Positions 1-64,000 of a stretch of 64,000 bases of DNA are shown in pieces (position 1 is the stretch's first letter; each line of letters opens with the position of its first letter). The translations under genes and the position numbers were made by a program. This stretch comes from Planctomycetota bacterium. GTDB lineage: Bacteria; Planctomycetota; UBA1135; GCA-002686595. The stretch spans positions 1 to 64,000 of the forward strand of contig JAJDET010000308.1 in the NCBI GenBank assembly GCA_029259655.1, in the 5' to 3' direction. Below the pieces are notes generated by a model, which was given only the letters and a program-made list of their open reading frames with translations, had not been told where the DNA came from and searched no databases.

Positions 1-91
1 CACGCATACGTCTCGCCCCGGAGACACCACCGAGGGCCATGATCAGCACCGAGGAACGGTGCGCTGGTATCCTCCAAGTCGACCAAAGTGT

Positions 92-134
92 TCACCTATG
101 TGCCCGGTCACAAGTGTCACCCATGTGCCGGGCC
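92..134. repeat. Tandem 18-bp degenerate direct repeat
   Basis: Two 18-bp copies at 92-109 and 117-134 share 15 of 18 bases (TCACCYATGTGCCSGGYC). They lie 25 bp apart and directly upstream of a truncated VOC gene fragment. Short repeats of this kind (cAcCYATGTsCCcGG) are often seen beside insertion sequences, so a leftover IS end is possible. No transposase is present. Confidence 0.35.
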
Positions 135-162
135 TTACAGAAGGTACTCACAGGCCGCATCG

Positions 163-261
163 GTCCGTCCCTATCTTCTGGTGAACGACATCGACGCCGC
201 CGCGAAGGCGGCCGCCGATTCCGGCGGCGAGATCGCTCACCCGCCCATGGAGATTCCCGGC
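163..261 (+). pseudogene. VOC (glyoxalase-fold) gene remnant
   Basis: The 33 codons here encode the beta-alpha segment VRPYLLVNDIDAAAKAAADS through GGEIAHPPMEIPG. This closely matches residues about 94-126 of the intact VOC protein at 10835-11278 (VRAYLLVDDIEAAAKTAAEA..). The part before it and the final GMFAIYIQGG..HALWKL segment of the paralogue are missing, and the frame runs on into unrelated codons. It is therefore a truncated duplicate with no likely function. The repeat just upstream may mark the breakpoint. Confidence 0.7.
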
Positions 262-311
262 CCACGGCAAGCGCGATCTAGACTGGCGAGCGAAGCGGAA
301 CGAACCACGCG

Positions 312-1127
312 ATGGCGGTCGAAACGAGGGAGCGAATCCTGGAGCTCGCCGGCGGCGGGCTTGCCTATCGTTCGGCGGGGGAGGGACCGCCCGTCGTGTT
401 GACGCACGCGTTCGGACCCCTGGCCTGGGGCGACGTCGGGCGGCTGGCCGAGTCCTGCACCGTGGTCGTCCCCGACTGGGAGGCGTCGACCCTCGATCGG
501 AGAGCGCAGGTCACGCTCGCGTGGTTCGATCCGCTGGTGCGCGCGCTCGGTCACGAACGCGGGACCCTCTGCGCGTGGTCCATGTCCGGGCCGGGTGCGA
601 TCTGGTTCGCTGCCGAGGAACCGGCCTCACTGTCCCGGCTGATCCTGGTGGACGTGGCTGGGCTGGGGTCGGACCTCTTCTCGTTCAGCTGGCGCGACAT
701 GCTGCACTTCCTGGCGATGCGCGTCCTGGGACGGCCGACGCGCGGCTACGTGCGCATGCTGTGGCGCAGCTGGGTGTGGCGAGAGGATCTGGACACGCGG
801 GAGCTCGAGGAAGCGACCTTGCGGTTCTTCCGCGCGAACCCCGATGCGTACGGGCTACCGGAAAGCGAGGAGGAGGAAGACGACGACGAGGAAGAGGAAG
901 AGCCTCTGATCGACGAGCTGCGCTGGATCACAGTGCCCTCACTGGTGCTGGCCGGAAAGCATTCGCAGGTCCTCGGGCCGGAGCACGGTCGCGCGGCCGC
1001 GGAGCGCTTGCCCGACGGAGAGCTGGTCGTCTTCGAGGAGAGCGGACACGCGCTGCAGCTCGAGGAGCCCGGGAAGTTCCAGGAGGTCGTGGCCGGGTTC
1101 GTCACCGGGGCGGGCGCTCGCGCGTGA
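312..1127 (+). CDS. Alpha/beta-hydrolase family protein
   Basis: This 271-aa protein has the layout of a soluble alpha/beta hydrolase. The N-terminal strand region ends in THAFG (oxyanion area). The nucleophile elbow is A-W-S-M-S near residue 94, a small-residue variant of G-x-S-x-G. Catalytic His lies in ESGHALQLEEP near residue 246. No signal peptide is visible, so it is probably cytoplasmic. The cap region holds a striking acidic run (about 15 Glu/Asp near residues 185-200) that is unusual for the family. The substrate cannot be deduced; esterase or C-C hydrolase are both possible. It stands alone, upstream of a broken gene on the other strand. Confidence 0.8.
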   Translation: MAVETRERILELAGGGLAYRSAGEGPPVVLTHAFGPLAWGDVGRLAESCTVVVPDWEASTLDRRAQVTLAWFDPLVRALGHERGTLCAWSMSGPGAIWFAAEEPASLSRLILVDVAGLGSDLFSFSWRDMLHFLAMRVLGRPTRGYVRMLWRSWVWREDLDTRELEEATLRFFRANPDAYGLPESEEEEDDDEEEEEPLIDELRWITVPSLVLAGKHSQVLGPEHGRAAAERLPDGELVVFEESGHALQLEEPGKFQEVVAGFVTGAGARA

Positions 1128-1166
1128 GAGCCTACCTCTGAGCCCGAGGCCGGGCTCGTCCGTGCT

Positions 1167-2040
1167 CTAACGTCTGCGACCGGGGTCCGTCACCGGAATG
1201 GCGGGTACCCACTCGATGCCTTCGCGCTCACCCCGACGGATGTGCTCTCGAACGTTCCTGGCCTGTGCGTCGAATCGGGCGAGACCGGCCGAGATCAGCT
1301 TGCCGAGCTCGGACGCGGTCGTCTCGGCTCCAGAGTGAACGAGGACCTCGCCGCCACGTCCGTAGGGCTCGGCCTCGACCACGGAGATGCCGGGTTCGAG
1401 CTCCATTCCCTCGTAGCCCGCGAGAGCTTCGTCTTCATCGAGGACGACGTAACGCAGGCGTCCGACCAGAGCCTTGCTCCTGGGTCGACAGGTCCTTCGC
1501 GATCTCGCGCAGCGCTCGCTCGAACTCCTTCTCGCTGTCGTAGACCATCGACGGCGAGCGACCCGTCCGGGAGAGCTTCCGCTTTCCATCGGAGCTCAGG
1601 ATCCCGAAGCTCGTGTTGTGCAGGTTCCCCGCGCGGTCGGAGAAGACCCAGCGCAGGACTTCGGCCTCCTCGGCGTCCTCGTAGGTCTGCAAGCGAATGC
1701 AGACGAACTCGCGTGACGCGGCAACGACATCCTCTTGGGACAGGACACGCCCGTCCGCTGCTCGGTATCCGGGTCACCACATGCCCGGGACGCCATGACA
1801 CTGCGGCGCCGCGGACATGAGCAGGATCGGTCGGTCGGTTCGCTCGGCTTCAGCCAGCCCGGACTTCCAGGTCCCGAACCAGGCGATGCTCGCTCCCGTC
1901 GGAACTTCCAGGATGCCGGGCGCGGCGTCTCGATTCGCCCCATCCGGACCCCGCGATCCGTCCCTCTGCGAGCTGGCCGGCGCCGCGGCAACCAGGCCGG
2001 TGAACAGGAGAGTCGTCAAGACAAGTCGTGTGCGATTCAT
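1167..2040 (-). pseudogene. Broken secreted thioredoxin-like gene
   Basis: Read from ATG at 2040, the frame encodes a signal peptide (MNRTRLVLTTLLFTGLVAAA..) and a thioredoxin-like segment ending APQCHGVPGMW. An in-frame TGA follows at 1776-1774. The same frame then continues convincingly (PGYRAADGRVLSQEDVVAAS..REFVCIRLQTYEDAEEAEVL..) down to about 1490. There a frameshift moves the coding sense to the frame that ends at 1167 (..RLRYVVLDEDEALAGY..). One stop plus one frameshift make it a pseudogene, or an area of sequence error. Selenocysteine is unlikely because the TGA follows Trp and the CxxxP motif is already complete. The intact product would be an exported redox or mercury-type thioredoxin-fold protein of about 290 aa. 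Confidence 0.65.
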
Positions 2041-2209
2041 GGCCCTACGTCAACCCACCGATCGCCGCCGAGTTTCGCCGATCCTCGACGAAGGTCAAGA
2101 CGAGCCTCCGGAGGATGAGGGCCTCGGCCCCGCCGTATAGACTTCAGCCATGGCGCTCGCCGCAGGCCAATACGTCGACACGGAGTGGCAGGAGCAATAG
2201 GGGGGGACC

Positions 2210-2989
2210 ATGGCCCGACACGCGATCATCATCCTGTGCCTGTCTCTCGTCGCCTGTCGTGCGTCTTCGCTGGACCCGCGCGCAGTCGTCGACCTCACGC
2301 ACCCCTACGACGAGAACACCATCTACTGGCCGACCGCCGAGGGCTTCCGCCTCGAGGTCGACTCGAAGGGGTGGCAGGAGGGCGGCTACTACTACGAGGC
2401 GAACTCGTTCTGCACCGCCGAGCACGGAGGCACCCATCTCGACGCTCCGATCCACTTCGCCGAGGGGCGGCGGACGGTGGACGAGATCCCGCTCGAGCAG
2501 CTCATCGGACCCGGACTCGTGGTCGACGTACGCGAGGCCTGCGCGCGCGACCGCGACCACCGCGTCAACAAGGAAGAGCTACGGTCCTGGGAGGCCGAGC
2601 ACGGTCGCATTCCCGAGGGCGCCATCGTCCTCCTCCGCACGGGCTTCGGCCGCTTCTGGCCCGACCGCGAGCGCTACATGGGAACCGCCGCACGCGGGCC
2701 CGAGGCGGTGGCGGACCTGCACTTCCCCGGGCTGCACGCGGACGCCGCACGCTGGCTCGTCGAGGAGCGCTCGATCGGCGCTGTCGGACTCGACACGCCG
2801 AGCATCGACCACGGGCCCTCGAAGGACTTCGCAACGCACGTCGTGCTCTTCGAGGCCAACGTGCCGGCGCTCGAGAATGTCGCCCACCTCGACGCGCTGC
2901 CGGCGGCGGGCTTCGACGTCGTCGCCCTCCCGATGAAGATCCGCGGCGGCAGCGGTGCGCCGGTGCGAATCGTCGCGTTGCTCAGGTAA
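2210..2989 (+). CDS. Cyclase/kynurenine-formamidase-like lipoprotein
   Basis: This 259-aa protein belongs to the putative cyclase family (kynurenine formamidase fold). It carries the metal-binding signature HGGTHLDAPIHF near residues 73-84 and the family strands VLLRTGFGRFW and VGLDTPSIDHG. The N-terminus is hydrophobic and ends in LSLVAC, consistent with a lipobox, so the enzyme is probably anchored outside the inner membrane. Family members hydrolyse amides or lactones with a divalent metal; the substrate here is unknown. A purine-rich run (ggggggacc) precedes the ATG. No kynurenine-pathway gene is nearby. Confidence 0.85.
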   Translation: MARHAIIILCLSLVACRASSLDPRAVVDLTHPYDENTIYWPTAEGFRLEVDSKGWQEGGYYYEANSFCTAEHGGTHLDAPIHFAEGRRTVDEIPLEQLIGPGLVVDVREACARDRDHRVNKEELRSWEAEHGRIPEGAIVLLRTGFGRFWPDRERYMGTAARGPEAVADLHFPGLHADAARWLVEERSIGAVGLDTPSIDHGPSKDFATHVVLFEANVPALENVAHLDALPAAGFDVVALPMKIRGGSGAPVRIVALLR

Positions 2990-3127
2990 ACACTGATTCC
3001 CAGAGAGAAGCCGATGATCAAGGTGAGTTTCTGCATGCGATGTTCCGCTTGGCAGCGGTGCGCTGGTGCCCGACGATCCGAACCGCGGCTTGTCTCGGCC
3101 CACGCGTTGCCACTAACCTGCTCCTAC

Positions 3128-3553
3128 ATGCAGCCCATGCGCACCGCCCCCCTGCTCGCTGTCGCGCTCGTCCTCGCCGCGAGCTGCGCTTCCGTCACGC
3201 TCGACCTCACGGACATCGCGGAGCCCGTGATGCTCTCGTCGGTCCCGGCGGACGCGACCTACGCAGTCACCCACGTCGACGACTTCTTCACCGAGGTCGC
3301 CCACGCGACGGGCGGCGTGAGCGGCGGCGCGGGCGGCTCGCGCTCGAGCCAGATCCACGAGAACGAGGCCCAGGTCGACACCTTCGAGGCCATCGGCGGG
3401 TTCGACGACCGGATGATCCTGGTCGACGAGCTCGAGGCTTGGGGCGGAGGCGGGAACCTGCTGATCGTCTACGCGGAGGTGACCAACGTGTTGCTGCGCG
3501 GGCGAATCGTCGCGCGGACGGACGGCGCAGAAGGGGGGAGCGGCGATGAGTAG
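3128..3553 (+). CDS. Hypothetical lipoprotein
   Basis: This 141-aa protein starts at ATG 3128 (or 3137); the frame is open further upstream, but the codons there do not look like a protein. The leader MRTAPLLAVALVLAASC is a lipoprotein signal peptide with lipobox L-A-A-S-C. The mature part has a Gly/Ser-rich patch (GGVSGGAGGSRSS) and a hydrophobic strand LLIVYAEVTNVLL. I do not recognise a family. Its stop overlaps the next ATG by 8 bp, so it is probably co-translated with the following two lipoprotein genes. Confidence 0.75.
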   Translation: MQPMRTAPLLAVALVLAASCASVTLDLTDIAEPVMLSSVPADATYAVTHVDDFFTEVAHATGGVSGGAGGSRSSQIHENEAQVDTFEAIGGFDDRMILVDELEAWGGGGNLLIVYAEVTNVLLRGRIVARTDGAEGGSGDE

Positions 3554-3965
3554 GCCGGCTGTCTTCGCACTCGCGCTCGGCCTCCTGCCGGGCTGTCTCT
3601 CGCTCTCCTCCACGACGATGAACGGCGCAGAGCTGCGCCATCCGGTTAGCTTCTCGCGATCCTTCGTCGCCTCCGACGGCAGCGTGCACGAGCCGACGGC
3701 GGCCGAGAAGGTCGCGCGGTTCGAACGCACCTGGACGCACTGGGGGATGCTCTACGACTCGATCGGCCTGTCGGCGGACGCGGACCTCTCCGCGATCCTG
3801 AACGAGGAGATCGAGCAGGCGAACGGGGACGGCATCGTCAACCTGACGGTGAAGGCGAAGGGCACCGGGTTCTCGTGGCTCGTCTCTCTCCTCATCATCG
3901 TCCCCGAACGCGTGAAGGTCACCGTCGAGGGGGACGTCTTCCGGCTGTCCGATGCGCAGCCGTAG
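3546..3965 (+). CDS. Hypothetical lipoprotein, Bor/TRL-like
   Basis: This 139-aa lipoprotein has leader MSRPAVFALALGLLPGC with a lipobox Cys at residue 17. The mature part contains HPVSFSRSFV, a central acidic helix, and a hydrophobic beta segment (FSWLVSLLIIVPERVKVTVE). That layout resembles small envelope lipoproteins of the Bor/TRL kind, a weak inference. It overlaps the preceding gene by 8 bp and the next by 14 bp, so the three form one translationally coupled unit. Confidence 0.7.
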   Translation: MSRPAVFALALGLLPGCLSLSSTTMNGAELRHPVSFSRSFVASDGSVHEPTAAEKVARFERTWTHWGMLYDSIGLSADADLSAILNEEIEQANGDGIVNLTVKAKGTGFSWLVSLLIIVPERVKVTVEGDVFRLSDAQP

Positions 3966-4677
3966 CCCGTGGCTGGCGTTCGCGCTCCTCGCACCGCTCG
4001 CGTTCAGTTGCGCGAGCTCGACGAGGCCGTGGGTCGAGGGCGGCATCGAGCTCGGGACCATCGAGACCGTCGACGCGGGCTCGCTGCGGCGCTGGGAATA
4101 CCGCGACCGGGCCGAGCGGCTCGTGCGCGTCGAGCACCGAACGAAGAAGGGCGACCTGGTACCGGGCGAGGCGATCGAGCGCCGCGAGTACCACGCGTCC
4201 GGGGACCTCGCATTCATCCGTTACACGGACGCGGCGGGCGGGCTCGTCCTCGGACCCGGCGGTTTCGCCGAGCGCCGCACCTGGCGCGAGATCACCGGCG
4301 CCGGCGAGGACGCCGTCCACCACGCGCACTACGACACCGCGAGAGAGCCGCTGACCTTGCCCGCCGGGCACTTTCGCGAGACGTACACGTACGAGGGCAA
4401 TCGCCTGCTCCACCGTCGTTTCTTCGGCCTCGACGACGAGAACGTCGCGATCGAGCTGGGCGAGCACACCGGCGTGAGCGAGATCCACTACGTGCACCTC
4501 CAGGGCGTCACGCCGATCGTGATGGAGATGCTCGTCGACGCCGAGGGCACACCGATCGACAAGCGCAAGATCTCCGGCCACACCGAGGTCCGCATCGACA
4601 ACGTGTGGATCAACCCGGGCTACGCGTCGACCGTGTACCCGTACTCGGGACGCTACGTGACGTACACGTCCGACTGA
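3952..4677 (+). CDS. Hypothetical lipoprotein of 241 aa
   Basis: The leader MRSRSPWLAFALLAPLAFSC ends at a lipobox Cys. The mature protein is rich in Arg, Glu and Tyr and has regularly spaced strand-like segments such as LRRWEYRDRAERLVRVEH and GHFRETYTYEGNRLLHRRFF. These suggest a repetitive beta structure reminiscent of MORN/RHS-like strand repeats, without a clear match. It is the third gene of the overlapping lipoprotein set 3128-4677. Function unknown. Confidence 0.7.
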   Translation: MRSRSPWLAFALLAPLAFSCASSTRPWVEGGIELGTIETVDAGSLRRWEYRDRAERLVRVEHRTKKGDLVPGEAIERREYHASGDLAFIRYTDAAGGLVLGPGGFAERRTWREITGAGEDAVHHAHYDTAREPLTLPAGHFRETYTYEGNRLLHRRFFGLDDENVAIELGEHTGVSEIHYVHLQGVTPIVMEMLVDAEGTPIDKRKISGHTEVRIDNVWINPGYASTVYPYSGRYVTYTSD

Positions 4678-4866
4678 GGCCGCGCGGCGCGCGCATCGTC
4701 GACGGCCCGAAACGTGACACTGTTGGGGACGCTGTCCGGTGCTCTGGCGTCGAGGACTTCAAGAGCGAGTTCATGGGCATGCCCTTCGAGATGTTCGACA
4801 CTCGCGAGCAGAGCGGCGAGTGCCGGCGGGTCAGCCCTTGTGCGCAGGAACGGCTCCGGACTCCCA

Positions 4867-4895
4867 CGCTTTCGCCGGGAGGGCCGGCGAAAGCG
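4867..4895. repeat. Perfect 12-bp inverted repeat
   Basis: CGCTTTCGCCGG (4867-4878) is followed after a 5-base loop (GAGGG) by its exact complement at 4884-4895. It sits in the 403-bp gap between the lipoprotein operon and katG, 185 bp before the katG start, and no T-tract follows. It could end the upstream transcript or be a regulatory site. Nothing else in 4678-5080 looks coding. Confidence 0.6.
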
Positions 4896-4990
4896 GAATG
4901 GTGCGTTCTACCCATGCCCGAGGCGCGTCGCCCGGCGGGGTCTCGAAGTAGCGATCTGCATCCAACTTCGTGGCCGTTGCGAATGTATAA

Positions 4991-7369
<2,379 letters not shown>

Positions 7370-7385
7370 GGCAAGTCCGTCCTGA

Positions 7386-7426
7386 CGCCGGATGACCTGG
7401 GAGCGCGTCGAACAGGTCATCCGGCG
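7386..7426. terminator. Bidirectional terminator hairpin between katG and marC
   Basis: A perfect 14-bp stem (CGCCGGATGACCTG at 7386-7399 pairing with 7413-7426) encloses a 13-base loop. It lies between two convergent stop codons (7369 and 7440), where a terminator serving both strands is expected. No long T-run follows on either strand. Confidence 0.75.
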
Positions 7427-7439
7427 CCGGAACGGCGGG

Positions 7440-8126
7440 CTAGATGCCGAAGTATCCGCGGATCCCGCCCAGCACGCTGGTCACGGCGACCGCGGCGAGG
7501 ATCATGCCCATCACGCGGCTGATGATGCTCGCGCCGCTCTCGCCGATCAGGCGTTGGACCCTGCTCGAGGCGAGCATCAGCAGCATCGCGACGATCAGGA
7601 CCGAGAACATGACGACCGTTGTCTGAACCTGATCGATCAGGCCGAAGCGCTGGTTCTCCGTCTGGAGCACGGCGGCGAGCATGGCGCCGGGGCCTGCGAT
7701 CGAGGGAACGGCCAGCGGGAAGACCGCGGTCTCGTCCGCCTCGCGCACCATCTTGATCTCCTCCTCGGGCTTGCTCTCTCCGAAGATCATCGAGATCGCG
7801 AAGAGGAACAGCACGATGCCTCCGGCGATCTCGAAGGCCTCGAGGGGGATGCTCATCGCCGTCAGGATCGGCTCTCCCGCAACGACGAAGAACAGCAGGA
7901 TGCACGCTGCGATCCCGGTCGCCTTGATGGCGATCTTGCGTTTCTCCTGCTCGGAATGACGGCTCGTCACCGCGATGAAGACCGGGACCGTCCCGATCGG
8001 GTCGATGACGGCGAAGAAGAAGATGAAGGTCGGGAGGATCTCGCCCATGGCGGCGCGCATCAGCCGTCCCCTCGTCCGGGAGGCCGCAGCGGTCGAGATG
8101 CTACGACACCAGGGAGCGCGCTTCAT
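7440..8126 (-). CDS. MarC/YchE family integral membrane protein
   Basis: The 228-aa product has about six membrane segments and family motifs: FFAVIDPIGTVPVFIAVT near the start, PLAVPSIAGPGAM in the middle, and a C-terminal glycine-rich helix. MarC-type proteins are inner-membrane proteins of uncertain transport role (NAAT family). The ATG at 8126 overlaps the TGA of the upstream kinase gene (ATGA), which supports translational coupling. The family-like part begins at Met 23 or 27 (8060 or 8048), so a shorter form is possible. It converges on katG. Confidence 0.85.
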   Translation of the reverse strand: MKRAPWCRSISTAAASRTRGRLMRAAMGEILPTFIFFFAVIDPIGTVPVFIAVTSRHSEQEKRKIAIKATGIAACILLFFVVAGEPILTAMSIPLEAFEIAGGIVLFLFAISMIFGESKPEEEIKMVREADETAVFPLAVPSIAGPGAMLAAVLQTENQRFGLIDQVQTTVVMFSVLIVAMLLMLASSRVQRLIGESGASIISRVMGMILAAVAVTSVLGGIRGYFGI

Positions 8127-10621
8127 TCACGATCCCGCGTCCCCACGTCGAACACGGACTTGCCCGCCACGGCCGCGCGGTGGGCCCAGATCGTGAGGAG
8201 CGTCAGACTGCCGAGCGTCATCAGGCTCGACGGGAAGATCCAATCGCCGGGATTCAACGAGATGGGGAACACCCAGACCGTGAAGAAGAGGAACAACGAC
8301 ACCACGACGGCCAGGAACCCCACACGCGTCAGGAGCAACAGGAGGGTCGGGGCCAGGATCAGGAAGTAGGCGAAGAGGGCGACCTTGCCCGGGGCTGTGA
8401 TCAGGACGGGCGCGACCAGGAGCGCCATCCAGAGTCCGTTGGCCAGCCACGGGAACCGGACGAAGGAACGCAAGACGACGAGGACGAAGACCAGCATCCC
8501 GGCGAACATGACGGCGTCGCCGGCACCGTGGACGAGGTGACTGAGCGTCTGCAGCGGGCCGGCGAGGCCGGTCACCGGCCCGGGCAGCGCCGAGCCCGCG
8601 ACTCCCCCGAGCCTCAGCGCGACCATCACGAGCGCGCTCAGGCCATGGACGGCGAGCGCGGCAAAGATCCCGATGAGGGCCTCCCGGCCCACCGCAGGGT
8701 CGCGCGAACGCCCCTCGAGCAGACGCGACCAAGAGATCAACGTGCTCGGCCAGCGGCGACGCGCGAAGGGTTCGAGCGCCAGGTAGAAGACCGTGACGCG
8801 GACACCGGTGTGCACCGAATAAGAAACGCCCTGGAACAGGTGCGCGCCGAAGGCGACGAAGGTGTCCGGGAGGTGCTGGCCGAAGACCAGCACGACGTGA
8901 GTGACGAGGGCGAAGAGGCCGACGGCCAGACCCCCCGCGACGTCCGCCCGCCGGCTGCGGACGTTGCGCCAGGCGACGACGGCCGCGACGACCGTCAGGA
9001 GCATGATGAACCAGGCGAACCCTCCCGGTACGTTGCGCGAGGTGACGTGCGCGCCCAGCATGGTGTCGCCGCGGTTCACCGCGAAGTGCACCGGCCGGTC
9101 ACCGATGCTCGCCGCCTCGATGCGCAGTGCGTAGTCACCGCCGGCATCCGCTCCCTCCCACGCGCGGCGCTCGCTCGCGAAGTCCGGTGGAGCCCGCCGC
9201 GACCCGGTGGGGCGAAGCGTTCCGGGCTCGAAGCCGGCTCGCTCGAGGAGCCCGGACCACGTGATCTCGGGAACCCCCTCGGACTCCACCGGCGTGTCCC
9301 CGATGACGTGTCGGAAGGAGAGCAGCGTGCCTCCGGCGTCGAGTGCGACGTGCACCGAGCCCGCGATGGGGGCCGGGTCGTTTGCGGAGACGGTCGTCCC
9401 CGTGGCCACGATCGGTTCGGGACCGAAGCGCGAATGGTGGACGAGCGGCTGCACCGCGGGATCGGCGCCCGACTCGTTCAGCGTGGCCATGCCGGCGTCC
9501 CACTCGTACCAGTGGATCTCGTGCGGCAGCTCCTCGTCGCCGACGAGCTCCGTCGCGATTTCCCGCGCGCGCTCGCGCAGCACCGCGGCGGGCTTGCCGT
9601 ACGAGAACCCGTCCTGCTCCTCGATCGCGCGGTATCCCAGCTTCAGGCCGATCAGGAGTGCTGCCGAGCCGAGCAGGAGCGCCAGCGCCGTGCGCGGGGC
9701 CAGCGCCCCCTCCGATCCTGCGGCGGCGACGACCTCGGGTGACGGCGTGACCCCTGCCGCGAGCGCGGCGGCAAGCGGGTCGCCGCCCGGAAGTGCGCGC
9801 GCGACCTCGCGCACCGACGCCGGGCGGTCCTCGGGAGCACGCGCGAGGCAGCGCGTCAGGACTCCGTCGACCCGCTCGTCGATGTCCGCCAGCACGCTCG
9901 ACGGTGCCCGGACCGGCCCCTCCTCGTGTTCGCGGCGCAGCTCGTCGAGCGTGCGGCCGCGCAGCGCGCGCCTGCCCGTGTAGAGCTCGTAGAGCACGAG
10001 TCCGAGTGAGTAGACCTCGCTCCGCACGCTGGCCGGAACGCCGGCGAGCTGCTCGGGCGCCATGTACTGCGGCGTACCGGCCATCGGCGCGTCCGCGCCC
10101 GCCGTGACCGCGAGCCCGAAGTCCGTCAAGCGCACGCGACCCTCGCCGTCGAGCATGACGTTCGCGGGCTTCAGGTCGCGGTGCAGTACGTCCTTGCGGT
10201 GCGCCTCCGCCAGGCCGGCGCAGACCTGCTGCGCGATCTCGGCCGCCTTCTCGCGCGGGAGCCGCCCGATCCGCTTGACCAGGCTCGCGAGGTCCTCGCC
10301 GTCGACGAACTCCATCGTCAGGAAGTGCCGGCCGTCGACCTCGCCGATGTCGTGCACGCGCGCGACGTTGGGATGGGTCACCTCGCGCGCGTGACGCACC
10401 TCGGCCCGAAAACGCTCGAGCCCGTCCTCGCGCTGCGCGATGTGCTCGGGCAGGAACTTCACCGCCACCGGCTGGCCCAGGACGAGGTCGTCGGCCACGT
10501 AGACCTGGCCCATTCCCCCCTCGCCGACGAGCGCGACGATGCGGTAGCGCCCGATCAGGATCTCGCCGGGGGCGAAGTCGCCCTCGAACGAGGAGCTCGG
10601 CGTGTTGGACTCCGCGGGCAT
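8123..10621 (-). CDS. Ser/Thr protein kinase with multi-pass membrane tail
   Basis: This 832-aa protein begins at ATG 10621 (MPAESNTP..). The Hanks-type kinase domain (about 27-290) contains the glycine loop GEGGMGQVY, VAVKFLPE with the ATP Lys, the catalytic loop HRDLKPANV, DFG (TDFGLAV) and the APE motif (YMAPEQLAG). One membrane span follows, then an extracytoplasmic segment of about 200 residues. The C-terminal third has about eight hydrophobic helices, with a cytoplasmic-looking EPFARRRWPSTLISWSRLL motif. This kinase-plus-membrane-tail architecture is known from Acidobacteria and Planctomycetes; its signal is unknown. It overlaps the MarC gene by four bases. Confidence 0.9.
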   Translation of the reverse strand: MPAESNTPSSSFEGDFAPGEILIGRYRIVALVGEGGMGQVYVADDLVLGQPVAVKFLPEHIAQREDGLERFRAEVRHAREVTHPNVARVHDIGEVDGRHFLTMEFVDGEDLASLVKRIGRLPREKAAEIAQQVCAGLAEAHRKDVLHRDLKPANVMLDGEGRVRLTDFGLAVTAGADAPMAGTPQYMAPEQLAGVPASVRSEVYSLGLVLYELYTGRRALRGRTLDELRREHEEGPVRAPSSVLADIDERVDGVLTRCLARAPEDRPASVREVARALPGGDPLAAALAAGVTPSPEVVAAAGSEGALAPRTALALLLGSAALLIGLKLGYRAIEEQDGFSYGKPAAVLRERAREIATELVGDEELPHEIHWYEWDAGMATLNESGADPAVQPLVHHSRFGPEPIVATGTTVSANDPAPIAGSVHVALDAGGTLLSFRHVIGDTPVESEGVPEITWSGLLERAGFEPGTLRPTGSRRAPPDFASERRAWEGADAGGDYALRIEAASIGDRPVHFAVNRGDTMLGAHVTSRNVPGGFAWFIMLLTVVAAVVAWRNVRSRRADVAGGLAVGLFALVTHVVLVFGQHLPDTFVAFGAHLFQGVSYSVHTGVRVTVFYLALEPFARRRWPSTLISWSRLLEGRSRDPAVGREALIGIFAALAVHGLSALVMVALRLGGVAGSALPGPVTGLAGPLQTLSHLVHGAGDAVMFAGMLVFVLVVLRSFVRFPWLANGLWMALLVAPVLITAPGKVALFAYFLILAPTLLLLLTRVGFLAVVVSLFLFFTVWVFPISLNPGDWIFPSSLMTLGSLTLLTIWAHRAAVAGKSVFDVGTRDRE

Positions 10622-10675
10622 CGCGAGGAGTGCACGATAGCAGCCTGCGGCCCGCGAACCCTCCGGATCAGCTCT

Positions 10676-10774
10676 TCCCGAGCGGCGATCTCCCAGCACC
10701 TCGCCGTCCTGGAAGAGGTCGGCCTGGTCGCCACGGAACGCCAGGGCAGGTCCAAGCTACACTGGTTCGATGGC
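10676..10774 (+). pseudogene. ArsR-family winged-helix fragment
   Basis: In frame with the downstream VOC gene, these codons read SRAAISQHLAVLEEVGLV followed by ATERQGRSKLHWFDG. That is the recognition helix and wing of an ArsR-type repressor (typical form: AVSQHLKVLEEAGLV..RREGRRRLY). The N-terminal helices and the C-terminus are absent, and there is no start codon at the expected place. ArsR-AHSA1-VOC gene sets are common in related genomes, so this is likely a deletion relic of such a set. Confidence 0.6.
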
Positions 10775-10834
10775 GCTACACATGAGAGACATACCGCTCG
10801 GCGTGATTCACACCGCGGCGGAGAAAGGCCACCA

Positions 10835-11278
10835 ATGATCACTCCCAAGGTTCGATCCGCCCTGCCGTGGTTCCTTCTCACTGTGTTCGTATGCAGTTCG
10901 TGGTTCGCGGACGATGCCGGCGAGCACACGGGGACCCGGGTCCACTACCTCGAGATCGTCACTCCCGAAGTCGACGCGACCTGTGCCGCTTACGCGCGGA
11001 TTCACGGCATGACGTTCGGCGACCCGGAACCGACGCTCGGCAACGCGCGTACGGCGCAGCTGGCGGGCGGCGGGATGGTCGCCGTGCGCGCGCCGATGCG
11101 CGCGACTGAAGAGCCGGTCGTCCGCGCCTATCTCTTGGTGGACGACATCGAGGCCGCGGCGAAGACAGCCGCAGAGGCCGGGGGCGAGATCGCCCATCCG
11201 CCCTGGGAGATCCCCGGCCGCGGAATGTTCGCGATCTACATCCAGGGCGGCATCGAGCACGCGCTCTGGAAACTCTGA
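10835..11278 (+). CDS. VOC family protein with N-terminal leader
   Basis: This 147-aa protein has a hydrophobic leader (..ALPWFLLTVFVCSSWFADDAG) followed by one VOC (glyoxalase/bleomycin-resistance fold) module. It begins VHYLEIVTPEVDATCAAYAR and ends GIEHALWKL. Metal-ligand positions would be H and E in the first strand and E in the last. ATG 10835 is chosen because the leader starts there; the open frame upstream contains only an ArsR fragment. The remnant at 163-261 is a paralogue of residues 94-126. A glutaredoxin gene starts 10 bp downstream. Substrate unknown. Confidence 0.8.
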   Translation: MITPKVRSALPWFLLTVFVCSSWFADDAGEHTGTRVHYLEIVTPEVDATCAAYARIHGMTFGDPEPTLGNARTAQLAGGGMVAVRAPMRATEEPVVRAYLLVDDIEAAAKTAAEAGGEIAHPPWEIPGRGMFAIYIQGGIEHALWKL

Positions 11279-11288
11279 GTCGCGCCGC

Positions 11289-11534
11289 ATGCGCGTCGAG
11301 CTCTACACCTGGCAGGCCTGCAAGCATTGCGAGACGGTTCGCGAGCTCTTGCGGCGCCACGGGATCGCGTTCGACGAGCAGCGACTCGATCGGGATCGCG
11401 CGCTGAAGCACGCGCTGCAGCGAGAGCTCGGCCAGGCGACGATGCCCTACGCCCGTATCGACGACGAGCTCTTCGGCGGCGTCGAGGAGATCGCGCGACG
11501 CATCGAGCGAGGACGAGCGGACTCGCCTCGCTAG
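11289..11534 (+). CDS. Glutaredoxin-like protein
   Basis: This 81-aa product has glutaredoxin length and fold signatures. It starts with a strand, followed by the redox active site CKHC (residues 11-14, within TWQACKHCETVRELL). It also has the cis-proline loop ATMPYARIDDELFGG, the usual glutathione-binding region, and a final helix. It should act as a cytoplasmic thiol-disulfide reductase using glutathione or a similar thiol. It lies 10 bp after the VOC gene and 14 bp before a kinase gene, so the three may be co-transcribed. Confidence 0.88.
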   Translation: MRVELYTWQACKHCETVRELLRRHGIAFDEQRLDRDRALKHALQRELGQATMPYARIDDELFGGVEEIARRIERGRADSPR

Positions 11535-11548
11535 GATTGCTATCCGCG

Positions 11549-14197
11549 ATGCCCCTCGCCCCCGGCCAGTCCCTCCAGTTCTACGAGATCCTCGGTCCCC
11601 TCGGTGCGGGCGGCATGGGCGAGGTCTACCGCGCGCGCGACACGCGGCTCGAGCGCGAGGTCGCGATCAAGGTGCTGCCCGAGGAGCTCGCCGACGACGA
11701 GGAACGGCTGCGGCGCTTCGAGCGCGAGGCCAAGACCCTCGCGTCGCTCAACCACCCGAACGTTGCCGGCATCCACGGCGTCGACCAGGAGGGCGACCTT
11801 TGCTTCCTCGCGCTGGAGCTCGTGGCGGGCGAAGACCTGGCAACCCGGCTCGCGCGCGGAGCGCTGCCGGTGGACGAGGCGATCGACGTCTGCCGCCAGA
11901 TCGCCGAGGGACTGGAGGCCGCGCACGAGGCCGGTGTCGTGCACCGCGACCTCAAGCCGGCGAACCTGCGCATCACGCCCGACGGCGTCGTCAAGATCCT
12001 CGACTTCGGCCTGGCCAAGCCGATCCGACCGAAGACGGCCGAAGGCGAGACGAGCACGGCCGAGTCGGACAGCTTCTTGATGACCGAGGAGGGGCTCGTC
12101 CTCGGCACGCCGACGTACATGAGCCCTGAGCAGGCGCGCGGGAAACCGGTCGACCGCCGCACGGACATCTGGGCCTTCGGGTGCGTGCTCTTCGAATGTC
12201 TCACGGGCGAGCGCGCGTTCGGCGGCGAGTCTCTCCCTGACGTCCTCGCGTCGATCGTCGGCACCGAGCCCGAGTGGAACGACCTGCCTGCGCTGCCCGA
12301 ACGCGTGAGCGAGCTCCTGCGGCGCACGCTGACGAAGGATCCCCGCGACCGGCTGCGGGACATGGGCGAGGCGCGCATCGCGCTCGAGCAGGCCGCGCAG
12401 GAGCCCGACGCCGCGGCGACGACGGCGCAGCCGGGCGCCCGTTCTCTCAGTACCGCGTGGATCGCGATGGGATCGATCGCAGTCGCCGTCGCGTTCGCGA
12501 TGGGCTTCACGGTGGGCCGGAGCACCTCGGAATCGCAGGGCTCGAGCCTCGCCGCCGGCGCCGAGACCGCGGCGGAAGCCGAGGTGCACGCCCAGGTCCA
12601 CACCTTCGCGCCGGGCGATAGGTCCGCGGGTTTCCAGATCTCCCCCGACGGGCGATCCTTTGCCTGGAAGGACGACGAGGGCGTCTGGGTCCGGCGGCTG
12701 AACGAGCTCGTGCCCGTACTCGTGTACGCCGATGAGGTCGACCAGCTGCGCTGGTCCCCCGACAGCCGCGAGCTCGCGTTCCTCCAGGACGGGGCGACGT
12801 GGCGCATCGCGGCGAGCGGCGGGCGTCCCGAGCGAGTCCCCGGCGGCGAGGCGGACGACAGAACCTTCCTGGACTGGCTCGAGGACGGGCGGCTCCTGTA
12901 CGGCACCTTGGAGCAGGTCTGGACCCTTCCGGCCGACGGGGGAGAGCGCGAGGTCCTGCTGGAGCCCACGGTCGAAGAGCCGTTCGCTCACTGGCACATG
13001 ATCCATCCACTGCCGGGTGGGGGGGTCCTCGGTGCGCTGCACCGGCTCTCGCGCGAATTCGACGCGATCGAGGTCTTCCAGGACGGCGAGTCCGAGGACG
13101 TGTTCCAGGTACCCGGAACGGAGCTCGGAGATGTCGTGCTCACCAGCGGGGGCTTGCTCGTGTACTCGGTCGAGATCGAGGGCGAGAGGTCCCTCTGGAG
13201 CGTGCCGTTCTCGCTCGACGAGGCGAAGGCCTCGGGAGAACCGCGTATCCATGCCAAGGGGGCGCGCCAGCTGTCGGTCTCGCGCGACGGTGCGCTCGCG
13301 TACCTGCTGAATGAGGCGGGGCCCGGCGACAACCGGCAGCTGGCCTGGCTCGACCTCGACGAGTCGGAGCTCTCGTTCCTGGACCGGCCCCATGAGAACT
13401 TGCGCAGCGCGGCGCTGTCCCCGGACGGCAGGCGCATCGTCTTCGGAACCGGCCGTTACTCGCGCTCGACGTTCTCGGTGCACGACCTCGATCGCGGTGT
13501 CTCGACGCCCGTCATCCAACACGAGGGACTGGCCTACCTGCCCATCTGGGTGGACGAGGGGCGCATCGCGGTCTCCTCGTTCGCCGACTCGCAAGGGTCC
13601 TTCGCGTACGCGGTGTCCGGTCGGGGCGAGCCGGAGCAGTTGTCTGAGGACGCGCTCCTCGCTGTTTCGCCCGACGGGCAGTACTTCGTGTACGCGACGA
13701 TCGAGCCGGAGTTCGCGGATGCCGTGTGCCGTGTCGTCGGGCCGGGGTTCGACGGAGAGGACCTGAACTACCTGAGCCGAGAGGGCCGGGAACGGTTCGT
13801 GAGGTTCTCGCCGGACGGCGAGTGGATGCTCTACAGCTCCGAACGGTCCGGCACGCGCCAGCTGTACCTGAGCCCGTTCCCGCCGACGGGTGACGAGGAC
13901 TGGTCGGTCTGTGTCGGCGAGACGCGGAGCGCCTGGTTCCGGGAGGACATGAGCGCGATCTACTACACGATCTTCGACGCGAAGACCCAGCTCGCTCCGA
14001 CGATCCACCGGGTCGAGCTCTCGCTCGAGCCCGAGGTGAAGCTCGGTGCCCCCGAGCTCCTGCGCCAGCTCGAGGAGGGCACGCAGGTCGAGGACTACGA
14101 CGGCGCGGACCGCTTCCTGGTCATCTCCGGAATGCCCACGGGCGGGAGGCGCGCGTACGTCCACACGGGCTGGTCGAACCGCAACGCGAGCCGCTGA
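11549..14197 (+). CDS. Ser/Thr protein kinase with TolB-like propeller
   Basis: This 882-aa protein starts at ATG 11549. The kinase domain (about 10-270) has GAGGMGEVYRARD, VAIKVLPEEL, HRDLKPANL, DFGLAKP and an activation segment ending GTPTYMSPEQARG (SPE instead of APE). A single membrane helix (about 297-318, WIAMGSIAVAVAFAMGFTVG) precedes roughly 560 residues of beta-propeller repeats of the PD40/TolB kind (FQISPDGRSFAW, LRWSPDSRELAF, ALSPDGRRIVFG, VRFSPDGEWMLY). The propeller should face the periplasm and sense an envelope signal. Its N-terminus is nearly the same as that of the kinase at 61009, so the two are recent paralogues. Confidence 0.93.
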   Translation: MPLAPGQSLQFYEILGPLGAGGMGEVYRARDTRLEREVAIKVLPEELADDEERLRRFEREAKTLASLNHPNVAGIHGVDQEGDLCFLALELVAGEDLATRLARGALPVDEAIDVCRQIAEGLEAAHEAGVVHRDLKPANLRITPDGVVKILDFGLAKPIRPKTAEGETSTAESDSFLMTEEGLVLGTPTYMSPEQARGKPVDRRTDIWAFGCVLFECLTGERAFGGESLPDVLASIVGTEPEWNDLPALPERVSELLRRTLTKDPRDRLRDMGEARIALEQAAQEPDAAATTAQPGARSLSTAWIAMGSIAVAVAFAMGFTVGRSTSESQGSSLAAGAETAAEAEVHAQVHTFAPGDRSAGFQISPDGRSFAWKDDEGVWVRRLNELVPVLVYADEVDQLRWSPDSRELAFLQDGATWRIAASGGRPERVPGGEADDRTFLDWLEDGRLLYGTLEQVWTLPADGGEREVLLEPTVEEPFAHWHMIHPLPGGGVLGALHRLSREFDAIEVFQDGESEDVFQVPGTELGDVVLTSGGLLVYSVEIEGERSLWSVPFSLDEAKASGEPRIHAKGARQLSVSRDGALAYLLNEAGPGDNRQLAWLDLDESELSFLDRPHENLRSAALSPDGRRIVFGTGRYSRSTFSVHDLDRGVSTPVIQHEGLAYLPIWVDEGRIAVSSFADSQGSFAYAVSGRGEPEQLSEDALLAVSPDGQYFVYATIEPEFADAVCRVVGPGFDGEDLNYLSREGRERFVRFSPDGEWMLYSSERSGTRQLYLSPFPPTGDEDWSVCVGETRSAWFREDMSAIYYTIFDAKTQLAPTIHRVELSLEPEVKLGAPELLRQLEEGTQVEDYDGADRFLVISGMPTGGRRAYVHTGWSNRNASR

Positions 14198-14214
14198 CGT
14201 TCGGCGCGCGAACG
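14198..14214. terminator. Short hairpin between convergent genes
   Basis: CGTTCG (14198-14203) pairs with CGAACG (14209-14214) around a GCGCG loop, in the 20-bp gap between the convergent kinase and sulfatase-like genes. The position suits a weak bidirectional terminator; there is no T-run. Confidence 0.35.
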
Positions 14215-14217
14215 CGG

Positions 14218-16686
14218 TCACCCGTACCCGAGCGCCTCGATCTCCGCCCGCTCCTCCGCGGTGAGCTCCGCCGCGTCGCCGGCCTCGAGCTTGTTGGCCT
14301 CCGCCCAGCGCTTCCACAGGTCGAGCTTCGCTGCCATGTCCTCGACGAGCTCGGGGTGCTCGTCGGCAATGTCGTTCAGGTTCAACGGATCGGCGACGTG
14401 GTCGAAGAGCTCGTACTCGGGCCAGCCCTCCGGCCGCGTGAAGTGGTGGACCAGACGATAGCCCTCGTGGACGATCGCGTGGGATTCGGTCTCGTCGGGC
14501 TCCGACTCGCGCTCGAACGTGGGGCGACGGCGCTCGCTGATCGCCGGACGCGGCTTCCAGGTGCCTTCCCCATTAATAAGGGGGAGGAGACTCTGGCCCT
14601 GGGCCTCCTGGGGCAGGGAGAGACCCGCGAGCTCGAGCAGGGTCGGCATCAGGTCGAGCGTCTGCACCGTCTCGGACACGACCATTCCCGGCGGCACCCA
14701 GCGCGGACCCCACATCACGAGCGGGACGTTCGTCATCTCGCCGAAGGTGTACAAGCCGTGGAAGAGGCGGCCGTGCTCGAGGAACTCCTCGCCGTGGTCG
14801 GAGACGAACGCGACCAGGATCTCGTCGGCGAGACCCATCTCCTCCAGGCGCTCGAAGAGCCGCGCGAGCTCGACGTCCATCGCGCGGATCGACTCGTCGT
14901 ACCAGTCGATCTCGCGCCGCACGAACTCCTCGGGCGACACCTCCGCGGCGACGAGCTCCTCGAGGGGGGGCAGCTCCTCTTCCTCCTCGTCGTTCTCCTT
15001 CTGCCACGCGGTCACTTTCTCGACCGCCTCCTCGTGGAGCTCCTTCGCATCGGGAGCGGACCAGATCCCCTCGTAGGGTTCGTAGGGCTCGAACGGGTCG
15101 TGAGGATCGAAGACGTGCAACCGCGCGTAGAACGGTCCGCCCTCGCGCGCCTCGATCCAGTCGAGCAGTCGGTCGACGAAGACGCGCGCGGTCTTGCTGC
15201 GGCTGTGATCCAGCTCACCGATCGATGAGCGCTCGTGCAGGACGTCCAGCCCCTGCTGGAGGTTGGAGAGCTTGCCCGTGAAGAACACCGACGACGTGGC
15301 GAAGGTGGCGTAGCCCGCCCTCTGGAAGGACTCGGCCAACGTCGTGACGGAGTCCGGCAGCCGGTCCCGCACGTCGAAGATCCCGTTCGATGCCGGATAG
15401 GTCGAGCTCAGCATCGAGGGCACCGAAACCTTCGTCCACGTGCCCTGCGAGATGTCGTCCAGGAAGAGCGCGCCCTCGGAAGCGAGCCGCGTCACCGTCG
15501 GCGCGGTCACGCGCTCGTACCCGTAGGCATCGAGGTGATCCCGGCGCAGCGTGTCGGCCAGGATCAGGATCACGCCGCGCGGTGCGCCGGTCACGGGCGG
15601 CGGCGCCTGGCGCGTGCGAACGACCGGCGTTCCGAAGAAACCGATCGCGCCGGGCTCCGGGGAGTCGACGGCGAAGACGAGCTCGACTTCGCGGCCGGCG
15701 ACTTCGGCCAGGTCGATGGGGACCTCTTCCCAGCGCTCCCGCGTCGTCACCGTGCGGCGCAGGAGGCGGACCTCCTCTCCCGTGGCGGGGATGCGCGCCG
15801 TGACGCGGAACGTGGCCGGGTGCGGACCGATCGTCCCGATCGCGAGGTCGATCCACGCGCCGCGGTGCACCGCGAGCGGAAGGCGTGCGGTCTCGGGGGC
15901 TCGCAGGACGAGCGTCTCGCGATAGATCTCGTCGAGCCCCTGCCAGCTCACACCGGAGGGAATCCCGGCCAGGTGTTCGCGACGCGTGACGAAGCGCACT
16001 TCCTCGATCGCGAAGGTCGCGCCCTCGGCGTCGGTCGGTTGCAGGAAGAGGTGATGGATCTTGCTCAGGCGCTGGGCCGACGCGTGTCCCAGGTCGACCG
16101 TCACGAGCCGCGCCGTCTCGCCGGCGGTGATCTCCGACGAGAACATCCAGAAGCTGGAGCGGCGCATGTCACGCACGAGCTCTTCGCGGTCGTGCTCCTC
16201 CTTGCGGCTGAGACCGAGACCGAGCGTGCCGCCCTTCGAGACACGTAGCCGGACCTGGACGGAATGCAGCACGTCGTCGTCGTCGGGCCGCTCGATCCCG
16301 ACGCGCAGGACGCCGATCGCTCCGGTGGTGCCCGCCAGGTGTCCGTCGACCACGGCCAGGTCCTCGACGTCGAGCAGGGCCTCGAAGCCGAAGGTCGCCG
16401 AGAGATCCGGCTCCGGCTCGTCGGACGCCTCTTCGCCGTCCCCATCGTCCGGTGTTTCCTCCGCGTCCGGCTCCTCGCGCTCCGGCGGCGGACCGTCGAA
16501 GCGCATCGCGATCGGCTCGGGGAGCTCGACCTCGACGCCGCCCTCGACGTTCGCGGGATCGAACGCGTCGGCGAGGCGCACGATCGTCGGAGACTCCGCG
16601 CTGCTGGAAGGCGAGCAGGCGCCCGCGACGAGGACGAGAGCGAGCGGGCCGGCGGCGACTCCCGTGTGTCGGACGTGAATCGGCAT
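14218..16686 (-). CDS. Sulfatase-like (alkaline phosphatase superfamily) lipoprotein
   Basis: This 822-aa protein starts at ATG 16686. The leader (..LALVLVAGAC) has a lipobox, followed by a Glu/Asp/Pro-rich linker and a beta-rich region. The catalytic domain begins near residue 385 with ILILADTLRRDHLDAYGYE. The nucleophile segment is WTKVSVPSMLSSTYP, so the Cys-x-Pro-x-Arg formylglycine motif of true sulfatases is absent and Ser or Thr must act. Metal ligands recur in HVFDPHDPF and FVSDHGEEFLEHG. The sequence suits the clade with DTLRxDHL and a Ser/Thr nucleophile, so a phosphodiesterase or phosphotransferase role is as likely as a sulfatase. Confidence 0.85.
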   Translation of the reverse strand: MPIHVRHTGVAAGPLALVLVAGACSPSSSAESPTIVRLADAFDPANVEGGVEVELPEPIAMRFDGPPPEREEPDAEETPDDGDGEEASDEPEPDLSATFGFEALLDVEDLAVVDGHLAGTTGAIGVLRVGIERPDDDDVLHSVQVRLRVSKGGTLGLGLSRKEEHDREELVRDMRRSSFWMFSSEITAGETARLVTVDLGHASAQRLSKIHHLFLQPTDAEGATFAIEEVRFVTRREHLAGIPSGVSWQGLDEIYRETLVLRAPETARLPLAVHRGAWIDLAIGTIGPHPATFRVTARIPATGEEVRLLRRTVTTRERWEEVPIDLAEVAGREVELVFAVDSPEPGAIGFFGTPVVRTRQAPPPVTGAPRGVILILADTLRRDHLDAYGYERVTAPTVTRLASEGALFLDDISQGTWTKVSVPSMLSSTYPASNGIFDVRDRLPDSVTTLAESFQRAGYATFATSSVFFTGKLSNLQQGLDVLHERSSIGELDHSRSKTARVFVDRLLDWIEAREGGPFYARLHVFDPHDPFEPYEPYEGIWSAPDAKELHEEAVEKVTAWQKENDEEEEELPPLEELVAAEVSPEEFVRREIDWYDESIRAMDVELARLFERLEEMGLADEILVAFVSDHGEEFLEHGRLFHGLYTFGEMTNVPLVMWGPRWVPPGMVVSETVQTLDLMPTLLELAGLSLPQEAQGQSLLPLINGEGTWKPRPAISERRRPTFERESEPDETESHAIVHEGYRLVHHFTRPEGWPEYELFDHVADPLNLNDIADEHPELVEDMAAKLDLWKRWAEANKLEAGDAAELTAEERAEIEALGYG

Positions 16687-16768
16687 GGGGCGGAGTGTAG
16701 TCGTTAGACTCTCCCTTTTCGGAGAGACCACGGGAGACTCCGCGAGTCCCGGATCGAGGATCACCGCC

Positions 16769-17305
16769 ATGAAGCTCACCGCGACCCTCACGGTCTTGCT
16801 CACACTCGGATGCGCAACCGCGGCGACCGATGCTCCCGACTCCGCGTCCGGCGGTTCCGATGCACTGAAGCACTACATCGGGACGTGGGACATCCTGGCC
16901 ACGACAGGCGAGACCCCGTACGCGACGGGCGAGCGCCGGGTGGAGTGGATCCTCGGCGGCGAGTTCGCCCGGGCCACCGGCTTCGTCGAGACCGCGGACG
17001 GCGCGAACGACTTCGAGATCATGCAGGTCCTGACCTACGACCGGCTCGCGGACCTCTACCGGACGTGGTCGTTCATGTCGAACGGCCTCGTCACCCTGTC
17101 CGAGATGACGTGGGACGCCGACTCCCTGACGATGACCGAGGTCACGCGCTACGGCGACACGACGCAGAGGACGGAATCGTGCTTCGCGGAGGACGGGGTC
17201 GAGGTGTGGTCGACGGTCAACCTGGACGCCTCCGGCAAGGTCCAGAGCGAGATGAGCGGGACCAACCGGCGCCGCGCACCGGACGTGCAGGACGCGTCGA
17301 AGTGA
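16769..17305 (+). CDS. DUF1579-like lipoprotein
   Basis: The 178-aa product begins at ATG 16769. Its leader MKLTATLTVLLTLGC carries a lipobox. The mature domain resembles DUF1579/lipocalin-like proteins: HYIGTWDILATTGE, a GGEFARATGF hairpin, then strands with the Y-R-TWSFMSNG pattern and a Cys near the C-terminus. The role is unknown. It is divergent from the sulfatase-like gene with 82 bp between the starts, so the two promoters share that gap. Confidence 0.75.
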   Translation: MKLTATLTVLLTLGCATAATDAPDSASGGSDALKHYIGTWDILATTGETPYATGERRVEWILGGEFARATGFVETADGANDFEIMQVLTYDRLADLYRTWSFMSNGLVTLSEMTWDADSLTMTEVTRYGDTTQRTESCFAEDGVEVWSTVNLDASGKVQSEMSGTNRRRAPDVQDASK

Positions 17306-17329
17306 AACGGCGCAGCCGCGCCTCTCTCC

Positions 17330-18928
17330 TCAACCCTCGACGAGCGCCCGCGCCCGCTGCACGGCCCTGCGTGCGTTGAGTCGGCCGAATCCGTACTTGC
17401 GGCTGCGTCCCCGCGAGTTGTAGCGGCCGCCGTTCCTGTCGATTCGATCGCACGAGCGCGCGAGGACATCGCGCACCTCGTCCCAGCGCAGAGCGGGATT
17501 GACTGCGAGGACCAGCGCCGCGACACCGGCCACACCGGGACACGCGCTGGATGTGCCACCGAAGTCCTCGGTGAACTGGCCCCCAGCATCCCCACCGCCC
17601 TCGTTGGGGTTGTAGCCTGCGCCCTCCCTCCGGTCGGTGGTCCAGATTCCCGGCGTGAGCGGCTCGGGCGGGCCGAAGTCGTTGCTCGGGAACGCACACA
17701 GGATCGCCTTCCCGTGATCGCTGTACGTCGACCGGCGGCCGCGGTCGTTGCACGCCGCGACCGCGATGACCTTGTCGAAGCTGGCGTAGCCGTCGTTGTC
17801 GACCCTCTCGTTGCCGTTGCCCGCGGCCCAGGTGATGACACAACCCTTGCCGCCGCGCCCATGGGTGATCGCGTACTCGAGCGCAAGACGAGTCGAGTCG
17901 GGCAGGTCGTGGACCTGGTCGTGCAACGCGTCGTGCCGGTCCTCGGGGTCGCCGTCCTCGGGTCCCCAGCTGCACGAGATCACGTCCGCGCCCTTGTCCA
18001 CGGCCCAGCGGATCGCGTCGGCCTCCTGCTGCGTGCCGAGCCCCGAGGCCGATCGGATCGGCAGCAGGCTCGCGGCCGGCGCTACACCCGATGCGCCGTG
18101 GCGACCGCTCGCACAAGCGACTCCAGCGCACGCGGTGCCGTGATTGTCGTCGACGAAGACGGGGCGCGCGGTGTTCTTGCCGCGAGTCACGTCGCGCGGG
18201 CTCACGACCTTGCCGGCGCCGCGGAACTCCGGGTGGCGCCAGTCGATCCCGTCGTCGATCACGGCGATCGTGATGCCCTGTCCTCGAGTGTATCGCCACG
18301 CATCCACCACGCGGGCGTGGGCGTTGACCGTGCGCCCGTCGACCCGGGTCTTCTTGAGGTGCCACTGACGGGCGTAGGCGCGCCGGCGGCGGACCGGCCG
18401 GGCCAGCTCGGGATGGCAGCACTCGACCTCGGGAAGGCGCAGCAGGCCGCGCGCCAACGCGAACACCTCGGTTCCGGTGCCCTCCTTCGCCTCGACGAAC
18501 CAGGCGTTCCGGCTGTAGGGGAGCGCGCGCTTGACCTTCAACGACGCCTCCCCGATCAGCTTCTTGCAACGCGACGGCGCCTGGCCGTCGCCGAACTTGA
18601 CGAACAGGTTCTCGGTGTAGACCACCGGTCGTCCCGAGCGGCGGTCCTGCAGGACGCGCCCCGCGAACTGCAGCGCCTTCTCGGTCTTGAACTGAGCCCG
18701 GACCTCGTCGCGGGCCTTCTTGGTCTTCACGGGCGCGCGCAACACCGCAACGCCCGCGTCGGGGAAGCGCGCTTCCTCCCTGCACTGGCGGAACAGCCTG
18801 CGCGAATGGCGCGTGTGCAATGCGCGCAGCACGCTCGCACCCTCACGAGCCCGAACCACGAGCATGTCGGCGCTCTCGCGCAGCTCCGACTTGCGACCCT
18901 TGCGTCCGCCGTAGACGGCCTGATCCAT
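17330..18928 (-). CDS. S8 subtilisin-family serine protease
   Basis: This 532-aa protein starts at ATG 18928, eight bases after an AGGAG-type ribosome site. The catalytic triad is visible: Asp in IAVIDDGIDWRHPEF (near 215), His in DDNHGTACAGVA (near 250), and Ser in FGGTSSACPGVAGVAAL (near 450). The oxyanion Asn is in WAAGNGNE. About 190 residues precede the catalytic domain and may form an intramolecular prodomain. There is no signal peptide, which is uncommon for subtilases and suggests an intracellular role or leaderless export. No dedicated inhibitor or transporter is adjacent. Confidence 0.92.
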   Translation of the reverse strand: MDQAVYGGRKGRKSELRESADMLVVRAREGASVLRALHTRHSRRLFRQCREEARFPDAGVAVLRAPVKTKKARDEVRAQFKTEKALQFAGRVLQDRRSGRPVVYTENLFVKFGDGQAPSRCKKLIGEASLKVKRALPYSRNAWFVEAKEGTGTEVFALARGLLRLPEVECCHPELARPVRRRRAYARQWHLKKTRVDGRTVNAHARVVDAWRYTRGQGITIAVIDDGIDWRHPEFRGAGKVVSPRDVTRGKNTARPVFVDDNHGTACAGVACASGRHGASGVAPAASLLPIRSASGLGTQQEADAIRWAVDKGADVISCSWGPEDGDPEDRHDALHDQVHDLPDSTRLALEYAITHGRGGKGCVITWAAGNGNERVDNDGYASFDKVIAVAACNDRGRRSTYSDHGKAILCAFPSNDFGPPEPLTPGIWTTDRREGAGYNPNEGGGDAGGQFTEDFGGTSSACPGVAGVAALVLAVNPALRWDEVRDVLARSCDRIDRNGGRYNSRGRSRKYGFGRLNARRAVQRARALVEG

Positions 18929-19091
18929 CGCGACTCCTCTCTTGCTCCTGGATGGAATTGTAGCGCCCGGGCCTCTCGGCGATTCGGCGGCTGGGTTACT
19001 ACAATAGACCGCAGGGCTGAAAGGCAGCCGGCAACGGAACGGGCACACCTAACCGGCTAGAATGGCGCCCAACGCGAACGAGGAGGACGTC

Positions 19092-19619
19092 ATGACGATG
19101 GTAGAGGGCTTTGCTGCGTCCGTGAGCGACCTGCACCGGAGCTGGGTGATCTGGTGCCGGCTGTTCGACAGCGAGTCGCCGCCCGACGATCTCTATCTAG
19201 CGGCCCTACCCCCGTCGATGGTGCGCGCCTGCGAGCCCTTCTGGTTCGAAGTCAGGGACCTCCTCGGGGATCGCATCGTGGCGCGTCTGCGGGAGTTCTA
19301 CCTGGAGAGCCACTGGACCGCGCGGTTCGTGTACGAACACGGCCCCGCCTCGAAGTCCACCAAGGTCGAGAAGCTCCTCGACGATGCCGAGGACATCGTT
19401 CGTAACGACCTGTCGCCTCCGCATCTCGCCTGTCTCTCTCCGAGGCTGCGCGTGAAGTTGACGGAGAAGGTCGTGCGGCTGCTGGTCGAGACGCAGGAGA
19501 TCATCGCGAACGAGTCTCCCGTCTCGGGCTCCCCCGGCGCAGCGAAGGAGGAGAGTCCGGCGGACTGGCGCAGTTCGGCCGAGCAGTTGCTGCGCACGCT
19601 GGAGGGCGCGCCGGCATAG
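19092..19619 (+). CDS. Hypothetical protein, helical
   Basis: The 175-aa product is chosen from ATG 19092 because GAGGAGG lies five bases upstream. An in-frame ATG at 19062 would add 10 residues. The sequence is mostly helical, with no leader and no membrane span. It has a Trp-rich start (SWVIWCRLFDSES) and a central WFEVRDLLGDRIVARLREFYLES helix. It is divergent from the S8 protease gene (start at 18928). I do not recognise a family. Confidence 0.65.
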   Translation: MTMVEGFAASVSDLHRSWVIWCRLFDSESPPDDLYLAALPPSMVRACEPFWFEVRDLLGDRIVARLREFYLESHWTARFVYEHGPASKSTKVEKLLDDAEDIVRNDLSPPHLACLSPRLRVKLTEKVVRLLVETQEIIANESPVSGSPGAAKEESPADWRSSAEQLLRTLEGAPA

Positions 19620-19657
19620 GACGGGGCGACGAAGCCCTCTCGGGCCGATCGACCCGG

Positions 19658-20125
19658 CTACTGCTCGGACCAAGCCGCGAGCTCGTTGCCCGAGGGATCC
19701 AGGAAGTGGAACCGGCGGCCGCCCGGGAATGCGAAGGGCTCCTTCACGATCCGACCTCCCGCGGATCGGACGGCCTCGATGCTCTCCTCGAGGTCGGTCG
19801 AGTACAGCACGACGAGCGGCCCTCCACGGTCGACCTTCGGGCCCAGATTCAGTCCTCCGACTTCACCGCCACCGGGTCTCTGGATGCCTGCGTATTCCGG
19901 GCCGTAGTCGGTGAAGGTCCAGCCGAACGCAGCGCCGTAGAAGCGCTTGGCTTCGGCCACATCCAGGACGGTGAATTCGATGTAGTCGATGGTGTGGTGC
20001 TGATGCGTCATCGCCGGAGTCGTGCTCGTACTCGAACGGGTGTTCGCGCAGCCGACCATGATCAGGCACAGGGCTGCGGCCAAGGCGGGGGGAGAGGTAC
20101 GAGCCCATCGTGTCACGAGATTCAT
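19658..20125 (-). CDS. VOC family lipoprotein
   Basis: This 155-aa protein has a lipoprotein leader (..LAAALCLIMVGC) and a single VOC domain. The domain starts IDYIEFTVLDVAEAKRFYGA, typical of the 27-kDa antigen-type VOC proteins, and continues AFGWTFTDYGPEYAGI..GGEVGGLN to ..FHFLDPSGNELAAWSEQ with the terminal metal-ligand Glu. A start at the internal Met (MTHQHHTIDY) would remove the leader. The substrate is unknown. It is divergent from the sigma factor gene. Confidence 0.82.
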   Translation of the reverse strand: MNLVTRWARTSPPALAAALCLIMVGCANTRSSTSTTPAMTHQHHTIDYIEFTVLDVAEAKRFYGAAFGWTFTDYGPEYAGIQRPGGGEVGGLNLGPKVDRGGPLVVLYSTDLEESIEAVRSAGGRIVKEPFAFPGGRRFHFLDPSGNELAAWSEQ

Positions 20126-20229
20126 GCGGGTCCTTCTCGGTCGGGTGCTGGTCTACTCGCGAAGGGTATCGCCTCCCTCCTGACGCCGTTCTGTCAGGAG
20201 TCCAGGTCGAACCGGTTACGGTAGGCGCC

Positions 20230-20955
20230 GTGACTTCCTCGATCGGTCCGGCGGGCGCGTCCCGTTTCCACACCACGCGCTGGAGCGTGGTGCTCGCTGC
20301 CGGAGCGGCCGATTCCGCGGCCGCCCTCGAGGAGCTGTGCTCGACCTACTGGCGTCCGGTCTACGGGTTCGTCCGTCGTCGCGGCCACGGCCTGGAAGAG
20401 GCGCGCGACCTGACCCAGGGGTTCTTCTCCACGTTCCTGGAACGGCGCGACGTCGAGGGGCTGGATCCCGCTCGCGGACGCTTTCGTTCCTACCTCCTCG
20501 CTTCCGTGAAGAACTTCCTCGCGAACGAGAAGGAGCGGGAGCGCGCCCTCAAGCGCGGTGGTGGCGCACCGCTCCTCTCGCTCTCGCTCGACGATGAATC
20601 CGAGCTCGCCCTGGAACCGGCCGACACGCGCACGCCCGAGGGCGACTACGAGCGCCAGTGGGCGCTCGCGCTCTTGCGCCGCGCGCTCGAACGACTTCGC
20701 GTCGAGGAGACGGACAAGGGAAAGCGCGCGCTCTTCGAACGCCTCAAGCCGACGCTCGCCGGCGAGAGCGTCGAAGGGGGCTACACGACCGTCGCCGACG
20801 AGCTGGACCTCACGACCGTCGCCGTCAAGGTGGCCGCACACCGCCTCAAGAAGCGCTACGGCGAGCTCCTCCTCGAGGAGGTCGCCCGGACCGTCGATCT
20901 GCCCCAGGAGATCGAGGACGAGCTGCACCACCTCTTCCGCGCCCTGGAGCGCTGA
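20230..20955 (+). CDS. ECF RNA polymerase sigma factor (planctomycete type)
   Basis: The 241-aa product starts at GTG 20230 (MTSSIGPAG..), just before the family hallmark FHTTRWSVVLAAG. Sigma region 2 contains ELCSTYWRPVYGFVRRRG and EARDLTQGFFSTFLERR; RGRFRSYLLASVKNFLANEKERE follows. Region 4 is represented by YTTVADELDLTTVAVKVAAHRLKKRYGELL with a helix-turn-helix. This large sigma subgroup is typical of Planctomycetes and Acidobacteria and usually sits beside a Ser/Thr kinase, as here. A 49-aa membrane peptide and the kinase follow within 240 bp, so one operon is likely. Confidence 0.92.
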   Translation: MTSSIGPAGASRFHTTRWSVVLAAGAADSAAALEELCSTYWRPVYGFVRRRGHGLEEARDLTQGFFSTFLERRDVEGLDPARGRFRSYLLASVKNFLANEKERERALKRGGGAPLLSLSLDDESELALEPADTRTPEGDYERQWALALLRRALERLRVEETDKGKRALFERLKPTLAGESVEGGYTTVADELDLTTVAVKVAAHRLKKRYGELLLEEVARTVDLPQEIEDELHHLFRALER

Positions 20956-20979
20956 AACACGCCGCACTGGAGGTAACCC

Positions 20980-21129
20980 ATGGAGGTATTCGCGATCGTC
21001 GGCTTCATCTTCGTCCTCTCCGCGTTTGCGACGGCCCAGGCGAACTCGAAGCAGTTGAGGAGCCTGAGGTCCGAGCTGGAAGCGCTGCAGGACGAGGTCG
21101 AGTTGCTCGGGGGCGAACGGGGATCCTGA
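20980..21129 (+). CDS. Small membrane peptide with coiled coil
   Basis: This 49-aa reading frame has a strong ribosome site (GGAGGT at 20970-20975) just before its ATG. The peptide has one membrane helix (residues 3-19, FAIVGFIFVLSAFATA) and an amphipathic heptad segment (KQLRSLRSELEALQDEVELL). It sits 24 bp after the sigma gene and 64 bp before the kinase gene. Its position suggests a coupling or anchoring role between sigma factor and kinase, which is inference. Confidence 0.75.
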   Translation: MEVFAIVGFIFVLSAFATAQANSKQLRSLRSELEALQDEVELLGGERGS

Positions 21130-21193
21130 GCTCCGGTTTTCTCGTAACCTCCACCTGCGGTTCCTTCTCTGGGGGGGAGAAGGAGATCCGGTC

Positions 21194-22567
21194 ATGTCCA
21201 GCAACGCCGAAGAGGGGATCGAGGGCCTCGAGCCGCAGGAGCTCTTTCGCGCCGCGCTCGGAGACGCCTCCGGCGATCCGGAAGCCGCCGAGCGCGCGGC
21301 CGAGGAGGAGAAACGCGTGCGCGCCGAGATCGAGGAGCGGCTGCCCGACCTCGAGCTCTTCGAGCTCCTCGGGCGCGGCGGCATGGGATACGTCTATCGC
21401 GCACGCCAGAAGAAGCTCGACCGCGAGGTGGCGCTCAAGGTCATCGCCCCCGAGGCGGAAGGACGAGCGGGTTTCGCCGAGCGCTTTGCGCGCGAGGCGC
21501 AGGCTCTCGCGCGCCTGAACCACCCGAACCTCGTCGCCGTCCACGACTACGGCCAGGACGGTTCCTTCGGCTGGCTCGTGATGGAGTACGTCGACGGCTC
21601 GAACCTGCGCGACCTGATCCGCGCGGGAAAGCTCGAACCGGCCGAGGCGCTCGCGCTCGTCCCGAAGATCTGCGACGCGCTGCAGTACGCCCACGATCAG
21701 GGCGTCGTGCACCGCGACGTGAAGCCCGAGAACATCCTCATCGACCGCGAGGGCGGCGTGAAGATCGCCGACTTCGGGCTCGCGAAGCTGATCGGGACGC
21801 CGGCCGCGCTCGTGTCGCTGACCGGGACCCAGGAAGTGCTCGGCACCTTTCGCTACATGGCGCCGGAACAGCTCGACAGCCCGCTCGAGGTCGATCACCG
21901 CGCCGACATCTACTCGCTCGGCGTCGTGTTCTACGAGATGCTGACGGGCGAGATTCCGATGGGGCGCTTCGATCCGCCGTCGCTCTGCTCGACGGCATCC
22001 GTCGACGTGGACGAAGTCGTCTTGCGCGCGCTGCAGAAGGAACCCGCGCGGCGCTACCAGCGCGCGTCCGAGGTGAAGTCGGACCTCGAGTCGCTCGGGC
22101 GCGAATCACGGGGCGCGGAACCCGTGCAGAAAATCGCGACCTTTGCGGTCGCGTCCGTCGTGTTCTCCGGCGCGGGCTCCCTTCCTCTCGTCTACGCCGC
22201 CGTCATCGTGCTCTCGAAGCTCGGGCGGTCCGGTGTCGCTTTCAGCCCGTCTCTCTCGGTGCTCGCGATGACCATCTTCGGCCTGGTCCTGATGTTCATC
22301 GGTAGGCAGCTCGGTGTCCATGCCCTGAACAAGATCCGCCACGCGTGGCCACGACTCCACGGCGCCGGCGCGGCCATCGTCGGAGCGTGGGGGGGGATCC
22401 TCCTCATCGCGAACGTGATGATCCTGGCCCTGTCCCTCGAGCTGTCGAACCCGGCGGCGATCCCTCCGCCGGTCCTGGTGGCCGCACCGCTCCTCCTCCT
22501 CGCGAGCGACGTCGTCTTCATCATCCTGTACCGCCGTCGCTTCCTGGAATCCTGTCGGGCCGAGTGA
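21194..22567 (+). CDS. Ser/Thr protein kinase with C-terminal membrane helices
   Basis: This 457-aa protein begins with an acidic helical segment (1-55) that may contact its partner sigma factor. The kinase domain (about 56-310) shows GRGGMGYVYRARQ, VALKVIAPEA, HRDVKPENILI, DFGLAKL and YMAPEQLD. Residues about 330-450 contain four hydrophobic segments (KIATFAVASVVFSGAGSL, LSVLAMTIFGLVLMFIG, AIVGAWGGILLIANVMIL, VAAPLLLLASDVVFII). The enzyme is therefore anchored with its catalytic domain in the cytoplasm. It is the last gene of a sigma / small peptide / kinase set, suggesting phosphorylation control of the ECF sigma factor, as reported for some ECF groups. Confidence 0.92.
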   Translation: MSSNAEEGIEGLEPQELFRAALGDASGDPEAAERAAEEEKRVRAEIEERLPDLELFELLGRGGMGYVYRARQKKLDREVALKVIAPEAEGRAGFAERFAREAQALARLNHPNLVAVHDYGQDGSFGWLVMEYVDGSNLRDLIRAGKLEPAEALALVPKICDALQYAHDQGVVHRDVKPENILIDREGGVKIADFGLAKLIGTPAALVSLTGTQEVLGTFRYMAPEQLDSPLEVDHRADIYSLGVVFYEMLTGEIPMGRFDPPSLCSTASVDVDEVVLRALQKEPARRYQRASEVKSDLESLGRESRGAEPVQKIATFAVASVVFSGAGSLPLVYAAVIVLSKLGRSGVAFSPSLSVLAMTIFGLVLMFIGRQLGVHALNKIRHAWPRLHGAGAAIVGAWGGILLIANVMILALSLELSNPAAIPPPVLVAAPLLLLASDVVFIILYRRRFLESCRAE

Positions 22568-22582
22568 GGCTGCCGGCGTACT

Positions 22583-23827
22583 TCAGAGCGAGAGCTCGAC
22601 GCGCAGCGTCGCCACCCACGCGTCGTCGATCGCGTCCGAGCCCGACGGGTCGACGATGAACTGCACGTCCGGCTTCAGCGTCAGCGACGGCATGAGCTTC
22701 ACTTCCTGGAAGAGCTCGATCGCCAGCTCGCTGCCCCCGAGCAGGGCCGCGGGTTCATTGGTCAGGTCGGCGTGACTGAGGTAGAGCCCCGTCCTCCACG
22801 AGTCGCGATGGGGCACGAGGCCCGTGTAGAGCAATCCCGCGCCCAGGTGCCGCTCGAACGGGTTCAGTGCACCGTTCGCCGAACCCCATTGCAGGAAAAC
22901 CCGCAGCCCCTGCTCGTCTTCGGGATCCCCGGGGCGCTCACGCGTGAGCCGTTGCTCGACGAGCGCGTAGACGCCTTCCGCACCCGAGTCCGTGCCGCCG
23001 TCGAAACGGGCGAAGTCGCCGGTGTGATGCCATAGACCCAGAGCGAAGCGACCCTCGCCGTTCCCCCACGTGCGATCCACCTGACCGATCAGGAAGGTCT
23101 CGTCGAACTCCGCCGTCATCCCTCGTCGCCCGCTGACCGCGCCGCCGTCCTGCGCGTTGTACAGGCCCAGCCCGACCATCCAGCCCTCGGCCGGCCGCGT
23201 GAACACGTTCAGGCTCACCGCCGGATCCGGGTACGTCGGCAACGCGAAGACCGTCGGACTGTAGCCCGCAGACGAGTGCAGGAAGTCAAAGCCCGCCTCC
23301 ACGTACGCGAACTCGGAGTTGGCGTCGAGCTTGCCCACCTTGACGCGCAGGTCGCCGTCGGCGAAGGAACGCTCGAGCCAGAGCTCGGCGAGCTGCGCGA
23401 CGTGCTCCTCGTCGATGTTCGAGAAGGCCTGGATGTCGCCCACGTCGGCCGAGCCGTCGCGCCCCGCGTGCGAGTAGAACTCGGCGAAGAGGATCGTGTC
23501 GGGGAGGCCTGCCGCCTCTTCCAGGTCCACCTCGAGAGCTGCACCGAACAGCACGCGTTCCGTCCTCCGGTGACGGACGCCGCCCCCGAACGGCCGGGAG
23601 CTGTCGGTGATCAGGTACAAGGACGGCGAGAGACCTTGCTCCCCGAGCTTCGCGTACAAGCCGACCAGGTCGCCTTCGAAGATGTCCTCTTCCGACCAGA
23701 AGTCCTGCGCGTCACCGTCCTCGGGACGGACGCGCAGACCGCGGTGCTCTTCCTGCTGCGCGGCCAGGACGGGCGCGAGGGCGAAGAGGGCGAGGGGCCC
23801 GAGCGGCGCAAGGATCCTGAGGGGCAT
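22583..23827 (-). CDS. OprB-like carbohydrate porin
   Basis: This 414-aa protein has a signal peptide (..LALFALAPVLAAQ) and the features of an OprB-family outer-membrane porin. These include the early EDGDAQDFW/EGDLVGLYAKLGEQG region, alternating beta strands, VKVGKLDANSEFAY, GLGLYNAQDGG, FALGLWHHTG and a late YTGLVPHRDSWRTGLYLSH. It ends with aromatic/hydrophobic residues (VATLRVELSL) as beta-barrels do. It should allow sugars or other small solutes through the outer membrane, evidence for a Gram-negative envelope. It converges on the upstream kinase gene and is divergent from the K+ channel gene. Confidence 0.85.
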   Translation of the reverse strand: MPLRILAPLGPLALFALAPVLAAQQEEHRGLRVRPEDGDAQDFWSEEDIFEGDLVGLYAKLGEQGLSPSLYLITDSSRPFGGGVRHRRTERVLFGAALEVDLEEAAGLPDTILFAEFYSHAGRDGSADVGDIQAFSNIDEEHVAQLAELWLERSFADGDLRVKVGKLDANSEFAYVEAGFDFLHSSAGYSPTVFALPTYPDPAVSLNVFTRPAEGWMVGLGLYNAQDGGAVSGRRGMTAEFDETFLIGQVDRTWGNGEGRFALGLWHHTGDFARFDGGTDSGAEGVYALVEQRLTRERPGDPEDEQGLRVFLQWGSANGALNPFERHLGAGLLYTGLVPHRDSWRTGLYLSHADLTNEPAALLGGSELAIELFQEVKLMPSLTLKPDVQFIVDPSGSDAIDDAWVATLRVELSL

Positions 23828-23902
23828 CGGGGCGAGATCATAGGACGCGACGTTGCCAACCGCGCTCTCGTTCCCGCGTCCCGATTGTTAGGGTCGATCG
23901 GA

Positions 23903-25411
23903 GTGAGGACCGTATTCGAGAGGCTGCGAGCCGCCTTCCACGATCCGAAGGCGCGGTCCAACCAGATCGTCGCGTCCGTCGTCTGGACCCTCATCGTGGC
24001 GTCGGTCGCGCTGTTCGCGCTGGAGCTCCTCCAGCCGCGCGGCACGGCCTTGCGCGCTCACCTGCGCAGCGTGGATCGCGTCCTCCTGGGTCTCTTCGCG
24101 CTCGAGTACGTCCTGCGGGTCGCGACGTTCCAGCCGCCCGATCTCCTCGTGTTCCGGCGACAGCGAGTGGGGCGCTTACGCGTCCACCTCCTCGGGCGAC
24201 TGCGGTACGCGCTCCACCCGATGATGCTGGTGGACCTCGTGACGGTCGCCGCCCTCGTGCCCGAGCTGCGGGGACTCCGCGCCCTGCGTCTCCTGAGGCT
24301 GCTCCGAACGGCGCGCGTCTTCCGCTACGGCAACCCGTTCTCCGGGCTCTTCCACGCCTTCGAGCGCGACCGGTTCCTGTTCGCGCTCGCCCTGTCGTTC
24401 CTGGCGCTCGAGGTCCTGCTGGGCGGCAGCAGCCTGTACCTCATCGAGCGCGACCACAACCCGGAGATCTCCTCGATCGCCGACGGGTGCTGGTGCGCCA
24501 TCGTCACGATCACCACGGTGGGTTTCGGAGACCTGGTTCCGGTCACGCCGCTCGGCCGCGTCGTCACAAGCGTCATGATGGTCGGCGGGATGTTCACGCT
24601 CGCGCTCTTCGCGGGCATCGTCGGTCACAGCCTGCTCAACGCCGTGCTCAGCGTCCGCGAGGAGCAATTCAGAATGGGTAGCTACACCAACCACATCGTC
24701 GTTTGCGGGTACGAGGAGGGCATGCACCTGCTCGTCGACACCCTGCTCGCGGAGCACGACGCCGAGACCACGAAGATCGTTCTCATCGCCGACCTCGAGC
24801 GTCCACCGGAGATTCCGGAGGAGCTCTACTGGGTGCGCGGGGACCCGACCAAGGAGAGCGAGCTCGACAAGGTCCGCATCGACCGCGCCGCGGCCGTGGT
24901 CGTCGCGGGTGCGCGCCGCGTGAGCCCTCAACAGGCGGACGCGATCACACTCCTGACCGTGTTCACGATCCGCTCCTACCTCGCGAAACGAGGATCCCAC
25001 GCCGAGCGCCAGCGAGAGCTCTATCTCGTCGCCGAGATCCTGGACTCCGAGAACGTGGAGCACGCACGCGCTGCCGGCGCCGACGAGGTCATCGAGACGC
25101 GCCGGCTCGGCTTCTCGCTCCTCGCCCACGCCATCGAGCACCACGGGACCGCGGACACCCTGAGCCAGGTCGTGTTGCGCGGCGAGTCGTCGCTCTACGC
25201 CGGTGCGCTGCCACCCGATCTCGAAGCTCGCACCTACGGCGAGATGACCCAGGCTCTCGACCTGCGCAGGCGCGGCGGCCTCGTCATCGGTGTGACCCTC
25301 GTGGAATCCGGAATCGAGCGCGTGAACCCTCCCGACGAGTTCGCCATCCATTCCGGGATGCACGTGCTCTACCTCGCGTCGGAGCGGCTCCTGGAGGCAC
25401 CGCCGCGCTAG
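23903..25411 (+). CDS. Voltage-gated K+ channel with TrkA-N/RCK domain
   Basis: The 502-aa product starts at GTG 23903. It has six membrane helices. S4 carries regularly spaced arginines (LRALRLLRLLRTARVFR, about 126-141). The pore holds the selectivity filter TTVGFGD at 204-210, so it conducts potassium and is likely voltage sensitive. The cytoplasmic part begins NHIVVCGYEEGMHLLVDTLL (near 262), a Rossmann RCK/TrkA-N domain that usually binds nucleotides or ions, and ends with a TrkA-C-like region. The open frame extends far upstream, but those codons are antisense to the porin gene. Confidence 0.92.
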   Translation: MRTVFERLRAAFHDPKARSNQIVASVVWTLIVASVALFALELLQPRGTALRAHLRSVDRVLLGLFALEYVLRVATFQPPDLLVFRRQRVGRLRVHLLGRLRYALHPMMLVDLVTVAALVPELRGLRALRLLRLLRTARVFRYGNPFSGLFHAFERDRFLFALALSFLALEVLLGGSSLYLIERDHNPEISSIADGCWCAIVTITTVGFGDLVPVTPLGRVVTSVMMVGGMFTLALFAGIVGHSLLNAVLSVREEQFRMGSYTNHIVVCGYEEGMHLLVDTLLAEHDAETTKIVLIADLERPPEIPEELYWVRGDPTKESELDKVRIDRAAAVVVAGARRVSPQQADAITLLTVFTIRSYLAKRGSHAERQRELYLVAEILDSENVEHARAAGADEVIETRRLGFSLLAHAIEHHGTADTLSQVVLRGESSLYAGALPPDLEARTYGEMTQALDLRRRGGLVIGVTLVESGIERVNPPDEFAIHSGMHVLYLASERLLEAPPR

Positions 25412-25502
25412 CGCGAGAGCGATGGCTCGACCCCTCCCAGGCTTCCGCCGCGGGTAAGATTCGCGGGCGTACTCGTCCGACTCCACCCTCCGACACCAGA
25501 CA

Positions 25503-26924
25503 GTGATCGAAACCGACGTTTGCATCCTCGGCGCCGGGCCCGGCGGGCTCTCGGCCGCGACCACGCTCGCCCTGCGCGGCCGCCGCGTGGTCGTGATCAA
25601 CGACGGTCCGCTCATGGGGTACGGGATCGAGGGCGCCTTCAAGTCCAAGGCGGAGTTCGAGATCACGCGCCAGTACGTCTACGCGTCCCTGCGCCCCGAC
25701 ATCTTCGGCAGCGTGCCGCCCCCGCCCCTCGAGGCGGTCCTCCGGGGCACGGAGCGGTCCGCCCAGGGGCTCAACTCCTCCATCGTCGATCGCCTGCAGC
25801 GCCTCCACGTCGTCGTGCTCAACGGGCGCGGCGTCCTCGAGGACGCGAACACGGTCCTTGTCGGGGACGAGCGCGTGCGCGCGCCCCACCTCGTCATCGC
25901 GACCGGCTCGAGACCGCGCGTGCCGAGCGGAGTAGAGGTGGACCACGCACGCGTGCTGAACAGCGACACCGTCAACCTCTGCAGGAGCTTGCCGAGCTCG
26001 ATCGCCGTGCTCGGCGCGGGGGTCATCGGGTGCGAGTACGCCAGCATCTTCGCGGCGCTCGGCGCCCGGGTCACGCTCGTGGACTCGCAGGACCGCGTGC
26101 TGTCGATGGAGGATCCCGACCTGAGCGCCTTCCTGACGCGCACGTTCGTCGAGCGCGAGATCGAGGTCGTCCCGTCGAGCCGCTTCGAGAAACTGGAGAA
26201 GACGGCGGACGGGGTGCGGACCACCCTGTCGACCGGGCGGGTCCTCGAGACCGAGGCCGTCCTCCTGGCCGTCGGCCGGGTGGCGTGCACGGACGGGCTC
26301 GGCCTGGAGGACGTCGGCGTGGAGCGCGGTCGCGGCGGCTGGATCCCGACCAACGGCTCGATGCAGAGCAACGTCCCGCACATCTACGCGGTCGGGGACG
26401 TGGGCGCCCGGAACACTCCGCTGGACATGGCGCTCGTGCACGTCGCCCAGGCGGAGGGGAGCTGCGCGGCGCACCACATCCTGGACGAGGAGTTCGAGCA
26501 GTCGATGGACCACGTGCCGTACATCATCTTCACGATTCCGATGATCGCCGGCGCCGGGCTGTCCGAGACATCCGCCCGCGAGCTCCACGGCGACGTCCGT
26601 GTCGGGAAGTACCCCTACGGCCGCAACCACCGCGCGCACGCGATGCACCCGCCGCTGGGGTTCGTGAAGCTCATCGTCGGACCGAAGGGGGACGATCGGA
26701 TCCTCGGCGTGCGCGTCATCGGACGCGACGCGGACACGCTGATCGCGGCCGCGTCCATCATGATCGAGCGACAGCTCCCGTACTCCTACCTGATCCGCTC
26801 CATCCTGCCGCACCCGTCCCTGATCGAGTGCTTGCAGGGTGCGGCGCACATCATCGATGGCGACGCGCTGACCTACGAAGAGGGTGAGGAGTACGACTTC
26901 TTCGAGACGAGCCGACAGGACTGA
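25503..26924 (+). CDS. SthA-like pyridine nucleotide transhydrogenase flavoprotein
   Basis: This 473-aa protein (GTG start at 25503) is a class-I pyridine nucleotide-disulfide oxidoreductase by fold. It has the FAD motif ILGAGPGGLSAATTL, a second nucleotide-binding motif VLGAGVIGCEYAS (about 172-184), FAD motif IYAVGDVG (near 298) and the dimerisation domain. The redox-active CxxxxC pair is absent (the region reads GYGIEGAFKSKAE), as in soluble transhydrogenase SthA, which exchanges hydride between NADPH and NAD+. The exact electron donor cannot be proven from sequence. It lies 91 bp after the K+ channel gene, possibly in one operon. Confidence 0.85.
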   Translation: MIETDVCILGAGPGGLSAATTLALRGRRVVVINDGPLMGYGIEGAFKSKAEFEITRQYVYASLRPDIFGSVPPPPLEAVLRGTERSAQGLNSSIVDRLQRLHVVVLNGRGVLEDANTVLVGDERVRAPHLVIATGSRPRVPSGVEVDHARVLNSDTVNLCRSLPSSIAVLGAGVIGCEYASIFAALGARVTLVDSQDRVLSMEDPDLSAFLTRTFVEREIEVVPSSRFEKLEKTADGVRTTLSTGRVLETEAVLLAVGRVACTDGLGLEDVGVERGRGGWIPTNGSMQSNVPHIYAVGDVGARNTPLDMALVHVAQAEGSCAAHHILDEEFEQSMDHVPYIIFTIPMIAGAGLSETSARELHGDVRVGKYPYGRNHRAHAMHPPLGFVKLIVGPKGDDRILGVRVIGRDADTLIAAASIMIERQLPYSYLIRSILPHPSLIECLQGAAHIIDGDALTYEEGEEYDFFETSRQD

Positions 26925-27026
26925 GCGACGGGATCCGCGCGCGCTCGAGGGCGGTCCGGAGTCAGGCACACAACAGTCAGTTCACATCCTTTAGAAGGCT
27001 CCGGGTTTGCGCTCACCGGCTCTAAA

Positions 27027-27091
27027 GTGAATGCGTTCACAAAAAGCCTTGACATGAGGCCGAATCTCGCCGATAAAGTGAACATGTTCAT
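27027..27091 (+). promoter_or_regulatory. tetR promoter with two palindromic operators
   Basis: TTGACA (27049-27054), a 17-bp spacer and GATAAA (27072-27077) form a good housekeeping-type promoter. Two related dyads flank it: GTGAATGCGTTCAC (27027-27040) upstream of -35, and GTGAACATGTTCAT (27078-27091) at the start-site region. The inner 12 bases of the second dyad form a perfect palindrome. Their centres are 51 bp apart, about five helical turns. GGAG at 27095 then precedes the GTG start at 27104. The arrangement suggests autorepression by the TetR protein. Confidence 0.8.
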
Positions 27092-27103
27092 TTTGGAGCT
27101 GCC

Positions 27104-27736
27104 GTGAGGGTCACCAGCGACACCAAGCGCGAGACGCGCGAGCGCATCCTGGCCGCCGCCCGGCGGCTGTTCGTGGCGCGCGGTTTCGAGGCCACGACCA
27201 TCCGAGAGCTGGCCGCCGAGGCGCGCATCGCGGCGGGCACGCTCTTCAACTACTTCGACAGCAAGGAGGCCCTCGCGGTCGCCCTGGTCGAGGAGGCCCT
27301 GGACGCCGGACGCGCGGACTTCCGCGCGAAGCTGCGCGGCGGCGAGGAGCTCTCGGAGGAGCTGTTCCTGCACGTCGTCACCGGTCTGCGGCGGCTCGAA
27401 GCCTACCGGGGCCTGGTGGGGACGGTGCTGGAGACGGCGCTCTCGCCCTTCGCGCACTCCGGTATCTCCCAGCGCGGCGCCGACCTGCGCCTCGCTCACC
27501 TCGAGGTCGTCGAGGAGCTCATCGCGAAGGCCGGCGCCACCGCCGCGCCGTCGGTCGGACCCGTGACCCTGCATCTCTACTGGACCCTCTACCTCGGCGT
27601 GATGGCCTTCTGGAGCGGCGACGAGTCGCCGCAGCAAGAGGACACGCTGGGTGTGCTGGACGAATCGCTGCGCGTCTTCGCCCTCGCGCTCGCCAACCCC
27701 GCCCCGCCGACATCGGGACCCGCCACCAGGAGCTAG
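27104..27736 (+). CDS. TetR/AcrR family transcriptional regulator
   Basis: The 210-aa product starts at GTG 27104 behind GGAG. The N-terminal DNA-binding domain is typical of TetR: TRERILAAARRLFVARGF, then TTIRELAAEARIAAGTLFNY and FDSKEALAVALV (residues 9-62). The C-terminal ligand domain is not diagnostic. It is followed four bases later by an ABC1/UbiB kinase gene, so the two form an operon controlled by the promoter and paired palindromes upstream. A lipid or quinone-related signal is plausible from the partner gene, but this is inference. Confidence 0.93.
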   Translation: MRVTSDTKRETRERILAAARRLFVARGFEATTIRELAAEARIAAGTLFNYFDSKEALAVALVEEALDAGRADFRAKLRGGEELSEELFLHVVTGLRRLEAYRGLVGTVLETALSPFAHSGISQRGADLRLAHLEVVEELIAKAGATAAPSVGPVTLHLYWTLYLGVMAFWSGDESPQQEDTLGVLDESLRVFALALANPAPPTSGPATRS

Positions 27737-27740
27737 CTTC

Positions 27741-29156
27741 ATGGAAGCCCGCATCGCCGATCTGATCGCCAGCCTGCCCGAGGAGCTGGAAGAACCCACC
27801 AGCGCGCAGGCCGAGCTGGCGCGCATCCTCGCCGATCTCGCCAGTCGTCCCGTTCCCACCGGCCGCGTGCACCGCGCGTGGTCCCTGGGAACGCTCTCCG
27901 CGAAGATCGCGGCCGGATGGATGGTCACCCATGTGCGCGGTGCCTTCGCCGGCGAGGAGGAGCGCACGCGGCGCACCAACGAGCAACGTCTGCGGGCGGC
28001 GCTCGCCATCCTCGGAAGCATGGGCTACATGCGCGGCGCCGTGATGAAGGTCGGGCAGATCCTCGCCAACTATCCCGACCTCGTGCCCGAGCAGTTGACG
28101 AACACGCTCGCGATGCTGCACTTCGAGGCGCCGCCGATGCACTACGCGCTCCTCGGCGAGCACGTGCGGCACGAGCTGGGCGCCGAGCCGGAGGAGCTCT
28201 TCGAGAGCTTCGAGCGCGAAGCCTTCGCCGCCGCCTCGCTGGGGCAGGTGCACCGGGCACGCACTCGCGACGGCGACGAGCTGGCGGTCAAGATCCAGTA
28301 CCCCGGCATCGGCCGCACGATCGAGTCCGACTTCAAGAACCTCTCGATCCTCGCCGCGCCCATGCGCCTCGGGCCAGACGGCGACAACTTCGCCGCGCAG
28401 ATCGCGTACGTGCGCGACATGCTGTTGCTCGAGGTCGACTACGAGAGCGAGGCGCGCTTCCTGGAGCGCGCGCGCGAGGCCCTGTCCGAGCTCGAGGACG
28501 TCGTGGTCCCGCGCGTCTTCCGCGACCTCTCGACGCGCCGCATCCTCAGCATGGAGCGGCTCGAGGGCCTGCACCTCACCGAGTGGCTCGCGACGAACCC
28601 GCCGCAATCCGAGCGCGATCGCATCGGGACCCTGCTGAACCGCGCCACCGGCCGGCTCTTCTTCAGCGAGCGCCTGTGCTGGGGCGACCCGCACCCCGGC
28701 AACGTGATGGTGCTCGAGGACGGCCGCCTGGGGCTGCTCGACTTCGGTAGCTGCCGCTCCTTCGACGGGCACGAATGGGGGTTGATCACGCTCGGCGTGG
28801 ACGGCTACCGCGAGGGCGGCGCCAAGTTGCGTGAGGCTATGAGCGTCGGTTGCGACCTCAGTGCCGAGCAGGCGGCCGACCCCGAGCGCATGAAGTTCCT
28901 CATGGCCTACGCGGCGTGGTACTGGGAGCCGATGGCCGTCGGTGACGAGGCCTTCGACTTCAGCGATCCCGACTACATCCAGCGCGGCATGCAGCTCTTC
29001 GGCGAGACTTCCAGTCGCCGCTACACACGTTCGCACCCCGTCAACCTCTACAACGCGCGCTTCCTCTACGGCGTGCGCGTGCTCTGCCACCTGATGAAGG
29101 CCCGCGTGCACGCCGGCACGATCACCCACGAGGAGCTCGAGCGCGCGGGGATTTGA
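27741..29156 (+). CDS. ABC1/AarF/UbiB-family atypical kinase
   Basis: This 471-aa protein carries all signatures of the ABC1/UbiB family: the KxGQ motif (MKVGQILANYPDLVPEQL), the Ala-rich nucleotide loop (FAAASLGQVHRAR), the ATP Lys in AVKIQYPGI, and catalytic WGDPHPGNV followed by LLDFGS. Family members act in ubiquinone biosynthesis or lipid homeostasis and bind ATP without a proven protein substrate. There is no obvious C-terminal membrane anchor. It starts at ATG 27741, four bases after the tetR stop. Confidence 0.92.
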   Translation: MEARIADLIASLPEELEEPTSAQAELARILADLASRPVPTGRVHRAWSLGTLSAKIAAGWMVTHVRGAFAGEEERTRRTNEQRLRAALAILGSMGYMRGAVMKVGQILANYPDLVPEQLTNTLAMLHFEAPPMHYALLGEHVRHELGAEPEELFESFEREAFAAASLGQVHRARTRDGDELAVKIQYPGIGRTIESDFKNLSILAAPMRLGPDGDNFAAQIAYVRDMLLLEVDYESEARFLERAREALSELEDVVVPRVFRDLSTRRILSMERLEGLHLTEWLATNPPQSERDRIGTLLNRATGRLFFSERLCWGDPHPGNVMVLEDGRLGLLDFGSCRSFDGHEWGLITLGVDGYREGGAKLREAMSVGCDLSAEQAADPERMKFLMAYAAWYWEPMAVGDEAFDFSDPDYIQRGMQLFGETSSRRYTRSHPVNLYNARFLYGVRVLCHLMKARVHAGTITHEELERAGI

Positions 29157-29257
29157 GGCGTACGCGAGTGCGCTACGCGCTCCGGCAATAGCTGCTCGTG
29201 CTAGTATCGTGGTCGAGCGGTCCTGCCATCGAGCTCCGCTCCGTGAGGAAGCGCAGC

Positions 29258-30757
29258 ATGAATCCCGCACACTACCTGTTGAGAACGTGCACACTCGGTG
29301 TACTCATCATCCTGATCTCGCCAGCTGCCGTCAGCGCCCAGTTCACCGAGATCATCGACGCCCTCGGAGACGGCCAGGGGCACGTGCTCGAATCGCCAGA
29401 CGGGATCGCGATAGATGGCTCCGGAAACGTCTATGTCGCGGGGTACAAGTCGTGCAACGTGTTCAAGATCACGCCGGGCGGGACCATCACGCAGATCATT
29501 GACGAAACGGGGGACGGATTCAGCCCGCTCGACCTCCCGAAGGCTATCGCCGTGGATCACCTCGGCAACGTCTTCGTGGCCGGGGAGGCATCCGCCAACG
29601 CGTTCAAGATTTCCCCGGCAGGCGCGATCACCGAGATCATCGACGCAGGCGGAGACGGGCTCGGCGCGCGCCTGAGACTCCCGCGCGGGATCGCCGTGAA
29701 CAGGGCGGGCGACGTCTTCGTCTCCGGGCGCCGCAGCGACAACGTGTTCAAGATCACGCCGAACGGCGGCATCACGCAGATCATCGATGCCACGGGGGAC
29801 GGGAGGGGGAACACGCTCGACGGTCCATCCCAAGTCGTCGCGAGCCCGGCCGGTATCGTGTACGTGGCAGGTAGGCAAAGCGACAACGTGTTCGAGATCA
29901 CTCCCGCAGGCACGATCACCGAGATCATCGACGCCACCGGGGACGGAGAGGGGAACATGCTCGACGGCGCCGAGCGCATCGCGGCGTCAGAGTCCGGGCA
30001 CGTCTATGTGGCCGGGACCCGCTCCAACAACGCGTTCGAGGTCGACCCCGGTGGGGACATCACGAAGATCATCGACGTGCTCGGCGACGGACACGGAAAC
30101 GACATGTGGAGCCCCAGGGGTATCGCCGTCGCACCGTCGGGGGACGTCTATGTCACGTGCTCCGGCTGGGGCCTCAGCGCCCGGATCTTCTGCATCAGAA
30201 ACGGGGACGTCAGCGCGATCCTCGATGGGGCGGGGCCTGGACAAGGGAAGCTGCTCAGATTCCCCCAGGGCATCGTCGCGGACGAAGCTGGGAACGTGTA
30301 CGTCTCGGCCAGCTCTTCGGACAACGCGTTCGTGTTCGCCCGCAGCGCAATGGCGTCATGCACTGTTCGAACCGGAAGTGGCATCAATCCGCTCGGTTTC
30401 GACTGTGTGACGAACCCGGTTGTCGGCACGACTTGGGAGTCCACGATCGATCTGACCCCCACGATCGGCTCCATGGCGCAGTTCACAGCCGTGGTCACCG
30501 GATTGGGCGGCCCAGCCTCCGGGGTCTTCGTCATGGGGGGGCAGGAGCTCCTGGTCTCGCCCCCCCTCGTGACGGACACCAGTGTCACCGGCGTGCACTC
30601 GATCGACGTGCCGTTCGATGCGTCCCTCATCGGAGTCCCTGTCTTCACGCAGGGAATGCGATTCGAGAGTGTCCTCCTGATGACTCCCTCCGGCGTGTCG
30701 ATGACGGGCGAACGTCCCGTGCTGTTGAACGCGCTGGACCTCGTGCTCGGGCTCTGA
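29258..30757 (+). CDS. Secreted seven-bladed NHL-type beta-propeller protein
   Basis: The 499-aa product starts at ATG 29258 with a signal peptide (..LGVLIILISPAAVSA). Residues about 28-360 consist of seven repeats of 46-48 aa following the pattern IIDxxGDGxG..PxGIAVDxxGNVYVAGxxSxNVFKITPxG. The last copy is shorter. The repeats match NHL/SMP-30-like blades, and their GDGxG starts could bind calcium. A C-terminal beta domain of about 130 residues follows and resembles those of secreted planctomycete proteins. Probably extracellular or surface bound; ligand unknown. Repetition is also visible in the DNA at about 140-bp period. Confidence 0.85.
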   Translation: MNPAHYLLRTCTLGVLIILISPAAVSAQFTEIIDALGDGQGHVLESPDGIAIDGSGNVYVAGYKSCNVFKITPGGTITQIIDETGDGFSPLDLPKAIAVDHLGNVFVAGEASANAFKISPAGAITEIIDAGGDGLGARLRLPRGIAVNRAGDVFVSGRRSDNVFKITPNGGITQIIDATGDGRGNTLDGPSQVVASPAGIVYVAGRQSDNVFEITPAGTITEIIDATGDGEGNMLDGAERIAASESGHVYVAGTRSNNAFEVDPGGDITKIIDVLGDGHGNDMWSPRGIAVAPSGDVYVTCSGWGLSARIFCIRNGDVSAILDGAGPGQGKLLRFPQGIVADEAGNVYVSASSSDNAFVFARSAMASCTVRTGSGINPLGFDCVTNPVVGTTWESTIDLTPTIGSMAQFTAVVTGLGGPASGVFVMGGQELLVSPPLVTDTSVTGVHSIDVPFDASLIGVPVFTQGMRFESVLLMTPSGVSMTGERPVLLNALDLVLGL

Positions 30758-30814
30758 TCGGCAGCGAGCGCTCCCGGGGGGCTGAACACGAGCTCATCGT
30801 TTCCAGTAGTTCCA

Positions 30815-30930
30815 CTACTCGCCGCTCTTCAACCAGTCGATCCGCTCGCGGATGGTCTCGCCAGGCCGTTCCGGGCCGAGGCCACGCCAGATGAACGGAA
30901 CGCTGTCGTCGGCGCCGTTGGCGATCAAGA
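30815..30930 (-). pseudogene. 3' fragment of an unidentified gene
   Basis: On the minus strand the codons read LLIANGADDSVPFIWRGLGP then ERPGETIRERIDWLKSGE and a TAG at 30817-30815. This looks like a genuine C-terminus, but coding sense fades at about 30930. There another gene fragment of opposite orientation begins. The 5' part of the gene is missing. Family not recognised. Confidence 0.5.
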
Positions 30931-31593
30931 GCTGAGCTCGAGCGCTTCGCCGAGCTACCGACTGTCCCGGATCCGCGGGCTCGACGAGACGCAGAGTCGG
31001 TCGCGTTCCTCGGGACGATCCTCGCGCTGAAGGACCTGTTCGCGGACTACGCCGAGCCGAACACGGGGAAGATCGCTCCGGGGGAGATCGCGGCGCACTA
31101 CGAAGCGCTTTCCCGGAAGTACGGCTATCCCGTGGCCGTGCCGTTGCGTCACGTTCAATCGGTGGTAGAGAACGAGACGAAGAATCCCGGGATCGAGGAG
31201 CTGACCAGCCTCCCGCCTCCGACCCTCGCCGACGCGAGGGAGTTCGTCGGGACCTGGAAGGGAACCTCGTTGCACGAAGGTGGCGTCCCCGTGGATCTCA
31301 TCCTCACCCTGGAAGTGCGCGGCGAGGTCGTCGTCGGCCGCACGAACGGGAGCATCCGCGGGCAGGACTTCGGGACGCGGGAGCACGACTTCACACGCGT
31401 TGCTGATGGGGGGAAGACCCTCGAGTGGGGCCACCTGAACCAGCGCGGTCCCGGAATCGAAGTCTACCGGGTGACGCTTCAGGAAGACGGGACCCTGGTC
31501 GGCACGATGGAGATGCAGTGCGTTCCCGACGGCTACCTGCCGGAAGACTTCGTTTCGCCCGTCTTCCACGTGAGCTTGGAGTCGGCGTCCTAG
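30931..31593 (+). pseudogene. 5'-truncated gene, hydrolase-linked beta domain
   Basis: Protein-like codons start near 30931 (ERFAELPTVPDPRARRDAES) and run without a start codon through VAFLGTILALKDLFADYAEP and YEALSRKYGYPVAVPL. A lipocalin-like beta domain follows (FVGTWKGTSLHEGG..) to the stop at 31593. The first half resembles the C-terminal end of serine alpha/beta hydrolases that carry such a beta domain. The upstream catalytic part is lost at the same point where the opposite-strand fragment 30815-30930 is cut. A GTG at 31132 could permit a 153-aa product containing only the beta domain. Confidence 0.55.
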
Positions 31594-31608
31594 CTCCGCG
31601 GCTCCTCG

Positions 31609-32382
31609 TCAGTCAGCCCGGACCCGGCGACACCAGGCGACTACGGCCTCGGTCATCGCGCGCGTCGCGTCGCCCGTGAAGACGTGATCGGCGCTCTCGA
31701 GCTCCACGAGCTCGGGCCTCTCTCCGGCGGCGGTGCGCGCGTCATGCGAGTCGCGCGGGGGGACAACGGTGTCGTCCGTGCCGTGCACGAGGAGCCAGGG
31801 GATCCGGATCTTTGCCGCCTGGGGGAGCACGTCGTCGATCGCGGTCAGGTCGTCGACGAAGGCCCGCGACAGCGGACACTCGGGCTTCTCCCACATGACG
31901 TCGCGACCCGGCTCGAGGGCGCCGAACTTGCGCTCGGCGAAGTCGCGCGTGTGCACCATGCCGGCGAGCGAGGCGAGCGCCCGGATCCGGTCGTCGGTCG
32001 CCGCACGCAGCACGCCGACGGCGCCGCCCATGCTGTGCCCGACGTAGACCACGCGCCGTCCCTCGAGACCGTCGAGCACCGAACCGAGATCGGCGACCTC
32101 CTTCGTGATCGTCGAGTCCTCGAAGCGACCGTCCGAGTCACCGTTGCCCGAGAACGAGAAGCGCAGCGACGGGATCCCGACCTCGGTCAGCGCCGCCGAC
32201 AGGGCGACGAGCCAGGGCCGGTCCCGGTTCGCCGTGACGCCGTGGCCGATCACGACGAGGTCGTCCGCGCCCGGGTCGCCCGCGCAGAGCTCGTGGTCGA
32301 GGCGCTCGCCGAACGTATTGAGGATGGGACCGGGCATCAGGCGGTGTACGGAGTCAGTCCTCGTAGTCCTCTTCTTCGCCAT
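31609..32382 (-). CDS. Alpha/beta hydrolase (serine aminopeptidase S33-like)
   Basis: The 257-aa protein has the full catalytic set: the oxyanion strand VVIGHGVTANRDRPW, nucleophile elbow GHSMGG (near 116), acid DD in VHGTDDTVVPP (near 205) and His in ADHVFTG (near 234). It resembles hydrolases acting on acyl chains or small peptides. The start at ATG 32382 overlaps the upstream gene by 29 bp and has GAGG eight bases before it. ATG 32337 would avoid the overlap and begin MPGPILNTFG. No leader, so cytoplasmic. Confidence 0.85.
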   Translation of the reverse strand: MAKKRTTRTDSVHRLMPGPILNTFGERLDHELCAGDPGADDLVVIGHGVTANRDRPWLVALSAALTEVGIPSLRFSFSGNGDSDGRFEDSTITKEVADLGSVLDGLEGRRVVYVGHSMGGAVGVLRAATDDRIRALASLAGMVHTRDFAERKFGALEPGRDVMWEKPECPLSRAFVDDLTAIDDVLPQAAKIRIPWLLVHGTDDTVVPPRDSHDARTAAGERPELVELESADHVFTGDATRAMTEAVVAWCRRVRAD

Positions 32383-33049
32383 GGATGACCTCGAAGAGCT
32401 CCGGGCCGAGTCCCTCCCGAAGGCGCTCCTCCGCCCACTCGTCGAACTCGTCGTAGCGCGCCTCGACCTCCCGGGGATCGTCCACGGTCAGGTCGAAGCT
32501 CTCGTCGATCTCCCGGCGCCGCGTCTCGATCTCGAGGAAGACCTCGGCCAGCTTCGCCTCCTGCCAGGCGAGGAGATCGTGCTCCTCCGCCAGCATGTGA
32601 GCGCTGAAGCGGGTCTCGAACTCCAGCTCGGTGCGCCGGCCTTCCTCTTCCTCGAGCTCCGCGGCGCGCCACCGGGCCTCGCGTTCCTCGGCCACCCAGT
32701 CGAGAACGAGCTCGCGCAGGTCGTCCCCCGCGGGAGGTTCGTCGGTGGCCGAGTCCACGGCCGCGCGGCGTGAGGTCGAACCGAGCTCGAGCTCGGCGAT
32801 GCGTCGTTCGAGCTCGGCCAGACGATCCGCGTATTCCGTCGGCGGATCCAGAGCGCGCGTCGCTCGAGTCGGCGACACGAGCGGCTCGATCTCACGCGGA
32901 GCAGGAGCCTCGGCGGACTCTGTCCGCGGTTCGACGGCCAGGGCCCGTTGCGAGCCGGAACGCGAGCCGCGCAAGAGCTCGAGCGCGCCCACGGTGGCGA
33001 GCGAGCTCACCACCGCCACGAGGGCGACCGTGACCGGAGTCATCTTCAC
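32354..33049 (-). CDS. Membrane-anchored coiled-coil protein
   Basis: The 231-aa product has one N-terminal membrane helix (residues 5-23, PVTVALVAVVSSLATVGAL) and then a long charged region with predicted coiled coil. Examples are EYADRLAELERRIAELELG and ELEEEEGRRTELEFETRFS, with an acidic tail ending GEEEDYED. No enzymatic motif is visible. It overlaps the downstream hydrolase gene, so the two may be translated together. Function unknown. Confidence 0.7.
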   Translation of the reverse strand: MKMTPVTVALVAVVSSLATVGALELLRGSRSGSQRALAVEPRTESAEAPAPREIEPLVSPTRATRALDPPTEYADRLAELERRIAELELGSTSRRAAVDSATDEPPAGDDLRELVLDWVAEEREARWRAAELEEEEGRRTELEFETRFSAHMLAEEHDLLAWQEAKLAEVFLEIETRRREIDESFDLTVDDPREVEARYDEFDEWAEERLREGLGPELFEVIHGEEEDYED

Positions 33050-33237
33050 GTCCCGAGTCTAACCGAGCTCGCCTGGGCTAGACTCGAAGTCCCTCCATGC
33101 ACCATGACGAGCTCGAAAGAGCGAGCGGGACGTCGTTGGCCACCGCGGTGTGGATCGGGAACGCGCCTCGTGGACGGCGACTTGCCGACCACGACAGGGC
33201 GCTGAGGAGCGCTTGCTAGACTGTCTCCTGGGGTCCG

Positions 33238-33419
33238 ATGTTCACGACGTGGTTCCTGTGCTCCGTCTTGTGCTCGCAAGTGCAGGAGAGTCCAGCTCCG
33301 ACGACTTCGCGGGGCACTGGTCCACGAGCTTCGGTCCCCTCGAGTTGCAACGCGTAGGAACGCGAACCGAGGGCCGCTACACGATCGCAGGCCAGCTCGG
33401 CGAGCTGAGGGGTGGGATC
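33238..33419 (+). pseudogene. Frameshifted secreted beta-domain gene remnant
   Basis: ATG 33238 opens a signal-peptide-like stretch (MFTTWFLCSVLCSQVQES). One base of frame change near 33294 leads into SSDDFAGHWSTSFGPLELQR then VGTRTEGRYTIAGQLGELRG. That is a lipocalin-like beta motif similar to the one at 31240-31330. Coding sense stops at about 33420 with no proper end. A decayed, truncated secreted protein is the simplest reading. Nothing coding is seen in 33050-33237 beyond a doubtful 40-codon frame. Confidence 0.45.
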
Positions 33420-33443
33420 GCGGAGCCGAGTCCTCGCCGGACT

Positions 33444-34016
33444 TCACCCGACGGGCCTCGGGTGGAGCCACCTGAAGAACAGGCGCGTGAGGTAGGGAAG
33501 GACGACCCAGACCATGAGCGGTATCGAGATCATCAGGGAGACCAGCACCTGTAACGGGCCGGGGAGTCCGCTCAGGAACGGCTTCAGGACGACGTTCAGG
33601 AGCAGGACCACGGGGTAGAGCCCGAGGAAGATCAGGGTGGCGGTCTTGTAGCGGGGCGGAAGTCCCGCCGCGCCCTGGTCGGGGAGCGTGAACCAGCGCT
33701 CCATGCCTGCGAGCGACATCACCTCTTCGCGACAGATGTCGATCGACCGCAACTTCTCCAGCCACGCGCTCCGTTCCGACGAGCGGAGCCATTGCTCGAG
33801 GTTCTCGGCAGAGTCGAAGTGCGTGATCGCGATGTATTCGTCGCGACCCTCTCCGGGACGGAGGATCGTCGTGCCGTGGTTGCCCGCGAAGCCCGAGGAC
33901 GTCCGGGAGATGCCCGCGAGCCACTCCTCGTACTGCGCCTCGAAACCCGCTCGCACTTTCCGGGCGAAGATCGTCGTGACGGGGGAGGAGGGCTCCGCGC
34001 TCATCTTGGTCTCCAC
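33444..34016 (-). CDS. Antibiotic-biosynthesis-monooxygenase (ABM) domain membrane protein
   Basis: This 190-aa protein has an N-terminal ABM/dimeric alpha-beta barrel domain (about 10-105: VTTIFARKVRAGFEAQYEEW, YIAITHFDSAENLEQWLRS). Two C-terminal membrane helices follow (LIFLGLYPVVLLLNVVLKPF and LQVLVSLMISIPLMVWVVLPY). This ABM-plus-membrane layout is a known but uncharacterised family. ATG 34004 is an alternative start. It lies seven bases after the glutathionyl-hydroquinone reductase gene, suggesting a shared role with quinones or reactive organics, which is inference. Confidence 0.82.
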   Translation of the reverse strand: METKMSAEPSSPVTTIFARKVRAGFEAQYEEWLAGISRTSSGFAGNHGTTILRPGEGRDEYIAITHFDSAENLEQWLRSSERSAWLEKLRSIDICREEVMSLAGMERWFTLPDQGAAGLPPRYKTATLIFLGLYPVVLLLNVVLKPFLSGLPGPLQVLVSLMISIPLMVWVVLPYLTRLFFRWLHPRPVG

Positions 34017-34023
34017 TTCGGCG

Positions 34024-34953
34024 TCATCCCCGACCGTGCGGCGCCTCGAGGTCGAGCTCGGGCCCGACCGGGACGACCCGCGTCGGGTTGATCGACGCGT
34101 GCGTCACGTAGTAGTGCCGCTTGATGTGGTCGAGGTCGACCGTCTCGCCGAAGCCCTCGGTCTGGTAGAGGTCGCGCAGGTAGCCGGAGAGGTGGGGGTA
34201 GTCGGCGATGCGGCGCAGGTTGCACTTGAAGTGGCCGACGTACACGGCGTCGAAGCGGACGAGCGTCGTGAACAACCGGACGTCCGCCTCCGTCAGGCGT
34301 GCTCCCACCAGGTAGCGCCGGTTCGCCAAGCGCTCGTCCAGCTCGTCCAGCATCCCGAACAGCCCGACCACGGCCTGCTCGTACGACTCCTGCGAGGTCG
34401 CGAAGCCGGCGCGGTAGACGCCGTTGTTCACGTGCTCGTAGACGCGTCCGTTGATCTCGTCGATCTCGCCGCGTAGCTCCGCGGGGTAGAGCTCCATGTC
34501 GTTCCGCGCGTGTTCGCCGAACTCCTGGTCGAGCATGCGCAAGAGCTCGGACGACTCGTTGTTGACGATGCTCGCGGTCTCGCGGTCCCACAGCACCGGA
34601 ACGGTGACGCGGCCCTCGAACGACGGATCCGTCGCCGCGTACGCCTCGGACAGAAACGCGAAGCCGTTCACCGGATCCTCGTTCTGGCCCGGTCCCTCCC
34701 GGAAGGCCCAACCGCGCTCGTCGCGAATGGGGTCGACCACGCTCATCCCGATCGCGTGCTCGAGGCCCTTCAGACGGCGGGCGATGATCGTCCGGTGCGC
34801 CCAGGGGCAGGCGAGCGAGACGTAGAGATGGTAGCGGTCGGCCGCGGCGGGGAGCTCGGCGTCGCCGGCGCAAACCCACCGGCGAAAGGCGCTCCGCTGG
34901 CGGACGAACGCTCCCTTGGCGCTCTGCTCGAGAGGGAACTGGGACTGGGACAC
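34024..34953 (-). CDS. Glutathionyl-hydroquinone reductase (YqjG/Xi-class GST)
   Basis: The 309-aa product is chosen from GTG 34953, because GAGGAA lies six bases upstream and family similarity starts there. It has the Xi-class glutathione transferase pattern. The catalytic Cys sits in LYVSLACPWAHRTII (near 51), followed by GWAFREGPGQNEDPVNGFAF, VPVLWDRETASIVNNESSEL, and the C-terminal helical domain RLTEADVRLFTTLVRFDAVYVGHFKCN. Such enzymes reduce glutathionyl-hydroquinones to hydroquinones. A likely terminator separates it from the upstream NAD operon. Confidence 0.93.
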   Translation of the reverse strand: MSQSQFPLEQSAKGAFVRQRSAFRRWVCAGDAELPAAADRYHLYVSLACPWAHRTIIARRLKGLEHAIGMSVVDPIRDERGWAFREGPGQNEDPVNGFAFLSEAYAATDPSFEGRVTVPVLWDRETASIVNNESSELLRMLDQEFGEHARNDMELYPAELRGEIDEINGRVYEHVNNGVYRAGFATSQESYEQAVVGLFGMLDELDERLANRRYLVGARLTEADVRLFTTLVRFDAVYVGHFKCNLRRIADYPHLSGYLRDLYQTEGFGETVDLDHIKRHYYVTHASINPTRVVPVGPELDLEAPHGRG

Positions 34954-35014
34954 GGGGGTTCCTCGGTGGGGGCGGATCGGGGGCGGTCGGCTCGCGGTCT
35001 CCCGCAGCAAGATA

Positions 35015-35033
35015 GCGGACCGGCCCGGTCCGC
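35015..35033 (-). terminator. Hairpin after the NAD/triad operon
   Basis: Read on the minus strand, GCGGACC, a five-base loop and GGTCCGC form a 7-bp stem followed by TATCTTGCT. It lies 18 bases beyond the stop of the NUDIX regulator gene and before the reductase gene. It probably marks the end of the NAD-salvage operon. Confidence 0.55.
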
Positions 35034-35051
35034 GTTCAATCCACCGCGAGG

Positions 35052-35735
35052 TCAGGACCCTCGCTGCACGAACCGGTACACCGTCGCCGGACGCCTGCCC
35101 GTCGCGCGCTTCCCCGGCGCCTGCACGATCACTCCGTCCGTCAACATGCGCCGGAAGCGCCGGCGGAAGTTCGCCGGGTCGTAGGCCGTGCCCTTGATCG
35201 CCTCGTAGACACCCCGCAGCTCCGAGACCGTGAAGGTCTCCGGTACGAGCTCGAACCCGATCGGGGCGTAGTCGATCTTGCCGCGAATGCGCTCCAGGCC
35301 GCAGTTCAGGATCTGCTCGTGGTCGAAGGCGAGCCCGAGCTCCGGGACCTCTTTTGCGACCGAGAACCACCGGGCGTCGGCCGCGTCCGTCGCGGCGCGC
35401 GTGAGCGGGATCAGCTCCGGACGCACCAACGCGTAGTACGCCACCGTCACCACGCGCGTGCGCGGGTCGCGGTCGGGCCGGCCGAAGGTGTAGAGCTGTT
35501 CCAGGTAGACGCGGTCGCGCGGGAGGCCCGTCTCCTCCTCCAGCTCGCGGTGCGCCGCGTCCTCCAGGTCTTCACCGCCCTGCTCCTCGACCCGCACGAA
35601 GCCGCCCGGTAACGCCCAGCTCCCGCGAAACGGTTCGAGCTTGCGGCGAACGAGAAGCAACTTCAGATCCGAGTCGAGGATCGTGAACACCACGAGATCG
35701 ACCGTGAGCGCGGGGCGGGGATACTCGTCCGTCAT
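35052..35735 (-). CDS. NrtR-like NUDIX domain / winged-helix regulator
   Basis: This 227-aa protein starts at ATG 35735, overlapping the kinase stop by four bases. The NUDIX domain begins PALTVDLVVFTILDSDLKLL. Its box reads GGFVRVEE..DLEDAAHRELEEETGL, with a four-residue insertion (EQGG) but intact REL-EEE. The C-terminus (about 165-227: FTVSELRGVYEAIKGTAYDP.. FRRRFRRMLTDGVI) is the winged helix of NrtR-type proteins, which bind ADP-ribose and repress NAD-metabolism genes. Its place at the end of an operon with three NAD genes strongly supports that role. The intact catalytic residues leave open a hydrolase activity as well. Confidence 0.85.
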   Translation of the reverse strand: MTDEYPRPALTVDLVVFTILDSDLKLLLVRRKLEPFRGSWALPGGFVRVEEQGGEDLEDAAHRELEEETGLPRDRVYLEQLYTFGRPDRDPRTRVVTVAYYALVRPELIPLTRAATDAADARWFSVAKEVPELGLAFDHEQILNCGLERIRGKIDYAPIGFELVPETFTVSELRGVYEAIKGTAYDPANFRRRFRRMLTDGVIVQAPGKRATGRRPATVYRFVQRGS

Positions 35736-37420
35736 GGGGCCAGGGATAGAGCGAACAGGCGCTCGCCCCGGGAGAGTAAGACCTGGCGCCCGCGCTTGCC
35801 CAGCCGGCCGCCGGTCATTCCATCGGCGAACACGTGACGCACGTCGCCCTTGCCGGGACGGGCGCGGAAGGCCTCGAGTCCGTCCTCGACCCGGGCCACC
35901 GCGACCCCGCTCGACAGGCACGTCAGATCGAGCTCCGTGGGCCCGACGTCGCGGCTCACGCGCACGTCGTAGGTTCCCGCGGCCTCGTCACGTCGCACGA
36001 TCCAGCGGTCGTATCCCTTCTTCCCCGCGACCAGCAACGCCGCCACCGATCCGTCCGCCCGAGCGTCCACGATGCGACGCCCGTCGAGATCGGGCACGTG
36101 CAGCGACGGACAGGTGCCGGGCGCGGTGAGCCAGTGGAGCCACGTCGCGCCCAGGAGGTTCTGGACGGCGACGCCGGGGAAGAGGTGGGTAGCGTGCTCG
36201 AGCACCGAGGCGATGACCCGGCTCGACACGACCACGCCGCCGCGCGTCTCGAGGAAGTCGAGCTCCACCAGCTTGTCGCGCGTCCGCACGACGACCCGAC
36301 TGCCGGCGACGACGACCTCGTCGACCCGCAGCGAGAGCGGGATCGGCTGGTCGCGGAGTGCATCCAGCAGCTCTCCCTCGGCTCCGACCAGGATCGGCCG
36401 CTGCGTCTTCGGCAGGAGGATCAGGTCGCGCGCCCCGCGCGTACCCAGGGAGAGCGGGAGGCGGCGTCCGTCGACGAACAGCGCGTCCTGCGTCAGGACG
36501 ACCAGCAAACCCTCTTCTCCCGCGACTGCGACGATCGGCGTCGGGAACGAAGCCAGCTCGCGCGCCGAGAGCGCGCCGGTCGGCGCCGTCTTCACGCGCG
36601 GGACCACGGTCTTGCCGGCGACCTTCGGCGCGGGGCGCAGGTTGGTGGGCGGAGCGTCGCGATGGCCCTCCTGGAAGACCGCGCGGAACCAGTCGAGGAG
36701 CTGCACGGGGATCGTGTCGAACGGCGCCGCCGCCGCGGGGACGCGCACGCTCGGATCGAGGACGGACAGGTCGAGGCGCATCCGGTCGGCCAGCGCGCGC
36801 ACCTTCGGATGCCGCCCCTTGAAGGGGTGCAGGCCCACGAGCAACTGGAAGGCGAGGATCGCGAACGCGTACCAGTCGCTCCCCACGCACGGAGCCGGCG
36901 CGTGCGGATCGCGCACGCTCTCGAGCACGGCGCGCGCCGGGTGGCGCGGCGTCTGCCAGTTGTCGACGTCCACGAACCAGAGCTCGCGGAAGCGACGATC
37001 CGTCAGGAGGTTCAGCTCGTGCAGATCGACGATCAGGACGCCTGCGGCGTGGGCGGCCTCGACGCCTTCGCGAAGAGCGCCGATCAGTCGGAGCACGGCG
37101 TCCTGCCGGATACCGTTGCGCTCCTTGAAGCCGCGCGGGATCAGCTGCGCCAGCGGGATCGCGTCGCGCACGAACCGCATCGTGAAACCGACAGGCCTAC
37201 CGCTCTTCCTGTCGTGCAGGAGAGCGAGCGGTCGGATCACCCGCGGCGAGCGGATCGCGGCCAGCTCGCGCAGTTTCTCCTCGGAGAGCGTCGCTGCGGG
37301 ATCGGAGTAGATCTTGTACGCCGTATCGCCCTTGGCGTAGACCGCGCCTTGCCCGCCGGCCGCGACGAAGTCCGCCTGGTGAAGCACGACCCGGCTGCCG
37401 TCGTCGAGATGCAGCTTCAC
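35732..37420 (-). CDS. Divergent protein kinase of a vWA-PP2C-kinase triad
   Basis: The 562-aa protein starts at GTG 37420, overlapping the PP2C stop (GTGA). The kinase-like domain has GGQGAVY (22-28), ATP Lys K36 in AYKIYSD, and a changed catalytic loop VDLHELN (D132, N137) in place of HRDxxxxN. D151 in FVDVDN stands in for DFG. All key residues are therefore present in a divergent form. Residues about 295-562 form a repetitive beta region (LVVLTQDALFVDGRRLPL, VVVRTRDKLVELDFLE, HLFPGVAVQNLLGATWLHWL) that may be a propeller. Together with vWA and PP2C genes it matches the TerY-P triad layout, in which kinase and phosphatase act on a vWA partner. Confidence 0.8.
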   Translation of the reverse strand: MKLHLDDGSRVVLHQADFVAAGGQGAVYAKGDTAYKIYSDPAATLSEEKLRELAAIRSPRVIRPLALLHDRKSGRPVGFTMRFVRDAIPLAQLIPRGFKERNGIRQDAVLRLIGALREGVEAAHAAGVLIVDLHELNLLTDRRFRELWFVDVDNWQTPRHPARAVLESVRDPHAPAPCVGSDWYAFAILAFQLLVGLHPFKGRHPKVRALADRMRLDLSVLDPSVRVPAAAAPFDTIPVQLLDWFRAVFQEGHRDAPPTNLRPAPKVAGKTVVPRVKTAPTGALSARELASFPTPIVAVAGEEGLLVVLTQDALFVDGRRLPLSLGTRGARDLILLPKTQRPILVGAEGELLDALRDQPIPLSLRVDEVVVAGSRVVVRTRDKLVELDFLETRGGVVVSSRVIASVLEHATHLFPGVAVQNLLGATWLHWLTAPGTCPSLHVPDLDGRRIVDARADGSVAALLVAGKKGYDRWIVRRDEAAGTYDVRVSRDVGPTELDLTCLSSGVAVARVEDGLEAFRARPGKGDVRHVFADGMTGGRLGKRGRQVLLSRGERLFALSLAP

Positions 37421-38220
37421 GCCGCGTCCCCCAGCCACAGGGCGGCCACGCCCAGGTCGTCGGTGTGCTTCCAGCCGCGCTCGACACAGGTCCGGCCGAG
37501 GAAACGGCTGCAGCGGCGCTGCACGAACGAGCCCCGCGTCGCGCGCACTTCGATCAGCTCCGCCAGCACGGCTTCGACCGCGATGGGACGCGTGCCGTCG
37601 GTGAACGAATCGGCGCCGTCGGTGACGAGCAAGATCAGGTCGTGTTCGGCGGGCGAGAACGCGAAGCGTTCGGGTGAGAAGCCGCGGCGGTGGTGGGTGC
37701 GGAGCACGCCCCCGTCGCACTGCACGACGGTCCGCGCACCGCGCGTCTGCGCCAGGTAGGCCGCTCGCCGGCGGCGGTCGAGGCCGTAGCTGGGATAGGC
37801 CGGCGCTCCGCCGGGGAAGCGCACGGTCCAGGAATCGACGCCGCCGCCGCGCCTGCGCGCCGCAACGCTCCCGTCGCCCGCGACCAGGACGTGCACGCGC
37901 TCTCCGTCGAACGTCGCGGTCATGAGCGTCGAGTCGAGCACCTCGGAGGCTTCCGGCTGCCGGAGCGCGTGTCCGAGCACGGCGCTCGCCATGCCCGCGG
38001 CCACGCGTACGATGCGGTCGCCGTCGAGCCGAGCACCGTGCTCGAGCAGCTCGCGCTCGGCAGCGCGCGCCAGGAGCCGCGGGCCGAGGTCGCCGTCATA
38101 GGAGGACGAGCAGCCGTCGACCACGATCGCGTGGGGCCGCCCGTCCACGGCGCCCGCCAGGGCGTAGTCCTGGCAAGCGCCGCGTCCGTCCTTCCCCGCG
38201 AACCAGGCGTCGGCGTGCAT
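37417..38220 (-). CDS. PP2C-family protein phosphatase
   Basis: This 267-aa protein has a PPM/PP2C core. Metal-binding motifs are ACQDYALAG (near 15), VVDGCSSSYDGDLG (near 35), VTDGADSFTDG (near 198) and HTDDLGVAALW (near 255). It should dephosphorylate Ser/Thr residues using two divalent metals. The gene lies 11 bp after the vWA gene and overlaps the kinase gene by four bases. That implies equal synthesis of phosphatase and kinase and a shared substrate, probably the vWA protein or an NAD enzyme encoded upstream. Confidence 0.87.
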   Translation of the reverse strand: MHADAWFAGKDGRGACQDYALAGAVDGRPHAIVVDGCSSSYDGDLGPRLLARAAERELLEHGARLDGDRIVRVAAGMASAVLGHALRQPEASEVLDSTLMTATFDGERVHVLVAGDGSVAARRRGGGVDSWTVRFPGGAPAYPSYGLDRRRRAAYLAQTRGARTVVQCDGGVLRTHHRRGFSPERFAFSPAEHDLILLVTDGADSFTDGTRPIAVEAVLAELIEVRATRGSFVQRRCSRFLGRTCVERGWKHTDDLGVAALWLGDAA

Positions 38221-38231
38221 CGCTTCCCGTT

Positions 38232-38963
38232 TCAGAAAGTGATGGCACCCGAGGCGCCGGTCCCGAGCGCCTGCGACTGGGCCGAGACGCTCTTCGAAAC
38301 GAAGCGGGCGAGCCCGGCCAGGGTGGCCTCGTCGGCCTTCTCGAGCTCGACATAGGCGTCGAAGCCCGCAGCGCGCTCGACATCCTCGAGCGCACTCCCG
38401 GCCCCGACGTTCACGCCGACGAGGATCGTGGTCAAGGACTCCAGCTTCTCCTCGACGCGGGCGCGTTCGATCGCCGCTCGGACGTCCTTTGCCGTGAGCT
38501 GCGAGGCGTTGTCGAGACCGTCGGTCACGACGAACACGATCGCGTTGCAGTCGAAGTCGCTCTCGAAGAGGTCCGTGCCGTAGCGCGACACCGCTTCGAT
38601 CCCGTTGTGCGCGGCATCGAAGAGCGCCGTGTTGGAGCCGACCTCGAGCTTGCCCGCGTAGCTCGCGGGCACGCACTCGGCGAGCTGCCGGAAACCGTGT
38701 ACTTCGCGCACGTCCTGCGCGAACGTCGTGTAGCGGAGCATCAGGTTGTCCGCGCGCGGCGAGCGCCGGCACGAGCGCACGATCTCCTGGACACAGGCCT
38801 CGATCTCGTCCTGGAAAGACGTGATGCTGGGGCTGGCGTCGGCCACCAGGCCGACCAGCGTGTACTCGGTCGCACCGAGGTCCTCGATGCGAGTGGCCGA
38901 GAACCCGTAGGGCGAGCCTTCGATGCGTCTCTTCTCGAGCTGGGCTTCGTCGAACAAGGGCAT
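38232..38963 (-). CDS. von Willebrand factor A (TerY-like) protein
   Basis: The 243-aa product starts at ATG 38963 after AAGGAG. The vWA fold carries a complete MIDAS: DASPS (in VGLVADASPSITSF, near 45), Thr in VGSNTALFDAA, and VVTDGLDNAS. It should bind a divalent cation and mediate protein-protein contacts. TerY proteins of tellurite-associated operons are vWA proteins encoded next to PP2C and kinase genes, as here, but no TerC/TerD/TerZ gene is in the window. No leader, so cytoplasmic. It links the NAD genes (14 bp upstream) with the phospho-switch genes downstream. Confidence 0.87.
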   Translation of the reverse strand: MPLFDEAQLEKRRIEGSPYGFSATRIEDLGATEYTLVGLVADASPSITSFQDEIEACVQEIVRSCRRSPRADNLMLRYTTFAQDVREVHGFRQLAECVPASYAGKLEVGSNTALFDAAHNGIEAVSRYGTDLFESDFDCNAIVFVVTDGLDNASQLTAKDVRAAIERARVEEKLESLTTILVGVNVGAGSALEDVERAAGFDAYVELEKADEATLAGLARFVSKSVSAQSQALGTGASGAITF

Positions 38964-38977
38964 GGCGTTCTCCTTTT

Positions 38978-39787
38978 CTAGGCGGCGCCCGCGAAGGCCG
39001 TGGTCGTGGACGTGCGCATGCCGGCGGCCTTCAGGTCGCGCACGAACTCGTCCGCCTGCGCCTCGAAGCCCGTCACGGGAGAGGAGGCGTCGGACAGGAG
39101 CACGAGCTTCTCGACGTACTTCGGATCCGCGAACTGGTGCGCGACGTCTCGCGCCGTGTTCGCGAGGCAGTGCGAGAGGGCCTCGCCGGCGAGCAGCACG
39201 ACGTCGGCCTCCTCGAGCGTGCGCACGAGTCCCGTGTTCACCTGCGTGGTCGGGTCCTCGGCGTCGGGCACCTCGGCCTGGACGGCGGAGAAGTGCTCGG
39301 TCCAGGGGTTGCTCCCCTTGGTGACGAACTCGGCCATCGCGAAGCGGTCCTCCCACTCGTGGATCGCGCCGGCGAGCGCGGGCCAGACGTTGTGGCCGTC
39401 GTCGCCGATCAGGCAGTGATAGGGCCAGATGACGTGCGGATAGCGACCGTCGGCCTCGAGCTTGTCCAGGTACGCCTGGCTGCGCTTCAGCGCCGACGGC
39501 TTGCGTGTCGTCCACGTGCCGTCGCGAACGTCCGACGCGCCGATCACGGTGAACGGAGCGGGCTCGTGGCCGTCCGCGTCGCGCCACCAGATCGGGTGGC
39601 TGATGTCGACCTTGCGGTGGCTGTCCAGCGTCACGTGGATGTCGGTCAGCCGATCGCGCAGGCGCATCACCATCGCGGCGAGCCGGTCCATGTCGGCCGC
39701 CGCGCCGGGGACGGAGAGCGAGCCCTCCGCGTGGCAAAAGTCGTTCTGCGGGTCGATGACGAGCAGGTGGATTCGTTCCTTCTTCAT
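38978..39787 (-). CDS. Nicotinamidase / isochorismatase-family hydrolase
   Basis: This 269-aa protein shows the nicotinamidase catalytic set: D in LLVIDPQNDFC (near 11), Lys in EFVTKGSNPWTEH (near 146) and the nucleophilic Cys in LAGEALSHCLANTARD (near 200). Metal ligands are in LDSHRKVDISHP. It converts nicotinamide to nicotinate and ammonia, the first salvage step. It is longer than E. coli PncA (213 aa), with inserted loops. ATG 39787 follows AAGGAG. It lies 30 bp after the NAD synthetase gene and 14 bp before the vWA gene. Confidence 0.88.
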   Translation of the reverse strand: MKKERIHLLVIDPQNDFCHAEGSLSVPGAAADMDRLAAMVMRLRDRLTDIHVTLDSHRKVDISHPIWWRDADGHEPAPFTVIGASDVRDGTWTTRKPSALKRSQAYLDKLEADGRYPHVIWPYHCLIGDDGHNVWPALAGAIHEWEDRFAMAEFVTKGSNPWTEHFSAVQAEVPDAEDPTTQVNTGLVRTLEEADVVLLAGEALSHCLANTARDVAHQFADPKYVEKLVLLSDASSPVTGFEAQADEFVRDLKAAGMRTSTTTAFAGAA

Positions 39788-39817
39788 ACCGTGTCTCCTT
39801 GTGTCGTCCGGTGCCGC

Positions 39818-40876
39818 CTAGGCCGCACCGCTGGTCGGCGGGTCGATCGAGGCGTTCGCCGCGCACCCGCCGGGGCGCGGTAGCTCGTCCGTCAAGAGGC
39901 CGCCCCGCACGAGGTCGGAGCGCACTCCGAGCGTGGGAACGGCCGGGTTGTGCTTGTGTCGCGTCACGCGCTCCATGTGTCGCGCGGCGCTGATCAGGGG
40001 GCCGACGAGCGCGGGCTCGATGCCGCGAAAGGCCGTGCTCTCGCGCGCGCTCCCGATGAGCTCGCGTTCCACCGCCCCGTCGTCGAACAGGACTCCGCCG
40101 AGCTCGTCGTCGAGGCGGCTCGTGCGCTCGATCAGGCCCGCGCGAACGTAGACGCCGGTGGCGCGATCGATCGCTCCGTAGAAGGTGTGCTCTCCGGGAT
40201 CGACCCCGAGGACCGACGCGATCTCCGTCTCGTCGTTGTGCTCCTCGCCCACGCCCCACAGGTCCGGAGTGGGCTGCGCGCGCAGGATCGAGGCCGGTAC
40301 GCCGAGGGCGCGACCGAGCTGGTAGACCTCGGCCTTCGACAGCATGGCGAGCGGATTCGTGTCGACCTCGCCGTCGCCGCCCTTCTGGTAGAAGCGCAGC
40401 CAGCGGTCCTCGCACTCGTTGCCGGTGCCGTGCCGGATCCCACCGCCGGCGAAGCGGTTGAACGCACGCCCGACCGGCGCGCGCAGCGTGGAGCGCACGG
40501 AGCCGAGGACGGTCGGGTCCTCGAGCACCCGCCGCTCGATCTCGGCGGCGGGGTGACCCGCGACTGCAAGGCTCTCGCGGACGGCGTCCGTCAGGCGGTG
40601 GAAGTAGTCGGTCAGATCGATGACCGCGAGCCGCACGCCGAACGCGTCGGCGACCTCGTGCGCGCGCTCGAGCGCTGAGCTGTCGCTGTCGATGCACGAG
40701 TGGACCGCGATGATCTCATCGGGGCCGAGCGCTCGCGCCAGCAGGCCGAGCACGACGGCGGAGTCGATGCCTCCGGAGACGTCGAGCTGCGCGCGGGCGA
40801 TGCCGCTCTCCTCGTGCAGCCGCCGCAGTGCGGCGACGCGATCCTCGATGAGTGCGTTGGTGTCGATGACGGGCAT
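39818..40876 (-). CDS. nadE: NAD+ synthetase, ammonia-dependent type
   Basis: The 352-aa enzyme amidates nicotinate adenine dinucleotide to NAD+ using ATP. The PP-loop is SGGIDSAVVLGLL (near 34-46). Substrate regions include GTGNECEDRWLRFYQKGGDG and VDTNPLAMLSKAEVYQLGRAL, with PTPDLW further on. There is no glutaminase (nitrilase) domain, so it uses free ammonia, which the neighbouring nicotinamidase releases. A C-terminal extension of about 80 residues is longer than in E. coli NadE. It lies 24 bp after the nicotinate phosphoribosyltransferase gene. Confidence 0.9.
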   Translation of the reverse strand: MPVIDTNALIEDRVAALRRLHEESGIARAQLDVSGGIDSAVVLGLLARALGPDEIIAVHSCIDSDSSALERAHEVADAFGVRLAVIDLTDYFHRLTDAVRESLAVAGHPAAEIERRVLEDPTVLGSVRSTLRAPVGRAFNRFAGGGIRHGTGNECEDRWLRFYQKGGDGEVDTNPLAMLSKAEVYQLGRALGVPASILRAQPTPDLWGVGEEHNDETEIASVLGVDPGEHTFYGAIDRATGVYVRAGLIERTSRLDDELGGVLFDDGAVERELIGSARESTAFRGIEPALVGPLISAARHMERVTRHKHNPAVPTLGVRSDLVRGGLLTDELPRPGGCAANASIDPPTSGAA

Positions 40877-40900
40877 GCCGGTCTTCCTTTCTCGAGTTTT

Positions 40901-42373
40901 TCAGGCGACGGCGCGGGCGATGCTGGCGAGCCGCTCGCTGCGCAATCGAGTCAACAGGGCGCGTGTCGCGAGCGTCGGCTCCACACGCGCGTCACCGCCG
41001 ACCGGAGGGACGCGCTCGATCACCTCGCGCGGTGCGTTCTCGTCCAGGAGCACCGTGCCGCGCGGGGCGCGCTCGCCGAGCTGTCCGACGAGCCCGAAGG
41101 CGTGCTCCGTCCCCGGCCGATCGGGGCGGAAGACGACCGGGTGACCCGGCAGGCTCGCCTTGCCCGGGTCGTCCGAGAACTTCATGGTGGGACGACCTCC
41201 GGTGACACCGAGCTTGTAGACCGCGCCGATCTCGCCGCGCGTCGGCAGCGGCACGTGCGGCGCGACGAGGCTCTGACCGACGAGGTAACGCAGGCGCGCG
41301 GCCGGCCACTCCAGGCGGCGCCGCAGTCCCTCGAACGCGGCGATGCGTTTCGCGTCGAGGCCTCCGCCGAGGACGATACCCGCGCAGGTCTCGTCGAGAC
41401 CGCTCGAGCGCAGCTCGCGAATCGTCGCGCGGAGATCGCTCGCCATCGTGGCCTCGCAGTCGAGGCGGACCGAGGCGCGGCGCTCAGGAGCTTCCCGTAG
41501 CGCGCGGAGTGCCGACGGCAACCCGCTCTCACGCGTCGAGTACGTGTCGAGCAGGTAGGTCACCTCGCCCGCGAGCGTGTCACGCGCGGCGGCGAAGGCT
41601 GCGTGGTCGCTGCCCCAGCGCTGTGCGTGCTCGTGTCCCGTGGTCCCGCCGGCGTTCAGCTCGAGCTCGCGCGCCCCCTCAAGGTGCGTCGTGGCGACGA
41701 GCCCGGCGTCCTGGGCCGCGGTGAGTGCGAGCTCGTGCTGCTCGAGCGTCGTCGCCGCGCGCAGGCCGGCTTCCAGCACGCGCGCCGGATCGCCGGCGGC
41801 GGCGAGCAGTGCGCGCGTTCTTGCGTGGACCGCGGCCATGTAGCCGTCCGGATCGACCGCGATGGGGAAGGGCGGTGCAACGCCCGCCGCGTCGATGGCC
41901 TCCAGTACGAGCTCGCGCTCGCTGTCGCAGGTGACCGAGCCGACGAGCTCGCCCAGCCGTTCGGGGGCGAGCATCGCCGCCGAGGCGACCTGGATCGGGA
42001 AGCGCAGCGCGACGACCGTCGCCTCGATCGTCGAGACGAGCGCGGAGGGTCCGGTGACCGTGAGGATCGGCTCGCCGGCGAGGAACCAGGAGCCCTTCGG
42101 GAGCGCGCGTACCTCGACTTCGCCGCCGAGCGCCTCGCGCTGGGCCTCGTCCACTCGCAGCCCCTGACTCGCGAGCCACTGGAGGTCGTTCGACTCCACG
42201 CGCGGCAAGAGCTCCCGCACCCGTGCTTCCAGGTCGAACGGAACCCAGAACGGTCCGCCCTTCCGGAAGCTGAAGACGAACGTCTCCCGCCGCAGCGGGA
42301 ACCCCGCCCGGGCCATGACCGGCTTGTACTTGTCCGTCGAGAGGAGCGACGCGTGCCGTATAAGAGTCTTCAT
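40901..42373 (-). CDS. pncB: Nicotinate phosphoribosyltransferase
   Basis: The 490-aa product converts nicotinate and PRPP to nicotinate mononucleotide. It begins MKTLIRHASLLSTDKYKPVM, matching the family start, with FSFRKGGPFWVPFDLE after it. It also has PLPTRGEIGAVYKLG and LGGGLDAKR, typical of the C-terminal half. ATG 42373 is preferred over GTG 42409, because a -10 element ends six bases before the ATG. That implies a leaderless mRNA starting at or near the A of ATG. It is the first gene of the NAD/triad operon. NadD, needed between this enzyme and NadE, is not in the window. Confidence 0.9.
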   Translation of the reverse strand: MKTLIRHASLLSTDKYKPVMARAGFPLRRETFVFSFRKGGPFWVPFDLEARVRELLPRVESNDLQWLASQGLRVDEAQREALGGEVEVRALPKGSWFLAGEPILTVTGPSALVSTIEATVVALRFPIQVASAAMLAPERLGELVGSVTCDSERELVLEAIDAAGVAPPFPIAVDPDGYMAAVHARTRALLAAAGDPARVLEAGLRAATTLEQHELALTAAQDAGLVATTHLEGARELELNAGGTTGHEHAQRWGSDHAAFAAARDTLAGEVTYLLDTYSTRESGLPSALRALREAPERRASVRLDCEATMASDLRATIRELRSSGLDETCAGIVLGGGLDAKRIAAFEGLRRRLEWPAARLRYLVGQSLVAPHVPLPTRGEIGAVYKLGVTGGRPTMKFSDDPGKASLPGHPVVFRPDRPGTEHAFGLVGQLGERAPRGTVLLDENAPREVIERVPPVGGDARVEPTLATRALLTRLRSERLASIARAVA

Positions 42374-42408
42374 GACCCTAATATCGGTCAGAATGACTCT
42401 TTTGTCCA
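42361..42408 (-). promoter_or_regulatory. Leaderless promoter with two abutting 21-bp dyads
   Basis: On the minus strand TGGACA (42408-42403), a 17-bp spacer and GATATT (42385-42380) form a promoter whose start would fall at the ATG (42373). Two dyads abut here, written on the plus strand: TAAGAGTC-N5-GACCCTAA at 42361-42381 and TATCGGTC-N5-GACTCTTT at 42382-42402. Both have a GTC-N5-GAC core and are exactly 21 bp apart. One lies over the spacer, the other over -10 and the start, ideal for repression. The NrtR-like product of the operon is the obvious candidate ligand. Confidence 0.7.
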
Positions 42409-42476
42409 CCCGGACCTGGATTCTCCTGGGTGGAGCCGCGCTAAACCCTTTTTTTCAAGTGGGTTGAGAGGACTGT

Positions 42477-42488
42477 GGGGAGCTCCCC
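42477..42488. repeat. 12-bp perfect palindrome GGGGAGCTCCCC
   Basis: This self-complementary site lies between the FG-GAP gene stop (42542) and the NAD operon promoter, both on the minus strand. It may help end the FG-GAP transcript. The nearby AAACCC-T7-..GGGTT (42443-42465) has its T-run inside the loop and is not a standard terminator. Confidence 0.3.
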
Positions 42489-42541
42489 CCAGGCCGGACG
42501 GCGGGAGCCGCGGCGCGGCCCCCTCCGTGACAGATCGGCTC

Positions 42542-44242
42542 TCAGTATCCGATCCGGGCCGCGAGCCCGTTCGACAGGGTCAGCTTGGACGGATCCCCCG
42601 GCTCCGGCGTGTGCAGGATCGCCTGCAGGTACACGACCACACCTGCGAGCAGGGGCTCCGCGGGGACCTCGAGCAACTGCCCGGACGTTCCCAGCACGGA
42701 GCCCAACGGGAACGGGAGGAAGTGCGGATCCGTCATCACGAGCTCGCCCGCGGGGAGGTCGATGGAGCCCGACTCGACGCCCCACATCAGGATGGACGCC
42801 GCTCCGGGATCGACCTCGATCCCCGCGATGCTGCCCTCACCCGGAACGAGCGGGCGCAGGAGATCGAGGTCCGGGGGAACCTCCCCTCCGCCTCCGCCCT
42901 CGGCAGCTTGCTGCGAGCCGTTCGCGGGCGACACGCTGGCCATCACGTCCGCGGCGCACGCGCCTCCGCCCCACGTCTTGCGCGTGAGCGAGAACAGGTA
43001 GGCCGCGCCGGAGTGCTGGAGCGGCCCGTCCACGTGTTGCGCTCCGACCAAGATGCGATCCTCGTAGACGGAGACGGCGGATCCGAACTGGTCGTCGTCG
43101 ACGCCGTCGGCCGCGCGCAGCTCGTTCTCGAGCTGCCAGTCCGCGAGACCGAAGATCCCCACCCAGCGAAAGGTGTAAGCCACCCCCACGCGGCCGGAGA
43201 GCGTCTCGTCACTGCGCGCACCGACGGCGATCCGGTTCTCGTCGATCGACACGGACCAGCCGAAGTACGCGCTCGGGACCGGTGCACAGGAGTTGAGCTT
43301 GTACTCCTTGTCGTACCACGGCGCCCCCGGGACCTCCTCGATGGCGTAGACGGCTCCGGCGTTCACCGCGGCCTCGTCGTCGCTCATCGCTCCGACGACG
43401 AGCCACCCCGGGGCTGCGTCGATCGAGTACCCGAACGCGGAGTTGGGTGCCGCGTCGCCCGCATACACCTTCTTCTTGTAGACGGCGTTGCCGCTCTCCT
43501 CGCGGTAGAAGTAGACGGTCCCCGCGCTCTGGCCGTAGGAGTCGTCGGAGGGGTCCCCGACGAAGAGCCTCGTGCCGAGCACCGCGACGGAATGGCCGAA
43601 GGCGATGCCATCGAACGGGAGGATCGTATCGAGGTGGCTCCACGCGCTCCCGCTCCGCTCGTACAGGTGCGCACGACCCCCGGGGGAGGCGCCGGGCTCG
43701 CCGATCAGGGCGAGCTCCCAGCCGAGCGCGACCGCACTCCCGAAGTGCGCGTGGTCCTGCGGGAGAATCGGCAGGATCGTCTCGGTGAGCTGGTAGTCCT
43801 GGCCCGAGAGCTCGTACACGAAGGCCGCGCCGGTGTTGTTCCCGAGCGTGTCGTCTCCCATGGCACCGACGATCAGTCGGCCGCTGTTGGCGTCGAGCGA
43901 GTAGCCGAAGAACCCGTCCGGCCCGTTGGGCGAGGAGAGGACTTGATGCTCCGACCAGAGCCCGCCGGACAACCGGTAGATCACCACCAGGCCCTCTCCG
44001 GGGTGCCCGACGGCGGCGTGGGTGCCGAAGATCTTCACGGCCGCGCCGGAGAGCGCGTGCGACCCCGTGCCGGGACGCTGCCAGCGCGTGAGGTGGCAGT
44101 GACCGCTGTCCGCGCAGCGCGCATCCACTTGCCAGGGGATCGGGATCTCGTTGGCCGAGCTCGCGGACGAGAAGAGGGAGAGGGCGATTCCGACGGCTGC
44201 GGCCCGGCCGAGGGCCGGGCGGCCCGGTTCGTTGGGCTTCAT
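42542..44242 (-). CDS. Secreted FG-GAP repeat protein
   Basis: The 566-aa protein has a signal peptide (..VGIALSLFSSASSA). About seven FG-GAP-like repeats of 50-55 aa follow, with patterns such as GFFGYSLDANSGRLIVGAMGDD, HFGSAVALGWELALIGEPG and QFGSAVSVYEDRILVGAQH. FG-GAP repeats form an integrin-like propeller that often binds calcium. The C-terminal part is a planctomycete-type beta domain ending LQAILHTPEPGD..LSNGLAARIGY, probably an export or sorting region. Ligand unknown. A decayed relative of this C-terminus lies at 59818-60000. Confidence 0.87.
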   Translation of the reverse strand: MKPNEPGRPALGRAAAVGIALSLFSSASSANEIPIPWQVDARCADSGHCHLTRWQRPGTGSHALSGAAVKIFGTHAAVGHPGEGLVVIYRLSGGLWSEHQVLSSPNGPDGFFGYSLDANSGRLIVGAMGDDTLGNNTGAAFVYELSGQDYQLTETILPILPQDHAHFGSAVALGWELALIGEPGASPGGRAHLYERSGSAWSHLDTILPFDGIAFGHSVAVLGTRLFVGDPSDDSYGQSAGTVYFYREESGNAVYKKKVYAGDAAPNSAFGYSIDAAPGWLVVGAMSDDEAAVNAGAVYAIEEVPGAPWYDKEYKLNSCAPVPSAYFGWSVSIDENRIAVGARSDETLSGRVGVAYTFRWVGIFGLADWQLENELRAADGVDDDQFGSAVSVYEDRILVGAQHVDGPLQHSGAAYLFSLTRKTWGGGACAADVMASVSPANGSQQAAEGGGGGEVPPDLDLLRPLVPGEGSIAGIEVDPGAASILMWGVESGSIDLPAGELVMTDPHFLPFPLGSVLGTSGQLLEVPAEPLLAGVVVYLQAILHTPEPGDPSKLTLSNGLAARIGY

Positions 44243-44448
44243 GGCGGGTCTCCAGTGGGTAGGGAGGCCCTGAACCGGGCCTCGCTCTCCCCCGTGCCGT
44301 TCCCTCCCGCCGCCCGACAGGGAAACGCGAAATACGCCGCCGACGAAGGAGAGCGATATGGTCGCTCATCGCCTCGCTTCGGGGCGGATGGCGCCTTTCG
44401 GAACCGGTGTGCTCTAGGCCACACTGGGGTCTCCGAGGACCACTCCCC

Positions 44449-44715
44449 ATGCGCAACCTGCACGTCTGGAAGCACCGCACCGAGGGCGGTGTCAAGCGCG
44501 AGGTGCGCGCCCATCTGTTTGCGGGCGTCTGGAAGATCGAGGCCAAGGCTTCGGACGAAGAGGTGTGGACGACCTATTCGAAGCCCCTGATGGAGGATCT
44601 GCTCGCGCTGCGCGGGAAGCTCTCCGACAAGTACCGGCGCAGTCGAATCCCGCGCGAGCACCTCACCGCCGTGGAGCGCACGATCCGCGCCCTCGGCGGG
44701 TCGTGGGAGGAGTAG
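44449..44715 (+). CDS. Small conserved-looking hypothetical protein
   Basis: The 88-aa product starts at ATG 44449 with GAGG upstream. It is basic and compact: MRNLHVWKHRTEGGVKREVR, a strand pair FAGVWKIEAKA, then a helix MEDLLALRGKLSDKYRRSRI and a final helix ending GGSWEE. No leader or membrane span. A DNA-binding or ribosome-associated role would fit the charge, but there is no recognised motif. It precedes an ABC exporter operon by 40 bp. A small hairpin (44351-44367) lies upstream. Confidence 0.65.
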   Translation: MRNLHVWKHRTEGGVKREVRAHLFAGVWKIEAKASDEEVWTTYSKPLMEDLLALRGKLSDKYRRSRIPREHLTAVERTIRALGGSWEE

Positions 44716-44755
44716 GGGGGTCGTCTCGACATCCCCGCACCACGCAGCGAAATCC

Positions 44756-45658
44756 ATGGAGAGCGTGATCCGGACCGACCGGCTCAGCAGGAACTACGGC
44801 CGCCGCGTCGGCGTCGACGGGGTCGACCTGGAGGTCGCAGCGGGGACGCTCTTCGGCTTTCTCGGTCCGAACGGAGCCGGCAAGACGACCACCATCCGGC
44901 TGCTGCTCGGCTTCCTTCGCCCGAGCGCCGGCCGGGCGAGCGTGCTGGGACTCGACTGCTGGCGCGACAGCCATCGCATCAAGCGCGACGTCGGGTACCT
45001 GCCGAGCGATCTGCGGCTCTACTCGTGGATGACGGGAAAGAGCGCGCTGCGCATCGTAGGGCGCGTGCGGGGACAGGATCTCCAGGCCGAGGGCCACGCG
45101 ATCGCGGAGCGCTTCGAGCTCGAGATGGACGTTCGCGTGCGCGCGATGTCGCGCGGCATGCGGCAGAAGCTGGGCCTCGTGCTCGCGCTGGCGCACCGGC
45201 CGAAGCTGCTCGTCCTGGACGAGCCGACCACCGGGCTCGATCCCCTGATGCAGGACGAGCTCGCGCGCGCGCTGACCGAGATGGCGGCGCGCGGGCACAC
45301 GGTGTTCTTCTCGAGCCACACGCTCAGCGAGGTGGAGGCGGTGTGCGATCGGGTCGCCTTCGTCCGACGCGGGCGACTCGCGGCCGACGAGACGATCGAG
45401 GGGCTGCGCCAGCGAGCGCGGCGACGCGTGACGATCACCTTCCGGGACGCGCAAGCTGCCGCCGCCGCCGAGCCGCCCGCGGCGCTCGTGGTCGAGGAGC
45501 GTCGCGACCGCCACTGGACGGGCGAGCTCCTGGGGGACGCGGGCTCGATTCGCGAGTGGCTGGCCCAGGAGCCCGTCGACGACTTCGTCGTGGGCCCGCC
45601 CGAGCTCGATGCGCTCTTTCGCTCCTTCTATCGAGACGGGGAGTCGACGCGGTGCTGA
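44756..45658 (+). CDS. ABC transporter ATP-binding protein
   Basis: This 300-aa ATPase has Walker A GPNGAGKTT (near 38), the signature region SRGMRQKLGLVLAL (near 130), Walker B LLVLDEPTTGLDP and the switch His in FFSSHTLSEVE. It is of the CcmA/DrrA type that powers exporters with separate permeases. The C-terminal 80 residues form the usual DrrA-like tail. Its stop overlaps the permease start (GTG 45652) by seven bases, so the two subunits are coupled. Substrate unknown. Confidence 0.95.
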   Translation: MESVIRTDRLSRNYGRRVGVDGVDLEVAAGTLFGFLGPNGAGKTTTIRLLLGFLRPSAGRASVLGLDCWRDSHRIKRDVGYLPSDLRLYSWMTGKSALRIVGRVRGQDLQAEGHAIAERFELEMDVRVRAMSRGMRQKLGLVLALAHRPKLLVLDEPTTGLDPLMQDELARALTEMAARGHTVFFSSHTLSEVEAVCDRVAFVRRGRLAADETIEGLRQRARRRVTITFRDAQAAAAAEPPAALVVEERRDRHWTGELLGDAGSIREWLAQEPVDDFVVGPPELDALFRSFYRDGESTRC

Positions 45659-46464
45659 GCGGTCTCCTGGAGAAGACCGTGCGCGAGATGTGGCGCGTCG
45701 TCGCGTTCACGAGCGTCGCGCTCGGATTGGCGATGGGGCTCTTCGTCCAGATCCTGCCCCAGTTCGAGCAAGGCCTGAACGAGATCCTCCTGCAGGTGCC
45801 CTTCTTCCGCACGCTGATCTCGGGCCTGATGGGCATGGACGTGAGCTCGGTCGGGCCGCAGATGTTGCTCGTGGTCGTCTGGACCCATCCGATCGTGCTG
45901 GCCATCGTCTGGGGTTTCGCGATCGCCTTCTGCACGCGCCTTCCGGCGGCGGAGATCGAGCGGGGGACGATCGATGTCCTGCTGGGCTGGCCCGTCTCCC
46001 GTCGCACGATCTACCTGAGCGAAGGGCTCGCCTGCCTGGCCGGGGGCATCGTGCTGCTCTCGTGCGGCTTCATCGGCTTCAGGATCAGCGCGTCGACGCT
46101 CTCCGCAGAGCTGCAGCCGGCCCTGCGCAACACCCTGCTCACGCTGGTCAACCTGTTCGCGGTCTTCGTCGCGGTGGGGGGAATCGCCCAGTGCATCTCC
46201 TCCGTCTGCGACCGGCGTTCCACGGCGATGGGCTCGACCGTCACGTTCTTGCTCGCCTCGTACCTGGTGCAGTTCCTGTCCACGCTCTGGGAGCCGGCCT
46301 CGCGAGTCGCTTTCGCGAGCTTCGCCCACTACTACCAGCCGGCACAGGTGATGCTCTCCGGCACGCTCCCCGTGCAGAACGTCCTCGTCCTCCTGATCGG
46401 GGGAGGCGCTCTGTGGGCGATCGGCGGCCTCGTCTGGAGTCGCCGCAGCGTGCTCACTATCTGA
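45652..46464 (+). CDS. ABC-2 type permease
   Basis: The 270-aa product starts at GTG 45652 inside the end of the ATPase gene. It has six hydrophobic segments, including VAFTSVALGLAMGLFVQIL, MLLVVVWTHPIVLAIVWGFAI, GIVLLSCGFIGFRISAS and VLLIGGGALWAIGGLVWS. A conserved cytosolic ERGTIDVLLGWPVSRRTIYLSE motif is typical of ABC-2 exporters. With the ATPase it forms an exporter of an unknown compound. Confidence 0.88.
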   Translation: MLSGLLEKTVREMWRVVAFTSVALGLAMGLFVQILPQFEQGLNEILLQVPFFRTLISGLMGMDVSSVGPQMLLVVVWTHPIVLAIVWGFAIAFCTRLPAAEIERGTIDVLLGWPVSRRTIYLSEGLACLAGGIVLLSCGFIGFRISASTLSAELQPALRNTLLTLVNLFAVFVAVGGIAQCISSVCDRRSTAMGSTVTFLLASYLVQFLSTLWEPASRVAFASFAHYYQPAQVMLSGTLPVQNVLVLLIGGGALWAIGGLVWSRRSVLTI

Positions 46465-46540
46465 CGTCCCTTCACCGAGGAGTGGATTGCTCCCCGGACT
46501 CCGTCGCCGCGGTCGAGCCCACGATCCGCCGCGCAGAGCC

Positions 46541-46830
46541 TCAGTGGCGCTGGATGCCGACCTTCACGTGCCGAGTCTCTTTCCTGCCGTTGCGGAAGAG
46601 CTCGAGCTCGATCGTGTTCCCGAACCCGGCGCGCTCCTTGGCGGCCTTGAGCTCACCGTCGCTGGCGGGGCGACCGTCGATCGAGACGATCACGTCGTAC
46701 TTCTCGAGGTGCCGGCGCCGGCGGCGACCTCGACGACATTCGGCTGCTCGTCCGGGATGCCCGACATCTCGACGCCCGAACGCATTCCCGGGCCTGGCCA
46801 GGCGCACGAGAAGCCCAGCGTTCCGATCAC
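46541..46830 (-). pseudogene. Frameshifted PDZ-domain gene remnant
   Basis: A GTG at 46830 overlaps the stop of the hybrid kinase gene (GTGA) and opens [20 protein letters not shown] then EMSGIPDEQPNVVEVAAGAG. One base of frame change near 46710 leads into LEKYDVIVSIDGRPASDGEL and ..FGNTIELELFRNGRKETRHV. This is the second half of a PDZ domain, ending in KVGIQRH. Without the frameshift it would be one short PDZ protein coupled to the kinase gene. It is either a recent pseudogene or a base error in the assembly. Confidence 0.6.
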
Positions 46831-48902
46831 GCGCTGTCGGCCGTCTTCGAACCCGGCAGCCAGCGTTCCAGGAGCTTCTGCAACTCCGTGGGCGTCACGG
46901 GTTTCGAGAGGTAGTCGTTCATCCCGCTCTCGAGGCAGCGTTCGCGATCGCCGGCCATCGCGTTGGCCGTCATGGCGATGATCGGCATGCTCGCGAGCGA
47001 CTCGTCGGCCCGGATGCGAGTCGTGACCTCGAAACCGTCCATGCGAGGCATCTGACAGTCCATGAGCACCAGGTCGTAGGCCTCCTTCGACAGGGCTTCG
47101 ACCACCTCGAGGCCGTCGCCCGCGACATCTGCTCTGTATCCGAGGTGCTCCAGCATTCGCACCGCAACCATCTGATTGACGCGGTTGTCTTCTGCAAGAA
47201 GGATTCGAGCGGACGCCTTCACGACGGACTCGCGGTGCGTATGGCGCGTGACGATGCGGGTCTGGGAGAGGTCTTCCGGGGCCATCACGCTCCTCAGCAC
47301 GTTGAAGAGCACGTCGTGGTGCACGGGTTTCGTCAGGTAGCCGGCGATTCCCGCCCGCTCGGCCTCAACGACGTCGGAGTGCCGGCCCAGAGATGTCAGC
47401 ATGACTTGCCGCAGGCCTGCGAGCTCCGGATCGTCATGGATGATCCGGGCCAGGTCGAGCCCGTCCAGACCGGGCATCTGCAGGTCGAGGAGCGCCAGGT
47501 GAAACGGTTCCCCGCGCCGCGCGGCTGCGCGCAGGAGCTGGATGGCCGAGACCGCGTCGGCGGCAGCCTCGGGCTGCATGTCCCAGGCGCGAACGTAGTG
47601 ATCGAGGACTTCTCGGTTGGTGGGGTGATCATCGACGATCAGAACGCGCAGACCCTCGAGCTCGGGTACGAGAGTGATGGCGCCGGGCTGCTCTTCGGAA
47701 GGCCGCCCGAAGCGAGCCGTGAAGGAAAACGTGCTGCCTCGGTCCGGGGTACTGCGGACGTCGATGTCTCCTCCCATGAGGGCCGTCAGCTGCTTGCAGA
47801 TAGCCAGCCCCAGACCCGTACCGCCGTATTTGCGCGTGGTCGACGAGTCCGCCTGCGTGAAGGACTGGAAGAGCTTCTCCTGAATCTCCGCGTCGATGCC
47901 AACACCCGTGTCCTCGACGCACACCTGGAGGACCACTGCGTCCTCTGTCTCCTCCTGAACGGTCACACGCAGGACGACCTCGCCCTGGTCGGTGAACTTG
48001 ATCGCATTGCCGACCAGATTGACCAGCACCTGGGCGAGGCGGCCCGGATCACCGTGCAGGACACTCGGGACGCTTGCATGGACGAGGCAAGCGAGCCGGA
48101 TGCCCTTCATCTCTGCCCGAAGAGCCAGGAGGTCGATGGCGTCCTCGATGGTCGCCCGGATCACGAAGTCGATCTCTTCTAGCTCCATCTTGCCGGCCTC
48201 GATCTTCGAGAAGTCGAGGAGGTCGTTGATGATCGCGAGCAGCGCCCCCGAGGACTTGTCGATCGTCTCCGCGAACTCCCGCTGCTGCGGGTCCATGTCC
48301 GACTCGAGTAGAAGCGAGACCATCCCGATGATGCCGTTCATCGGCGTCCGGATCTCGTGGCTCATGTTCGCGAGGAACTCGCTCTTGGCGCGGTTTGCGG
48401 ACTCGGACGCCTCGCTCGCACACCGGAGGGCTTCGTTGGTCTCCTGGAGCCCCGTGTTCAGCTCTCGTGTCAGCCGACCGACCTCTTCCGCCGAGCGCAG
48501 CCGCAGGAAGACACGAACCTTGGACAGGAGCTCCTCTTCGTCGAACGGCTTGGTGATGTAGTCGTCGGCTCCTGCCTCGTAGCCATGGAGACGCTCGGAC
48601 AGCGCGGCCTTGGCGGAGACCATGATGATCTTCGTGCGATGTTCCTCGTCGCTCTCGCGTAGCCGGCGACAGGTCTCGTAGCCGTCGATCCCGGCCATCA
48701 TGATGTCCAGCAGGATCAGGTCGGGGCGGAACGCGTCGGCGATCTCCAGGCATTCCTCGCCCGTGGAGACATCGGCGAGGTCGTAGCCGTCGGACAGGAT
48801 CTCCTCCAGGATCGCGACGTTGGTGGCGTTGTCGTCGACGATCAGGATCTTGCTTCGAATGCCGGCCGCAACGGGCGACGAAAGGGGAGTGTCGTGGAGC
48901 AC
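46827..48902 (-). CDS. Hybrid histidine kinase (REC-HK-REC-REC)
   Basis: This 691-aa soluble protein has an N-terminal receiver ([13 protein letters not shown], phospho-Asp in [10 protein letters not shown] near 63, K in [12 protein letters not shown]) and a short coiled coil. HisKA follows, with the phospho-His in [19 protein letters not shown] near 180, then HATPase ([25 protein letters not shown]). Two further receivers follow ([21 protein letters not shown] and [20 protein letters not shown]). There is no membrane sensor and no HPt domain, so it probably receives phosphate from, or passes it to, partners. It is divergent from the porin / cytochrome-cupredoxin / sensor kinase operon 254 bp away. 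Confidence 0.95.
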
Positions 48903-49156
48903 GATCGAAGACTCGACGTCCGATGTGGATGACAGCGCCTTAGGGCGCAGCGTTGCTCCAGACGTCGGCTCTCAGAGTTCTGGGGGGACCTATTCGTTGT
49001 TTGTCGTCACCGCATCAAGGGGGACTGGACCGGGTGGATACCCCAGATCCGGAACGGTCTCCCTTGCACGGGAAGAGGTCTCTGGAGGGCGGAATTCGCT
49101 AATCCACTGGAGTTAGGGGGGCCGATTGCGAGTGGGTCTCCAAGAAGGAGTGCCCC

Positions 49157-50410
49157 ATGCGTCTCCCCATCCATACGGCGTTCGTTCTCGTCTCCCTATC
49201 CAACGTCACGCCAGCGCAAGACGTTCCAGCTAGCAGCGTGCCCGGGAGGGGAGGTGCAGGAATCGACCTGTCCGAAGGGCAGGTCGAGATGGTGGAGGAC
49301 TACTCGAGTCTCCACGTCCTGGCGCGGGATTGGGTGGAGAACTTTCGGTTGTCGGGCTTCGGTGCCTTCGCGTTCATCGACTCGGGAAGCGCGGGAACGA
49401 GGCCGCAAGGCGGATTCATGATCAAGGAAACCAGCTTGTTCCTGGAGGCGGAAGTGTGGGAGGACATGTCGTTCCTCTTCGAGCTCCAGGTGAACCGGCT
49501 GGGAAAGGACGATTCGCTCTTCGTTCGAACGGGCGAGGTGTTCGCGCGGTTCGACGAGGTCCTGTGGCCGGGAACCGATCACGCAGTGGGCGTCAAGCTC
49601 GGGCGCGTAGACCTCCCCTTCGGGGAGGAATACCTGTGGCAGGATGCGCCCGACAACCCACTGATCACGCAGTCCGCGCCCTATCCCTATGGCTTCGATG
49701 AAGGAGTGGTCCTCTTCGGAGGTCTCGGGCCTGACTCGGACTGGATCTTCTCGCTCACGGACGGAACGGACACGCGGAGCACCGAGGACGACGTCGCCAA
49801 GGCCGCGACCCTGAAGGCCTCGCATCGGTTCAACGAAGAGCTCTATCTGAGCGCGAGCGGGATGATCAACGGAAACGCCGCGAAGAGCGCCTTCGAGTTC
49901 GGAGGGAGCCATTTCGAACCCGTGGGCGCAAGCCATCCATCGACGGCCGGCGTGAGCGCCAGCACGGAAGTCGACGCGCATCTGTGGGAGCTCGATGGCA
50001 CGTTCTCACCCTGCGAGGACTTCGACCTGTCTTTCTTCTATGGACATGCTCGAGTCGAGGACAAGGACAGCACGTTCAACCGCGACATGCGGTGGTTCAT
50101 GGTGCAGCCGTTGGTGAGGCTGTCGGAGAAGACCCACGCCGCCATCCGGTACAGCGAAATAGGGACCTACGACAGCAGCGAGGGATACCACTTTGACGGG
50201 AAGATACTGGCGGGCGGAAACGCTGCCTTCGGCTACGACACCCGGACCCTTCAGAGGCTCTCGGCCGGGGTCGGATGGCAGCCGAATCCGCGGGCGCTCT
50301 TCAAAGTAGAAGTAGGCAAGGACTGGTTTGACCTGATCGACGGGTCGCCCTTCAACACGGAGAACAGTGAGCGTCTGTACTTCGGTGTCGAAGTGGTGCT
50401 CTCCTTCTAG
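49157..50410 (+). CDS. OprO/OprP-like outer-membrane porin
   Basis: The 417-aa protein has a signal peptide (MRLPIHTAFVLVSLSNVTPAQ) and the beta-barrel pattern of OprO/P-type porins. Examples are RLSGFGAFAFIDSG, ETSLFLEAEVWEDMSFLFEL, VGVKLGRVDLPFGEEYLWQ and a C-terminal strand ending FGVEVVLSF with final Phe. Phosphate selectivity cannot be claimed. AAGGAG precedes the ATG by six bases. The next gene starts 10 bp downstream. The 254-bp gap to the divergent hybrid kinase holds a small GC hairpin but no gene. Confidence 0.82.
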   Translation: MRLPIHTAFVLVSLSNVTPAQDVPASSVPGRGGAGIDLSEGQVEMVEDYSSLHVLARDWVENFRLSGFGAFAFIDSGSAGTRPQGGFMIKETSLFLEAEVWEDMSFLFELQVNRLGKDDSLFVRTGEVFARFDEVLWPGTDHAVGVKLGRVDLPFGEEYLWQDAPDNPLITQSAPYPYGFDEGVVLFGGLGPDSDWIFSLTDGTDTRSTEDDVAKAATLKASHRFNEELYLSASGMINGNAAKSAFEFGGSHFEPVGASHPSTAGVSASTEVDAHLWELDGTFSPCEDFDLSFFYGHARVEDKDSTFNRDMRWFMVQPLVRLSEKTHAAIRYSEIGTYDSSEGYHFDGKILAGGNAAFGYDTRTLQRLSAGVGWQPNPRALFKVEVGKDWFDLIDGSPFNTENSERLYFGVEVVLSF

Positions 50411-50420
50411 CCATCAGACG

Positions 50421-51434
50421 ATGAAGGTCTTGGTCGTGCTCCTGCTCCTCGCACTCTCCTTGCGTGCGGCACCACCTCTGCCGGCACACCCCGTGGAGGG
50501 TGACGTGATGGAGGTCATGGCGTCCCAGTTCACCGACCTCCAGGGTGCGATGGTCGGGGGAGGTGTCGCGGCGATCGTCGAGAGCGCGAAGCGGCTCGAA
50601 GATGTGTTGCCGCGTCTGGCGGAGGTCGCACCTCAGCGCAACACGGAATCCAGCGGGGAGTTCCAGGCGTACGCCGGCCGGCTCGACAGTCTGCTCGCAG
50701 AGATCACATCGCTTGCGACTCAGGAGCGACTCGACGGCGCCTCTCAAGCCTTCGCGGAGCTCCGCAACTCCTGTGTCTCCTGTCACGTCAAGTTCCGCGA
50801 GAACAACGATGTGATCGGGCTCTTTCCGGCGGTCGGGAACACCATCACCGGCAAGGTGCATACGTGGGACGTCGACGGAGTGCCGCAGGAGAGTGGCACG
50901 GCCCTGGTGTTCCTCGAGCGGTTGGGGCAACAGGAGACCCACGTCAACCATCGCGACAACCCCGCTCTGGCCCAAGAAAGCCTGCAGTTCTCCGCCTCCA
51001 TCCTCCCGGTCGTTCGAGGGGCCACCGTGGACTTCCCGAACGACGATACGGTCTTGCACAACGTGTTCTCGTTGTCCCGGACGGCTCCGTTCGACCTCGG
51101 CATCTACAAGCAGGGTACATCCCGGTCGGTCCATCTCGAGGAGACCGGACTGGTCCGCGTCTACTGCAACCTGCATCCGGAAATGGCCGCCAGCATCGTC
51201 GTGCTGGAGAACCCCTACTTCTCTCTCACGGATGAAGGAGGCTCCTACGTCATCTCGGGAATCCCGGACGGTGAGTACACGGTCCGTGCCTGGAACGACC
51301 GGCAGGGCGAGGGCTCTCAGGAGATCGAGATAGCCGGCGGGGAGCTGGTCGAGGTCTACTTCGAAGTTCACGACAAGCTGAGGCCGGTGCAGCACAAGAA
51401 CAAGTTCGGGCGACGCTACCCCGACAAGTACTGA
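50421..51434 (+). CDS. Cytochrome c'-like / cupredoxin fusion protein
   Basis: This 337-aa secreted protein starts at ATG 50421 with leader MKVLVVLLLLALSLRAA. Residues about 28-128 are a helical bundle ending in a haem-c site, SCVSCHVKFR (C118, C121, H122), as in cytochrome c'. Residues about 190-265 form a cupredoxin with type-1 copper ligands H213 (VLHNVFSL), C249, H252 and M255 (YCNLHPEM). A carboxypeptidase-regulatory-like beta domain (about 268-325) follows. Both redox centres in one polypeptide suggest periplasmic electron transfer or sensing of NO, O2 or copper. It lies between a porin gene and a sensor kinase gene, five bases before the latter. Confidence 0.85.
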   Translation: MKVLVVLLLLALSLRAAPPLPAHPVEGDVMEVMASQFTDLQGAMVGGGVAAIVESAKRLEDVLPRLAEVAPQRNTESSGEFQAYAGRLDSLLAEITSLATQERLDGASQAFAELRNSCVSCHVKFRENNDVIGLFPAVGNTITGKVHTWDVDGVPQESGTALVFLERLGQQETHVNHRDNPALAQESLQFSASILPVVRGATVDFPNDDTVLHNVFSLSRTAPFDLGIYKQGTSRSVHLEETGLVRVYCNLHPEMAASIVVLENPYFSLTDEGGSYVISGIPDGEYTVRAWNDRQGEGSQEIEIAGGELVEVYFEVHDKLRPVQHKNKFGRRYPDKY

Positions 51435-51439
51435 GCCAC

Positions 51440-53257
51440 ATGCGCGACCGCATCGGAACCCGGATCTTCCTGGGGATGGCCATCGTGACGACCACCTTTC
51501 TGGGGCTGGCGTTGTGTGTCATCGATGTGATGGTGGGCCGCGTCATGCAGAAGGAGATGACGCAGGATCTCTACCGAAGCGGGGCGACTCTCGAGCGCTT
51601 CGACCAGATGCGCAGGGCTCTGCTGGCCGACACGTCTCGCTCGGTGACCCAGGCTCCCTACTTGCGCGCCGCGCTCGGTACACCGTCCGTGGATCGTGAG
51701 ACGGTGTTCCACACCGCACGCAGCCTGGCGGAAGGCGCGGACGTCCCCCTCCTCCTGGTCATCGACGCCCAGGGGGAGCTCCTGGCGGACGCGTTCGATT
51801 CCGCCGCACCGGCTCGTTCGCTGCGCGACGAGCCGGGAGTCTCCGATGCCCTGCTGGGGAACGAGTTCACGGCGACCTGGGTCGTGGGCAAGGAGCTCTA
51901 CTCGGTCGCAGGCGGCCCGGTGGAGGTGGGGGGGGCCGTTGTCGGTGTCCTCTGCCTCGGAAACCTCGTGGGCGACGTCATTGCGAACGACCTCCGCACG
52001 ATGACCGGCTACGACGTCTCGGTCGTTCGATCGGGACAGGTGATCACCTCCTCGTGGAAGAAGGAGGGGGATCTCAACCAGGGGTTCGCGACAGGTAAGG
52101 CCCCGGACGAGTGGGTCGCGTCTCTCGGGCATGCTGGTCGTGAACCGGCGACGATCCAGAGCCGTGGATCCGAGTACCTGATCTGCGTGCTCCCGTTCTC
52201 GGGCGACGGGGCGTCGGTCGTGCTCAGTCGCCCTCTCGACGATGCACTGGTGCACGCGCGGCGGATCAAGCAACTCCTGTTCGGAGCGGGAGCGACCATC
52301 GGCGTTCTGGGGCTCTTGTCGAGTCGCGTGACGGCGAGGAAGATCAGCCGACCCATAGAACAGCTGACCCTGGCCTCGCAGTCCTTTGCCGAGGGACGCC
52401 TGGATTCCAGGGTGACACTGGACGACCGAGGCGAGCTGGGACAGCTGGCTTCCGCCTACAACGAGATGGCGGACCGCATCAAGGCCCGCGAAGAGGAGAT
52501 GATCTCGGCCAAGGAACAGGCCGAGGCGGCCTCGACGGCAAAGTCGGAGTTCCTCGCGAACATGTCGCACGAGCTGCGGACTCCGATGCACGGCATCCTC
52601 AGCTTCTCGGGGTTCGGAACGAAGCGATACGAGAAGGCCGAGCGGTCCAAGTTGAAGGGCTACTTCGAGCAGATCCAGGGCTCCGCCACGACCCTGTTGA
52701 AGCTGCTCGACGATCTGCTCGACCTCGCCAAGTGCGAGAGCGGCAAGATGACCTTCGCGCTCCGGCGTACAGACCTGTGGGGCCCGTTGCTCGACGTTCG
52801 AGACGAGTTCGAGTCCCGTCTGTCGGAGCAGCAAGTCACTCTCTCGTGCCGCCGTTCGGGAGAGCCCGTATTCGCCAACGCGGATCCGGAGAGAGTGAAG
52901 CAGGTCCTCCGGAACCTGCTCGGAAACGCGCTCAAGTTCTCCCCGTCCGCCAGCACGATTCAGCTCGAGCTGCAAGCCGAACAGGGTCGAGCACGGATCG
53001 CGGTGAGGGACGAAGGGCCCGGCATACCCGAGGACGAGTTGGAGCAGGTCTTCGAGAAGTTCGCACAATCCAGCAGGACGCGAACGGGGGCGGGAGGGAC
53101 CGGCCTCGGCCTCGCGATCTGTTCCGAGATCGCGACCGCCCACGGGGGGCGCATCTGGGCCGAGAACAACCCGGAACGGGGAGCGAGCTTGTTCTTCGAG
53201 CTTCCGCTGGCCGAGGCAGAGACTGCTCTGGATTCGGTCGAGTCCGAGGCCGCCTGA
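51440..53257 (+). CDS. Membrane sensor histidine kinase
   Basis: This 605-aa protein has a membrane helix (about 8-30), a periplasmic sensor of about 230 residues (Cache-like: VPLLLVIDAQGELLADAF, TATWVVGKELYSVAGGPV), a second helix (about 278-296), a HAMP linker (ARKISRPIEQLTLASQSFAE), HisKA ([19 protein letters not shown]) and HATPase ([28 protein letters not shown]). It has no receiver. It follows the cytochrome-cupredoxin gene by five bases, so the redox protein may present a signal to the sensor domain. The nearest receivers are in the divergent hybrid kinase. Confidence 0.93.
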   Translation: MRDRIGTRIFLGMAIVTTTFLGLALCVIDVMVGRVMQKEMTQDLYRSGATLERFDQMRRALLADTSRSVTQAPYLRAALGTPSVDRETVFHTARSLAEGADVPLLLVIDAQGELLADAFDSAAPARSLRDEPGVSDALLGNEFTATWVVGKELYSVAGGPVEVGGAVVGVLCLGNLVGDVIANDLRTMTGYDVSVVRSGQVITSSWKKEGDLNQGFATGKAPDEWVASLGHAGREPATIQSRGSEYLICVLPFSGDGASVVLSRPLDDALVHARRIKQLLFGAGATIGVLGLLSSRVTARKISRPIEQLTLASQSFAEGRLDSRVTLDDRGELGQLASAYNEMADRIKAREEEMISAKEQAEAASTAKSEFLANMSHELRTPMHGILSFSGFGTKRYEKAERSKLKGYFEQIQGSATTLLKLLDDLLDLAKCESGKMTFALRRTDLWGPLLDVRDEFESRLSEQQVTLSCRRSGEPVFANADPERVKQVLRNLLGNALKFSPSASTIQLELQAEQGRARIAVRDEGPGIPEDELEQVFEKFAQSSRTRTGAGGTGLGLAICSEIATAHGGRIWAENNPERGASLFFELPLAEAETALDSVESEAA

Positions 53258-53285
53258 CCCGCCCTCCGGGGCGCTCGCGCGCAGC

Positions 53286-55787
53286 TCAGTCGATCACGCG
53301 GCCCTCGAGGAACGCGTTGATGCGCTCGACGAGGTCCGCGAAGTGCGCGCGGACGACGGGGTCGGTCTCGGACTCGGCGAGCTCGCTCGCGTAGCCCTCG
53401 ATCGTGACCAGCTCCAGCCTCGCGAGGGCCGGGATGTCCGACATCTCGAGGTCCACCGGCGTGCTCCTCGACGACGACTCTCCCCGGACGAGGTCCTGGA
53501 GTTGCGCGACGTGTGCCCGATGGAGCGCGCGGGCATAGGGGGTGCTCGCATCGGGCCCGATCAGGTTGCTCAGGTCCCGGAGCAGGTCGAGCGGCGTGTA
53601 GGTGTCGACCACGGACTGCGCCGCGGCCTCGGTCATGCGCTGCAAGCGACCGGGGTCCAGGATCTGGCTCATGACGCGGGCCTGGACTCGCAAAACCCCG
53701 TCCAGGTCGCCGCCGTTGGAGATCCGGCGCAGGATCTCGGGATCGAGGAGCCAGGTCGGCGTCTTGAAGACGTGTTCTCCCAGGAACGCGATCGCGCGGT
53801 GCTGCTCTTCCTGCGGGACGAACGTGTACACGCGCCCTTCCTGGTCCGTCGCCTTCCGGTCCTCGTACACGCCCCCGATCAGCGTCACGACGTGACCCAC
53901 GTATCGCGAGTACTGCCCCACGAGCTCGCCATAGAGCTCCTCGAGATCGGCGTAGTCTTCGCCCGGAACCGACGTCCACTCGATCAACCTCGGCGCGACG
54001 CGCTTCAGGTTCGCGAGACCGTACTCGGAGGCTGCGACCGGATCGTCGCCGAGGTCCTCCGTCTGGGAGCGGGGGTCGACGCTCGAGCGGGACCCGAAGC
54101 GGTACATGGGGTCGTTCGCCTTCGCGAGGATCCATTCGTCGAGGACCGGTTTCTCTTCGTCCGCCGTCTCCGCTTCGGGGATCACGCGGTAGCCCCACTC
54201 GATCGCGTAGCGGTCGTACGGGCCGATCTGCCGGATGAAGTCCGCGCCCTCGAGGCCGTCTCCCGGTTGCGCGACGTAGTTCTGTCGCGCGTAGTCCATG
54301 ATCGAGGCCGAGACGCCATACCTCGCGGCGAACTCGGGATCGCGCAGCGACTCGACCGGGTAGGACGAGCTCGCGATCATGTTGTGCGGCAGGCCGAGCG
54401 CGTGCCCGACCTCGTGCGCGATCACCTGCCGCAACGCCTCGCCCAGGAGCTCGTCGTCGACCGGCAGCGAGCGCGCGAGCGGGTTCGCGGCGCCGGTCTC
54501 GAGCAAGAGGCGGTTGCGGTACGAGCGCAGGTGGTTGTGGTACCACACGATGTCGCTCTCGATGATCTCGCCCGAGCGCGGGTCGACGACGCTCGGACCC
54601 ATCGCGTTGCGGAACGTGCTCGCGGCCCAGCGCACCATGGAGTTGCGAACGTCCTCGCCGCTCCACTCGGAATCTTCTTCCGGCGTCGGCGCGTCCTTCG
54701 CGAGGATCGCGTTCCGGAAACCCGCTGCTTCGAACGCGACCTGCCAGTCCTCGATTCCCTGACGTACCCAGGCGCGCCACTTCTCGGGCGTGCCGGGGTC
54801 CAGGTAGTAGACGATCGGCTCGACGGGCTCGACGAGCTCGCCCCGCGCGTAAGCGTCCGGGTCGCTCGGCTCCAGTCTCCAGCGCGCCAGGAACTCCTCC
54901 TCGGCCGACTTCTGCCGGTCGAGCCCGTAGTTCGTGCGCTCGACCGTGAACCAGCCGACGCGGTGGTCGGCGAAGCGCGGGCGCATCGGCTCCTCCGGCA
55001 GGAGGATCATCGACTGGTGCATCTCGAGCGAGATCGTCTGCGCGGCGGCGTCGCTCGGGGGCTCACCGGCGTTGAACGTGAGTGTTGACCGCACGTCCAC
55101 GTTCAGGGGGAACGCGTGCGCGTACTCGAGGAACGAGCGGTCCTTGTCGAGCCCCTTCACCTCGTGCGCCTCGCGCACCGTCTTCGTGAGTCCACTGATC
55201 GCCGGCACGTCGTCCACGAAGAAATCGGTGACGTCGAGGACGACGGAGGTCTTCTCGTCTTCCTCGCCCGCGTCCGGCGGGCCCTCCGCGGCGACCTCGA
55301 ACGCGGCGAGGATCGGGAAGAAGTTGTTGTTCACGACCGAGTGGTGGATCGCGAGCTCTTCGTCGGCGAAGTTGCGGTAGGAGATCTTTCGCAGCAGCAC
55401 TCGATCGCCGCGTCGCTCCCAGCGCACCACCTGCTCGCCGGTCTTGTGGCCGGCCGCGATGAATCCGCCCGACAAGCCCGCCGGCACGCGCGCGATCCGG
55501 CTGACCAGCAAGAGGTCGCGCCCGAGCAGCTCGTGCGGGATCTCGAACAGGAGCTTCTCCTCGACGCGGTGGACGAGGAAGAGGCCCTCGTCCGTCACGG
55601 CGTCCTCGGTGACGACCGACGCGTAGCCGTCCTCGTCCTCTTCTTCGTCGGCCGGTTCTTCGACCTCGTCCGTCGCCGTCTCCGGCTCGTCGGTGGGCGC
55701 GGCCGGTTCTCCCGTGGAGGAACAGGCGGCGGCGAAGAGCAGACCGACGAGGAATCCGGACTCGAGAGAGCGACGCAACGTCTTCAT
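53286..55787 (-). CDS. Zinc metalloprotease lipoprotein (DUF5117/DUF5118 type)
   Basis: The 833-aa protein starts at ATG 55787 with a lipoprotein leader (..GFLVGLLFAAAC) followed by an acidic linker. Zinc site HEVGHALGLPHNM (HExxHxxGxxH, near 468) marks it as a metzincin-like peptidase. The flanking regions match the secreted DUF5117 (YRNFADEELAIHHSVVNNNF and similar) and DUF5118 families of Bacteroidetes, Acidobacteria and Planctomycetes: SIMDYARQNYVAQPGDG, and the later YLDPGTPEKWRAWVRQGIEDW. It probably degrades extracellular protein from the cell surface. The stop of the sensor kinase gene lies 28 bp away, convergent. Confidence 0.92.
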   Translation of the reverse strand: MKTLRRSLESGFLVGLLFAAACSSTGEPAAPTDEPETATDEVEEPADEEEDEDGYASVVTEDAVTDEGLFLVHRVEEKLLFEIPHELLGRDLLLVSRIARVPAGLSGGFIAAGHKTGEQVVRWERRGDRVLLRKISYRNFADEELAIHHSVVNNNFFPILAAFEVAAEGPPDAGEEDEKTSVVLDVTDFFVDDVPAISGLTKTVREAHEVKGLDKDRSFLEYAHAFPLNVDVRSTLTFNAGEPPSDAAAQTISLEMHQSMILLPEEPMRPRFADHRVGWFTVERTNYGLDRQKSAEEEFLARWRLEPSDPDAYARGELVEPVEPIVYYLDPGTPEKWRAWVRQGIEDWQVAFEAAGFRNAILAKDAPTPEEDSEWSGEDVRNSMVRWAASTFRNAMGPSVVDPRSGEIIESDIVWYHNHLRSYRNRLLLETGAANPLARSLPVDDELLGEALRQVIAHEVGHALGLPHNMIASSSYPVESLRDPEFAARYGVSASIMDYARQNYVAQPGDGLEGADFIRQIGPYDRYAIEWGYRVIPEAETADEEKPVLDEWILAKANDPMYRFGSRSSVDPRSQTEDLGDDPVAASEYGLANLKRVAPRLIEWTSVPGEDYADLEELYGELVGQYSRYVGHVVTLIGGVYEDRKATDQEGRVYTFVPQEEQHRAIAFLGEHVFKTPTWLLDPEILRRISNGGDLDGVLRVQARVMSQILDPGRLQRMTEAAAQSVVDTYTPLDLLRDLSNLIGPDASTPYARALHRAHVAQLQDLVRGESSSRSTPVDLEMSDIPALARLELVTIEGYASELAESETDPVVRAHFADLVERINAFLEGRVID

Positions 55788-55833
55788 GCGGCGAACGATA
55801 GCAAACGCCGCATTCACCCCCGCTCTCGAGCGA

Positions 55834-56538
55834 TCAGGCGGCCGGCAGTTCCCAGAGGACCAGCTCGGAATCCTCGATCCCTTCGAGCACCACGAGCTCC
55901 TCGTCCCGGATCGCGGCGCCGTCACCGGGGCCGAGCTCTTGCCCGTTGAGAGTCAACCGGCCCCGCGCCACGTGGATCCACGCGGACCGATCCGCGGCGA
56001 GCGCGTGCTGCACTCGATCTCCGGGATCGAGGAGGCCCGCGTAGAGGTTTGCATCCTGGTCGATGGTGACGGAGCCGCGCTCCCCGCCCGGGGAAACGAC
56101 GAGCCGCAGCGCGCCGCGTCTCTCGTCTTCGGAGTAGGACTTCTGGTCGTAGCGCGGTTCGGTCCCGCGCTCTCTGGGGAAGACCCACATCTGGAGGAGG
56201 TGGAGTCGAGCTTCTTCGGACGGGTTGAACTCGCTGTGTGTCACGCCCGAGCCCGCCGACATGATCTGCACGTCGCCCGGACGCATCTGCGACCCGTTGC
56301 CCATGCTGTCCTTGTGCTCGAGCACGCCCTCGAGCACGTAGGTGACGATCTCCATGTCCCCGTGCCCGTGGGTGCCGAAGCCCTTCCCCGGCTCGACCCA
56401 GTCCTGGTTGATCACGCGCAGGACGCCGAACTGCTCGAAGTCGGGGTCGTGGTAGTCCGCAAAAGAGAACGTGTGGTAGGAGTCCAGCCAGCCGTGGTTG
56501 GCGTGACCGCGGTCTTCGGAGCGTCTGACCCGTATCAT
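55834..56538 (-). CDS. Pirin family protein
   Basis: This 234-aa bicupin starts at ATG 56538. The metal site of the first cupin is clear: FGTHGHGDMEIVTYVLEG (two His and Glu) with GSGVTHSEFNPS further on. The second cupin lacks ligands, as in most pirins. The N-terminus MIRVRRSEDRGHANHGWLDSYHTF is the family hallmark. Pirins act as quercetinases or redox-linked regulators. Cytoplasmic. It lies 46 bp before the metalloprotease gene and 14 bp after the GAF gene on the same strand. Confidence 0.95.
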   Translation of the reverse strand: MIRVRRSEDRGHANHGWLDSYHTFSFADYHDPDFEQFGVLRVINQDWVEPGKGFGTHGHGDMEIVTYVLEGVLEHKDSMGNGSQMRPGDVQIMSAGSGVTHSEFNPSEEARLHLLQMWVFPRERGTEPRYDQKSYSEDERRGALRLVVSPGGERGSVTIDQDANLYAGLLDPGDRVQHALAADRSAWIHVARGRLTLNGQELGPGDGAAIRDEELVVLEGIEDSELVLWELPAA

Positions 56539-56552
56539 GACCCCTCGACGAG

Positions 56553-57380
56553 CTACTCGAGCATCTTCCGCACGCGTCTCGCGCAGTCGCGGATGCGTAC
56601 CGCTTCCCGGCGCAGCGGGTGATCGGACCCGAGCCGATCCAGCAGGCGATCGCAGCTCTCGCCGATCTCTCCCAGCAGCTCGCCGATTCCCGGGCCCGGA
56701 GAGTCCGCCGCGGGCGCGATCTCGGAGAGTTGGCGCTCGAGCTCGCGGAAGAACTGCTCGGCTTCCTCGCGGGCGGCGATCATGTGCCGCAGGTTGTCGC
56801 CGAGCGTGTCCAGAGCGGCGGTGCAGTTCGCCGCGTCGCCCGCCGTGTCCGCGCTCTCCCAATCCGCGGCCGCGCGTCGCAAGAGCTCCTTCGTTCGCCG
56901 CAGGTCGAGCAGGATCGCCGCGTGACGCGAGAGCGTCCCCAGGGCCTCGATCTGGCGCGCGTCGAGCTCGCGCGGGACCGTGTCGATGACGCACAGGGTG
57001 CCGAGCGAGACCCCGTCGTGCGTGACGAGCGGACTCCCGGCGTAGAACCGGATCTTCGGATCGGAGGTGACGAGCGGATTGTCGGCGAAGCGCTCGTCCT
57101 CCAGGGCGTCGCTCACGATCAGGGTGCCCGGATGCAGGATCGCGTGCGCGCAGAAGGCGACGTCACGCGGTGTCTCGGACACTTCCAGTCCCACCTTGGA
57201 CTTGAACCACTGCCGGTCGACTTCCACCAGCGTGATCAGGGCGATCGGAGCACCGCAGAGCTTCGCGGCCAGATCGGTCAGCCGATCGAAGGACTCCTCG
57301 CGTTCGGTGTCGAGGACTCCAGTCTGGCGCAGCGCCTCGAGGCGCTCCTCTTCGTTCGGTGACCGCGGGGCGACCTGCAT
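56553..57380 (-). CDS. GAF-domain protein with helical C-terminus
   Basis: This 275-aa protein starts at ATG 57380, five bases after AGGAG. The GAF domain (about 10-165) begins EERLEALRQTGVLDTEREES and contains CGAPIALITLVEVDRQWFKS, FCAHAILHPGTLIVSDALED and FYAGSPLVTHDGVSLGTLCV. It is the type often fused to histidine kinases or diguanylate cyclases. Here only helices with heptad spacing follow (LLRRAAADWES, FFRELERQLSEI), with no catalytic domain, so it may act by binding a partner. Ligand unknown. Confidence 0.87.
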   Translation of the reverse strand: MQVAPRSPNEEERLEALRQTGVLDTEREESFDRLTDLAAKLCGAPIALITLVEVDRQWFKSKVGLEVSETPRDVAFCAHAILHPGTLIVSDALEDERFADNPLVTSDPKIRFYAGSPLVTHDGVSLGTLCVIDTVPRELDARQIEALGTLSRHAAILLDLRRTKELLRRAAADWESADTAGDAANCTAALDTLGDNLRHMIAAREEAEQFFRELERQLSEIAPAADSPGPGIGELLGEIGESCDRLLDRLGSDHPLRREAVRIRDCARRVRKMLE

Positions 57381-57463
57381 CGAAACTCCTCGCGCAGGAG
57401 TGTAGCACGCGTCAATCCCCGCCGCGCGACCCCCACTGGCCCATGACCTCCCGCGCGTTCGGG

Positions 57464-59725
57464 CTACCGCAACTCGTCCCAGAGCTCGAGCGCCACCTTC
57501 TCGAAGTCGGTCGGTAGCGGGCCCGTCCAGAGGGTCTCGTCCAGGAGCTTCTCGAACCTCACGTACGCGTCCGGGTGGGCGCCTCGGAAGTGCTGCACGT
57601 AGGCGATCCAGAAGTGCGACTGCCGACAGCGGGCGTCGTCCGGACCGAAGAGGCGCTCGCGAATGGCGAGGGACTCGTCGAAGGCCTCGCGTGCCTCCGG
57701 CAGGCGGCCGGCGGCGAAGAGCGTCCTGCCGATCATCTGGAGGCACTCCGCCTCACGTGACTCCGCACCGAGGGCGCGGTAGGTCTCGAGCGCGCGGCGA
57801 TGGAGAGCCTCGGACTCCCTGAGCTCTCCGCGACGGTAGTGTGACGCCCCCATGTTCTCGCGCACTCGTGCGACAGTCGGGTGCTTCTCGCCGAAGTGCC
57901 AGGTGAAGACGTCGAGTGCCTCGCGGTAGGCCTCGATGGCCTCCTCGTGCCGCTTGGCTTGGGCCATCATCAGGCCGCGCTGATTCGAGATGCGACCCAG
58001 GCCCTCGGCGTGCTGGTCATCGAAAGGACGCAGTTCCTCGGCGGCTCCCGCGAGCGTGGCGAGCCCGGCATCCAGCTCTCCTCGCGCGCGCTGCTGGCTC
58101 GCGACCTCGACCCACGCATCGATCGTCAGCTCGTGCGCAAAGGGCAGAGCGCCGCGGCAATGGTGGAGTGCTTCCTGTGCCGAGGCCCAGGCCTCTTCGT
58201 GCCGTCCGCTCGCCTGGAGCGCGAACGATCGAGTGTTCATGAAGCTCGCTTCGAGCTCGGGAAACCAGTAGTCGGCCTCCTCCACCCAGAACTGCGCCTC
58301 CTCGACCCGCGCGAGCGCGTCGTCGAACCGCCCCTCGTGGTTGGCGACGACGGCGAGCTGCCCCAGGACCTTCGCGCGCAGCTCCGCGTCGCTCGGGAGC
58401 GTGTCGAGCGCGGCCAGAGCCTCGCTCAGCTCGTCTCCGGCTTCTTCGAGCAGGCCCTGCTCGCGCAGGACGCGAGCAGCGTCCACCTGGGCCTCGACGC
58501 TGCGCGCGAGCTCGATTCGTCGCCGCTGGCTCACGACGTTCACCCGCCACGCCACGGCACCCGAGACCACGGCCACGAACACGGCCGCGATCCCCGCAGC
58601 GCGCCAGGGTTGGCGGCGCGCGTAGCGCCACGCACGACCGAGTGCCCCCGTGCGGCGCGCCCGGATCGGCAGGCCGGCGAGGTAGCGATCGAGGTCCTCG
58701 GCGAGCTCGCTCGCGCTCCGGTAGCGCAGCTCGGGACGTTTCGTCAGACAGGTCAGCACGATCGTGTCGAGGTCACCGGCGACCGAGCGGCGGGTCGTGC
58801 TCCCGCCCACGCGGCTCGGCGGCGGCGGATCGTGCTCGAGAATCGCGCGCTCGAGCTCGTGCGCGGTGAGGTCGCGCGGCCACGGACTCCGATCGGCCAG
58901 GAGCTCGTAGAGCAGAACGCCGAGCGCGAACACGTCCGTCGCCTCGGTCGGCTCCTCGCCGCGCACCTGCTCCGGCGCGGCGTACTCCGGCGTGAAGAGA
59001 CGATGCCCCGTGCGCGTCAGCGGGCCGCCGGGCGTCTCGTCCTCCTCGCGCGGGCGCGCGATCCCGAAGTCGAGCAGGCGCGGCGTTCCGTCCTCGCGCA
59101 CGAGGATGTTGCTCGGCTTGAGGTCGCGATGCACGACGCTCGCGCCGTGCGCGTGCCGCACGGCCAGGACGACGCGGCGGAAGAGCTCGACGCGCTCGCG
59201 CAGGTCCAGGCCGCGCGCCCGCGCGTGCTCGTCCAGCGGCTTGCCCTCGACGTACTCGAGCACCAGGAACGGCTGTCCGTCCTCGGTCGTCCCGCCGTCG
59301 AGCAGCTTCGCGACGTACTCGTGGTCGAGCTTCGCGAGCGTGCGCCGCTCGCGCAGGAAGCGCTCGACGAGCTCCTCGCTCACGTTACCCGGCCGCAGGA
59401 GCTTGATCGCGACCTCGCGCTCGAACGCGCCGTCCACGCGCCGCGCGAGGAAGACCTCACCCATTCCGCCCGCCGCGATTCGGCGCAGCGTCTCGTAGGG
59501 ACCGCAGCGTCGCGGCGACTCGGGAGGGGCGCTCTCCTCCGGCCCCGTGTCCTGCGCGAGTAGCCGCTCGACCCACTCGCGCAGCTCCGCGTCCTCGATG
59601 CGATCGAGCGCGGACTGGCGCTCCGCCCGCTCGAGATCGGCGAGGTCGAGGAAGAGCTCGCGCGCCCGGCTCCAGCGCGTCGCGGGAGCCTCCTCTCCAG
59701 CGGTCCTCTCGCTCGTCGGGTCCAT
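57464..59725 (-). CDS. Ser/Thr protein kinase with TPR domain
   Basis: The 753-aa protein starts at ATG 59725. After a helical N-terminus, the kinase domain (about 75-340) has AAGGMGEVFLARR, VAIKLLRPG, HRDLKPSNILV, DFGIARP and YAAPEQVRG. A membrane helix follows (near 375-397, AAGIAAVFVAVVSGAVAW), then 350 residues of TPR-like helical repeats. Examples are LGQLAVVANHEGRFDDALAR, FALQASGRHEEAWASAQEAL and NMGASHYRRGELRESEALH. This pknB-TPR architecture is common in Planctomycetes and Acidobacteria, usually next to the TIGR02999-type sigma factor. Such a sigma gene lies 395 bp away, but in divergent orientation. Confidence 0.93.
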   Translation of the reverse strand: MDPTSERTAGEEAPATRWSRARELFLDLADLERAERQSALDRIEDAELREWVERLLAQDTGPEESAPPESPRRCGPYETLRRIAAGGMGEVFLARRVDGAFEREVAIKLLRPGNVSEELVERFLRERRTLAKLDHEYVAKLLDGGTTEDGQPFLVLEYVEGKPLDEHARARGLDLRERVELFRRVVLAVRHAHGASVVHRDLKPSNILVREDGTPRLLDFGIARPREEDETPGGPLTRTGHRLFTPEYAAPEQVRGEEPTEATDVFALGVLLYELLADRSPWPRDLTAHELERAILEHDPPPPSRVGGSTTRRSVAGDLDTIVLTCLTKRPELRYRSASELAEDLDRYLAGLPIRARRTGALGRAWRYARRQPWRAAGIAAVFVAVVSGAVAWRVNVVSQRRRIELARSVEAQVDAARVLREQGLLEEAGDELSEALAALDTLPSDAELRAKVLGQLAVVANHEGRFDDALARVEEAQFWVEEADYWFPELEASFMNTRSFALQASGRHEEAWASAQEALHHCRGALPFAHELTIDAWVEVASQQRARGELDAGLATLAGAAEELRPFDDQHAEGLGRISNQRGLMMAQAKRHEEAIEAYREALDVFTWHFGEKHPTVARVRENMGASHYRRGELRESEALHRRALETYRALGAESREAECLQMIGRTLFAAGRLPEAREAFDESLAIRERLFGPDDARCRQSHFWIAYVQHFRGAHPDAYVRFEKLLDETLWTGPLPTDFEKVALELWDELR

Positions 59726-59770
59726 GGATCGCGCGCCGGCACCTCCGCGCTGGGAGCATGGTAGCGCCCC

Positions 59771-59788
59771 GCCCCGGACTCCCGGGGC
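59771..59788. repeat. 7-bp GC hairpin
   Basis: GCCCCGG (59771-59777) and CCGGGGC (59782-59788) flank an ACTC loop between the kinase start and a decayed surface-protein gene. It may be the old terminator of the latter (stop at 59818, minus strand), although no T-run follows. Confidence 0.35.
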
Positions 59789-59817
59789 AGGGCGAGAGCT
59801 CACGGGAATCGCTCGCT

Positions 59818-60000
59818 TCAGAAACCGATCCGCGCCGCGATCCCGTTCGACTGGGCCGTTCCCAGCGGACCGCCGGCGCTCGGATCGAACACGACGGCCT
59901 GCAGGTAGACAGCGAGACCGTGCAGCCACGGGTCGTCCGGAATGTCGAGCAGCGTGCCGACCCAGCCCCACGGTCCGACGGTCCCGAGCGGGATGTCTCC
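59818..60000 (-). pseudogene. 3' remnant of a secreted planctomycete beta protein
   Basis: The last 60 codons of a secreted-protein gene remain: GDIPLGTVGPWGWVGTLLDI then PWLHGLAVYLQAVVFDPSAG, ending NGIAARIGF and a stop. This mirrors the tail of the intact FG-GAP protein at 42542 (VVVYLQAILHTP..NGLAARIGY). Everything 5' of it is lost. Further upstream codons are Arg/Pro-rich and do not look coding. Remaining parts of 59726-60119 hold a small hairpin and nothing else I can support. Confidence 0.65.
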
Positions 60001-60119
60001 TCGCCGGGGACCGGGGGGCGGTGGAGAAGGAGCTCCGGGTCGCCGATCCCGGGCCTCGCCCTCTCCCGTGCGGTTCCGCTTTCGCAACCGACAGCGAACG
60101 GCGAGAATCCTCGAACCCC

Positions 60120-60698
60120 ATGGCCGGAGACGTCACCCGCCTCTTGAACGACCTCGCGGACGGCGACGAGGGCGCGCTCCCGTCGCTGGTCGAGGCGGTC
60201 CAGGAGGAGTTGCGGGCGCTGGCCGCGGGGCACCTCGCTCGCGAGCGCCGCGACCACACGCTCCAGCCGACGGCGCTGATGAACGAGGCGTTCCTGAAGC
60301 TCGTCGATCAGCGCGACCGGTCCTGGGAGAGCAAGAACCACTTCCTCGCAATCGCCTCGACGGCGATGCGCCGCGTCCTGCTCGAGCACGCCCGTGCGCG
60401 GCTGTCCGAGAAGCGCGGCGGCGGGGCGAAGCGCGTGACCCTGTTCGAGGTTGCGTCGGTGTTCGAGGAGGAGCCCGAGGCCCTCGTCGCGCTGGACGAC
60501 GCCCTGGTCGAGTTCGCGCGCGTCGACCCCGAGAACGCGCGCGTCGTCGAGCTGCGCTGGTTCGGCGGCCTCGACACGGTCGAGACGGCGGCCTTGCTCG
60601 GTGTCTCGACGCGCACCGTCGAACGCGGCTGGCGCGCGGCGCGCGCGTGGCTGCGTGACCGTCTGGGCGCGGAGGGGCACGGCCCCGGTCCCGGCTAG
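60120..60698 (+). CDS. ECF RNA polymerase sigma factor (TIGR02999 type)
   Basis: The 192-aa product starts at ATG 60120 (MAGDVTRLLNDLADGDEGAL), the family's characteristic opening. Region 2 contains HLARERRDHTLQPTALMNEA and FLKLVDQRDRSWESKNHFLA. Region 4 is represented by VVELRWFGGLDTVETAALLG and VSTRTVERGWRAARAWLRD. This subfamily is abundant in Planctomycetes and Acidobacteria and is usually followed by a kinase gene. Here the kinase-TPR gene is divergent, and a second kinase gene begins 310 bp downstream on the same strand. Confidence 0.94.
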   Translation: MAGDVTRLLNDLADGDEGALPSLVEAVQEELRALAAGHLARERRDHTLQPTALMNEAFLKLVDQRDRSWESKNHFLAIASTAMRRVLLEHARARLSEKRGGGAKRVTLFEVASVFEEEPEALVALDDALVEFARVDPENARVVELRWFGGLDTVETAALLGVSTRTVERGWRAARAWLRDRLGAEGHGPGPG

Positions 60699-60719
60699 CG
60701 GCCGACGGATGGCGGCGAG

Positions 60720-60800
60720 CTAGTCGTGGTCGTCCCCGCCGCGGTCATGTCCGCCGCGGGACTCGGTCTTCCCCGCGCAGCCGGATCCCGGCACTCCACG
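60720..60800 (-). pseudogene. 3' remnant of His/Asp-rich tail gene
   Basis: The minus strand reads PGSGCAGKTESRGGHDRGGD then DHD and a stop at 60722-60720. The His/Asp-rich end and the 17 bases GAGCTAGTCGTGGTCGT around its stop are repeated exactly at 63712-63728, the 3' end of the partial gene 63715-64000. It appears to be the tail of a paralogous gene whose body is missing. Confidence 0.45.
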
Positions 60801-60853
60801 CGCGACACCGGTCGGATCGGACGTGCGGGGTATCATCGGGGAGGGCCGCGTTC

Positions 60854-60915
60854 ATGGCACCTTCCTCTCGAGAGACCTGCTGGACTCTGATTCGCGCCGC
60901 CGCCGAAGGACGGCC
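60854..60915 (+). pseudogene. 5' remnant of an ECF sigma factor gene
   Basis: ATG 60854 opens MAPSSRETCWTLIRAAAEGR, matching the start of a planctomycete ECF sigma group (..TCWTVIRGAASG..). Coding sense ends after about 20 codons, where the sequence switches to a fragment of another gene. A deletion within an old sigma/kinase pair would explain it. Confidence 0.5.
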
Positions 60916-60921
60916 CACACT

Positions 60922-60969
60922 TGCGACGAGGACTTCAGCGACGTGTACGAGCTCGTGGAGCGCAAGTAG
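60922..60969 (+). pseudogene. 3' remnant of a TolB-propeller kinase gene
   Basis: The codons CDEDFSDVYELVERK and stop TAG (60967-60969) resemble the C-terminus of the intact kinase at 61009 (..HDDDRSNIYELIAAD). It directly follows the sigma fragment, in another frame. Together they suggest a sigma-kinase pair reduced to its outer ends by deletion. The intact kinase gene begins 39 bp later. Confidence 0.45.
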
Positions 60970-61008
60970 GTCGGAGGGCTTGTTGCTCGGACTACACTCG
61001 GACCTGCA

Positions 61009-63651
61009 ATGACGCTCGCTCCCGGCCAGTCGCTCTCCTTCTACGAGATCCTCGGTCCGCTCGGGGCCGGAGGGATGGGGGAGGTGTATCGCGCGCGCGA
61101 CACGCGGCTGGAGCGGATCGTCGCGCTGAAGGTCCTGCCGGAGGAGATGGCGGCGGACTCCGAGCGGCTGGCGCGCTTCGAGCGGGAGGCGAAGGTGCTC
61201 GCGGCGCTCCAGCACCCGAACATCGTCACGGTGCACTCGGTCGAGGAGGTGGACGGCGTGCACTTCCTGACGATGGAGCTCGTGGAGGGCTCGACGCTCG
61301 GGACCGCGATCGAGCCGGGCGGCATGCCGCTCGCGAAGTTCTATCCGCTCGCCGCCGCGATCGCCGAGGCCGTGCACGTCGCGCACAAGAAGGGGATCAC
61401 GCACCGCGACCTGAAGCCGGACAACGTGATCCTGGATGCTTCGGGCCGGCCGACGGTGCTCGACTTCGGGCTCGCGAAGCTCGAGAGGAAGGTCGGCGAC
61501 GACGGGAAGCTCGACTCGTCCCTGACCGATGCGGGGCGCGTGATGGGGACCTTGCCGTACATGGCTCCGGAGGCGCTGAAGGGCGAGGAGGTCGACAGCC
61601 GCGCGGACGTGTTCTCGCTGGGCGTCGTCCTGTTCGAGGCGCTGACGGGCAGGCACCCGTTCCCGGGCGAGGACACGGGCGAGCGGATGTCCGCGATCCT
61701 GCGCGACGCGCCGCCGCGCGCGGACGAGCTGCGCCGCGACGTCCCGCCCGGACTCGCGCGTCTGCTCGAGCGCTCCCTCGCGAAGGACCCGGACCGGCGA
61801 CTGCAGACCGCGCTCGACCTGCGCAACGAGCTCGAGGAGCTCGCGGCGGCAGGTGACACGACCGCACCCGCGGAGGCCCGTGCAGGCGCGGGCCGGCGTC
61901 TCGTGCTCGGGATGGGAGCCGTCGCGCTCCTCGTCACCGCCGCGATCTGGTTCGCGCGTCTCTCGAATCGGGAGGAGCCGGTGCGCGCCGCCTTCTCGTC
62001 CCGGCCGCTCACGTTCTCCCAGCTCTTCGACCGCGATCCGACCTGGTCGCCGGGCGGCGAGTGGATCGCCTTCTCGCGCCAGAAGTCCGCCAGCATGGGG
62101 CTCTGGCTCAAGGACGTCGCGACCGGAGACGAGATCGAGCGTCGCGACGGCCCGGGCGACGAGGTCTGCCCGCGCTGGTCGCCGGACGGCCAGTACATCG
62201 CGATCCTCTCGACCGACCTCCCCGGAACGCCGGTCGTCCTGGTGCGGCCCCGCGCCACCGGGAGCGGCGGGGAGCGCGTCCTGATCGACACGCAGATGGG
62301 CGTGCTCGACATCATCACCCAGTGGGGGGCGATGGGCGTTCGCCCGTGGGCGGAGGACGGGTCGTCGCTGCTGGTGTCACGCCTGACCGATACCGGTCAG
62401 GCCGTCGTCTTTCGCGTCGGTCGGGACGACGACCTGCTGGAGCCGCTGACCTCTCCACCGATCGGCAGCGACGACTTCTACGCGTCCTACTCGTTCGACC
62501 AGGAGCAGATCCTCTTCGTCCGGAGGACTCAGGGCAGGGGCGCGTTGATGCTCATGCCCGCGGAGGGCGGGGACCCCGAGGTGCTCCTGGACGACGGGCG
62601 CCTGATCGGGCTGGCCTCCTGGCGTCCCGACGGCCAGAACATCGTCTACATCACACCGACCGGTCTGTGGGAGATCGACGTCGACACGCGCACGTCGAGG
62701 CGTCTCCTCTTCGCGAGCGACCAGTCGAGCCATCACGGCGAGCTCTCCGTCAGTGCCGGGGGTCGCATCGCCTATTCGGTTGGAGGACACGCCACCACCC
62801 TGACGGTGCTGGACCTCGAGTCGGGGAGCAGGAGAGCCGTCACCGACCACGACGGAACCAACTTCGGCTGTCGCTACTCGCCGAACGGAGAGATCGCCTA
62901 CCACTCCGACCGTACGGGCGACTCCGAGATCTGGGTGATCGCACCCGACGGCGAAGAGCGGCGCATCACTCACGATACGGGAGCGGACACCAGCCCGGAC
63001 TGGTCGCCCGACGGTGAGCGGCTGGTCTTCCGCTCCAACCGGGACGGTGCGTTCAAGATCTACGTATCGGACAGCAACGGAGGCGACTGCCACCTCCTGT
63101 GGAACCGCGAGCTCAGCGGCGCGTGGATGGGGCTCCTGTGGTCGCCGCGGTCAGCGGCGGGCGAGCTGATCGGCTGCCTCGTCGCCGAGGAGGGCGGCGA
63201 TGCGCTCTGGGGCGTGAGGCCCGACGGTACGGGCGCACGACGCTTGCACGCGGGAGTCGTGGGGTTCGACTGGTATCTCGACAGCACGCGTGTCCTGGCC
63301 ACGCTGGACGACGGCCGCGGGGAGAAGCTCGTCGCCGTCCACCTCGAGACGGGAGAGGTGAAGGAGATCTGGACGGGTCCGCACGACGAGATCGACGTCG
63401 CTCCCGACGGCCGCAGCGTGATGTTCGCCATGGGCCTCGGGCACGCCGCGATGGGCCGCGCGATCCTGGAGCTCGTTCCCCCGGAGAGCCCCGACGGTCT
63501 CCCCACGGCTCGCGGAGAGCCGGAGTACGTCGTGCGCGCCGACGGGCCCTGGCACACGCATCACGGTGCCTGGGCGGCGGACTCGAAGAGCATCGTGTAC
63601 GTCCACGACGACGACCGCTCCAACATCTACGAGCTCATCGCGGCGGACTGA
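61009..63651 (+). CDS. Ser/Thr protein kinase with TolB-like propeller
   Basis: This 880-aa protein has a kinase domain (about 10-265) with GAGGMGEVYRARD, VALKVLPEEM, catalytic loop HRDLKPDNVIL, DFGLAKLE and YMAPEALKGEE. One membrane helix (near 302-320, LVLGMGAVALLVTAAIWF) leads to a periplasmic beta-propeller with PD40 repeats (TWSPGGEWIAFS, PRWSPDGQYIAIL, PDWSPDGERLVFRSNRDG). The N-terminal 70 residues match the kinase at 11549 almost throughout, showing a paralogous pair. It should transmit an envelope signal into Ser/Thr phosphorylation. No SD motif is seen at ATG 61009. Confidence 0.93.
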   Translation: MTLAPGQSLSFYEILGPLGAGGMGEVYRARDTRLERIVALKVLPEEMAADSERLARFEREAKVLAALQHPNIVTVHSVEEVDGVHFLTMELVEGSTLGTAIEPGGMPLAKFYPLAAAIAEAVHVAHKKGITHRDLKPDNVILDASGRPTVLDFGLAKLERKVGDDGKLDSSLTDAGRVMGTLPYMAPEALKGEEVDSRADVFSLGVVLFEALTGRHPFPGEDTGERMSAILRDAPPRADELRRDVPPGLARLLERSLAKDPDRRLQTALDLRNELEELAAAGDTTAPAEARAGAGRRLVLGMGAVALLVTAAIWFARLSNREEPVRAAFSSRPLTFSQLFDRDPTWSPGGEWIAFSRQKSASMGLWLKDVATGDEIERRDGPGDEVCPRWSPDGQYIAILSTDLPGTPVVLVRPRATGSGGERVLIDTQMGVLDIITQWGAMGVRPWAEDGSSLLVSRLTDTGQAVVFRVGRDDDLLEPLTSPPIGSDDFYASYSFDQEQILFVRRTQGRGALMLMPAEGGDPEVLLDDGRLIGLASWRPDGQNIVYITPTGLWEIDVDTRTSRRLLFASDQSSHHGELSVSAGGRIAYSVGGHATTLTVLDLESGSRRAVTDHDGTNFGCRYSPNGEIAYHSDRTGDSEIWVIAPDGEERRITHDTGADTSPDWSPDGERLVFRSNRDGAFKIYVSDSNGGDCHLLWNRELSGAWMGLLWSPRSAAGELIGCLVAEEGGDALWGVRPDGTGARRLHAGVVGFDWYLDSTRVLATLDDGRGEKLVAVHLETGEVKEIWTGPHDEIDVAPDGRSVMFAMGLGHAAMGRAILELVPPESPDGLPTARGEPEYVVRADGPWHTHHGAWAADSKSIVYVHDDDRSNIYELIAAD

Positions 63652-63714
63652 CGTTCGAAGGGCCGACTCGCCATGGGGCTAGCGTGACGTTGGGCGCGGC
63701 CTGCGACGAGGGAG

Positions 63715-64000
63715 CTAGTCGTGGTCGTGGCCGTGATCGTCACCGTGCTCAGCGCCGTGCTCGTCGCCGCCGACTTCCGGGTGCGCGTTCCAGCGCTCGA
63801 AGTCGGTGCTCGTTGCCTTCAGTGTGACGGCCCGCTCTTCACCGGGCGCGAGGTCCGCCGCGGGTGTGGGGCCGAGCTCCTTGCCGTTCGAGAGGTGCAC
63901 CTCGACGCGCACGCGCTCGAGGGTTCGCTCGGTCGTGTTCACGACCTTGCCCGAGAAGGTGAGGGTCTCGGCGTCGTACGCGAGGACCAGATGAGCTCCG
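63715..64000 (-). CDS. FxLYD-like domain protein with His/Asp tail (5' end outside window)
   Basis: The last 94 codons of a gene that continues beyond the window are visible. They read GAHLVLAYDAETLTFSGKVV, NTTERTLERVRVEVHLSNGK, then LAPGEERAVTLKATSTDFER and a tail GGDEHGAEHGDDHGHDHD. The domain resembles the extracellular FxLYD beta sandwich. The His/Asp tail could bind nickel, zinc or copper. A remnant of a similar tail lies at 60720. It converges on the propeller kinase gene, with 63 bp between the stops. Confidence 0.65.
   Translation of the reverse strand, partial: GAHLVLAYDAETLTFSGKVVNTTERTLERVRVEVHLSNGKELGPTPAADLAPGEERAVTLKATSTDFERWNAHPEVGGDEHGAEHGDDHGHDHD

Follow-up and report, generated by a model that had tools for sequence, protein, structure and literature searches.

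Why would an operon for the salvage of NAD carry a protein kinase, a protein phosphatase and a vWA protein? The question is raised by seven minus-strand genes in the 35052-42408 region of a 64,000-nucleotide stretch (the window) of a contig from a Planctomycetota bacterium. We think it rather probable that these genes form a module in which the salvage of nicotinamide to NAD is gated by phosphorylation, and that modules of this type circulate among large phages and bacterial chromosomes.

The genes run in the order pncB-nadE-pncA-vWA-PP2C-kinase-NrtR, with intergenic spacings of 24, 30, 14 and 11 bp followed by two 4-bp overlaps, an arrangement that agrees with a sequence-only reading of the same DNA. 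The start codon is ATG in pncB (position 42373), nadE (40876), pncA (39787), vWA (38963), PP2C (38220) and NrtR (35735), and GTG in the kinase gene (37420). The sequence-only reading had extended pncB to 42408; the gene is there, but 42408 marks an upstream GTG and the ATG start lies at 42373. It had also placed a terminator after the last gene. The terminator scan returned none, and the GC-rich hairpin past the NrtR gene (35015-35033, minus strand) has no clear T-run. A glutathione-transferase-like gene (34024-34953, minus strand) begins about 100 bp past the NrtR gene; it is present in 6 of the 60 genomes sampled from the same family, and its neighbours are not conserved in the four that were examined.

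The vWA, PP2C and kinase genes occupy positions 35732-38963. The vWA protein (38232-38963, 243 amino acids) has no Pfam match by itself, and the VWA family is matched by 24 of its 68 relatives. Its AlphaFold model (pLDDT 88) matches vWA folds in the PDB, and profile comparison relates it to E. coli YegL (E 5e-7). The MIDAS is intact: D42, S46, T112 and D148 are present in all 68 relatives, and the position of S44 is either S or T. The phosphatase (37417-38220, 267 amino acids) matches PF13672 (PP2C_2) with an E value of 5e-10, and its metal sites are kept, D18, D35, D116, D201, D254 and D255 being invariant in 37 of 37 relatives. The Ser/Thr-type kinase (35732-37420, 562 amino acids) gives a weak Pkinase match when taken alone, and 65 of its 73 relatives match that family. 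Residues D132, N137 and D151 are found in all 73 and K36 in 72 of them. The kinase also has a homologue in E. coli, YegI (hhalign, 238 columns, E 1.3e-19). Thus, the active-site residues that had been picked out in the window alone vary little or not at all among relatives.

The kinase has two parts, a kinase domain (residues 1 to about 260) and a C-terminal all-beta domain (284-562) in which the AlphaFold model (pLDDT 92, pTM 0.91) places about 28 strands. From this strand count we read the C-terminal domain as a probable 7-bladed propeller; the PDB matches listed for the model cover the kinase domain only. A full-length match is the kinase of Myoviridae sp. ctNQV2 (E 8e-31). A relative in genome G044, which belongs to the same phylum as the window, has a CxC...CxxC stretch past the kinase domain (locus L024). 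Another Ser/Thr kinase, which carries WD40-like propeller repeats, is encoded at 61009-63651 of the window; it has a similar two-part design, and its position is unrelated to that of the operon.

The combination of a vWA protein, a PP2C phosphatase and a Ser/Thr kinase is that of the TerY-P triad, for which a metal-dependent phosphorylation switch has been proposed (Anantharaman et al. 2012, as cited in PMC11090510 and PMC4978471). The earlier suggestion that the window has a triad of this kind holds up, since the three protein types are encoded together in the window and in most viral relatives, the MIDAS and the catalytic residues of kinase and phosphatase are kept, and both YegI and YegL are homologues. 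There are also differences. The C-terminal part of known TerY-P kinases is a zinc ribbon or, in defence variants, an OB-fold (PMC11090510), whereas that of the window kinase consists of the beta strands described above and has no zinc ribbon. TerY-P triads sit with tellurite or restriction systems (PMC11090510), whereas the recurrent neighbours here are genes for NAD or ADP-ribose metabolism and RNA repair, not ter, restriction or DNA-processing genes, and the partner is a nicotinamidase and NAD salvage. The E. coli YegL-PphC-YegI set likewise consists of three proteins encoded on one chromosome, with a homologous kinase and vWA protein, but no NAD genes adjoin it, and for the kinase the homology is confined to the kinase domain.

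The link between the triad and NAD genes was examined in viral contigs. A scan with the window vWA sequence alone gave no match and alignments were required; alignment-based scans yielded loci L027-L148 and L230-L294, of which about 104 distinct loci remained once duplicates were removed. Among these, pncA is present in 99, vWA in 94, the kinase in 92 and PP2C in 91. With vWA as the anchor, each of the 41 convincing loci has a pncA gene within 10 kb (L148, where the match was weak and partial, was excluded); with the kinase as the anchor, 64 of the 65 newly fetched loci do, the exception beginning at a contig end. The pncA and vWA genes have the same orientation in all 91 cases, and the gap between them has a median of 39 bp. 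These counts bear out the sequence-only claim that the linkage between the triad and NAD genes is not random, which thus survived the refuting condition set for it in that reading.

The gene order varies. It is pncA-vWA-PP2C-kinase in 79 viral loci, PP2C-kinase-pncA-vWA in three and something else in three more, one of which (L032) may only reflect an over-long PP2C reading frame. The group stays together throughout; that the order changes while the four genes remain grouped is better explained by functional coupling than by an ancestral order that became frozen. The distances of the four core proteins are also correlated (r 0.63-0.79, against a permuted maximum of 0.22), although such correlated divergence would also be expected from simple co-inheritance.

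Other genes of NAD or ADP-ribose metabolism are less constant. Near the 104 viral loci are nadE (30), pncB (25), NrtR (21), a nadD-like gene (12), NADAR (9), NAD-dependent DNA ligase (8) and KptA (6); one representative of each neighbour family was verified with Pfam. The near-obligate partner of the triad is therefore the nicotinamidase, and pncB, nadE and NrtR are optional. The full seven-gene set of the window recurs on seven large viral contigs, at L032, L038, L039, L091, L129, L133 and L235, with a nadD-like gene as well at L038, L133 and L235. On some phage contigs the route from nicotinamide to NAD is complete, with a gene for each of its four steps; for example, L053 has pncA, vWA, pncB, nadE, PP2C, a nadD-like gene and the kinase, together with a terminase, on one contig. 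A second copy of the pncA family follows the kinase gene at L104 (15460-16380). The NADAR-domain genes, whose products belong to ADP-ribose processing, are at L040, L058, L070, L081, L104, L254, L257, L272 and L280, and genes for KptA, RtcB, RNA ligase and Thg1 are also found near the module in some viral loci. NAD salvage and RNA repair thus seem to share one region in large phages.

Because pncB and nadE are near only about one quarter to one third of the viral loci, the triad may serve PncA alone or something else. One might suppose that it works as a switch of the TerY-P kind in stress or defence generally, with other targets, for example nucleic-acid processes, and that its only tie to the NAD genes is a common phage accessory region. 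TerY-P triads do accompany restriction systems, TerY-P-like modules serve by themselves in anti-phage defence (PMC11090510), the kinase has weak matches to PADLOC kinase models, and the RNA-repair genes just mentioned would suit such a switch. However, the most common non-NAD neighbour, a metallophosphoesterase, is present in only 15 of the 104 loci, compared with 91-99 for the four core genes, and the bond to pncA is kept across reordered loci and on bacterial chromosomes. We consider a general switch of this kind unlikely, though it is the most serious competitor of a gated salvage module.

The next issue is whether the enzymes are what their names imply. The nicotinamidase (38978-39787, 269 amino acids) belongs to a divergent branch: it scores just over the cut-off of the isochorismatase-fold family PF00857 and obtains 31 bits with the PncA model NF008623, for which the cut-off is 174. 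One could argue from this, and from the NADAR and macro-domain genes near some loci, that the PncA-like hydrolase acts on another amide or on a signalling nucleotide, and that the module handles an immune signal instead of salvaging NAD. Yet the pncA profile finds the solved nicotinamidase 2h0r with an E value of 4e-18, and the top solved relatives are nicotinamidases. The Asp-Lys-Cys triad and the metal-binding Asp and His residues of nicotinamidases are present in the window protein, D12, K157, C207, D55 and H57 being invariant in 36 of 36 relatives and H64 present in 35. Moreover, neighbouring pncB, nadE, nadD-like and NrtR genes complete the pathway, and we regard a different substrate as improbable.

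The phosphoribosyltransferase (40901-42373, 490 amino acids) is also from a divergent branch. It scores 116 bits with TIGR01513 (NAPRTase), which is below the trusted cut-off, and it is 33-46% identical to the viral copies; a profile built from nine pncB orthologues finds solved nicotinate phosphoribosyltransferases (E 3e-26). Profile matches therefore support the predicted identities of both the nicotinamidase and the NAPRTase. The NAD synthetase (39818-40876, 352 amino acids) matches PF02540 (NAD_synthase, E 5e-21), has an SGGIDSA loop at residue 34 and lacks a glutaminase domain. The same genome has a second, canonical nadE on another contig (C92) and nadD-type nucleotidyltransferases elsewhere, so the operon adds to NAD synthesis and is not its sole source.

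The last gene (35052-35735) encodes a protein with a NUDIX domain (PF00293) and an NrtR winged helix (PF21906, NrtR_WHD), both over their cut-offs, in line with the regulator that had been predicted; with the NtrR model, for which the cut-off is 400 bits, it obtains 165. Its NUDIX catalytic motif, REx2EExG, is intact, and so this NrtR-type regulator may also hydrolyse ADP-ribose. An inverted repeat, TGACC-N8-GGTCA (42373-42390, minus strand), ends on the pncB start codon and is a candidate site for the regulator. A sigma70-like match, TGGACA-17-GATATT (42380-42408, minus strand), is a candidate promoter only, one such match being found where 0.2 were expected. Other loci have upstream repeats with different sequences, and so no operator motif common to the loci was found or can be considered established. 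In Betaproteobacteria and others, NrtR-regulated NAD salvage loci also have NrtR adjoining the same pncA family; a vWA, PP2C or kinase gene of the module type was not found at those loci. Taken together, the sequence evidence supports the prediction of an NAD-salvage operon with a triad and an NrtR-type regulator.

Large phage or phage-like contigs account for most of the sampled module copies. Two metagenomic phage records, LR756511.1 (595 kb) and LR745208.1 (485 kb), encode vWA proteins that are 48-50% identical to that of the window, and a copy on Variovorax megaplasmids is 44% identical. The same pncA is present in all of these neighbourhoods, with PP2C and the kinase as well on the phages. 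On Variovorax sp. SRS16 plasmid 2 (L018, 6551-12797), NrtR, NUDIX, nicotinamidase and vWA genes are clustered with genes for a nucleoside 2-deoxyribosyltransferase, an NAD kinase and macro-domain proteins; the PP2C and kinase of the triad were not found within 10 kb, which counts against the reading as a gated module. PF03237 and a three-sequence profile found few terminases in the module records, PF03237 recognising those of LR756511.1, LR756500.1 and the L053 and L087 records. The phrog_2 model matched 15 of 29 records, including LR745208.1 and six of the seven with the full gene set, but this model is permissive, with matches in 11 of 14 control genomes too, and a low score is therefore no proof of a terminase. 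We take as credible the strong phrog_2 matches, which have E values of 1e-17 or better and lie in reading frames of some 640-820 codons.

The module is also found on the chromosomes of Acidobacteria, Bacteroidota, candidate-phyla bacteria and members of the window's own phylum. Three of these copies (L149, L150 and L228) have ordinary bacterial neighbours. In the small genome of a Parcubacteria member (candidate phylum; L167, 5810-17938, on a 412-kb contig) the module lies between nadA and a glutamine-dependent NAD synthetase gene, which makes for a compact NAD locus. Within the window's phylum, the vWA protein was matched in 3 of 294 genomes. The pncA-linked triad is present in two other genomes of the phylum, G044, where the order is PP2C-kinase-pncA-vWA-NrtR, and G277; a third genome, G051 (L334), represents a more distant branch with a triad and no pncA in the stretch examined, which also counts against that reading.

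This rarity, and the vWA and PncA trees, in which the window falls among viral sequences and a few copies from bacterial MAGs (Acidobacteria L149, deltaproteobacterial L150 and L151, and Nannocystaceae L153), might suggest that the operon is a recent and functionless phage remnant. The state of the locus tells against this: all seven frames and their active sites are intact, the base composition is like that of the genome, and other phyla have separate chromosomal copies. The flanking genes are bacterial (an ABC transporter, a histidine kinase, TetR, an alpha/beta hydrolase and an FG-GAP-repeat protein). We also considered whether the window itself is a prophage and rejected this, the tested flanking proteins being ordinary bacterial ones. 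A functionless remnant is thus very improbable. As for two unrelated operons lying side by side by chance, the sampled genomes of the same family do lack the module, but the junction between nicotinamidase and vWA genes recurs in dozens of distinct viral contigs, in G044 and G277 and in several bacterial phyla, and on these neighbourhood counts we reject the idea.

Phages that rebuild NAD are known. Examples are NARP1 (PMC12774641), NARP2, RyDEP (PMC13232231) and the salvage pathways of KVP40 and jumbo phages; a passage of PMC13282480 also cites jumbo-phage NAD synthesis. We propose that the phage copies of the module resemble NARP1, NARP2, KVP40 and the jumbo phages in rebuilding NAD from the products of NAD cleavage (PMC12774641, PMC13232231, PMC11984713). 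The route differs from that of NARP1, which uses ADP-ribose and nicotinamide by way of Adps and Namat, whereas here nicotinamide would be deamidated (PncA-PncB-NadD-NadE) and a kinase, a phosphatase and a vWA protein are added. Adps and Namat were not recognised among the frequent neighbour families examined. The consulted parts of PMC12774641 and PMC13232231 do not mention a nicotinamidase, nor those of PMC13232231 a kinase. Passages of surveys of viral NAD and ADP-ribose systems and of jumbo phages (PMC9503650, PMC7824862) describe NAPRTase, NadM and NadR and do not mention a nicotinamidase with the triad. The terms nicotin-, NAD, kinase and phosphatase are all absent from the main text of the paper on huge phages (PMC7162821). 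The salvage of NAD by phages is already known, as are TerY-P triads, and it is their combination, especially the control part, that is apparently undescribed. We did not find it in the literature; an earlier mention is possible in Li et al. 2024 (Microbiome 12:268), which reportedly deals with the NAD systems of gut jumbo phages.

How might a phosphorylation-gated salvage module work? NAD-cleaving enzymes release nicotinamide, which PncA converts to nicotinate; PncB then makes nicotinate mononucleotide, NadD makes NaAD and NadE makes NAD. The NadD step would be supplied by a gene near the module in some phages and presumably by a gene elsewhere in the window genome. The kinase, by means of its all-beta C-terminal part, would together with the PP2C phosphatase set the phosphorylation state of the MIDAS-containing vWA protein. 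This protein would then serve as an adaptor that engages PncA, and perhaps PncB and NadE, and so gates the first step, such that a fall in NAD, or a rise in nicotinamide or ADP-ribose, would turn salvage on. NrtR, where present, may provide a slower, transcriptional layer of control. Phages would likely use the module to rebuild NAD against NAD-depleting defences or to feed their own NAD-consuming enzymes, and the bacterium of the window may use it for NAD homeostasis under stress or infection.

More tentatively, the module may represent a distinct class of phage NAD restoration, present in many large phages and in scattered bacteria, in which nicotinamidase salvage is both restrained and triggered by a dedicated vWA/PP2C/propeller-kinase switch that senses NAD loss, or ADP-ribose or metal signals, during defence. 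If this is true, we know of no earlier phage metabolic pathway that has been shown to be gated by a Ser/Thr phospho-switch of its own. The depletion of NAD is a central bacterial defence, and the consulted passages on phage counter-systems describe no on/off control. A triad that travels with a nicotinamidase in dozens of large phages suggests that the repair of NAD is regulated during infection. We know of few substrates for vWA-PP2C-kinase triads, and PncA would be a concrete candidate target for them.
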